Source of the DNA: Acidobacteriota bacterium
GTDB taxonomy: Bacteria; Acidobacteriota; Thermoanaerobaculia; Multivoradales; JAGPDF01
Direction: 5' to 3'
Length of the DNA: 35,734 nt
Assembly (NCBI GenBank): GCA_017860005.1
Contig: JAFNAE010000005.1
Location: 1 to 35,734, forward strand
Made by a program: the position numbers and the translations under genes
Shown: one piece after another, positions 1 to 35,734 of the stretch
How the letters are laid out: the number at the start of each line of letters is the position of its first letter
How positions within the stretch are numbered: the stretch's first letter is position 1
The notes under the pieces: model-generated
Told to the model about the DNA's origin: nothing
Database searches by the model: none
The model's input: the letters and a program-made list of their open reading frames with translations, nothing else

Positions 1-36
1 CGTGCCAGCGACGGCAAGCGCCGCCCCTACCGCTGA
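1..36 (+). CDS. 3' end of an upstream gene (partial)
   Basis: The first 36 bases read in frame 1 as RASDGKRRPYR followed by TGA, and nothing else in the window explains them. This is probably the C-terminal tail of a plus-strand gene that starts outside the window and converges on the M64 peptidase gene, whose stop lies 21 bases away. The basic tail gives no functional clue. It could also be chance, since stop-free reading is common in DNA this GC-rich. Confidence 0.3.
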   Translation, partial: RASDGKRRPYR

Positions 37-57
37 GCCGCGCCGGCGGGCGCCCGA

Positions 58-1497
58 TCAGGGCGCGGGCGGCGCGGCGAGGGAGTCGATCACGCGCTCG
101 ATGGCGCGCCGGCAGACGGCACAGAAGGGCACCCGGTCGCGCGTGAACATGATGCAGTCGGCCTGCGGCCGGAAGTAGCCGAGCGCCTCGTAATTGGCGC
201 CCTCGAAGGCGCCCACGCGGCCCGCCCAGGGCTCCGCGCCGAGCGCCGCCTCCTCGTGCGCGCGCTCGGCCTCGAACAGCCGGTCCATCTCCGCCTCCGG
301 CCGTCGCTCCGCGCGCAGCCGCCGGCGCTCGGCCTGGATCGCGCGCGACCTCTCCTCGAACGCCGCCTTGCCCCACGGCGTCGGCAGGGGCGTGCCCGGA
401 AGCACCAGATCCCGCCACTTGAGGCGGGCCGGATCGAGCAGCGCCGTGACGTTGGGCTCCCACGGCTCGACCCGCGCCGCGGCGCTCCGGTAGGCCACGT
501 CCGACGTGTAGTACTCGTCGGCGAGCGCGGCGAAGTGGTGGCCGAACTCGTGGACGAGGATGTACGGCGCCCAGGCGCTGTCCGCGGCGACGGTGGCGAA
601 CTGGCCGTAGATGCCGCCGCCCCCGTAGGTGCGGCTGTTGGTGACCAGGACCAGCGCCTCGTAGGGCGCCTGCGACGCCAGGTCGCGCCAGGCGCGGTTG
701 TCGAAGCTGAGCAGGTAGCGCTCGGAGCGGAAGGCGTCGTAGGTGGCGCCCGCGGGGCTGCGCAGGTGGAGGCCCTCGGAGGGCCTCGAGATGCCGGGCG
801 CGGCGGCCGCCGGGCAGAGCCCGCGCACGTTGAAGTCGCCGGCGCGCGCGCGGAACGGCTCCGATTCGAACAGGACGCCGGCGAGCCGGGCGAGATCGGC
901 CTCGCACTTCGCGCGCCCCTCGGCGGTGTAGCCGTCGCCGAGCAGCAGGAGGTCCACCTTCGCGGCCGGCGGCCCGGAGTCGCGCAGCACGATCAGCGCG
1001 CCGGCGGAAGGCGGCGCCGAGCGCTCGACCTCGACGTCGTCCGGATCGACCACGACCGACCAGATCTCGCGGAAGTCGTTGGCCCGGTCGCGCTTCAGGA
1101 TCGCCACCCGCACCGGCCCGGGAGGAGTCGGGAAACGCAGCGACTCGCCGAAGGCGCGCTCGATCGCCTGCGCCTCGTCGGTCGTCTCCCACTCGCCGTA
1201 GATGGATGCGAAGCCGCGCGCGAAGAGCCGGCGCTGGCTGGCACGCTCGACGACCTCGAAGCGGTACTTGCCGAGGTTGGTGTCGTCGATGCCGCGCGCC
1301 GGGTCGCCCGGCCAGGACAGGGGCTCGGCCACCACGCGCTCGAGCGCGAAACGCTCCCCGCGCGCGTCGCCGGAGTGGGCGAGGTCGAGGCGCAGCGTGC
1401 GCGGCGCCTGTGCGGCCGCGGCCGGGATCGCCACCAGGAGGACGACGAGGGCGGCGGGCGCCAGGGCGCGCCGCGGGCGGGCCGATGCGGCGCCCAT
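58..1497 (-). CDS. Secreted M64-family (IgA peptidase-like) zinc metallopeptidase
   Basis: A 479-residue exported protein. Residues 1-29 form a signal peptide: basic start (RPRR), a hydrophobic core and an AAAAQ cleavage region. The active site is HEFGHHFAALADEYY, with His316, Glu317, His320 and Asp327; this HExxH...ADEY pattern is typical of peptidase family M64 (PF09471), and the preceding part fits the M64 N-terminal domain. A conserved cysteine-rich end follows (CIMF...PFCAVCRRAIE). The frame stays open upstream to 1623, but the ATG at 1497 shares one base with the TGA of the PilZ gene (TGATG) and is the start that opens a good signal peptide. It probably cleaves proteins outside the cytoplasm; the substrate is unknown, and the IgA-peptidase name need not apply. 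It is the last gene of the deoC-PilZ-M64 unit. Confidence 0.85.
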   Translation of the reverse strand: MGAASARPRRALAPAALVVLLVAIPAAAAQAPRTLRLDLAHSGDARGERFALERVVAEPLSWPGDPARGIDDTNLGKYRFEVVERASQRRLFARGFASIYGEWETTDEAQAIERAFGESLRFPTPPGPVRVAILKRDRANDFREIWSVVVDPDDVEVERSAPPSAGALIVLRDSGPPAAKVDLLLLGDGYTAEGRAKCEADLARLAGVLFESEPFRARAGDFNVRGLCPAAAAPGISRPSEGLHLRSPAGATYDAFRSERYLLSFDNRAWRDLASQAPYEALVLVTNSRTYGGGGIYGQFATVAADSAWAPYILVHEFGHHFAALADEYYTSDVAYRSAAARVEPWEPNVTALLDPARLKWRDLVLPGTPLPTPWGKAAFEERSRAIQAERRRLRAERRPEAEMDRLFEAERAHEEAALGAEPWAGRVGAFEGANYEALGYFRPQADCIMFTRDRVPFCAVCRRAIERVIDSLAAPPAP

Positions 1498-2249
1498 CAG
1501 GCCGCCGGCTCCGGCCCGACCCGGGCGGCGCCCCGCCGCGGGAGCTGGCCCATGAACTCGTGGATCAGGGTCGCGAGGAGCTCGCGATCCGGCTCCGAGA
1601 GGTTCGCGAAGCGCAGGCCGCACCCAGGCGGCAGGGCGCGCACCCGGCCCGGCCCGTCGCAGTTGAGCCAGGCCACCACCGCGGCACGCTCGAAGAGGTC
1701 TTCTTCACCCGGCAGGCGGAAGGCGACGATCACCGCCTCGCCCAGCTCCGGCAGCGGATCGGCCGTGATGAAGACGCCGTTCGCGCTCAGGTTGCAGACG
1801 CTGCCGCGCGCCAGGCCGCGCGGCCCCGAGACCACGCACGGGGTGACGAACGGGATGCGCACCTTGTCCGGCTGCGGCTCCGGGCGCGCGAGCTGCGGCC
1901 GCGGCTCGCTCTGGAAGTTGGCGACGAGGGTGGAGATGCGGCGGACCTCCTCGGGCCCCAATCCGGTGAAGCGCACGCCGCAGCCGGCGGGCAGCGCGGT
2001 CGCGCTGCCCTGCGCGCCATGGTTGATCCAGGTCACGGTCGCCTCGGAGGCCACCGGCAGCTGGCCGTCGGGCAGCAGGAAGCGCATCCCGACGCGCGTG
2101 CCCGGTTCGAGCGGCGGATCGACGTGCACGTAGGCGCCGAGCAGCGAGAGGTTGCACAGCATCCCGTCGCGCCTCTGGCCGTCGACCTCGAGCGCGCAGG
2201 ACTGGACGTAGGGGATCCTCGTGAAGCCGCTTCGCGGTTGCCGGTACAC
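1497..2249 (-). CDS. Protein with two PilZ domains
   Basis: A 250-residue soluble protein made of two similar halves. Each has the PilZ core pattern NxSxxG (NLSLLG at 33-38 and NLSANG in the second half) and ends with GCGVRF or GCGLRF, the usual last strand of PilZ domains. The canonical c-di-GMP motif RxxxR is absent in both halves: the arginine is followed by IPYV or IPFV. Binding of c-di-GMP is therefore doubtful, and a structural or degenerate PilZ role is possible. The GTG start at 2249 lies 3 bases after the deoC stop and the end overlaps the M64 start, so the gene is in the middle of an operon. No neighbour is a flagellar, pilus or GGDEF gene, so the partner is not evident. Confidence 0.8.
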   Translation of the reverse strand: MYRQPRSGFTRIPYVQSCALEVDGQRRDGMLCNLSLLGAYVHVDPPLEPGTRVGMRFLLPDGQLPVASEATVTWINHGAQGSATALPAGCGVRFTGLGPEEVRRISTLVANFQSEPRPQLARPEPQPDKVRIPFVTPCVVSGPRGLARGSVCNLSANGVFITADPLPELGEAVIVAFRLPGEEDLFERAAVVAWLNCDGPGRVRALPPGCGLRFANLSEPDRELLATLIHEFMGQLPRRGAARVGPEPAA

Positions 2250-2252
2250 GCG

Positions 2253-3158
2253 TCAGTCCTTGGAGAAGTAGTCCTCGCTCTGGTAGCTCCCCGTGGCTTC
2301 CTTGACCAGCTGCATGAGCAGGTCGTTGGCGAGCGTCGAGGCCCCGATGCGGAACAGGTCGGGCGTGAGCCAGGCGTCGCCCAGCGTCTCCTTCACCAGC
2401 ACCAGGAGGTGGAGCGCCTGCTTCGTGGTGCGGATGCCGCCGGCCGGCTTCATGCCCACCTTGCGGCCGGAGGCGAGGAAGTGGTCGCGGATCGCCTCGA
2501 GCATGACCAGCACGACTCCCGGCGTCGCCGCGGGCTGGATCTTGCCGGTCGAGGTCTTGATGAAGTCGGCGCCGGAGGCCATCGCGAGCTGCGCGGCGCG
2601 CCGGACGTGGTCATAGGTGCCGAGCTCGCCGGTCTCGAGGATGACCTTGAGATGGGCGCGGCCGCACGCCTGCTTGACGCGCGCGATCTCGTCGGCGACC
2701 CGGGCGGTCTCGCCGGCCAGGAAGGCACCGCGGTCGATCACCATGTCGATCTCGTCGGCGCCGGCCTCGACCGCGCGCAGCGCCTCCTCGAGCTTGAGCT
2801 CCAGCGGCACCAGGCCCGACGGGAAGCCGGTCGCGACCGAGGCGACCTTCACCTTCGAGCCCGCGAGCGCGCGCTTGGCCACTGCCACGAGATTCGGGTA
2901 GACGCAGACCGCCGCCACCGGGCCGACCTCCGGATGGCCGGGCAGCGGATGGAGCGCCTTGCCGCACATCTGCTCCACCTTGCCCTCCGAGTCCTTGCCC
3001 TCGAGGGTGGTGAGGTCGATCATCGAGATGGCGAGGCGGATGCCCGCGCGCTTCGCCTCTTTCTTGATCGAGCGCCTGGCGAGCGCGGCCGCGCGCTCCT
3101 CCACGCCCACCGCATCGACGCGCGGCACGTGCGAGAGCTCGGGAGAAGGCGCCGGCAC
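2253..3158 (-). CDS. deoC: Deoxyribose-phosphate aldolase
   Basis: A 301-residue class I aldolase that splits 2-deoxyribose-5-phosphate into glyceraldehyde-3-phosphate and acetaldehyde in deoxynucleoside salvage. The Schiff-base lysine lies in FIKTSTGK (Lys201) and the second active-site lysine in GMKPAGGIR (Lys237); GADEIDMVID supplies the catalytic aspartate region. The protein is longer than the roughly 220-residue short bacterial form because of an N-terminal extension of about 50 residues, as in the long DeoC type. The GTG start at 3158 is supported by a TAGACT box ending exactly seven bases upstream, so the message would begin on the start codon. It leads an operon with the PilZ and M64 genes, which have no obvious metabolic link to it. 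Confidence 0.93.
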   Translation of the reverse strand: MPAPSPELSHVPRVDAVGVEERAAALARRSIKKEAKRAGIRLAISMIDLTTLEGKDSEGKVEQMCGKALHPLPGHPEVGPVAAVCVYPNLVAVAKRALAGSKVKVASVATGFPSGLVPLELKLEEALRAVEAGADEIDMVIDRGAFLAGETARVADEIARVKQACGRAHLKVILETGELGTYDHVRRAAQLAMASGADFIKTSTGKIQPAATPGVVLVMLEAIRDHFLASGRKVGMKPAGGIRTTKQALHLLVLVKETLGDAWLTPDLFRIGASTLANDLLMQLVKEATGSYQSEDYFSKD

Positions 3159-3164
3159 GCCGGC

Positions 3165-3170
3165 AGTCTA
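3165..3170 (-). promoter_or_regulatory. Putative -10 box of deoC, leaderless start
   Basis: TAGACT on the minus strand, followed by GCCGGC and the GTG of deoC. With usual -10 geometry (+1 seven bases after the last base of the hexamer), transcription starts on the G of GTG at 3158. No clear -35 box is visible. The box lies just inside the 3' end of the four-cysteine mini-protein gene. Confidence 0.5.
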
Positions 3171-3371
3171 TCCGACCCCGCCCGCGGGAGAGACGCCCTC
3201 CGGCGCCCGGCGCGGCTCGAAGCCGCGACAGGCGAGGACCGGGAGCATCGGGTAGCGGGGGTACCCCGGCTCGGCATCCGAGCGCGCGCAGCGCAGGAAC
3301 TCGGAGCGGGCCGTGCCCAGGCGCCGGGCATGGCGGCACTCGCCGCACAGGCCGGGCTCGGGCGACTTCAT
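3168..3371 (-). CDS. Four-cysteine mini-protein, probable zinc ribbon
   Basis: A 67-residue protein beginning MKSPEPGLCGECRHAR. It has cysteines 9, 12, 28 and 48 in the pattern CxxCxH...FLRC...LACRGF, which suits one bound zinc ion (inference). I recognise the general type of small conserved CGECRHA...CRGFEP proteins in GC-rich bacteria, but no function is known to me. Its ATG at 3371 overlaps the clc stop as ATGA, so its translation is probably coupled to the channel gene. The last 12 or so residues (APEGVSPAGGVG) are low in complexity and overlap the deoC promoter box. It is real by its overlap geometry and composition, although short. Confidence 0.7.
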   Translation of the reverse strand: MKSPEPGLCGECRHARRLGTARSEFLRCARSDAEPGYPRYPMLPVLACRGFEPRRAPEGVSPAGGVG

Positions 3372-5200
3372 CGCGCCGGCCCGCCGCCGCCCTCGAGCCG
3401 TCCGGCGAGCAGCGCCTCGACCGCGCGCGCCGGGCCGAGCACGACGAGCTCGTCGCCGGGCGAGATCACCGTCGCCGCGTCGGGCGCGATCCACTCCCAG
3501 CCGTCCGCGGCGGGACGCCGGATCTCGACCACGCGCACCCCCATGCGCCGGGGGAGCGACGCCTCGGCTTCCTGCGCGTAGACGGCGAGCAGGTCGCGCT
3601 TGGCGAGCACGCCCCGGTAGCGGCCCTCGTCGTCGAGCTGCTTGATCTCGTGGAGCAGCACGCAGCCGAGGAGCCGGCGCTCCTCGTCGACCACGAACAG
3701 CCGCTGGCGCCGGGCGGTGAGGAAGCGGTCGAGCACCTCGGCGTAGGGCTGCCCGGGGCGCAGCGTGTCGGGATCGTCGCGCGCCATGTCGTCGACCCGC
3801 AGGCCGGCGAGCGCCGCCTCCTCCATCCGCCACGCCAGCTCGACGCCGCGCCGCTCGAGCGGCTCGGTGTAGATCGAGTAGGGATAGAGGCGCTTGGCGA
3901 TCAGGCTCGACACGATCGAGGCGAGCATGAGCGGCAGGATGAGGTCGTAGTTGCCGGTGAACTCGAACAGCATGAGGATCGCCGACAGCGGCGCGTGCGA
4001 GGCACCCGCGGCCACCGCCGCCATGCCGACCGCCGCGTAGGCGCCCGAGGAGCCGGTCGCGGCCGGGAACGCGACGTGCACCAGCTCGCCGTAGGCGCCG
4101 CCCACCAACGCCCCGAAGCAGAGCGAGGGCGTGAAGTGACCGCCCGGGCATCCGCTGCCCGCGGTCAGCGCGGTGGCGAGCAGCTTGAGCGCGGCGATGC
4201 CGGCGAGCAGCTGCAGGGCGAACTTCTCCTGCAGCGCGCCGGTGATGGTCGAGAAGCCGTTGCCGAGCACTTCGGGCATCACCATGCCCAGGCCGGCCAG
4301 CAGGACGAGGCCGAGCACCGGACGCGCCGCCTCCGGCACCACGGCGAAGCGGCGGAACAGCCGGGCGAATCCGCGCACGCCGAGCACGAACACGACCGCC
4401 GCCACCGCGCCGACCACGCCGAGCCCGAGGTAGGCGAGGATCTCCTGCGGGCCGACCAGCCCGTAACCGGGCGCCGCGTAGATGGGCGCCGCGCTCTCGG
4501 CGGCGCGCGCGAGCAGCGTGGCGATCACCGAGGCGACCACGATCGGGCCGAAGATCTCGAGCGCGAAGCTGCCGAGCACGACCTCCATCGCGAACAGGGA
4601 GCCGCCGATCGGGACGTTGTAGGCGGCGGCGAAACCGGCCGCAGTGCCGCAGCCGAGCAGGATCTTGAGCCGCCGCGACGAGAGGCCGGAGCGCTGTCCC
4701 AGCCAGGACGAGACCGCCGCGCCGAGGCGCAGCATCGGCCCTTCGCGCCCGAGCGAGCCACCGGAGCCCACGGTGGCGATCGACGCCGCCGCCGAGTAGA
4801 GGACCGGTTTGAGCGCCACTCGTCCGCCGTGCAGCGCCACCGCTTCGACCAGGCTGGAGACGCCGTGGGCGGCGAGCGGCGCCCGTGCCATGCGCTGCAG
4901 GAACGCCACCATCAGGCCGCCGGCGGCGAGCGCCAGCACCACGCGCCAGCCCGGAAGACCGAGATCGCGCACCGAGAACTCGAAGCTCGGCGAGAAGCCC
5001 CAGAGCAGGACGCGCAGCCACTCCGAGAGGCGCTGCACCAGGATCGCCAGCGCGCCGGCGACCAGGCCCACGGTCGGGATCAGGACGAAGAAGATGCGGT
5101 CCTCGCGCGTCGCGAGCGCGAAGCGCCGCGCCAGAAAGAAGTCGATGCGCCGCGCCACCAGCCGCAGCAGGCGCAGGGCGCGCATCAGCCGCTCGTTCAT
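3368..5200 (-). CDS. CLC-family chloride channel or transporter with CBS and TrkA-C-like tail
   Basis: A 610-residue membrane protein. The CLC core spans about residues 25-440 and contains GREGP with the gating Glu153 and the anion-filter motif GCPGGHFTPSLCFGA. A CBS-domain region follows (about 455-540), then a TrkA-C-like domain (about 545-600, ending GDELVVLGPARAVEALLAG). In helix H the pair equivalent to Glu202-Glu203 of E. coli ClcA reads Glu206-Val207. The proton glutamate is therefore a valine, as in animal CLC channels, which favours passive anion conduction over H+ exchange (inference). The GSGIP segment reads HGVSS. The ATG at 5200 is preferred over the open frame to 5449, which runs into the lolC/E-like gene. 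A TACATT box lies just upstream. Confidence 0.9.
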   Translation of the reverse strand: MNERLMRALRLLRLVARRIDFFLARRFALATREDRIFFVLIPTVGLVAGALAILVQRLSEWLRVLLWGFSPSFEFSVRDLGLPGWRVVLALAAGGLMVAFLQRMARAPLAAHGVSSLVEAVALHGGRVALKPVLYSAAASIATVGSGGSLGREGPMLRLGAAVSSWLGQRSGLSSRRLKILLGCGTAAGFAAAYNVPIGGSLFAMEVVLGSFALEIFGPIVVASVIATLLARAAESAAPIYAAPGYGLVGPQEILAYLGLGVVGAVAAVVFVLGVRGFARLFRRFAVVPEAARPVLGLVLLAGLGMVMPEVLGNGFSTITGALQEKFALQLLAGIAALKLLATALTAGSGCPGGHFTPSLCFGALVGGAYGELVHVAFPAATGSSGAYAAVGMAAVAAGASHAPLSAILMLFEFTGNYDLILPLMLASIVSSLIAKRLYPYSIYTEPLERRGVELAWRMEEAALAGLRVDDMARDDPDTLRPGQPYAEVLDRFLTARRQRLFVVDEERRLLGCVLLHEIKQLDDEGRYRGVLAKRDLLAVYAQEAEASLPRRMGVRVVEIRRPAADGWEWIAPDAATVISPGDELVVLGPARAVEALLAGRLEGGGGPAR

Positions 5201-5210
5201 CGCACCGGCG

Positions 5211-5216
5211 AATGTA
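5211..5216 (-). promoter_or_regulatory. Putative -10 box of clc
   Basis: TACATT on the minus strand within TTGATACATT. The predicted +1 is near 5204, only four bases before the ATG at 5200, so the leader would be almost absent. It sits in the 32-base gap after the lolC/E-like stop, so clc may have its own promoter despite the head-to-tail arrangement. Confidence 0.35.
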
Positions 5217-5232
5217 TCAACAGCGCGGGCGG

Positions 5233-6441
5233 CTACTCGTAGCGCAGGGCCTCGGTGGGGTCGAGTCGCGCCGCCCTCCGCGCCGGCAGCCAGCACGCCG
5301 CGACCGTGACCGCGAGCGAGAAGGCGGCGATCGCCAGCGCGTCGACGGCCGCCAGACGCAGGGGCACCGAGTCGAGGAAGTAGACCTCGGCGATCTCGGG
5401 CCCGAAGGAGAGGACCTCGAAGCGCGTGAAGCTCCACGAGATCGCCCACGCCAGCGCGAGACCGAGCGCGGTGCCGGCCGCCCCCAGCGCGCCGCCGTAG
5501 AGCAGGAACACGCGCGCCAGCCCGCGCGGGGACAGGCCCAGCGCGGCCAGCACCCCCAGGTCGCGCATGCGCTCGCGCACGAGCACGACGAGCGTCGAGG
5601 CGACGTTGAAGGTGGCGACCACGACGATCAGGCCGAGCAGCAGGAAGAGCGCCTGGCGCTGCAGGTCGAGGGCGGCGAACAGCGAGCCGTTGAGCTCCTG
5701 CCAGGGCACGACCAGCGCGTCGGGTCCCAGGCGCGTGCGCAGCGCCTCGGCGGTCCGGCGCGCGACCGACGGGTCGTCGAGCGCGACTTCGAGCACGCCC
5801 TCGCCGGCGCCGGGCAGCCCCTCGAACGCCGCCGGCGGCACCGCCACCCAGGCGCGATCGAACTCCGAGAAGCCGCTCGCGAAGGTGCCCGTCACCTCGA
5901 GCGTGCGGAAGGCGAAGCGGGGCCGGCCGCCGGAGAACGAGAGCACCGCGAGGCGGAGGCGGTCGCCCGGCTCGACACCCAGGCTCTCGGCCAGGCGCAC
6001 GCCCAGGCGCGCGCCCCAGGCGCCGCCCGCGCGGCGCGCGCTCTCCCCGGGCGTGGGCGCGAGCGGGCCGGCGCCCGGTGGCGCCGCGCGCAGGGTGACC
6101 TCGGCTTCGGCGGAGGCCGAGGAGAGCACGCCCTCGAGGTAGCGCACCCGGTCGACGCGCGCGACACCCGGCACGGCCGCGATCGCCGCCGCGGCCTGCC
6201 CCTCCCCCTCGAGCGCGCGCACGTCGACCAGGATCGCGGCGTTGGCGCCCACCAGGCGGTTGACCAGGTCCTCGCGGTAGCCGGTCATCAGCGCCATCGC
6301 GATCCCGAGCGCGGCGACGCCCAGCGTCGAGGCGCCGAGCGCGGCGCGCGCGCTCGAGCCGAGCAGTCGGCTGCGCGGATCGACCAGCAGGCGGCGCGCG
6401 AGCGTCCAGGCGAGCGGACCGGCGAGCGCGCCGTGAGCCAT
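5233..6441 (-). CDS. LolC/LolE-family ABC transporter permease
   Basis: A 402-residue inner-membrane protein with LolC/E topology. One N-terminal membrane helix lies around residues 30-52, then a large periplasmic MacB-like domain, then three helices near the C-terminus (about 275-300, 315-345 and 365-390). The FtsX-type loop ERMRDLGVLAALGLSPRGL between the last helices and the ending RLDPTEALRYE are characteristic. LolC/E proteins pull lipoproteins from the inner membrane and pass them to LolA with the ATPase LolD. No lolD is adjacent; the ATPase at 27543 is paired with a different permease. The start at 6441 follows the carA stop by 7 bases, so it is probably co-transcribed with carA. A related MacB-type substrate cannot be excluded. 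Confidence 0.82.
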   Translation of the reverse strand: MAHGALAGPLAWTLARRLLVDPRSRLLGSSARAALGASTLGVAALGIAMALMTGYREDLVNRLVGANAAILVDVRALEGEGQAAAAIAAVPGVARVDRVRYLEGVLSSASAEAEVTLRAAPPGAGPLAPTPGESARRAGGAWGARLGVRLAESLGVEPGDRLRLAVLSFSGGRPRFAFRTLEVTGTFASGFSEFDRAWVAVPPAAFEGLPGAGEGVLEVALDDPSVARRTAEALRTRLGPDALVVPWQELNGSLFAALDLQRQALFLLLGLIVVVATFNVASTLVVLVRERMRDLGVLAALGLSPRGLARVFLLYGGALGAAGTALGLALAWAISWSFTRFEVLSFGPEIAEVYFLDSVPLRLAAVDALAIAAFSLAVTVAACWLPARRAARLDPTEALRYE

Positions 6442-6448
6442 GCCGGCG

Positions 6449-7564
6449 TCAGCCGACGGCGGGCCGGGCGCGCAGCTCGGCCAGGAAGCGGCGGAACAGC
6501 GGGCTCGAGTCGTGCGGGCCGGGCGCCGCCTCGGGGTGGTACTGGACGGAGAGCACCGGGCGCCCCTCGACCGCGAACGCCTCGACGGTGCCGTCGTTGA
6601 GGTTGACCTCGGTGGCGCGGCAGCCGGCGGGAAGCGAGTCGGGGTCGACCGCGAAGCCGTGGTTCTGGCTCGTGATCGCGACCCTCCGGGTGGCGAGATC
6701 GACCACCGGCTGGTTGCCTCCGTGGTGACCGAACTTGAGCTTGAAGGTGCGGCCGCCGAGCGCGAGCCCGAGCAGCTGGTGGCCCAGGCAGATGCCGAAC
6801 AGGGGCATCCCGGCGGCGAGCAGCTCGCGCACGCTGTCGACGATCCCGGTGAGCGGCTCCGGATCGCCTGGACCGTTGGAGAGCACCACCCCGTCGACGC
6901 CGAGCTCGAGCACGCGTGCGGCGGGCGTGGAGGCGGGCACGACCTCGAGCTCGGCGCCCTCGAGAGCCAGCGAGCGCAGGATGTTCGCCTTGCATCCGAA
7001 ATCGTAGACCGCCAGCCTGAAGCGCGCGCCACCCGGCGCCGCGGCGGGAACCGTGCGCGGCGAAGGACAGGTGACCTCCTCGACCAGGGCGCGGCCCGCC
7101 ATCGAAGGGAAGTCGGCGAGCTCGGCGACCAGCGCGGCGACCTCGCTGCGCTCCGTGGTGATCACCCCCCGGAGCGCGCCGCGCTCGCGCAGCCGGCGCA
7201 CCAGCGCGCGCGTGTCGATGCCGTCGAGCGCGGGAATGCCGTGGCGGTCGAGATAGCCGGGCAGCCCCTCCTCGCTGGTGTGGTTGGAAGGCTCGCGCGT
7301 GAAGCGGCGCGCCACGAAGCCCTCGACCCAGGGCCGGCCCGACTCCGCGACCTCGGAGTCGACGCCGTAGTTGCCGATGTGCGGCTGGGTCATGACCACG
7401 ATCTGGCCTCGATAGGAGGGATCGGTCAGCACTTCCTGGTAGCCGGTCATCGCGGTGTTGAACACGACCTCGCCGAAGCGGGTGCCCGCGGCCACCGCGT
7501 CGCCGGCGAAGACGCTGCCGTCCTCGAGCACGAGCAGGGCTTCCTGGGGGCGCATGGCGGGCAT
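6449..7564 (-). CDS. carA: Carbamoyl-phosphate synthase small subunit
   Basis: A 371-residue glutamine-hydrolysing subunit of carbamoyl-phosphate synthetase; it supplies ammonia to CarB for arginine and pyrimidine synthesis. The N-terminal CPSase small-chain domain has LEDGSVFAGDA and GEVVFNTAMTGYQEVLTDPS. The C-terminal class I glutamine amidotransferase domain has the nucleophile Cys259 in FGICLGHQLLGLALGG, with His343 and Glu345 in QYHPEA completing the triad. Length is normal for the family. The frame allows ATG at 7564 or 7555; I chose 7564 because a TATAGC box ends ten bases upstream, close to the leaderless geometry seen elsewhere here. carB is not in the window. Confidence 0.95.
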   Translation of the reverse strand: MPAMRPQEALLVLEDGSVFAGDAVAAGTRFGEVVFNTAMTGYQEVLTDPSYRGQIVVMTQPHIGNYGVDSEVAESGRPWVEGFVARRFTREPSNHTSEEGLPGYLDRHGIPALDGIDTRALVRRLRERGALRGVITTERSEVAALVAELADFPSMAGRALVEEVTCPSPRTVPAAAPGGARFRLAVYDFGCKANILRSLALEGAELEVVPASTPAARVLELGVDGVVLSNGPGDPEPLTGIVDSVRELLAAGMPLFGICLGHQLLGLALGGRTFKLKFGHHGGNQPVVDLATRRVAITSQNHGFAVDPDSLPAGCRATEVNLNDGTVEAFAVEGRPVLSVQYHPEAAPGPHDSSPLFRRFLAELRARPAVG

Positions 7565-7573
7565 CGGCGGGCG

Positions 7574-7579
7574 GCTATA
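7574..7579 (-). promoter_or_regulatory. Putative -10 box of carA
   Basis: TATAGC on the minus strand (GTATAGCCGCC context). The predicted +1 is at about 7567, three bases before the ATG at 7564. It overlaps the plus-strand TATACT box of the divergent gene, so polymerase could bind in only one direction at a time. TAGTAT at 7577-7582 is an alternative register. Confidence 0.35.
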
Positions 7580-7581
7580 CT
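7576..7581 (+). promoter_or_regulatory. Putative -10 box of the secreted unknown gene
   Basis: TATACT on the plus strand, close to the consensus TATAAT, with the predicted +1 near 7588. It leaves a leader of about 25 bases carrying a Shine-Dalgarno-like GGAGCGGAAAGGGG before the ATG at 7613. This gene therefore uses a conventional leader, unlike several neighbours. Confidence 0.4.
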
Positions 7582-7612
7582 AACAGGCGACCCGGAGCGG
7601 AAAGGGGTTCCC

Positions 7613-8395
7613 ATGCGTCCGATCGGCCGACTCGCTCTCGTGCTCCTGGCAGTGCTCGCCGCCGTGCCTGCCTTCGCCTACACGATCCACCTCAAGGACG
7701 GCTCGCAGATCCTCGCCAAGGAGAAGTACGTCGTGCGCGCCGGCCGCGCCTTCATCAAGCTCCCTTCCGGGACCGTGACCGCGATCGCGATCGACGAGAT
7801 CGACGTGCCGCGCACCGAGCAGGCGAACGTCCAGAACCTGGGCTCCGCGATCCTGATCGAGGACGGCAAGGCGAAAGGCCTGGCCGACGCGACGCCGCCC
7901 CCGAGCGCCGACGCCCAGCTCGCCGACTTGATCCGCAGCGGCTCCGCCAGGGTGCGCGAGATGGCCGCCGCGCCGACCACCGCCGGCGCCGGCAGCGGCG
8001 CCGTGGAGCGCCCGCGCGGATTCTCGGACGTGGCCGCGACGACCTCGGCGGGCGTGCCGCTGCGCGACGCGGCGCTCGGCGCCCAGCTCAGGTCCTTCAT
8101 CGGCGCCCGCGGGCTGCCGGTCGAGGTCGTCCAGGGCTCCTCGGCCCGCCGTCCGATGCTCGTCTACGAGACCGACTCCGAGGGACCGGTCTTCCGCGCC
8201 CTGCTCGCCAGCGCCGCCGCCCTGATCGAGATCCGGAGCCAGGTGCCGGGAGCGCTCGAAGGCGTGGACGTGCTGTGCCGGACCGCGGACGGGAGTCTCG
8301 CCGGGCGCTTCGAGCTCGATCCCCAGCAGGCCGCCGATCTGCTCGCCGGACGGATCGAGATCACCCGCTACTTCGTCGAGAACGTCCTCTTCTAG
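7613..8395 (+). CDS. Exported protein of unknown function
   Basis: A 260-residue protein with a clear signal peptide (residues 1-22, basic start then LALVLLAVLAAVPAFA). The mature part starts YTIHLKDGSQILAKEKY, followed by short beta-like stretches rich in lysine and valine. A low-complexity Ala/Pro/Gly middle (about 85-135) follows, then a second ordered part ending FELDPQQAADLLAGRIEIT and a final VENVLF. I recognise no enzyme motif. The N-terminal part resembles the small beta-rich KDGS modules of exported proteins in this kind of bacterium, but I cannot name a family. The gene is divergent from carA, with a purine-rich ribosome site before the ATG. No cysteines suggest a lipoprotein. Confidence 0.75.
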   Translation: MRPIGRLALVLLAVLAAVPAFAYTIHLKDGSQILAKEKYVVRAGRAFIKLPSGTVTAIAIDEIDVPRTEQANVQNLGSAILIEDGKAKGLADATPPPSADAQLADLIRSGSARVREMAAAPTTAGAGSGAVERPRGFSDVAATTSAGVPLRDAALGAQLRSFIGARGLPVEVVQGSSARRPMLVYETDSEGPVFRALLASAAALIEIRSQVPGALEGVDVLCRTADGSLAGRFELDPQQAADLLAGRIEITRYFVENVLF

Positions 8396-8437
8396 AGACG
8401 CTTCTCCCCGGGCGGCGCGGCCGGACGGCGGACGCGA

Positions 8438-10150
8438 ATGTCCCCTTTCACGCGCGCATTGCGTCCGAGTCAGAGGATGACGATCTCGACTCCGCCCGGC
8501 CGCCCGCCGCGCGGGGACGGCACGCCTGCTGCGGTCCCGCACGCTCGTCCGGGCGAGCGACGCGTGCGCCAGGCGGTCTTCGCCCTGGCCGCGCTGGTCG
8601 CCATCGCGCCGGTCCTGCTCGTGCGCCGTCCGCCGGTCCTCGATCTGGCGCCGCAGGCCGGCCAGGCGCGGCTCCTGCTCGAGACACTCGGCGGCGACGG
8701 CTCGGGGAGCGAGATCGCCTGGCTCGCGCCCAACAAGATCGCCTACCCGCTGCTCGTGCTCGGCTGGCTCGGCGGCGGAGAAGCCTGGGGCGCCCGCCTC
8801 GGCCTGCTCCTGTGCATGGCCGCGGCGCTCGGCGGCATCCACCTCCTGGCGGCGCGCTTCGGCCGCCCGCCCGAGTCCGCGCTCGCGGCCTCGGTCTTCC
8901 TCTTCTCGAGCGCCCTCTACGGCGGGTTCTTCAACTTCGCGATCGGCGGCCTCGCCTTCGCGCTCTGGGCCGCCGAGCTCGAGCGCGACGAGCGCGCCCC
9001 GGTCCGCGCGTGGCGCAGCGCGCCGGTCGCGCTCGCGCTCGGCGCCCTGCTCTGGGTCTCGCACCTGCTCTGGCTGCTCGCCGCCGCGGCGCTCACCGTG
9101 CTCGAGCTCCTCGTGCGCCCGGCCGCGCGCCGGACCCGGCTGCTCCGGCTGGCCGCGCTGGCGCCGTTCCTGGTCGCCGCCGCCGTCTGGCAGGCGACGG
9201 TGGCGGACCCCCAGTGGCGGACCGGCGTGACCTACCGCAGCCCGCCGCTGCTGCGCGCGGTGGATCCCGACTTCCTCCTGCCCGAGCTGCTCGGCGGCGT
9301 GCGCGGCGCCCTCGAGCCGGCGACGCTCGCGGCGCTCGCGGCCTGGTGCGGGGCCGGGCTGGCCTGGCGGCGCGCCGCGGCGCCGGCCGGACGGGTCTCG
9401 CCCGCCCTGGCGCGCATCGGCCTGCTGCTCGCCGCCGCCGCGCTGGTGCTGCCCACCTCCTTCGGACAGACCGCCCAGCTCGCCACCCGCTGGCTGCCCT
9501 GGGCGGCGCTCTGCGCGGTGCTCGCCTGTCCCCCGCCCCCGCTCGCCCGCCGCGCGCGCCTCGCCCTCGCCGGCGCCCTGTTCGCCGCCTTCGTGGCCGT
9601 CACCGCCGCGATCTGGACGCGGGCCGAGCGCGACGAGCTCGCGCACTTCGAGACGGCGCTCGCCGGCGTCCCACCCTCGACGCTCCTGCTCGGCCTCGAT
9701 CTCGAGCGCGAGAGCCGCTGGTTCCGCCGCGCCGCGACGCCCAACCTCCACCACTACGCCGCCCTGGAGCGCGACGCGCGGCTCGCCTTCGGCTTCGACC
9801 AGCTGCCCAGCTCGCTCGTCCTCCGGCGCGGGGCGTCGGAGGACCCCGGCTGGGACTACGGCCGCCCGACCTACCTGTTCAGCCTGCGCGGCGCGCGGCT
9901 GCGGCCGTTCCAACACCTGCTCTTGCACGCGCGGCCGGCGGCGCAAGCCGAGTTCGGCGAGCGCTTTCCGCGCTGGCGCCGGCGCGCCGGCGCCGGCCAT
10001 TGGCTGCTGTGGGAGAACCCGAGCCCGGTGGACGCCCCCGGGCCGGGACGCCGCCGGCCTCAGCTCGGCTCGGACGAGAACGCCTCGGCGGCGGCGTCCA
10101 GGTCGAGCACGGAGGCGACCGTGCGCCCGGTCCGGCGCTCGAAGCGCTGA
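8438..10150 (+). CDS. Polytopic membrane protein of unknown function
   Basis: Up to 570 residues with roughly nine or ten hydrophobic helices between residues about 45 and 400 and a soluble C-terminal part. Landmarks are LAPNKIAYPLLVLGWLGG and GGFFNFAIGGLAFALWAAEL. The overall shape recalls integral-membrane glycosyltransferases of the GT-C type, but I see no diagnostic DD or DE motif in the first loop, so no function is assigned. The start may be ATG at 8438 or ATG at 8477; neither has a strong ribosome site. The last 30 residues are read from DNA that also codes for the C-terminus of the convergent gene at 10060, so the true end overlaps that gene by 91 bases, or the tail is slack sequence. 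Confidence 0.65.
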   Translation: MSPFTRALRPSQRMTISTPPGRPPRGDGTPAAVPHARPGERRVRQAVFALAALVAIAPVLLVRRPPVLDLAPQAGQARLLLETLGGDGSGSEIAWLAPNKIAYPLLVLGWLGGGEAWGARLGLLLCMAAALGGIHLLAARFGRPPESALAASVFLFSSALYGGFFNFAIGGLAFALWAAELERDERAPVRAWRSAPVALALGALLWVSHLLWLLAAAALTVLELLVRPAARRTRLLRLAALAPFLVAAAVWQATVADPQWRTGVTYRSPPLLRAVDPDFLLPELLGGVRGALEPATLAALAAWCGAGLAWRRAAAPAGRVSPALARIGLLLAAAALVLPTSFGQTAQLATRWLPWAALCAVLACPPPPLARRARLALAGALFAAFVAVTAAIWTRAERDELAHFETALAGVPPSTLLLGLDLERESRWFRRAATPNLHHYAALERDARLAFGFDQLPSSLVLRRGASEDPGWDYGRPTYLFSLRGARLRPFQHLLLHARPAAQAEFGERFPRWRRRAGAGHWLLWENPSPVDAPGPGRRRPQLGSDENASAAASRSSTEATVRPVRRSKR

Positions 10151-10401
10151 CGGTACGACTCGACCTCGCCGACCGCCTCGTCGAGATAGATCCGCTCGAC
10201 GCGGAAGAGCGGCACGAACATGGTCGCGAGGCCGAGCGACGGGCTGCCGCGCGAGACCTCGATCATCCACTCCTCGAACATGTCGAGGCTGATGCCGCGG
10301 AAGGTCACACCCACCGGCTCGAGCGCCTCGAGCAGGCCCCAGAACTTCTCGGTCGGGTTGACCAGGTGGACCATGACCAGCGAGCCGGCTCCGAGTCTCA
10401 C
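10060..10401 (-). CDS. Small conserved protein coupled to the epimerase gene
   Basis: A 113-residue soluble protein with the landmark VHLVNPTEKFWGLLEALEP, then GVTFRGISLDMFEEWM, and an acidic end. I know similar short proteins (HLVNPxEKFWG...GVxxRGI) from several GC-rich Gram-negative bacteria, always unannotated. The GTG at 10401 overlaps the epimerase stop as GTGA. An internal ATG at 10374 is possible, but the overlap favours the GTG. It is the last gene of the acd-meaB-mce chain, which suggests a role tied to acyl-CoA metabolism, but nothing in the sequence proves it. Its 3' end overlaps the convergent membrane-protein gene. Confidence 0.75.
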   Translation of the reverse strand: MRLGAGSLVMVHLVNPTEKFWGLLEALEPVGVTFRGISLDMFEEWMIEVSRGSPSLGLATMFVPLFRVERIYLDEAVGEVESYRQRFERRTGRTVASVLDLDAAAEAFSSEPS

Positions 10402-10808
10402 CGCTCCTCCTCGGGCGCCTGCGCGAGCTCGACCAGCACGCCGCCCGCGCTCTTCGGATGCACGAACTGCACGCGGCTGCCGCCGGCGCCCGGGCTCGGC
10501 GCGTCGCGCAGCAGCTCGAAGCCGGCGGCGCGCAGGCGCGCGTCGTCCGCGGCGACGTCGTCGCTGGCCAGGCAGACGTGGTGGAGCCCGGGCCCGCGCC
10601 GGGCGATGAACCTGGCGATCGGGGACTCCGGCGAAGTCGCTTCGAGCAGCTCGATCCGGCTCTCGCCCACGCGCAGCATGGCCACCCGCACGCCCTCCTG
10701 CGCAACTTCCTCGACCTGGTCCACCGCCAGGCCGAGCTCCTCCCAGAAGCGGCGCGCCTCCGCGATCGAGGTCACCGCCAGCCCCAGGTGGTCCAGGCGT
10801 CCGATCAT
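10398..10808 (-). CDS. mce: Methylmalonyl-CoA epimerase
   Basis: A 136-residue vicinal-oxygen-chelate protein that interconverts (2R)- and (2S)-methylmalonyl-CoA. Metal ligands are expected in LDHLGLAV near the start, in GLHHVCLA in the second half and at the glutamate in VLVELAQ near the end; all are present. RIELLEATSPESPIARFIARRG is typical of the family, and the length is normal. The ATG overlaps the meaB stop as ATGA and the TGA overlaps the next start as GTGA. Together with MeaB it belongs to the B12-dependent pathway linking propionyl-CoA to succinyl-CoA. Confidence 0.92.
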   Translation of the reverse strand: MIGRLDHLGLAVTSIAEARRFWEELGLAVDQVEEVAQEGVRVAMLRVGESRIELLEATSPESPIARFIARRGPGLHHVCLASDDVAADDARLRAAGFELLRDAPSPGAGGSRVQFVHPKSAGGVLVELAQAPEEER

Positions 10809-11836
10809 CTCCCCTCCCCGTTCCCCCCGCGCCCTTCCCCATCGCCCCCCGGCTCGGACGCCAGCACGCCGCGGAAGAGCTGGTCCGCGATCGCGTAGGG
10901 ATCCGTGCGCGCCTCGAAGCCCCGAGCGAGCGCGGCGTCCAGACCGGCGCGCTCGCGCGCGGCGGCGAGCACCCGGTCCTTGAGGATCGTTTCGACGCGC
11001 AGGCGCAGCTGCGCGCGTCGCCGTTCGGCCAGGCGGCCGCTCCGCTCCATCCAGGCGCGGTGGCGAGCGATCGCTTCGAGGACCTCGGCGATCCCCTCCG
11101 CGCGCGGGGCGACCGTCTTGAGGATGGGCGGCAGCCAGCTCGTCTCGTCGTGGTCGGCGAGCGAGAGCACGAGCGCCAGGTCGCGGTAGGCGCGGTCCGC
11201 GCCCTCGCGGTCGGACTTGTTGAGCACGAACACGTCGGCGATCTCGAGGATGCCCGCCTTGATCGCCTGGATGTCGTCGCCCAGGCCGGGCACCGCGACC
11301 ACCAGCACCGTGTCCACGCTCTCGACCACGTCCACCTCGTCCTGGCCCACGCCCACGGTCTCGACCAGCACCCAGTCGAAGCCCGCGGCGTCGAGCAGAT
11401 CCACGGCGTCGCGCGTGGCGCGCGCCAGGCCGCCCATGGCGCCGCGCGTCGCCATCGAGCGGATGAAGACCCCCGGGTCGGTGGCCAGGCCCTGCATGCG
11501 GATCCGGTCGCCGAGCAGGGCGCCGCCCGAGAAGGGCGAGGTCGGGTCGACGCACAGGATGCCCACCGTCTCGCCGCGCGCGCGCGCCGCCGCCGCGAGC
11601 CGGTCCACCAGGGTCGACTTGCCCGCGCCCGGTGGTCCGGTGACGCCCACCGTGCGCGCCCGCCCGGTGGCGCCGAACAGGCGCCGCACCAGCTCGGCCT
11701 GCGCCGCACCGCCCGACTCGACCACCGAGATGGCACGCCCCAGGGCACGCGGCTGCCGCTCGGCCAGGCGCGCGACGAGCGCGTCGAGATCCGGCGCGTG
11801 GCGCGCGCCGAGCGCGGCGGGTGCGGCCGGGCTCAT
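10805..11836 (-). CDS. meaB: MeaB/ArgK-family GTPase, chaperone of methylmalonyl-CoA mutase
   Basis: A 343-residue G3E-type GTPase that guards and reloads the adenosylcobalamin-dependent methylmalonyl-CoA mutase. The P-loop is GPPGAGKST (Lys73), followed by VDPTSPFSGGALLGDRIRM, the switch-like ETVGVGQDEVDV and the base-specificity motif NKSD. The C-terminal helical dimerisation arm is present; the last 20 residues are a Gly/Glu-rich tail. Its ATG at 11836 overlaps the acyl-CoA dehydrogenase stop as ATGA, and its own stop overlaps the mce start. The mutase subunits usually found next to meaB are not in this window. Confidence 0.93.
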   Translation of the reverse strand: MSPAAPAALGARHAPDLDALVARLAERQPRALGRAISVVESGGAAQAELVRRLFGATGRARTVGVTGPPGAGKSTLVDRLAAAARARGETVGILCVDPTSPFSGGALLGDRIRMQGLATDPGVFIRSMATRGAMGGLARATRDAVDLLDAAGFDWVLVETVGVGQDEVDVVESVDTVLVVAVPGLGDDIQAIKAGILEIADVFVLNKSDREGADRAYRDLALVLSLADHDETSWLPPILKTVAPRAEGIAEVLEAIARHRAWMERSGRLAERRRAQLRLRVETILKDRVLAAARERAGLDAALARGFEARTDPYAIADQLFRGVLASEPGGDGEGRGGNGEGR

Positions 11837-12978
11837 GCCGAGAGCAGCTGGCGCGCGATCACCAGCCGCTGCACCTCGCTGGTGCCCTCGCCGATGGTGC
11901 AGATCTTGGCGTCGCGGTAGTACTTCTCGGCGCGGTAGTCCTTGACGAAGCCGTAGCCACCGTGGATCTGCACGCCGCGCTCCGCGCAGAAGACCGCGGT
12001 CTCGCCGGTCATCAGCTTGGCCTCCGAGGCCTTGAGCGTGACCTTGCCGGTGCGGTCCATCTCGAGCGCGGCGGCGAGGGTGAGCGCCTCGGCGGCGGCG
12101 ATGCGCGTGGACATCTCGGCCAGGGCGAAGCCGATCGCCTGGAACTGGGCGATGGGACGGCCGAACTGCTCGCGCTCCCTGGCGTACGCGAGCGCCGTCT
12201 CGTAGGCCCCGACCGCGGTGCCGAGGCCGAGCGCGGCGATCGAGATGCGGCCGCCGTCGAGCACCGCCATCGCCTGCCGGAAGCCGTCGCCGGGCGTGCC
12301 GAGCAGCTGGTCGTCCGCGACGAAGCACTCCTCCAGGATCACCTCGGTGGTGTCCGAGGCGCGAATGCCGAGCTTGTTCTCCTTCTTGCCGGCGCGGAAG
12401 CCCGGCGCGCCGCGCTCGACCACGAAGGCCGACATGTTGTGGCCCTTGCGACCGTGCGCGTCGCTGACCGCCATCACGACGCAGACGTCACCCACCGAGC
12501 CGTGCGTGCAGAAGACCTTGGTGCCGTCCAGCACCCAGCCGCCCGGGACCTTGCGCGCCGTGGCGCGCGCCGCGGCGGCGTCCGAGCCCGATCCCGGCTC
12601 GGTCAGGGCCCAGGCCCCGATCCACTCGCCGGTGGCGAGCCGGGGCACCCAGCGCCGCCGCTGCTCCTCGCTGCCGAACTTGAAGATGTGGTTCGTGCAC
12701 AGCGAGTTGTGCGCGGCCACCGAGATGCCCACCGACGGGTCGACCCTCGACAGCTCGGTCACCACCAGCACGTATTCGACGTAGCCCAGGCCCGCGCCGC
12801 CCAGCTCTTCCGGGAAGATCACGCCCAGGAATCCGAGCTCGCCCGCCTTCTTCATGATCGCGAGCGGGTACTTCTGCGCCTCGTCGAGCTCCTCGACGTG
12901 GGGCGAGATCTCCTTCTCGGCGAAGTCGCGCGCCGCTTCCTGGATGGCCTTCTGTTCGGGAGTGAGCGAGAAATCCAA
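11833..12978 (-). CDS. Acyl-CoA dehydrogenase (short- or branched-chain type)
   Basis: A 381-residue FAD enzyme that oxidises acyl-CoA to 2-enoyl-CoA and passes electrons to ETF. Family signatures are GAWALTEPGSGSDA (FAD and substrate site), REQFGRPIAQFQ and the C-terminal IGEGTSEVQRL with catalytic Glu364 at the short-chain (SCAD) position. The TTG at 12978 is the best start because a perfect GAGGAGGT ribosome site lies 6 bases upstream, and it gives LDFSLTPEQ at the N-terminus and the normal SCAD length; the ATG at 13011 would add 11 residues without such a site. The linked meaB and mce suggest a substrate whose breakdown yields propionyl-CoA, such as branched-chain acyl-CoA, but butyryl-CoA is also possible. 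Confidence 0.93.
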   Translation of the reverse strand: MDFSLTPEQKAIQEAARDFAEKEISPHVEELDEAQKYPLAIMKKAGELGFLGVIFPEELGGAGLGYVEYVLVVTELSRVDPSVGISVAAHNSLCTNHIFKFGSEEQRRRWVPRLATGEWIGAWALTEPGSGSDAAAARATARKVPGGWVLDGTKVFCTHGSVGDVCVVMAVSDAHGRKGHNMSAFVVERGAPGFRAGKKENKLGIRASDTTEVILEECFVADDQLLGTPGDGFRQAMAVLDGGRISIAALGLGTAVGAYETALAYAREREQFGRPIAQFQAIGFALAEMSTRIAAAEALTLAAALEMDRTGKVTLKASEAKLMTGETAVFCAERGVQIHGGYGFVKDYRAEKYYRDAKICTIGEGTSEVQRLVIARQLLSA

Positions 12979-12984
12979 GCGGGG

Positions 12985-12992
12985 ACCTCCTC
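12985..12992 (-). promoter_or_regulatory. Strong ribosome binding site deciding a TTG start
   Basis: GAGGAGGT on the minus strand, six bases before the TTG at 12978. It is one of the best Shine-Dalgarno sequences in the window. It moves the acyl-CoA dehydrogenase start inside the longer ATG-initiated frame. Confidence 0.75.
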
Positions 12993-13063
12993 GGGGAGCC
13001 GGCCCCGGCATGCTACCGCGCCGCGGCGCGCGCGGCCAGCGTCGAGCGGTGCCGCGCTCGATC

Positions 13064-13069
13064 TAGAAT
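13064..13069 (+). promoter_or_regulatory. Putative -10 box of the CoA-binding gene
   Basis: TAGAAT, one mismatch from consensus. The predicted +1 is 13076, one base before the ATG at 13077, so the mRNA would be essentially leaderless. It also supports 13077 rather than the in-frame ATG at 13068, which overlaps the box itself. Confidence 0.5.
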
Positions 13070-13076
13070 GTGGCCG

Positions 13077-13523
13077 ATGAAGGCGCGCGGGCGGCGCATC
13101 GAATCCGAGCAGGACCTGGCCGCGATCGTGCGCGCGCTGCGCACGGTCGCGGTGCTGGGGATGAAGGGCGAGGACCGGCCCGACGAGCCGGCGTTCGAGA
13201 TCCCGCGCCTGCTCCAGCAGCGCGGCCTGCGCGTGATCCCGGTCAACCCGAAGCTCGATTCGGCGCTGGGCGAGCGCGCCTGGCCCGACCTCGCCAGCGT
13301 GCCGGAGCGCTTCGACGCGGTGGACGTCTTCCGCCGCGCCGAGCTGATGCCCGAAGTCGCCGACGCGGTGCTCGCGCTCCCGGCAGAGCGCCGGCCGGAG
13401 GTGGTCTGGATGCAGAGCGGGATCCGCCACGAAGCGGCCGCCGCGCGGCTCGCAGCGGCCGGCATCGACGTCGTCGAGGACCGCTGCCTGGGCGTCTACG
13501 CCAGCCGCTACCGGGGACGCTGA
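13077..13523 (+). CDS. CoA-binding (YccU-like) protein
   Basis: About 148 residues forming a single CoA_binding_2 Rossmann domain (PF13380). Signatures are TVAVLGMKGEDRPDEPAFEI near the start, LRVIPVNPKLDSALGE, DAVDVFRRAELMPEVADAVL, VVWMQSGIRHEAA and the last strand VVEDRCLGVYASRY. Such stand-alone domains bind CoA or nucleotide, but their physiological role is unclear. An upstream ATG at 13068 is in frame; I prefer 13077 because the TAGAAT box covers the first. The gene is divergent from the acyl-CoA dehydrogenase operon and is followed after 22 bases by a reductase gene. Confidence 0.88.
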   Translation: MKARGRRIESEQDLAAIVRALRTVAVLGMKGEDRPDEPAFEIPRLLQQRGLRVIPVNPKLDSALGERAWPDLASVPERFDAVDVFRRAELMPEVADAVLALPAERRPEVVWMQSGIRHEAAAARLAAAGIDVVEDRCLGVYASRYRGR

Positions 13524-13545
13524 GGCAGTCCCGCGAGGGTCCCGC

Positions 13546-14067
13546 GTGCGCCGGATCAAGCTCTACACCGCGACCAGCCTGGACGGCTTCCTCGCGCGCC
13601 CGGACGGCGGCATCGACTGGCTGGCGACCGAGGGCGACTACGGCTACGCGCGCTTCTACGACTCGATCGACACGGTGGTGATGGGGCGCCGCACCTACGA
13701 GACCGCGCTCTCCTTCGGCGCCTATCCCTACCCGGACCGGACCGGCTTCGTCTTCTCGCGCGAGCGCGCCGGCACGATCGACGAGAACGTCACGTTCCTC
13801 GCCGAGGACGTCGAGGAGTTCGTGCGCAGCCTGCGCCTGCGCCCGGGGCGGGACGTCTGGCTGGTGGGCGGTGGCGAGCTCGCGCGCGCCTTCTTCGAGA
13901 AGAACCTGATCGACGAGCTCCAGCTCTTCGTGCACCCGCTCCTGCTCGGCGCCGGACTGCCGCTCTTCCTGCCCCGTCCGGGCGACCTGCGCCTGCGCCT
14001 GCTGCGCTGCCGCTCGTGGCCCAACGGGCTGGTCGAGCTCCACTACGAGCGCGAGGGACTGGCCTGA
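13546..14067 (+). CDS. DHFR/RibD C-terminal domain-like reductase
   Basis: A 173-residue protein of the dihydrofolate reductase / RibD_C superfamily (YyaP/YwjB type). Landmarks are KLYTATSLDGFLARPDGGIDWL near the N-terminus, VVMGRRTYET for the NADPH-binding strand-helix, WLVGGGELARAFF for the glycine-rich cofactor motif, and HPLLLGAGLPLF. The substrate is unknown; these proteins are often called dihydrofolate reductase without proof. The GTG start has a GAGGGT ribosome site five bases upstream and lies 22 bases behind the CoA-binding gene, so they probably form an operon. It converges on ychF. Confidence 0.87.
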   Translation: MRRIKLYTATSLDGFLARPDGGIDWLATEGDYGYARFYDSIDTVVMGRRTYETALSFGAYPYPDRTGFVFSRERAGTIDENVTFLAEDVEEFVRSLRLRPGRDVWLVGGGELARAFFEKNLIDELQLFVHPLLLGAGLPLFLPRPGDLRLRLLRCRSWPNGLVELHYEREGLA

Positions 14068-14075
14068 GCCCGTGC

Positions 14076-14090
14076 GGCGGCCGGTCCGCC
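14076..14090. terminator. Possible hairpin between convergent genes
   Basis: GGCGG-CCGGT-CCGCC can form a 5-base-pair stem in the 24-base gap between the reductase gene and ychF. There is no run of T on either side, so a role as a bidirectional terminator is weakly supported. GC-rich DNA produces such stems by chance. Confidence 0.25.
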
Positions 14091-14091
14091 T

Positions 14092-15195
14092 TCAGGCGCT
14101 GTGCCTGAAGTGCAGGACGTCGCCGTCCCCGACCACGTACTCGCGGCCCTCCATGCGGGTCAGTCCCAGCTCGCGGGCATGGGCCCAGGTCCCCGCCCGG
14201 ATCAGGGCCGCCGCCGGCACCGCCTCGGCGCGCACGAAGCCGCGCTCGAAGTCGCTGTGGACGACGCCCGCCGCCCGCTGCGCGGTGGTGCCGGCGGGGA
14301 TCGTCCAGGCGCGCGCCTCTTTCTCGTTGGCGGTGAAGAAGGTGCGCAGGCCGAGCAGGCCGTGGACGGCGCGGATCAGCTGGCCGACGCCCGACTCCTC
14401 GACTCCGAGCGCGGCCAGGTAGTCGCGCGCTTCCCCCTCCGGGAGCTCCGCCAGCTCCGCCTCGATGCGCGCCGAGACCGCCACCGTCGCGGCGTCGCGA
14501 TGCGCCGCGGCCCAGCGCGCGACCTCGGCGACCAGAGGATGCTCCGCCGCGGACGCCAGGTCGCCTTCGGCGAGGTTGCAGGCGAACAGCGTCGGCTTCA
14601 TGGTGAGCAGGGAGAACGAGCGCGCGCGGGCCCGCTCCTCGGGGGTCAGCTCGAGCGTGAGCGCCGGGCGCCCGCCGTCGAGATGGGCGATCAGCCGCGC
14701 GGCGAGCTCGACCTCGGCCCGCGCGCTCCGTTCGCCGCTCTTGGCGTTGCGCTCGAGCCGCTCCTTCTGGCGCGCCATCGAGTCGAGGTCGGCGAGCACC
14801 AGCTCGATCTGGATCGTCTCGATGTCGGAGGTCGGCCGCAGCTCGGCCTCGACGTGGACGACGTCCGGGTCCTCGAAGCAGCGCACGACCTCGACGATGG
14901 CGTCCACCTCGCGGATGTGCGCGAGGAAGCGATTGCCGAGCCCCTCGCCGCGCGAGGCGCCGCGCACCAGGCCCGCGATGTCCACCAGCTCGATCGCCGC
15001 GGGCACGGCGACGGCGCTGCCGGCCAGGCGCGCGAGCGGCTCGAGCCGTGCGTCGGGCACCGTCACCACGCCGACGTTCGGCTCGATGGTGCAGAACGGG
15101 TAGTTCGCGGCCTCCGCCTTGCGCGTGCGGGTCAGGGCGTTGAAGAGCGTCGACTTGCCGACGTTCGGGAGACCGACGATGCCGGCTCGCAGCAT
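14092..15195 (-). CDS. ychF: Redox-regulated ATPase YchF (OLA1 family)
   Basis: A 367-residue Obg-related P-loop protein that prefers ATP and binds ribosomes. The P-loop is GLPNVGKSTLFNALT, G3 is DIAGLVRGASRGEGLGNRFL, and the G4 position reads NLAE instead of NKxD, which explains the ATP preference of the family. A coiled-coil insert follows (about 120-200), and the C-terminal TGS domain contains EARAWTIPAGTTAQRAAGVVHSDFERGF. The length is standard. The ATG at 15195 is preceded by a moderate GAGAG ribosome site. It stands alone and converges on the reductase gene. Confidence 0.97.
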   Translation of the reverse strand: MLRAGIVGLPNVGKSTLFNALTRTRKAEAANYPFCTIEPNVGVVTVPDARLEPLARLAGSAVAVPAAIELVDIAGLVRGASRGEGLGNRFLAHIREVDAIVEVVRCFEDPDVVHVEAELRPTSDIETIQIELVLADLDSMARQKERLERNAKSGERSARAEVELAARLIAHLDGGRPALTLELTPEERARARSFSLLTMKPTLFACNLAEGDLASAAEHPLVAEVARWAAAHRDAATVAVSARIEAELAELPEGEARDYLAALGVEESGVGQLIRAVHGLLGLRTFFTANEKEARAWTIPAGTTAQRAAGVVHSDFERGFVRAEAVPAAALIRAGTWAHARELGLTRMEGREYVVGDGDVLHFRHSA

Positions 15196-15264
15196 GACTT
15201 CACTCTCACGATCGCAGGCGGCGCCCGCCGGCGCGGCCGGGCCGGGCGCGCCCTCGGAAAGGTA

Positions 15265-17490
15265 TCACCGGAGCCGGTCGCGGCCGCCGGATTCCAGCCT
15301 CTCGAAGCGGGCGCCCGGGTAGTAGTGGGCGAGCAGGTCGCGGTAGCCGAGACCGCGGCGGGCCATCGCGAAGGCGCCGAACTGGCACAGGCCCACGCCG
15401 TGCCCCCAGCCCCGTCCCGTGAACTGCCAGCCCGAGGCGCCGCCGCCCCGCGTCACGCGCCGCACCGAGAAGAGCGTGTCGGGCAGGTCGAGCGTCCAGC
15501 GCACGGCGAGGCCGGAGACCTCGACCGTGGAACCGTCGCGGCCGCGCAGCAGGAGTCTGCCGACCCGGCCCGAGATGCCGCGCGCGAGGATGTCGAGGCC
15601 CGCGAAGTCGAAGCCCGGGAAGCGCTGGCGGACGGTGACCGACAGCTCGGCGTCGCTGCGGTACCGGGTCCAGATCGAGCGCGAGTGGGAGCGCTCCAGC
15701 AGCGGCGCGCCCGCCGCCACCTCCTGCACCACCGCCGCCAGGCGTCCACCCGCGAGCCAGAGCACGAGCGGGTCGCCGGCCGCGAGCGCGAGCTCGCTCG
15801 CGCGCGGGCCGCTGCCGTCGTCGCGCAGCGCCGCGACCCCGCGCTCGAGCCGGTAGCCGACCTCGCCGCCGGCGGTGCGCACCGCCAGGTCGCGTCCGCG
15901 CAGGGAGTCGAAGCGCGCCGGGCGGGGCTCGACCAGGCCGGCGCCCGCGGCGAGCCGGAGCAGCAGCTCCTCGGCCCGCGCGCCGGCGAGTGGACGGCCC
16001 TGCGCAGCGCCCTCCTCCAGGTCGGCGGCGAGCCAGGCGGCGAGCGCGCGCTCGGCGTCGCTCCAGCGCACCGCCTCCGCGCCGGCGGCCTCGCCCCCCG
16101 CTCCCGGGCGCAGGAAGACACCGGGAGAGATCGCGGCGCCGAGCTGGGAGGCGAGGAAGCGCCGCACCTCGGCGCCCTCGAGCGATGCCAGCCGGTCGGC
16201 CGGGGGGGCGAGGCCGGCCGCGGCGACCAGGCGCGCCACGGCGAGCTCGAGGTCGCGCGCGGAGCCGAGCCGCCCCGGCAGGCCCTCGATCGCGCGCGCC
16301 GTGACCGCGCGTGGCCAGGCCGGGGTCCCGGCCGCCGCGGCGAGGCGGCTGGCGCCGGCCTCGATGCAGGAGACCCCGGACAGGTAGGGCTCGCGCTTGA
16401 GCGGGAAGACGACCTCGACGTCCTCGGTGTGGCCGCCGCAGGTCGCGCTGTAGAGCGCGTCGATCGGCGCGCCGTGCCAGACCAGGACCTCCCCGGCGGT
16501 CTCCGCGATCGCCCGGTCGGAGAGCGGATGCTCGGCGCCGCGGCCGCCGTAGACCTGGCACTTCGGGGTGCCGCACAGGTCGTAGCCCTCCTCGGCGAAG
16601 CCGTTGAGGTTGCGCAGCGTGTAGCTGCGCGCCGCGACCGCCTGGGCCTTGAGCGCTTCGAGCTCGGGGTAGGAGTCGGGCCCGAGCTCCGAGGGCACGA
16701 CCCCGCGCAGGTAGTCCTCGAGCGGCAGCTCGTTGACCAGGTTGAGCCGGCCGCGGCCGTTGAGGAACGCCACCAGGGCGCCGCGATAGCGCCGGCCGGC
16801 GTGCGCGAGCGCGCCGCCAGCCGGGGCGCGCAGCACGAAGCGGCGTCCGGGCACGCGCCGCGCGCGGCCGTCGATCAGGACCTCGAGCGCGGGGTCGGAG
16901 AGCCCGGCGCCCTCCGACACCGTCCAGAAGGCGTCCAGCCCGCGGCCCTGCAGGCGCCGGCCCGCCGCCTCGGCCGCCTCCCGCGTCGGCCAGGCGCCGA
17001 GCCGCACCCGATAGAGACCGCTCGCCGCGTCGAAGCGCGCGTTCGCGCGTGCGCCGCCCAGCTGCTCGAGCCGGCGCGCCAGCGTCGCGGCCTCGTTCTC
17101 TTCGCGCACGGCGGCCACCTGCAGCCGCCAGACCGGCGGCGCGGCGCCGCCGGCCGCCGGGCGCACGCGCACCGCCGACGCCGGCTCCCAGCGCTCGTCG
17201 TCGGCCTCCGCGCTCGCGCCCGCCTCGCAACAGGCGAGGGTCAGCTCGTCGAGGTCGGTGGCGAGTCCGATGCGGACCGCGGCAGGCAGCGACGGAACCG
17301 GAGCGGGAGGCGCGGCGACCGGCGGCGGCGCGGGCGGCTCCGGCCCGGCGGCTGGCGGCGTCTCGGGGGCGGGCAGCACCTGCGGCACCACCTCCGGCGG
17401 CGGCTCGGGACGCCGCCCCGGCGACGCGCAGCCGCCCGCGAGCAGGACGAGGAGCGCGCCCAGCCTCAGCGCGCGCGCGGAGAGTCTCAC
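15265..17490 (-). CDS. SPOR- and SpoIID-domain lipoprotein, putative peptidoglycan lytic enzyme
   Basis: A 741-residue lipoprotein. The signal ends in the lipobox LLAGGC with cysteine near residue 21, followed by a Pro/Ala/Glu-rich spacer (about 25-75). A SPOR domain, which binds denuded glycan, spans about 119-193 (VWRLQVAAVREENEA). The SpoIID domain opens with LPLEDYLRGVVPSELGP, where Glu268 matches the catalytic glutamate of SpoIID lytic transglycosylases, and closes with GRGWGHGVGLCQFGAFAMAR and LLAHYYPGARF. Its two halves are separated by an insert of about 250 residues with no family I recognise. It probably cuts peptidoglycan at division or during remodelling. The GTG at 17490 lies 4 bases after the membrane-protein stop. 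Confidence 0.85.
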   Translation of the reverse strand: MRLSARALRLGALLVLLAGGCASPGRRPEPPPEVVPQVLPAPETPPAAGPEPPAPPPVAAPPAPVPSLPAAVRIGLATDLDELTLACCEAGASAEADDERWEPASAVRVRPAAGGAAPPVWRLQVAAVREENEAATLARRLEQLGGARANARFDAASGLYRVRLGAWPTREAAEAAGRRLQGRGLDAFWTVSEGAGLSDPALEVLIDGRARRVPGRRFVLRAPAGGALAHAGRRYRGALVAFLNGRGRLNLVNELPLEDYLRGVVPSELGPDSYPELEALKAQAVAARSYTLRNLNGFAEEGYDLCGTPKCQVYGGRGAEHPLSDRAIAETAGEVLVWHGAPIDALYSATCGGHTEDVEVVFPLKREPYLSGVSCIEAGASRLAAAAGTPAWPRAVTARAIEGLPGRLGSARDLELAVARLVAAAGLAPPADRLASLEGAEVRRFLASQLGAAISPGVFLRPGAGGEAAGAEAVRWSDAERALAAWLAADLEEGAAQGRPLAGARAEELLLRLAAGAGLVEPRPARFDSLRGRDLAVRTAGGEVGYRLERGVAALRDDGSGPRASELALAAGDPLVLWLAGGRLAAVVQEVAAGAPLLERSHSRSIWTRYRSDAELSVTVRQRFPGFDFAGLDILARGISGRVGRLLLRGRDGSTVEVSGLAVRWTLDLPDTLFSVRRVTRGGGASGWQFTGRGWGHGVGLCQFGAFAMARRGLGYRDLLAHYYPGARFERLESGGRDRLR

Positions 17491-17494
17491 GGTG

Positions 17495-18427
17495 TCAGGC
17501 CGGGTCGGGGAGTTCCGCGCGCACGAGCGCGACGAAGGCGGCGCCGTAGACCAGCCCGAGCAGCGTGCCGAGCACCGTCTGCACCGCGGCGACGACCAGC
17601 TGGACCGCCAGGTAGGCGCCGAGCTGCTCGCCGAGCCCGAGCTCCGAGAGCAGCTGGAGCGGAAGCAGCAGCATCGAGGCGGCGGTCGAGGCCGCCAGCA
17701 GGAGCACGAACAGCAGCAGCGAGGCGCCGAGCCGGCGGGCGACCACGCGCCCGCCGCGCCGCCAGCTCGAGGCCGCCCCCGAACCGTCGCGCGCCAGGTC
17801 CGCCTTGGCCGCCGCGGCGACCAGCGAGACGTACAGGAGCAGGAACAGGAGCGGCAGCAGCCCGCCGCAGCCGAGGCCGAAGCCCGCGGCGACACCCTGG
17901 CTGCGACCCACCAGGACCGCGGCCAGCAGCAGCGCTCCGAACAGCGCCATCGCGCCGGTCACGATCAGCAGATAGAGGTGGTACCAGCCGAAGAAGCGCC
18001 AGAAGCCGTGCCCGGCCCAGCCCGCGAGGTCGCTCCAGCCGAAGGTGCGGTAGAGCGCCCACGGGCGGCGCGGCCCGCTCCCCGCCTGGCGGTCGCCGGC
18101 GGCGAGCACGCCGAAGATGCCGGCCTGGAACCAGGCGTAGACGGCGATCGCGAGGGTGCCGAGCAGGGTCGCCCCGGCGAGCGCCGCGAGCACGCCGGCC
18201 GAGAGCCAGGTCGCCGGGTCGGCGAGCTGCGAGAGCGCCTCCGCGGGCGACCCGGCCAGACCCGCGAGGGTCCAGCCGAGCGCGATGCCGAGCGGCAGGA
18301 GCGAGGCGACGAGCAGCGCCGCGAGCGCGACCGTGGCCGCCGCCTGCGCGAGCAGCAGCTCCCAGTTCGCGCGCACGTTGGCGAGGGCGCGCCCGAGCGC
18401 GTCGAGGGCGGAGAGTCTCTGTACCAC
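17495..18427 (-). CDS. Polytopic membrane protein of unknown function
   Basis: A 310-residue, Ala/Leu-rich inner-membrane protein with about six helices. After an amphipathic N-terminus (QRLSALDALGRALANVRANW) come a helix pair, a loop with GPRRPWALYRTFGWSDLAGW and four further helices. The layout resembles the broad group of six-helix YciC/glycerophosphodiesterase-membrane-domain proteins, but there is no catalytic motif. The GTG at 18427 directly follows the TGA of the DnaC-like gene (TGAGTG), and the SpoIID gene starts 4 bases after its end. It is therefore translated as part of that operon and may help the envelope enzyme downstream. Confidence 0.75.
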   Translation of the reverse strand: MVQRLSALDALGRALANVRANWELLLAQAAATVALAALLVASLLPLGIALGWTLAGLAGSPAEALSQLADPATWLSAGVLAALAGATLLGTLAIAVYAWFQAGIFGVLAAGDRQAGSGPRRPWALYRTFGWSDLAGWAGHGFWRFFGWYHLYLLIVTGAMALFGALLLAAVLVGRSQGVAAGFGLGCGGLLPLLFLLLYVSLVAAAAKADLARDGSGAASSWRRGGRVVARRLGASLLLFVLLLAASTAASMLLLPLQLLSELGLGEQLGAYLAVQLVVAAVQTVLGTLLGLVYGAAFVALVRAELPDPA

Positions 18428-19198
18428 TCAGGTCTGGAGCAGCTTGGGCATCCGCACTTCGTAGCGGAAGTCCGTGGCGTCGAGCGTGATGGGCACGGCC
18501 ATCTCGTAGAGGCGGGAGACGAGCATGTGCGGGATGCGGTCCGCGAGCAGGTCGAACTCCGACCGGGCATCCTCCTTCTTCAGCCGGAAGTTGGTGGTGA
18601 ACAGGGTGGGCAGGCGCCGCGAGTACCGGGTGTTGAGGATGAGGTAGAGGACGTCGTTGACGAAGGCGGTCGGCTTCTGCGCGCCGAGCTCGTCGAGCAC
18701 CAGCACCGGCGCCTCGATCACCGGATCGAGCACGTCGTGCTTGGACTCGGGGCTCGAGGGATCGAAGGTGGACTGGATGCGGTGGACGAGCGAGGTGAAG
18801 TCGACGAAACGGCCGCGCACGCGGTATCGGCGGATGAGCTCGAGCAGCACCGCCGCCGCCAGGTGGGTCTTGCCGGTGCCGGGCGCACCGACCAGCAGCA
18901 GGCCGGTCTCCTTGAAGGCGCCGTCGAGGCCGAGGAACTCGTCGACGTAGCGCTGGCAGGCGGCCTTGGCCTGCATCAGCCGGGCGCGCGTCCGGTCGTC
19001 GCCGGTGGCGGTCTGGAAGCCCTGGATGGTGCAGCCGAGGTAGCGCGGCGGCACGCCCGCGGCTTCGATCAGGTGCGGCACGACGTGCCGGTCACGGCAC
19101 TCGCAGGGCCGTGCCGCCCCCGCGCCGGCGTCCGGCTGGGTGATCCAGCCGGTCCCCCCGCAGCGGGGGCATTCCGGATCCGCGATCGCTCGGGCCAC
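18428..19198 (-). CDS. DnaC/IstB-like AAA+ ATPase with N-terminal zinc finger
   Basis: A 256-residue ATPase of the DnaC/DnaI/IstB group. The N-terminus holds a zinc site, CPRCGGTGW followed by CECRDRH (residues 10-37). Walker A is GAPGTGKTHLAAA, Walker B is VLVLDELGA, sensor 1 is TTNF, and an arginine-rich C-terminal part follows (DRIPHMLVSRL). By family it may load the replicative helicase, as DnaC and DnaI do. An insertion-sequence IstB is unlikely since no transposase is nearby. The GTG at 19198 is supported by a TACGAT box placed for leaderless transcription. It leads the operon with the six-helix protein and the SpoIID lipoprotein, an odd pairing of replication-type and envelope genes. 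Confidence 0.85.
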   Translation of the reverse strand: MARAIADPECPRCGGTGWITQPDAGAGAARPCECRDRHVVPHLIEAAGVPPRYLGCTIQGFQTATGDDRTRARLMQAKAACQRYVDEFLGLDGAFKETGLLLVGAPGTGKTHLAAAVLLELIRRYRVRGRFVDFTSLVHRIQSTFDPSSPESKHDVLDPVIEAPVLVLDELGAQKPTAFVNDVLYLILNTRYSRRLPTLFTTNFRLKKEDARSEFDLLADRIPHMLVSRLYEMAVPITLDATDFRYEVRMPKLLQT

Positions 19199-19204
19199 GG
19201 CGGG

Positions 19205-19210
19205 ATCGTA
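19205..19210 (-). promoter_or_regulatory. Putative -10 box of the DnaC-like operon, leaderless start
   Basis: TACGAT on the minus strand followed by CCCGCC and GTG. The predicted +1 is 19198, the first base of the start codon. It lies in the 42-base gap behind hspR. No -35 box is recognisable. Confidence 0.5.
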
Positions 19211-19240
19211 GCAAAGCGGCCCCGGCCGCGGTGCGACGCC

Positions 19241-19624
19241 TCAGCGCTTGACCAGGGCGCGGTGGGAGACGGGGACCAGGGCGCGGGTGCGGTCGACGCC
19301 GTGGCGGTGGTCGCGCTCGAGCTGGTCGAGCGCGGCGCGCAGCCCCTCGAGGTCGGACTCGAGCCGCCCGAGCTGCTCGCGCAGGCCGAGGATGACCTCG
19401 ACTCCCGCGAGGTTGACGCCCAGGTCCCGGGTCAGGGTGAGGATCGACTCCAGGCGCTGGATCGCCGCTTCGTCGTAGAGCCGGGTGTTGCCCGCCGAGC
19501 GCGCCGGGCGGATCAGGCCGTGCCGCTCGTAGAGGCGCAGCGTCTGCGGATGGACCTTGTAGGTCTCCGCCACCACGCTGATCATCACGTAGCGCGGCTC
19601 GCCGCCGCGCCGGCGCCGGGCCAA
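19241..19624 (-). CDS. hspR: HspR, MerR-family heat-shock repressor
   Basis: A 127-residue regulator. The MerR winged-helix has VMISVVAETYKVHPQTLRLYERHGLIRPAR (split here at the turn), RSAGNTRLYDEAAIQRLESI and a coiled coil (about 70-115). The HPQTLRLYE sequence and the place directly behind dnaK identify it as HspR, which represses the dnaK operon and uses DnaK as corepressor. I chose the TTG at 19624, with GAGG five bases upstream and 7 bases after the dnaK stop; an ATG at 19663 is in frame but inside dnaK. No perfect HAIR operator was found upstream of dnaK, only an unrelated inverted repeat. Confidence 0.88.
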   Translation of the reverse strand: MARRRRGGEPRYVMISVVAETYKVHPQTLRLYERHGLIRPARSAGNTRLYDEAAIQRLESILTLTRDLGVNLAGVEVILGLREQLGRLESDLEGLRAALDQLERDHRHGVDRTRALVPVSHRALVKR

Positions 19625-19631
19625 TTCCGCC

Positions 19632-21518
<1,887 letters not shown>

Positions 21519-21526
21519 GGTCTCTT

Positions 21527-21534
21527 CCTCCTCC
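21527..21534 (-). promoter_or_regulatory. Ribosome binding site of dnaK
   Basis: GGAGGAGG on the minus strand, eight bases before the TTG start at 21518. It confirms TTG as the start of dnaK and contrasts with the leaderless genes nearby. Confidence 0.75.
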
Positions 21535-21585
21535 GCAGCCGCGAAGCGTAATTCCTGAGCAGGTCTGTGTAAAGCCCGCTCGGCA

Positions 21586-21605
21586 CCTTATCTAACACCA
21601 TAAGG
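21586..21605. promoter_or_regulatory. Inverted repeat CCTTAT-N8-ATAAGG upstream of dnaK
   Basis: A perfect 6-base inverted repeat with an 8-base spacer, about 70-90 bases upstream of dnaK, in the most AT-rich stretch of the window. On the dnaK strand the sequence around it (GTTAGATAAGG) could also hold a -10-like element. It is a candidate operator for HspR or another repressor. It does not match the actinobacterial HAIR (CTTGAGT-N7-ACTCAAG) or the CIRCE element. Confidence 0.4.
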
Positions 21606-21642
21606 CTAAGATTTCTTTCCTTGCACCTTCGACTCTTCAGCC

Positions 21643-21746
21643 CTGGGCAGGAACTTCAACAGAGACAAAGACTTCCATCGAAGGAGCCGAGGCGGATGGG
21701 TGTCGGCGAGCTCTCGCGCCGGCGGCGGGCCAAGCGGCTGGCACCT
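21643..21746. repeat. Intergenic repeat, copy A
   Basis: A roughly 104-base unit. It shares with copy B a 19-base identical block (21656-21674, TCAACAGAGACAAAGACTT), the block GGCGAGCTC (21705-21713) and the 16-base end CAAGCGGCTGGCACCT (21731-21746). All three anchors are displaced by exactly 147 bases in copy B, so the units align without net insertion or deletion. The parts between anchors have diverged. The unit is not inside any convincing coding frame. Confidence 0.6.
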
Positions 21747-21789
21747 GACGGCGCCGCACCTCACGGCGCTGCTGGCACCTGACCTCGGT

Positions 21790-21893
21790 CCTGGGCGGAA
21801 CCTCAACAGAGACAAAGACTTTCGTTTAGAGAGGCGACGTGAGGCGGGGGCGGCGAGCTCCCGCCCCAGTGCCCGGACAAGCGGCTGGCACCT
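21790..21893. repeat. Intergenic repeat, copy B
   Basis: Second copy of the unit, with its anchors at 21803-21821, 21852-21860 and 21878-21893. The 43 bases between copies A and B contain imperfect repeats of CACCTGACGGCGCCG and CACCTCACGGCGCTG and a further CTGGCACCTGAC. Both copies point the same way, so this is a direct repeat. Confidence 0.6.
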
Positions 21894-21917
21894 CGCCCGG
21901 CAGCCCCGGTGGCCGGC

Positions 21918-21933
21918 CAAGCGGCTGGCACCT
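21918..21933. repeat. Third copy of the repeat end motif
   Basis: CAAGCGGCTGGCACCT again, identical to the last 16 bases of copies A and B, 40 bases behind copy B. It is followed by GGCGGCACCTGACGG. The upstream part of the unit is missing, so this is a solo end. Short CTGGCACC motifs of this type often belong to dispersed intergenic repeats; I infer a family but cannot count copies outside the window. Confidence 0.5.
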
Positions 21934-21968
21934 GGCGGCACCTGACGGCGAAGAGTCGAGGCGCGGGG

Positions 21969-23441
21969 TCAGTCCAGGAGGACCAGCGGGACGCCGGTCT
22001 CGTCCTGGACGGCTGCGAACAGGGTGCGGTCGAGCAGCACGTCGCCGGCCACCGTCTCGGTGATGGGGGCGTCCGCGCCGCCCTCCTCCTGCGCGCCCGC
22101 CAGGACGAGCGCGTAGCTGTCCTCCGTGGGCTGGAAGACGAGACCCCGGCCGGCGGTGTCGTAGCGCTGCCGGGGCGCGAGCAGGCCGCGCGCGATCAGG
22201 TCTTCGAGGCTCGCCGGGTATCGGCCCTCGAGCAGGTAGAAGCGCCGCGCGGCGCGGTCGATGGCGCTCAGCCGCGCCTGCCGCTCGAGCCGCGAGAGCC
22301 CCTCGCGCTGCGCCTTCTGCGCCGGATAGGGCATCAGCACCAGGGCCGGGCTCAGCAACGCGCCCACCAGCACCGCGGCCGCGGCCAGGCCGCTGACCAC
22401 CGCCGTCGCGCGCGCGAGCGCGCCCCGGTCGGCAGGCGTCTCCGGCGCTTCCTCGACCTCGCGTCCCGGCCGCTCCGGCTCGGCGCCGGCCCACTCCGTC
22501 CTCACGGCCCACTCCGTCCGCTCGGCGCGCTCGGCGCGCTCGGGCGCGCCGCGGGCCGGGCGCCCGGGGCCCGGAGCCTCCGCTCCGGCCTGCGTCCCGC
22601 GTTCGGCCCGTACCGGCGCCGCAGCCACGGCGGGCGCGGGCACGGCCGCGGGCACGGCCGCGGGCGGCTCGTCGCCGGCCTCGCGCTCGCCGGCGGGACG
22701 CACCAGGCCCGCCCGCAACAGGTGGAAGAGCGCGTACTGGGTACGCACCTCACCGAGGCTGGTGTCGTGGGCGAGCTGCTCGGCCGGCGTGTGACCGTCC
22801 AGGTGGTCGAGGATCGTGCGCTCGTCGGCCGAGATCCAGATCGCGTCGGGGTCGCGCTCGGACGGGGGGATCGCTTCGCGCGCCACCCGCAGCGGACGCA
22901 TCGAGGGCACCCGCTCGTAGGCGACGAAGCCGTGCGGCAGCACGCCCGCGACCGTGCCCTCGCCGAGCAGGTCGCGCATCGACCGGTAGAGGACCTCCTC
23001 GACCGACAGCGGCTCCATGCCCTCCTCGTAGGCGACCTCCTCGCCGCTGTAGAACTTGAACTCGCCCTGGCGCCAGCGCAGGACCTCGAGCAGGAGACGG
23101 TAGGTCTGGAAGCGCAGCGCCTGGAGGAGCTGCTCGCGGGTCAGCGCCCCGCGCCGGATCAGGAAGTCGGCCAGGCGCTCGCCGGCGGTGGTGCGGTGCT
23201 CCTCGGACAACCTCTGGAAGCGGTCCGGCGGGAGGATCCCCTGGCTCGCCAGGACGTCACCGAGCATCTCCTCGAAGCTCTGATTGAGCGCATCCGCCGC
23301 GACGATCCGCCCCTCGTGAAAGGAGACCGCGAGAATGTCGCTCTCGCCCTGCACGGTGAGGATGCCGGTCTTCTGCTGCGCCGCGACGACCTGGAGGATG
23401 TCCGGCAGCCTGAAGATGGAGAGATCGCCCTCGAGCGCCAT
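21969..23441 (-). CDS. DUF4388 (PATAN) domain protein with membrane helix and pilin-like C-terminal part
   Basis: A 490-residue protein. The N-terminal DUF4388 region (about 1-150) begins MALEGDLSIFRLPDILQVVA and contains KTGILTVQGESDILAVSFHEGRIVAA, split here by description; such domains occur in signalling proteins linked to motility and gliding. A helical region (about 150-260) and a Pro/Ala/Glu-rich linker with AERTEW-type repeats follow. A single membrane helix lies near 365-390. The C-terminal RRFYLLEGRYPASLEDLIARGL resembles the second half of type II secretion major pseudopilin domains. The ATG is 9 bases behind the TPR gene. The cytoplasmic N-terminus joined to a periplasmic tail suggests a membrane-spanning scaffold or sensor. 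Confidence 0.8.
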   Translation of the reverse strand: MALEGDLSIFRLPDILQVVAAQQKTGILTVQGESDILAVSFHEGRIVAADALNQSFEEMLGDVLASQGILPPDRFQRLSEEHRTTAGERLADFLIRRGALTREQLLQALRFQTYRLLLEVLRWRQGEFKFYSGEEVAYEEGMEPLSVEEVLYRSMRDLLGEGTVAGVLPHGFVAYERVPSMRPLRVAREAIPPSERDPDAIWISADERTILDHLDGHTPAEQLAHDTSLGEVRTQYALFHLLRAGLVRPAGEREAGDEPPAAVPAAVPAPAVAAAPVRAERGTQAGAEAPGPGRPARGAPERAERAERTEWAVRTEWAGAEPERPGREVEEAPETPADRGALARATAVVSGLAAAAVLVGALLSPALVLMPYPAQKAQREGLSRLERQARLSAIDRAARRFYLLEGRYPASLEDLIARGLLAPRQRYDTAGRGLVFQPTEDSYALVLAGAQEEGGADAPITETVAGDVLLDRTLFAAVQDETGVPLVLLD

Positions 23442-23450
23442 CGCCGGTCC

Positions 23451-25217
23451 CTAGGTCCGCACCGGGGCACCGAGCTCGGAGCGCACGCGCAGCCCCAGGT
23501 AGAGCAGGCCGCCCGCCGCCGCCAGCGTCGCGGTGGCAGCGCGCAGCGGGGCCGCGTCGGAGAAGTCCCCGCCCAACCAGGCGAGCGTCGGCAGCGTCGC
23601 CAGCGCGGCGAGCAGGAGCAGGTTGGCGGCGGCCGCGAGGCCCTCTCCCGTTTCGGCCTGGCCCAGCGCCGGCACCAGGGCCCGCACCCAGCGGGCGATG
23701 CGGTTCGACCGCCCGGGCAGCCACTGCGCCGGATCGCTGTAGCCGTATCCCCGCCGCGCCAGGTGGAGCATGAGCGCGGCCAGGGCCGCCAGGGTCGCCG
23801 CGATCGGAGCCTGCCGGCGCAGCCACGGTCCGGGCGCCGCTGCGGACTCGTCGCCCGAGGAGGTCCAGGCGGCGTGCAGCCGCTCCGCGATCTCGTGGCG
23901 CCGGCTCAGACCCCCGTTGAAGGTGAGCACGCGCTCGGGGTTGGGCGTCTGCATCCAGCCGTCGACGCGCTCGCCATCGAGCTCGCGCGCCCGGGCGAGC
24001 GACTGGCGCGAGTCCTCGAACTGATAGGTCTCCGAATAGGACTGGCTCAGGTTGTACCAGGCGGCTGCCGCGTAGGGCCCGGCCCCGGTGGCGCGCTGGA
24101 AGTAGGCGTTGGCGGCCGCGAAGTCGCCCTTGCGGAAGGAGTCGGCGCCGAGGTTGAGCAGCGCGGCGGCGACGTCGCCCTCCTGAGCCAGCACCTGGCG
24201 GTAGAGGCTGCGCGCGATGTCCCACTGGCCGAGCGTGCGGTGGACGTCGGCGATCAGCTCCGTGACCGCCGGATCGTCGGGCAGCGCGCCGCGCAGCACC
24301 TGGAGGTCGGTGAACAGCGAGCCGGTCAGCTCGCCGGCCTCGAACTCGTCGAGCGCGCGCATCGGCGGCGACTGGGCGAGCGCGAGCTTCTCCTCGATCG
24401 CGGCCGCGCCGACCGGCGCCAATCCGAGCACGAGCCAGACCAGCCCGAGCGCCACCCGCTCCGCGCGCGAGCCATAACCCCAGAGCACCACCGACCAGAT
24501 CAGGACCAGCCAGACCGGCCCGCCGGGCAGCGCCGCGGGCCCGAGCAGCAGCGCCAGGGCGAGGGCGTGCGCCGCCCCCTCCGACATGCGCGCCGCGAGC
24601 CAGCGGTGCAGGTCGCCGTACGCCGCGCTGCCCTTGGTCAGCGCTTCGACCGCCACGAACAACGCCGCGGCCGTGAGCAGGACGAGCAGCATCCAGAGCT
24701 GGATGCGCGCGCTGACCGGCGCCCGGTAGCGGTGCCCGGCCAGCAGGCGGACGAAGCCGCGCCCGGCCGCGCCCGCAGCGCGCAGTCCGCTGCCCTGCCG
24801 GCGCGCCACCGTCGCCGCCTCGAAGGCGATCCGCGGGCGGCCGGGATCGAGCGCCTCGGCGGCGTCGAGCGCCCGGCGGGCGCGCGTGAAGTCGCCCTCG
24901 GCTGCCGACTGCAGCGCCCGCGCCGAGGCGCCGAGCGCGAGGTCGGGGAGTCGCTGGAAGCCGAGCTGCCGGGCGGTCGCCTGCATGCTGCGCAAGGTCT
25001 CGCTCTCGCGCGCGGGATTGTCCTGGAGGGCGGCGCCCAGCCACTGCAGCCAGAGCTCCTGCAGGCGCTTGAGCGACTGCTGGACGCTGCGCGTCATCTC
25101 GAAGCCGGCGGGCGTGCCGAGCGGCGTCTGGGCGCGCGCAGGCACGGCGGCGGCGAAGGCGAGCAGCCCGCCGGCGAGCAGCGCTCTCGTCCGCCTGCTA
25201 GCCGCGCCGCGCGACAT
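23451..25217 (-). CDS. TPR-repeat membrane protein
   Basis: A 588-residue protein with a signal peptide (1-29, ending PARAQ). A helical domain (about 35-170) is followed by three or four membrane helices (about 175-280), two or three tetratricopeptide repeats (about 305-420, with VTELIADVHRTLGQWDIA, ALLNLGADSFRKGDFAAA and AAWYNLSQSYSETYQFEDS) and C-terminal membrane helices (about 480-500 and 535-580). I recognise no catalytic motif; TPRs point to protein binding. The ATG at 25217 lies 20 bases inside the DUF1844 gene and has no ribosome site, so translation is probably coupled. It is the middle gene of a DUF1844-TPR-DUF4388 operon. Confidence 0.8.
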   Translation of the reverse strand: MSRGAASRRTRALLAGGLLAFAAAVPARAQTPLGTPAGFEMTRSVQQSLKRLQELWLQWLGAALQDNPARESETLRSMQATARQLGFQRLPDLALGASARALQSAAEGDFTRARRALDAAEALDPGRPRIAFEAATVARRQGSGLRAAGAAGRGFVRLLAGHRYRAPVSARIQLWMLLVLLTAAALFVAVEALTKGSAAYGDLHRWLAARMSEGAAHALALALLLGPAALPGGPVWLVLIWSVVLWGYGSRAERVALGLVWLVLGLAPVGAAAIEEKLALAQSPPMRALDEFEAGELTGSLFTDLQVLRGALPDDPAVTELIADVHRTLGQWDIARSLYRQVLAQEGDVAAALLNLGADSFRKGDFAAANAYFQRATGAGPYAAAAWYNLSQSYSETYQFEDSRQSLARARELDGERVDGWMQTPNPERVLTFNGGLSRRHEIAERLHAAWTSSGDESAAAPGPWLRRQAPIAATLAALAALMLHLARRGYGYSDPAQWLPGRSNRIARWVRALVPALGQAETGEGLAAAANLLLLAALATLPTLAWLGGDFSDAAPLRAATATLAAAGGLLYLGLRVRSELGAPVRT

Positions 25218-25659
25218 ATTGCAGGCGCAGCTGGTCGAGGAAGCCCTGGAGCGCGCGCCGGTCGTGGGGCGCGAAGGAGGCGCCGAAGCGCTCGACCAGC
25301 GCGGCCACGAGGTCGATGTAGAAGCGGGCGCCGTCGAGGTCGAGCAGCAGCCTCCCGTCCGGGAGCGGCGCCTGGCCGAGGCAGGAGGCGGCGAGGTCGC
25401 CCAGGATCTGGATCAGCTCGAGCAGGCCGGTGGGCGGCTTGGCGCCTTCCCCACCCGGCGGCAGCGTGAAGGGCGGCGCCGGGGTCGCGACCGGCGGCGG
25501 AGCGGGCGCCGGCTCGGGCGCCGGTTCCGGGTCAGGAACCGCGCTCGGCGCGGCCGGCTCCGGCTCGGCAGCCGCGCGCGCGAGCTCCTGCTCGAACTCC
25601 TCGCGCAACCGGCCGTCCGGCGTGAACATCCGTCTGTCGGTGACCTTGATCTCGCCCAC
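25198..25659 (-). CDS. DUF1844 family protein
   Basis: A 153-residue cytoplasmic protein. The start GEIKVTDRRMFTPDGRLREEF matches the usual beginning of DUF1844 proteins. A Pro/Ala/Glu-rich linker (about 28-70) follows, and the conserved helical core is ELIQILGDLAASCLGQAPLPDG, then ARFYIDLVAALVERF and a C-terminal helix. DUF1844 has no known activity. The GTG at 25659 is chosen because it gives the family N-terminus and has GGGGGAG ten bases upstream; a GTG at 25686 would add nine residues. It is divergent from mazG and leads the TPR-DUF4388 operon. Confidence 0.8.
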   Translation of the reverse strand: MGEIKVTDRRMFTPDGRLREEFEQELARAAAEPEPAAPSAVPDPEPAPEPAPAPPPVATPAPPFTLPPGGEGAKPPTGLLELIQILGDLAASCLGQAPLPDGRLLLDLDGARFYIDLVAALVERFGASFAPHDRRALQGFLDQLRLQYVARRG

Positions 25660-25709
25660 GGATGTCCGACTCCCCCGATTCCGCACGCTCGAGCGCTTGA
25701 GAGCGCCGT

Positions 25710-25715
25710 TATGCT
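25710..25715 (+). promoter_or_regulatory. Putative -10 box of mazG, leaderless start
   Basis: TATGCT followed by AGCAGG and GTG. The predicted +1 is 25722, the first base of the mazG start codon. The minus strand over the same bases reads TAGCAT (25711-25716), a candidate -10 box for the divergent DUF1844 gene with a conventional leader. The two promoters would exclude each other. Confidence 0.5.
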
Positions 25716-25721
25716 AGCAGG

Positions 25722-26564
25722 GTGAGCCCTCCCCCGCACCTCGAGCGCTCCGACCTGGCGCGCCTGCTCGACCTCGTGGTGCGGCTGCGCGCCCCCGACG
25801 GCTGTCCCTGGGATCGCGAGCAGGCCCTGCCCGACCTGCGCGCCTACCTGCTCGAGGAGGCGCACGAAACCGCCGCCGCGATCGACCACGGCGACCTCGA
25901 CGCGCTCGCCGGCGAGCTCGGCGACCTGCTCTTCCAGGCCGCGTTCCTGGCCCGCCTGTCCGAGGAGTCGGGCGGCCCCGGGATCGGCGATGCGATCGAC
26001 CGCGCCGAGGCCAAGATGATCGCGCGCCATCCGCACGTCTTCGGCGGCGAGCGCCTCGAGGACGCGCGCGCGGTGCGCGAGGCCTGGGAGCGGCGCAAGC
26101 TGCGCGCCGAGGGCAACGGCCGTGGCTCGCTGCTGGACGGCGCGGCGGCCGCGACCCTGCCCGCGCTCGTAGCCGCCTACCGGCTCACGCAGAAGGCCGC
26201 CGGCGTCGGCTTCGACTGGCCGCAGGTGGACGCGGTCTTCGACAAGCTCGGCGAGGAGATCGGCGAGCTGCGCGCCGAGCTGGGCGCCGCGGCCGCCGCG
26301 AGCGACGAGGCGCATCGCGAGCGGCTGCGCGGCGAGGTCGGGGACCTCCTGTTCGCCGCGGCCAACCTCGCGCGCCACCTCGAGGTCGATCCGGAGGCCG
26401 CGCTCGCCGGCGCCAACCTGAAGTTCCGGCGCCGGTTCGCGGCGGTCGAGGCGGGCCTCGCGGCGCGCGGCCGCCGCCTCGAGGACGCCACGCTCGAAGA
26501 GATGGACGAGCTCTGGGAGGAGGCGAAGCGCGCCGAGCGCGTCACGCCGCCGGCTTCGCCCTGA
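25722..26564 (+). CDS. mazG: Nucleoside triphosphate pyrophosphohydrolase MazG
   Basis: A 280-residue all-helical NTP pyrophosphatase that removes abnormal (d)NTPs and can lower (p)ppGpp-related signals in some bacteria. The first MazG domain contains CPWDREQALPDLRAYLLEEAHE, split as CPWDREQ and YLLEEAHE, with the metal-binding ELGDLLFQAAF. The second has VGFDWPQVDAVFDKLGEE and GEVGDLLFAAANLAR. The tandem arrangement and length match E. coli MazG. The GTG start follows a TATGCT box by six bases. Its 3' end overlaps the convergent tesA-like gene by 23 bases. Confidence 0.95.
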   Translation: MSPPPHLERSDLARLLDLVVRLRAPDGCPWDREQALPDLRAYLLEEAHETAAAIDHGDLDALAGELGDLLFQAAFLARLSEESGGPGIGDAIDRAEAKMIARHPHVFGGERLEDARAVREAWERRKLRAEGNGRGSLLDGAAAATLPALVAAYRLTQKAAGVGFDWPQVDAVFDKLGEEIGELRAELGAAAAASDEAHRERLRGEVGDLLFAAANLARHLEVDPEAALAGANLKFRRRFAAVEAGLAARGRRLEDATLEEMDELWEEAKRAERVTPPASP

Positions 26565-27396
26565 GCTCCTCCAGCAAGGGCGCCAGCGCCTCGGCTACGG
26601 TGCCGGCCACGACCTCGTAGCCCCGGGCGTTGGGATGGATGCCGTCGGGCAGGTTGAGCTCCGGGCGAGCCGCGACGCCGTCGAGCAGGAACGGGATCAG
26701 CGTCGCCCCCGGCCGCCGCGCGACGCGCGGGTAGATGGCCTCGAAGCCCGCCGTGTACTCCGGTCCGTAGTTGGTGGGGATCTTCATGCCCGCCACCACC
26801 ACGCGCGCGCCCGCCGCGAGCGAGCGCTCGACGATCGCCGCCAGGTTCGCCTCGATCGCCTCGAGCGGCTGTCCGCGCAGGCCGTCGTTGGCACCCAGCT
26901 CGACCACCACCAGATCGGGCTCCTGGGCGAGCAGCCAGTCGAGCCGCTCCAGCCCGCCCGCGCTGGTGTCCCCGGAGATCCCGGCGTTGATGGCGCGGAT
27001 CCCGAGCCCGCGCCGCTCGAGCTCGGCCGCGACCCGCGCCGGGTAGCCCTGGTCCTCGTCGAGCCCGAACGCCGCGGTCAGGCTGTCGCCGAGGAAGACC
27101 ACCAGCGGCGGCTCGTCCGCGCCCAGGGGCGCGGCGGCGGGCGCGAGCCCGGAGCCTTCACTCGACGCAGAGCGAGAAGCTCCCATAGAAGGGAGGCTGC
27201 TGCCGGCCGGCGCGCTCGCGGCTCCATTCGACGTCGCAGTGGTCGCCTCTCTGGTAGTCGGCGGCGCAGTCGCCGGCTCGCGCGCGGCCACCGCGTCGTC
27301 GCCGGCGCGCGAGCAGCCCGCGGCGAGCAGCGCGAGCAGCGCACCCGCCGCCGCCGCCGCCCGAAGCGTCCCGGACTCGCCCCACTCGCCGCGCAC
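26542..27396 (-). CDS. tesA: TesA-like SGNH esterase/lysophospholipase, lipoprotein
   Basis: A 284-residue protein. The signal ends in LLAAGC, a lipobox, so it is probably an envelope lipoprotein. A low-complexity Ala/Ser/Thr linker (about 30-90) follows. The SGNH hydrolase domain has block I VFLGDSLTAAFG (nucleophile Ser), block II GISGDTSAGGLERL, block III ELGANDGLRG and block V DGIHPNARGY with the catalytic Asp and His. The sequence follows E. coli TesA closely, including NYGPEYTAGFEAIYP. E. coli TesA is a soluble periplasmic thioesterase I / lysophospholipase L1, so the lipid anchor and long linker differ. The GTG start has a TAAGAT box exactly seven bases ahead. It is divergent from ybbA-ybbP, as in E. 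coli. Confidence 0.92.
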   Translation of the reverse strand: MRGEWGESGTLRAAAAAGALLALLAAGCSRAGDDAVAAREPATAPPTTREATTATSNGAASAPAGSSLPSMGASRSASSEGSGLAPAAAPLGADEPPLVVFLGDSLTAAFGLDEDQGYPARVAAELERRGLGIRAINAGISGDTSAGGLERLDWLLAQEPDLVVVELGANDGLRGQPLEAIEANLAAIVERSLAAGARVVVAGMKIPTNYGPEYTAGFEAIYPRVARRPGATLIPFLLDGVAARPELNLPDGIHPNARGYEVVAGTVAEALAPLLEELRAKPAA

Positions 27397-27402
27397 GCGC
27401 CC

Positions 27403-27408
27403 ATCTTA
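27403..27408 (-). promoter_or_regulatory. Putative -10 box of tesA, leaderless start
   Basis: TAAGAT on the minus strand followed by GGGCGC and GTG. The predicted +1 is 27396, the first base of the start codon. It lies in the 146-base divergent region between tesA and ybbA. Confidence 0.5.
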
Positions 27409-27493
27409 GGCGAAGGCCCTTCGATGCGGACGCCACCGGCGACGAAAGGAATCCGCCGGCGTGGCGTAGAGGAGGAAGGAAGAGCGCGCGTGC

Positions 27494-27499
27494 TACGCT
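27494..27499 (+). promoter_or_regulatory. Possible -10 box of ybbA
   Basis: TACGCT with a predicted +1 near 27506, giving a leader of about 37 bases before the ATG at 27543. No clear ribosome site precedes that ATG. This is the best candidate in the tesA-ybbA divergent region, but it is weak. Confidence 0.3.
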
Positions 27500-27542
27500 G
27501 CGCCGGCCGCGCGGCGCCCGGCGCCGCGCCGCGATCCCCTCG

Positions 27543-28222
<680 letters not shown>

Positions 28223-28226
<4 letters not shown>

Positions 28227-30763
28227 ACGCGCGCGCCTTCGCGCGCCAACTCGCGCGCGAGTCGCGCGGGGCGCGCGGCCGGCTCGCCTTCTTCGCGCTC
28301 TGCCTGGGCGCGGGGGTGGCGGGGGTGGTCGCGGTGGCGGGCTTCTCCGCCGCGTTGCGCGAGGGGCTGGCGAGCGAGGCCCGGCGCCTGCTCGCCGGCG
28401 ACCTGCGCGTCGAAGGGCTCCGTCCCCTGCCCGAGCCGGCCGCCCGCGTGCTCGCCGCCGAGTCCGGCGCGCGCGTGGCGAGCGTGCGCGAGCTGGCGAC
28501 CGTGGTGGCCGCTCCGCCCACCTCGGCCGGAGCGGGCCGCAGCCGGCTGGTCGAGCTGCGTGCGGTGGAGGGCGACTTCCCCTTCTACGGCCGTCTGACG
28601 CTCGACCCCGAGCGTCCGCTCGCCGAGTTGCTCGCGGGCGACGGCGCGGTGGCGGCGCCCGAGCTGCTGTCCGGGCTCGGGCTCGCCGTGGGCGACTCGA
28701 TCTCGGTCGGAGGCCGGCCTTTCCGGCTGCGCGGCGTGGTCCGCGCGGAGCCCGACCGGCTGGGCAGCGCCTTCGCCCTGGGCCCCCGGCTCTATCTGTC
28801 CGGCGCGAGCCTCGACGCCACCGGGCTCGACCGCCTGGGCAGCCGCGTCGAGCACCGCACCCTGGTCGGCCTGCCCGGGGATGCGAGCGCCGCGCGCGCG
28901 CAGGAGCTGGCCGCCCGGGTCAAGGCCGCGCTCCCCGATCCCGACTTCCACCGCGTCGAGACCGCCGCCCAGGGCCAGCCCGAGCTGCGCCGCGGCGTCG
29001 ACCGGACCGAGCGGTTCCTCGGCCTCGCCGCGTTGCTCTCCCTGCTCGTCGGCGGCGTCGGAGTGGCGCAGACGGTGCGCGCCTGGCTCGCCTCGCGCCT
29101 GGAGGCGATCGCGGTCTGGAAGACGCTCGGGGCGCGTCCGGGCGAGATCGCCGCGCTCTACCTGACGCAGGTCGCCCTGCTCGCCGCGGCCGGTGCGACG
29201 GCGGGCGCGCTCGCCGGGCTCGCGCTCCAGCGCGCGCTGCCGCCGTTGCTCGCCGGCCTGCTCCCCGACCTGCCGCTGCCGGCCTTCCAGCCCGCGGCGC
29301 TGGCGCGCGGTCTCGCGCTCGGCCTCGGCGTCGCCCTGCTCTTCGCGACGCCACCGCTGGCCGCGGCGCTGCGCGTGCCTGCCGCGCGCGTGCTGCGCCG
29401 CGACGCCGAACCGCTGCCGCTGCCGCGCGCGGCGACCGCGGCGCTCGGCCTGGCGCTCGCCGCCGGCGTCGCCGCGGTGGCGGCGCTCCAGGCCGGCTCG
29501 CTCGCCTACGGCACCGCCTTCGCGGCCGGCCTCGCCGCCACCGCCGCCCTGCTCGCCGGCGCAGCGCGCGGCCTGATCGCGCTCGCCCGCCGCCTGCCCC
29601 GCCTGGGCCTGCCGGTGCCGTTGCGCTGGGGCGTCGCGGCTCTCGGCCGGCCGGGCGCGGGCACGCTCGCCCACGTCGTCGCGCTCGGCCTGGGCGCGCT
29701 GGTGCTGGTCGGCATGGCGACCGTCGAGCGCAACCTGGTACGCCGCCTCGACGCCGAGCTGCCCGCCGACGCGCCCACCGCCTTCCTGATCGACATCCAG
29801 CCCTCGCAGTGGGAGACGGTGCGCGCGGAGATCGAAGCGGCCGGCGCCACACGCACCGACTCGGTGCCGGTGGTGATGGCGCGTTTCGCCTCGATCGACG
29901 GTCGCTCCGTGCGCGAGCTGGCGGCCTCGGCCAGCCGCGAGGAGGGGCGGCGACGCTGGGCGCTCACCCGCGAGCAGCGGCTGACCTGGCTCGAGCGCCT
30001 AGCCGACGACAACCGCGTGGTGGCCGGAGCGCTGTGGAGCGACCCGGAGCGCTTCGAGGTCTCGGTCGAGGAGGAGTTCGCGCGCGACCTCGGGATCCGC
30101 GTCGGCTCGACGCTGGTCCTCGACGTGCAGGGCGTGCCGGTGGAGCTGGCGGTGACCAGCCTGCGCAGCGTGCGCTGGGAGACCTTCGGCATCAACTTCT
30201 TCCTGGTCGCCGAGCCGGGCGCGCTCGACCGCGCCCCGCAGATGCGCATCGCCGCCGTGCGCCTGCCGCCGGGCGGCGAGCAGCGTCTGCGCGACGCGCT
30301 CGCCGCGAGCCATCCCAACGTGACCCTGTTCGCGATCCGGGACGTGCTCGAGAAGGTGGTCGCGGTGCTCGAGCGCGTCGGGCTGGGCATCCGCTTCGTG
30401 GGCGGGTTCACGGTCGTGGCGGGCGCCGCGATCCTGGCCGGCGCGGTCGCGGCCGGGGCCGCCCGGCGCGCGCGCGAGGTGGCGATCGGCAAGGCGATCG
30501 GCATGACGCGCGCCCAGGTGGCGGCGCTGTTCGCCGCCGAGTACGGGCTGGCGGGCGGCGCCGGCGGGCTGATCGGCGCCGTCGCCGGCACCGTGCTCGC
30601 CGCGGCCGTGCTCGAACGCGGCTTCGAGATCGACTGGCGGTTCGAACCCGCGCTGCTCGCCGCCGCCGCGGCGGCGACCGCGCTGCTCGCGATCCTCGCC
30701 GGGCTCGCCGCCTCGCTGCGCCCGCTCGCCGAGCGCCCGATCGAGGCGCTGCGCCACGAGTAG
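28223..30763 (+). CDS. ybbP: ABC transporter permease, YbbP family (two FtsX domains)
   Basis: An 846-residue inner-membrane protein with about ten helices. After an N-terminal helix (about 20-42) comes a periplasmic domain (about 45-265). A first FtsX-type helix bundle follows (about 270-400, with VWKTLGARPGEIAALYLTQV), then a middle helix group (about 410-510), a second periplasmic domain (about 520-705) and a last FtsX bundle (about 715-846, with AIGKAIGMTRAQVAALFAAEY). The duplicated layout is the YbbP signature. It works with the preceding ATPase. The start codon is GTG. The gene ends with GAG TAG and shares a hairpin with the convergent yibQ stop. Confidence 0.9.
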
Positions 30764-30773
30764 CGGCTACTCG
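30757..30773. terminator. Perfect hairpin spanning two convergent stop codons
   Basis: CGAGTAG-CGG-CTACTCG gives a 7-base-pair stem with a 3-base loop. The left arm contains the ybbP stop and the right arm the yibQ stop, because both genes end in GAG TAG. It may act as a bidirectional terminator or mRNA end barrier, but it lacks a T tract and partly follows from the shared final codons. Confidence 0.35.
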
Positions 30774-31696
30774 GGCAGCGTCTCGGAGCGCTCGAGCAGG
30801 AAGGAGACGGGGACGAACTCGATCCCCGCCGCGCGCGCGCGCGGCAGCTCGCGCTCGAGCACCGCCAGCGTCGCCGCGCGCGGATGTCCGATGGCGATCG
30901 CCGCCCCCCGTTCACGCGCCACCGCGAGCAGGCGCTCGAGCTGCGCGGCGACCGCGCCGCTGGCCGGATCGTCGTCGAGGAAGACGTCGCGTCGCGCGGC
31001 CGGGATGCCGCGCGCGCGCGCCCACTCGAAGGCCTTGGTCTCGGCGGTGGTGCGCGAGTCGAGGAAGAAGAGCCGGCGCGCGGCGACGACGTCGAGCACG
31101 GCGCCCATGGCGTCGGGATCGGCGGTGATCTCCGAACCCATGTGGTTGTTGAGGCCGGTGGCGCCGGCCACCGCCTGCACCGCCTTCTCGGTCAGCGCGC
31201 CGACGCGCCGGGGGCGCTGGCGCTCGAGGATGGCGTTCGGGCCCGGATCCTCGCCGCCCTCGGGCTCCATGGGCAGGTGCACCAGGATCTCGGCGCCCGC
31301 CGCGCCCAGGCGTGCCGCCACCTCGGCGCTGCGCGGCTCGAACGGCAGCACCGCATAGGAAAAGGGGACGCCCAGAGCGAGCAGGCGGTCCACCTCCTCG
31401 ACGCTGCGGCCGAGATCGTCGATCACGATCGCGACGCGCGCCTCCGCGGTCCGGCCCGGCGGTTCGGCGACCCGGGTCGGCGCCTCCGCCGCGGCCGCCG
31501 GCGCCCGGCGCGGTCCGGAAGGACGAGCGGACGGTTCCCGCGCCGGGCGCGAATCGCCCGCGCGCCAGCGCGCGACGAGCTCGCGCCCGCCGCCGCGTCC
31601 GAGCCAGATGCCGAGCGCGAAGACGCCCGCGAGTGCGGCGAGCAGGGCGACGAGGCGGAGCGGAGCGCGGCCGGAGCCGCGGCGTCGGCGGGCCAT
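30767..31696 (-). CDS. yibQ: Divergent polysaccharide deacetylase, YibQ family
   Basis: A 309-residue protein with one N-terminal membrane helix (about 13-32) and a low-complexity Pro/Ala/Arg linker (about 40-85). The divergent polysaccharide deacetylase domain (PF04748) has IVIDDLGRSVEEVDRLL, ILVHLPMEPEG, NNHMGSEIT, FFLDSRTTAE, RRDVFLDDD and AIAIGHPR. The NodB-like metal and catalytic residues (Asp-Asp, His, NNH) are all kept. It is thought to act on periplasmic peptidoglycan or other glycans; the substrate is not known. It is the last gene of the envC operon, 15 bases after the CtpA-like gene, as in many proteobacteria. Confidence 0.92.
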   Translation of the reverse strand: MARRRRGSGRAPLRLVALLAALAGVFALGIWLGRGGGRELVARWRAGDSRPAREPSARPSGPRRAPAAAAEAPTRVAEPPGRTAEARVAIVIDDLGRSVEEVDRLLALGVPFSYAVLPFEPRSAEVAARLGAAGAEILVHLPMEPEGGEDPGPNAILERQRPRRVGALTEKAVQAVAGATGLNNHMGSEITADPDAMGAVLDVVAARRLFFLDSRTTAETKAFEWARARGIPAARRDVFLDDDPASGAVAAQLERLLAVARERGAAIAIGHPRAATLAVLERELPRARAAGIEFVPVSFLLERSETLPE

Positions 31697-31711
31697 GCGG
31701 CGGAGCCGCGC

Positions 31712-32893
31712 TCAGGCCGCCTGGCGCGCCGTCGCGTCCGCGCCGGAGAGGACTTCGATTCCGCGTTCGAGGATGAGGTCGCCGAGCGGCTTGTCGCGCT
31801 CGCCGAAGCTGCGCTGGAGGTCGTCGACGAGCACCTCGGGCGCCAGCCCCTTGGACATCGGCGTGCCGTCCGGTCCGCAGTAGAAGGACGTGGTGAGCAG
31901 CAGCGCGGCGCCGTCGGAGAGCTCGATCATCTCGCGCTCGCCTGCCCAGCCGAAGGTCCGCGCACCGACCAGACGCGCGCCGGCGCGGTCGCGCAGGACG
32001 GCGGCGACCAGCTCGGCGGGACCCTGGGTGCCGGCGTCCACCAGCACCACGATCTCGCCCTTCCAGAGCGGCGAAGCGCCCGCGAACTCGCGCAACGTCG
32101 CGCCCCGCGCCACGCGCCGCCCCAGGTGGCCGTCGGCCAGCAGCGACGCCACCTCGTAGGCCGCCACCGGCGCGCCGCCCGCGACGCCGCGCAGGTCCAG
32201 CAGCAGTTTCGCCGCTCCCGCCGCCGCGAGCTGCTCGAGCAGCGGGCGCACCTCGGCGGCGGCGCCGCCGCCGATCGAGGGCAGGCGCAGCAGCGGCAGG
32301 CCGCCCGCCTCGGAGAGCACGGCCCTGGGCGGCGCGTAGTCGGCGAGCACGAGCTCGAGGTCGTGCGCCTCGCCGCGGCGCAGGACCTCGACTGCGAGCG
32401 TGTCGCCGGGTTGTCCCGCCAGCAGGCGCTCCAGCCGCCAGTGCGGCAGCTCCCGGGTCGAGACCCCGCCCACCTCGGCCACCAGGTCGCCGGCCGTGAA
32501 GCCGGCGGTCGCCGCGGGGCTGCCGTCCTCGACCGCCAGCACGTAGACGATGCCGTGATCGTGGCCGAGCGAGATGCCGGAGCGCGAACGGCCGACCTCG
32601 ATCACGCGCGCGAACTCCGCACGCGCCGCGCGCGGCACGAAGACCGAGAACGGGTCGAGCGCGTCGGTCGCCCCGTCGAGCGCGCCCGCCAGCAGCTTCT
32701 CGGCCTCGGTCGCGTCGACGTAATCGTTGCGCACCAGGCCGAGGACCTCGGAGAACATGGTCAGGTACTTGTAGAGCGAGTCGCCGCCGTCGTCGGCGCG
32801 ACGCTCGACCGCCGCGCTCCACAGCACGCCGGCGACGAGCGGCACGGTGAGCGCGAGCGAGACGGCGAGGAAGAGGACGCGGGCCCGGTTCAT
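31712..32893 (-). CDS. CtpA-like S41 family protein, predicted catalytically inactive
   Basis: A 393-residue protein with an N-terminal membrane anchor (about 6-24), a helical region with YLTMFSEVLGLVRNDYVD, a PDZ domain (about 95-185, with GISLGHDHGIVYVLAVEDGSPA) and an S41 protease core. In CtpA proteases the catalytic serine is in GTASASE and the lysine follows 25 residues later in TFGKG. Here these read GTQGPAE with Gly291 and TFGWAG with Trp316, at exactly the same spacing, so both dyad residues are lost while the fold motifs remain. It should bind but not cut. It lies between the EnvC-like gene (34-base gap) and yibQ (15-base gap). An upstream in-frame start to 32995 is possible, but the ATG at 32893 gives the anchor. 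Confidence 0.88.
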   Translation of the reverse strand: MNRARVLFLAVSLALTVPLVAGVLWSAAVERRADDGGDSLYKYLTMFSEVLGLVRNDYVDATEAEKLLAGALDGATDALDPFSVFVPRAARAEFARVIEVGRSRSGISLGHDHGIVYVLAVEDGSPAATAGFTAGDLVAEVGGVSTRELPHWRLERLLAGQPGDTLAVEVLRRGEAHDLELVLADYAPPRAVLSEAGGLPLLRLPSIGGGAAAEVRPLLEQLAAAGAAKLLLDLRGVAGGAPVAAYEVASLLADGHLGRRVARGATLREFAGASPLWKGEIVVLVDAGTQGPAELVAAVLRDRAGARLVGARTFGWAGEREMIELSDGAALLLTTSFYCGPDGTPMSKGLAPEVLVDDLQRSFGERDKPLGDLILERGIEVLSGADATARQAA

Positions 32894-32927
32894 CGGTGGT
32901 GGCGGGGCGAGGGGCTCGGGGTTCGGG

Positions 32928-34103
32928 TCAGCGCGCCCACTGGCGCGGGTCCTCGGGACGATTGTCGACGCGAATCTCGAAGTAGAGCGACGCACCCGCG
33001 CGCCCCAGCTCCGAGCCCAACGATAGCAGATCGCCGCGTCGCACCCCGAGGCTCTCGAGGCCCGCGTAGAGAGTGAACGCGCGTCCGGCGTGCTGCACCA
33101 CCGCGGTCGGCCCGTAGCCCTCGAACGGCGCCGCGAAGACCACCTTGCCCGGGTAGACGACGCGCACCGGCTCGCCCGGCACGGTCGCCAGGTCGACGCC
33201 GTGGTGGGGCACGCGCGTGCCGTAGCGCGGATCGAGGCGCGGACCGAACTCCACGGTCACCCGCCCGCGCGCCGGCCACGCCAGCAGACCTCGAAACTCC
33301 TGGATCGGGCGCCCGCTGAGCGCCTCCGCGTCGCGCCCGTAGAGGGCGTCGAGCAGCGCCGAGAGGCGCTCGGCGCGCGCGGCGAGCTCCGCCGCGCGCA
33401 CCGCGAGCCGCTCCGATTCGGAGCGCGCGCCCGCCAGCAGCTCCGTCTGTCGCGACTCGAGCCGGGCGAGCTCGTCGCGGCGCGCCGCCTGCTCGGCGAG
33501 CCAGGCCGCCGACACGGCGCGATCCTGGTCGAGGCTCGCCCGCTCGGCGTCGAGGCGGGCGCGCAGGTCCTCGAAGCGCGACACCGAGGCGGCGTCGCGG
33601 CGCGCGAGGTAGCGCAGCAGACGGATCGCCGCGACCGGCTCCTCGCCGGGCTCGAGCGAGAAGGCGAGACGCGCGATGCCGTGGCGCCCCAGCCGGTAGA
33701 GGCCGCCCACGCGCGCCTCGAGCCGGCGCCTTTCGCGCTCCAGGCGTTCCTCGAGCTCGGCCACGCGCGCCTCGGCTTCCGTCACCCGCGCCCGGGCGAG
33801 GTCGTGTTCGGCGCGCGCCTCGGCGACGCGACGCTGCTGGAGGTCGAGCTCGAGCCGGGAGCGCTCGATGTCCCCTTCGAGGCCCGCGGCGCGCGCCCGC
33901 ACCTGCCCGACGCGCACGGTGAGCGAGGCGATCTCGCCCCGGATGCGCTCGAGCTCCTCGGCGCGCTCGGCCGCCTCCGCGCCCGCCGCGAGCGCGACCG
34001 GCGCGCCGTCCTCCTGCCCGGAGATCGCGCCGGCGAGCGCGAACGCCACGACGACGGCGATCCGGAGAGCCCGTGCGACGCGCCTTCCGGGCCTTTCTCG
34101 CAG
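32928..34103 (-). CDS. envC: EnvC-like murein hydrolase activator (degenerate LytM/M23)
   Basis: A 391-residue exported protein. Residues 1-30 are a signal peptide (basic RERPGRRVARALR, then IAVVVAFALAGAI), a long coiled coil spans about 40-260, and the C-terminal LytM domain covers about 285-391. The LytM fold keeps HHGVD (His300 and Asp304) but the final HxH reads Ser372-Leu-Tyr374 in ASLYFEIR, as in E. coli EnvC (SLYFEIR). It should therefore activate amidases rather than cut. Start: the only codon that gives a full signal peptide is CTG at 34103, with AAGGAG eight bases upstream; the GTG at 34049 would remove most of the signal. FtsEX, the usual EnvC partner, is not in the window. Confidence 0.87.
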   Translation of the reverse strand: MRERPGRRVARALRIAVVVAFALAGAISGQEDGAPVALAAGAEAAERAEELERIRGEIASLTVRVGQVRARAAGLEGDIERSRLELDLQQRRVAEARAEHDLARARVTEAEARVAELEERLERERRRLEARVGGLYRLGRHGIARLAFSLEPGEEPVAAIRLLRYLARRDAASVSRFEDLRARLDAERASLDQDRAVSAAWLAEQAARRDELARLESRQTELLAGARSESERLAVRAAELAARAERLSALLDALYGRDAEALSGRPIQEFRGLLAWPARGRVTVEFGPRLDPRYGTRVPHHGVDLATVPGEPVRVVYPGKVVFAAPFEGYGPTAVVQHAGRAFTLYAGLESLGVRRGDLLSLGSELGRAGASLYFEIRVDNRPEDPRQWAR

Positions 34104-34111
34104 GGACGGAA

Positions 34112-34117
34112 CTCCTT
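34112..34117 (-). promoter_or_regulatory. Ribosome binding site pointing to a CTG start of envC
   Basis: AAGGAG on the minus strand, eight bases before CTG at 34103. No ATG, GTG or TTG is available between the upstream in-frame stop and the signal-peptide core, so this site is the main evidence for the rare CTG start. Confidence 0.5.
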
Positions 34118-34131
34118 GGTGGGAAGCTGGT

Positions 34132-34137
34132 TAGACT
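34132..34137 (+). promoter_or_regulatory. Putative -10 box of the binding-protein gene
   Basis: TAGACT, the same hexamer as before deoC, followed by GCCGCCG and ATG. The predicted +1 is 34144, one base before the start codon. It lies in the short divergent region shared with envC. Confidence 0.5.
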
Positions 34138-34144
34138 GCCGCCG

Positions 34145-35734
34145 ATGGGCCGATCCGAGCGCGGGATGCTAGCAGACGGCCGGCGGCGGGCGCGGCGCTG
34201 CCTGCTCGCGCTCGCACCGCTCGCGACCGGCTGCGCGCCAGCGCCGATGGTGCTGCCCGACGACGGCTCGCTGACGGTGGCGGTCGAGAACGCGCCCCGG
34301 CAGCTCGATCCGCGGGTGGCGACCGACCAGGCCTCGAGCCGCGTCTTCGAGCTGGCGATCCCGGGGCTGGTGACCAAGGACGAGCGCGGGCGCTTCGTGC
34401 CCGACCTCGCCGCCTCGTGGGAGGTCCTCGACGACGGCCGACGCTGGCGTTTCCACCTGCGCCGCGACGCGCGCTTCCACGACGGCCGGCCGCTCACCTC
34501 CGCGGACGTGGTCTGGACCTACGGCTCGATCGTCGACGGCACCGTGCCCACCGCCAAGAAGGGCGCCTTCGCGCCGGTCGAGCGCGTGCTGGCGGTCGAC
34601 GAGGCGACCGTCGACTTCCTCACCCGCGAGCCGTGGGGCGCGCTGCTCTCCAACGTCACCTCCTATGTCGGCGTGGTGCCCGCCGGCACCACGCCGGAGG
34701 CGCAGAACCGCTCGCCGGTCGGCGCCGGGCCGTTCCGCGTCACCCGCCGCGAACCGGACCGCGTCGAGCTGGCCGCCTTCGACGGCTACCGCGGCCGTCC
34801 GCGCCTCGAGCGCGTCGTGCTGCGCGAGGTCCAGGACGTCACCGTGCGCGTGCTCGAGCTGCGCAAGGGATCGGTCCAGCTCGTGGTCAACGGCGTCCCG
34901 CCCGACGTGGTGCCGATGTTCGAGCGCGACCCGCGTTTCCGGATCGTGAAGGAGCCGGGCTCCAATTACGCCTACCTCGGCCTCAACCTCGAGGATCCGG
35001 CGCTCGCCGACCCGCGCGTGCGCCGGGCGCTCGCGCTCGCGCTCGACCGCGAGCGGCTGGTGGCGACCCTCTGGCGCGGCCAGGGCGAGGTCACCGAGAC
35101 GCTGCTGCCGCCCGGCCACTGGGCGCGCCACGACGCGCTGCCGCGCCTCGCCCACGACCCGGTCGCGGCGCGCCGCCTGCTCGACGAGGCCGGCTTCCCC
35201 GACCCCGACGGAGCCGGGGGGCCGCGGCCGCGCCTCGCCCTCACCTACAAGACCTCGACCGACGAGACCGCGCGCCTCCAGGCGCAGATCCTCCAGGCGA
35301 TGGCCGCCGAGGCCGGCATCGCGCTCGAGATCCGCTCGCTCGAGTTCGCGACCTTCTACGCCGACGTCCAGCGCGGCGCCTTCCAGGTCTTCTCGCTCAC
35401 CCGCACCGGCATCGACGAGCCCGACCTCTACGCGCTCCTCTTCCACTCCAGGAACCTGCCGCCCACCGGCGCCAACCGGGGCCGCTACCGCAACCCCGCC
35501 CTCGACCGCCTGCTCGACCTCGGCGGCCGCCTCGTCGATCCCGCCCTGCGCCGGCCGGTCTACCTGGAGGTCCAGGAGATCGTCGCGCGCGATCTCCCCT
35601 ACGTCTCGCTCTTTACGCGCACCAACGTGGCGGTGATGCCCGCCGCGCTCGACGGCTACCGCAGCTATCCGAGCGGCGAGCTGCTCTCCCTGCCGGAGGT
35701 CGCCTGGCGGCCGCGCGCGCCGGCGCCGCGGTGA
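34145..35734 (+). CDS. Extracellular oligopeptide-binding lipoprotein (SBP family 5)
   Basis: A 529-residue solute-binding protein of the DppA/OppA group (SBP_bac_5). The N-terminus ends in the lipobox LATGC (cysteine near residue 30). Family landmarks are GSLTVAVENAPRQLDPRVAT, GLVTKDERGRFVPDLAASWE, YTF-type WRFHLRRDARFHDGRPLTSADVVWT (given in parts), SPVGAGPFRV and NPALDRLLD. Such proteins deliver peptides, or sometimes nickel or other ligands, to an ABC importer; permease genes probably follow beyond the window. The ATG at 34145 is supported by the TAGACT box, and an open frame to 34073 is ignored. The stop codon is the last three bases of the window, so the gene is complete. Confidence 0.93.
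   Translation: MGRSERGMLADGRRRARRCLLALAPLATGCAPAPMVLPDDGSLTVAVENAPRQLDPRVATDQASSRVFELAIPGLVTKDERGRFVPDLAASWEVLDDGRRWRFHLRRDARFHDGRPLTSADVVWTYGSIVDGTVPTAKKGAFAPVERVLAVDEATVDFLTREPWGALLSNVTSYVGVVPAGTTPEAQNRSPVGAGPFRVTRREPDRVELAAFDGYRGRPRLERVVLREVQDVTVRVLELRKGSVQLVVNGVPPDVVPMFERDPRFRIVKEPGSNYAYLGLNLEDPALADPRVRRALALALDRERLVATLWRGQGEVTETLLPPGHWARHDALPRLAHDPVAARRLLDEAGFPDPDGAGGPRPRLALTYKTSTDETARLQAQILQAMAAEAGIALEIRSLEFATFYADVQRGAFQVFSLTRTGIDEPDLYALLFHSRNLPPTGANRGRYRNPALDRLLDLGGRLVDPALRRPVYLEVQEIVARDLPYVSLFTRTNVAVMPAALDGYRSYPSGELLSLPEVAWRPRAPAPR

Follow-up and report, generated by a model that had tools for sequence, protein, structure and literature searches.

What could a CtpA-type protein do in the cell envelope if it has no protease active site? 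This question is raised by an S41 gene in the window analysed here (the whole stretch of 35,734 nucleotides from an Acidobacteriota genome), which lies between genes for an EnvC-like and a YibQ-like protein (Table 1). In P. aeruginosa, the CtpA of the envC-ctpA-PA5135 operon is active and breaks down wall hydrolases (PMC12569750), and YibQ has been reported to be SddA, a denuded-strand peptidoglycan deacetylase tied to EnvC (PMC12440217); in E. coli, ctpA is absent between envC and yibQ (PMC12440217, PMC12569750). The window has the envC-ctpA-sddA order, with envC, the S41 gene and the divergent polysaccharide deacetylase gene co-directional and separated by gaps of 34 and 15 bp. Scans of this operon for promoters and terminators found nothing.

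Table 1. Positions in the window of the pseudo-CtpA gene, its parts and its two neighbours.
Feature	Position	Strand	Remarks
Pseudo-CtpA: N-terminal anchor, N-terminal helical region, PDZ domain, S41 fold without Ser/Lys	31712..32893	-	393 aa
N-terminal hydrophobic helix (roughly residues 3-24) that probably anchors the protein in the membrane	32822..32887	-	Sequence, and model helix 3-33
PDZ domain, residues 106-181	32351..32578	-	Pfam PDZ_2, E 3.9e-10
S41 domain, residues 202-355	31829..32290	-	Pfam Peptidase_S41, E 1.1e-21
Gly291 codon (GGT), replaces nucleophile Ser302 of P. aeruginosa CtpA	32021..32023	-	
Trp316 codon (TGG), replaces general base Lys327 of P. aeruginosa CtpA	31946..31948	-	
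Arg320 codon, replaces Gln331 of P. aeruginosa CtpA	31934..31936	-	
Phe82 codon, replaces His84 of P. aeruginosa CtpA	32648..32650	-	
EnvC-like protein, a degenerate LytM/M23 member with a coiled coil; SLYFE stands at the last HxH motif	32928..34049	-	Pfam EnvC-type M23; upstream
YibQ/SddA-type divergent polysaccharide deacetylase	30767..31696	-	Polysacc_deac_2, E 7.8e-72; 15 bp past the pseudo-CtpA stop

The reading frame is intact, and its translation is a CtpA-type protein with PDZ and S41 domains. An earlier note, made from the sequence alone, had claimed that both catalytic residues are replaced at the spacing of active CtpA, while the S41 core, the PDZ domain and the membrane anchor are kept. 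Both parts of this claim hold. Gly291 is part of GTQGPAE and Trp316, 25 residues on, of TFGWAGE; when the protein is aligned pairwise with P. aeruginosa CtpA (7rpq, the best PDB sequence match, E 1.8e-29), they fall opposite Ser302 and Lys327, with Arg320 and Phe82 opposite Gln331 and His84; the retained parts are recognised by the Pfam models and by a predicted N-terminal helix (residues 3-33). The protein thus has the S41 fold and PDZ domain of the CtpA class (Pfam, structural model and PDB matches), but not the Ser-Lys dyad of S41A CtpA, and scores 97.1 bits against the NCBIfam model for C-terminal processing peptidases (TIGR00225), under the cut-off of 218.6 bits. In P. aeruginosa CtpA, S302A or K327A abolishes activity in vivo, whereas H84A and Q331A merely reduce it (PMC11021448), and H. 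pylori CtpA S300A is also inactive (PMC12749690). As either of the first two substitutions is enough to kill the P. aeruginosa enzyme, we firmly infer from the residues present that the window protein, which has lost the dyad and the supporting residues, has no S41 chemistry. It therefore shares operon order, domain layout and fold with P. aeruginosa CtpA (PA5134, S41A; PMC12569750), but proteolysis is not to be expected of it.

Loss of the catalytic residues has not been followed by decay of the protein. An AlphaFold2 model (117 sequences; pLDDT 93, pTM 0.86) has the complete CtpA fold. Its top fold match is H. pylori CtpA (9jr1_A; Z 32.7, rmsd 4.3, 342 residues aligned), equalled by P. aeruginosa CtpA (8sxh_B; Z 32.5, rmsd 4.3, 343 aligned); the H. 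pylori enzyme, unlike the window protein, has its catalytic residues, Ser300-Lys325-Gln329. Among 86 closely related pairs, which are non-independent and include a few from family f10 (see below), dN/dS had a median of 0.29 and a maximum of 0.48 (NG86), indicating purifying selection. D233, R235, E294, G310 and G315 are invariant across the pseudo-CtpA family, and Gly291 is nearly so. A homologous fold under selection, from which the catalytic residues are absent, is what defines an S41-type pseudoprotease, and pseudo-CtpA fits that definition.

At strict thresholds, 54 of 59 genomes from the order (in Thermoanaerobaculia, probably Ca. Multivoradales) had a match, as did 143 of 149 from the class and 311 of 396 from the phylum; the last two counts also take in canonical CtpA matches. 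Catalytic states were then read at the aligned positions, within Acidobacteriota. Had the pair Gly/Trp been fixed, as the earlier note asked, both residues would recur in relatives; the glycine does (in all 52 sequences aligned from the order), but the tryptophan does not, its site being occupied by H (20), Y (16), W (9), L (4) or F (3) and never by Lys. The spacing of 25 is found in all order members whose match spans both sites. Other families of the class have G/M, G/A, G/Y, G/D, R/D, Q/D, G/H or A/R at the Ser and Lys sites, and two more, f10 and f11, have S/K, A/K, G/K, S/R or G/R. In other classes the Ser site is mostly G, but also N, H, Q, K, W or S, and the Lys site is never Lys. Catalytic residues are thus lost across the Acidobacteriota members of the family, save for eight f10 sequences with Ser and Lys. 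The observation that the earlier note named as refuting its claim, Ser and Lys kept in close relatives, was not made. That the window gene might reflect a recent local loss or a sequencing error has nothing in its favour and a probability close to nil, because glycine with a non-Lys residue recurs at every level from genus and family through order and class to phylum, in assemblies that are independent of one another. The pseudoprotease suspected between EnvC and YibQ is in fact conserved through the order, in nearly all of the class and in dozens of families of the phylum. Two variants were seen in passing. Four f18 loci (L098-L100 and L114) have an insert of tens of residues in the S41 domain, between the Ser and Lys positions. 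The genome of the window also has a second pseudo-S41 gene (L064, contig C185, 2919-4466, minus strand), with G/L/P at the three sites, which groups with L226 of another class and forms a separate old subfamily.

Canonical CtpA paralogues of Acidobacteriota have the same PDZ and S41 domains and occur in the same genomes: the host genome encodes one with Ser and Lys elsewhere (L001, of the TWGKG type), and nearly all genomes of the class have a second CtpA-type match. These paralogues keep Ser, Lys, Gln and His, all four of which are replaced in the window protein. In a tree from which the catalytic stretch had been removed, the pseudo-CtpA family (support 100/99) and the canonical Ser/Lys proteins (100/99) form separate clades, and the class and f10+f11 are also supported at 100/99. 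In a FastTree of 189 sequences, a single branch parts 43 canonical proteins, all with Ser and Lys, from 146 members of the pseudo-CtpA family, of which only the eight of f10 have both residues; such counts are not frequencies, because the phylum loci were picked by their score to profiles of the family. The best reading is that the family is ancient and vertically inherited.

The f10 exceptions (L093, L094, L161, L162, L163 and L166-L168) are operon copies with Ser, Lys and Gln, and with Phe at the His84 site; they are nested inside the pseudo-CtpA clade, and f10 and f11 together present graded states (G/K, G/R, A/K, S/R and S/K). Did they regain the dyad or never lose it? An ancestral dyad in f10 with one loss elsewhere predicts that the rest of the family is a single clade, a constraint that is rejected (p-AU 0.012; 54 sequences, LG+G4). 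A two-state model with gains of Lys also beats a loss-only model (2dlnL 8.8), which needs five separate Lys losses on that tree. It is possible that f10 retained an active dyad while several parallel losses took place elsewhere, f10 being the last survivor of the active state, and the Ser codons of f10, which are TCN as in most canonical CtpA genes, lean towards retention. As the deep backbone of the tree is poorly resolved, regain of the Ser-Lys dyad inside a lineage dead throughout the phylum is put forward only tentatively, as a somewhat unlikely event. Local gene conversion from canonical ctpA was considered as the source of the f10 residues and judged unlikely, because the f10 motifs (STASGAE, TYGKSIVQ) differ from those of the canonical paralogue (GTASASE, TWGKGLVQ).

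The gene neighbourhoods point to the cell wall. The trio of envC, pseudo-CtpA gene and yibQ is kept in most sampled members of the class, and beyond it envC adjoins the pseudo-CtpA gene, on the upstream side, in about ten sampled loci from several other classes. In seven loci of other acidobacterial families (L132, L133, L137, L140, L141, L143 and L147), mltG/yceG lies near the gene, mostly divergently, and in L138 a class A PBP gene is downstream. These associations are all peptidoglycan-related; in L129, L136, L144, L145 and L160, the scanned neighbour is unrelated to peptidoglycan. Partnership with EnvC and YibQ is not obligatory, because genus g6, which belongs to the same order and includes Ca. 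Multivorans, keeps the gene away from both. NCBI assigns Ca. Multivorans to Ca. Multivoradales within the Thermoanaerobaculia, and by its kinship to g6 the genome of the window probably belongs there too. In two g6 loci (L122 and L242) it follows genes for dCTP-deaminase-like, HATPase (anti-sigma-like) and STAS proteins, a setting that suggests regulatory re-wiring.

That a dead protease is kept beside cell division genes suggests that it holds or regulates partners instead of cutting them. The role of scaffold or regulator of cell wall enzymes, proposed in the earlier note, is plausible in that it fits these neighbourhoods. Our preferred reading, to which we give a probability of roughly 0.6, is that pseudo-CtpA binds envelope proteins without cleaving them and so helps to control septal peptidoglycan enzymes, the partners and the regulatory effect being deduced from genes and fold. 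Most likely, the PDZ domain and the tunnel would still bind envelope proteins by their C-termini or by unfolded tails, leaving them uncut, and septal peptidoglycan enzymes or their activators bound in this way might be held, sequestered or positioned. Candidate partners are EnvC, the amidases that it activates (the genome has three Amidase_3 genes) and SddA; in other lineages, MltG or a PBP could take their place. The canonical Ser/Lys paralogue encoded elsewhere would do the cutting. Besides the g6 loci, position 316 counts against this reading: although it takes only H, Y, W, L or F in the order, it ranks in the top 7% of the core for variability within the family, and because it varies so widely outside the order, no specific new pocket chemistry is evident.

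Pseudoproteases in other systems tune active proteases. Pseudo-CtpA could likewise be an inactive partner subunit of canonical CtpA, forming hetero-oligomers with it or competing for an LbcA-like adaptor. The genomic coexistence of both types described above, and the N- and C-terminal helical regions kept in the structural model, are consistent with this, as is the architecture of CtpA itself, a trimer of dimers activated by LbcA (PMC8764530). Genome G017 even has another pseudo copy, its second (L046), beside a Ser/Lys CtpA-type reading frame on the opposite strand. However, pseudo and canonical genes are not co-localised in the other loci read, and the two families are deeply split in the tree, which makes a partner subunit unlikely.

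Two further roles would give the fold a chemistry or a ligand of its own. An enzyme whose catalytic residues have moved or been exchanged for others could account for the retained fold and for the constraint, within the order, on Gly291 and on an aromatic residue or Leu at position 316. Across the family, however, no alternative Ser, Thr, Cys or His is invariant, and the invariant D233, R235, E294 and glycines are the same structural residues as in canonical CtpA; we regard such an enzyme as very unlikely. One might also think of vertebrate IRBP/RBP3, an S41 homologue whose modules, like pseudo-CtpA, have the fold minus the catalytic residues, and which carries retinoids and fatty acids (PMC11750400). 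It appears among the fold matches at Z 14-17, and the aromatic residues favoured at position 316 in the order could suit a small hydrophobic ligand or lipid. IRBP/RBP3 is a weaker match than the bacterial CtpAs, however, and a ligand transporter without a PDZ domain; pseudo-CtpA keeps that domain and its gene sits with peptidoglycan genes, so that ligand binding of this kind is highly improbable.

Pseudoproteases, including one example with the S41 fold (IRBP/RBP3, PMC11750400), were already known. We found no description of bacterial or acidobacterial S41/CtpA pseudoproteases in the open-access literature. Members of the pseudo-CtpA family are easily read as proteases because they match Pfam S41, and the NCBIfam protease models below cut-off; most of them cannot be S41 proteases despite such matches. 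A dead copy where P. aeruginosa has a CtpA that degrades wall hydrolases suggests a conserved job for the PDZ and cage part alone near EnvC and SddA, and pseudo-CtpA offers a direct test of a non-proteolytic role of CtpA in cell division. Families f10 and f11 provide a natural series in which to ask whether a protease, once lost, can be restored. Elsewhere in the window (26542-30763), a GDSL lipase gene (tesA-like) is divergent from genes for an ABC ATPase and an FtsX/MacB-type permease, which is the ybbA-ybbP-tesA arrangement.
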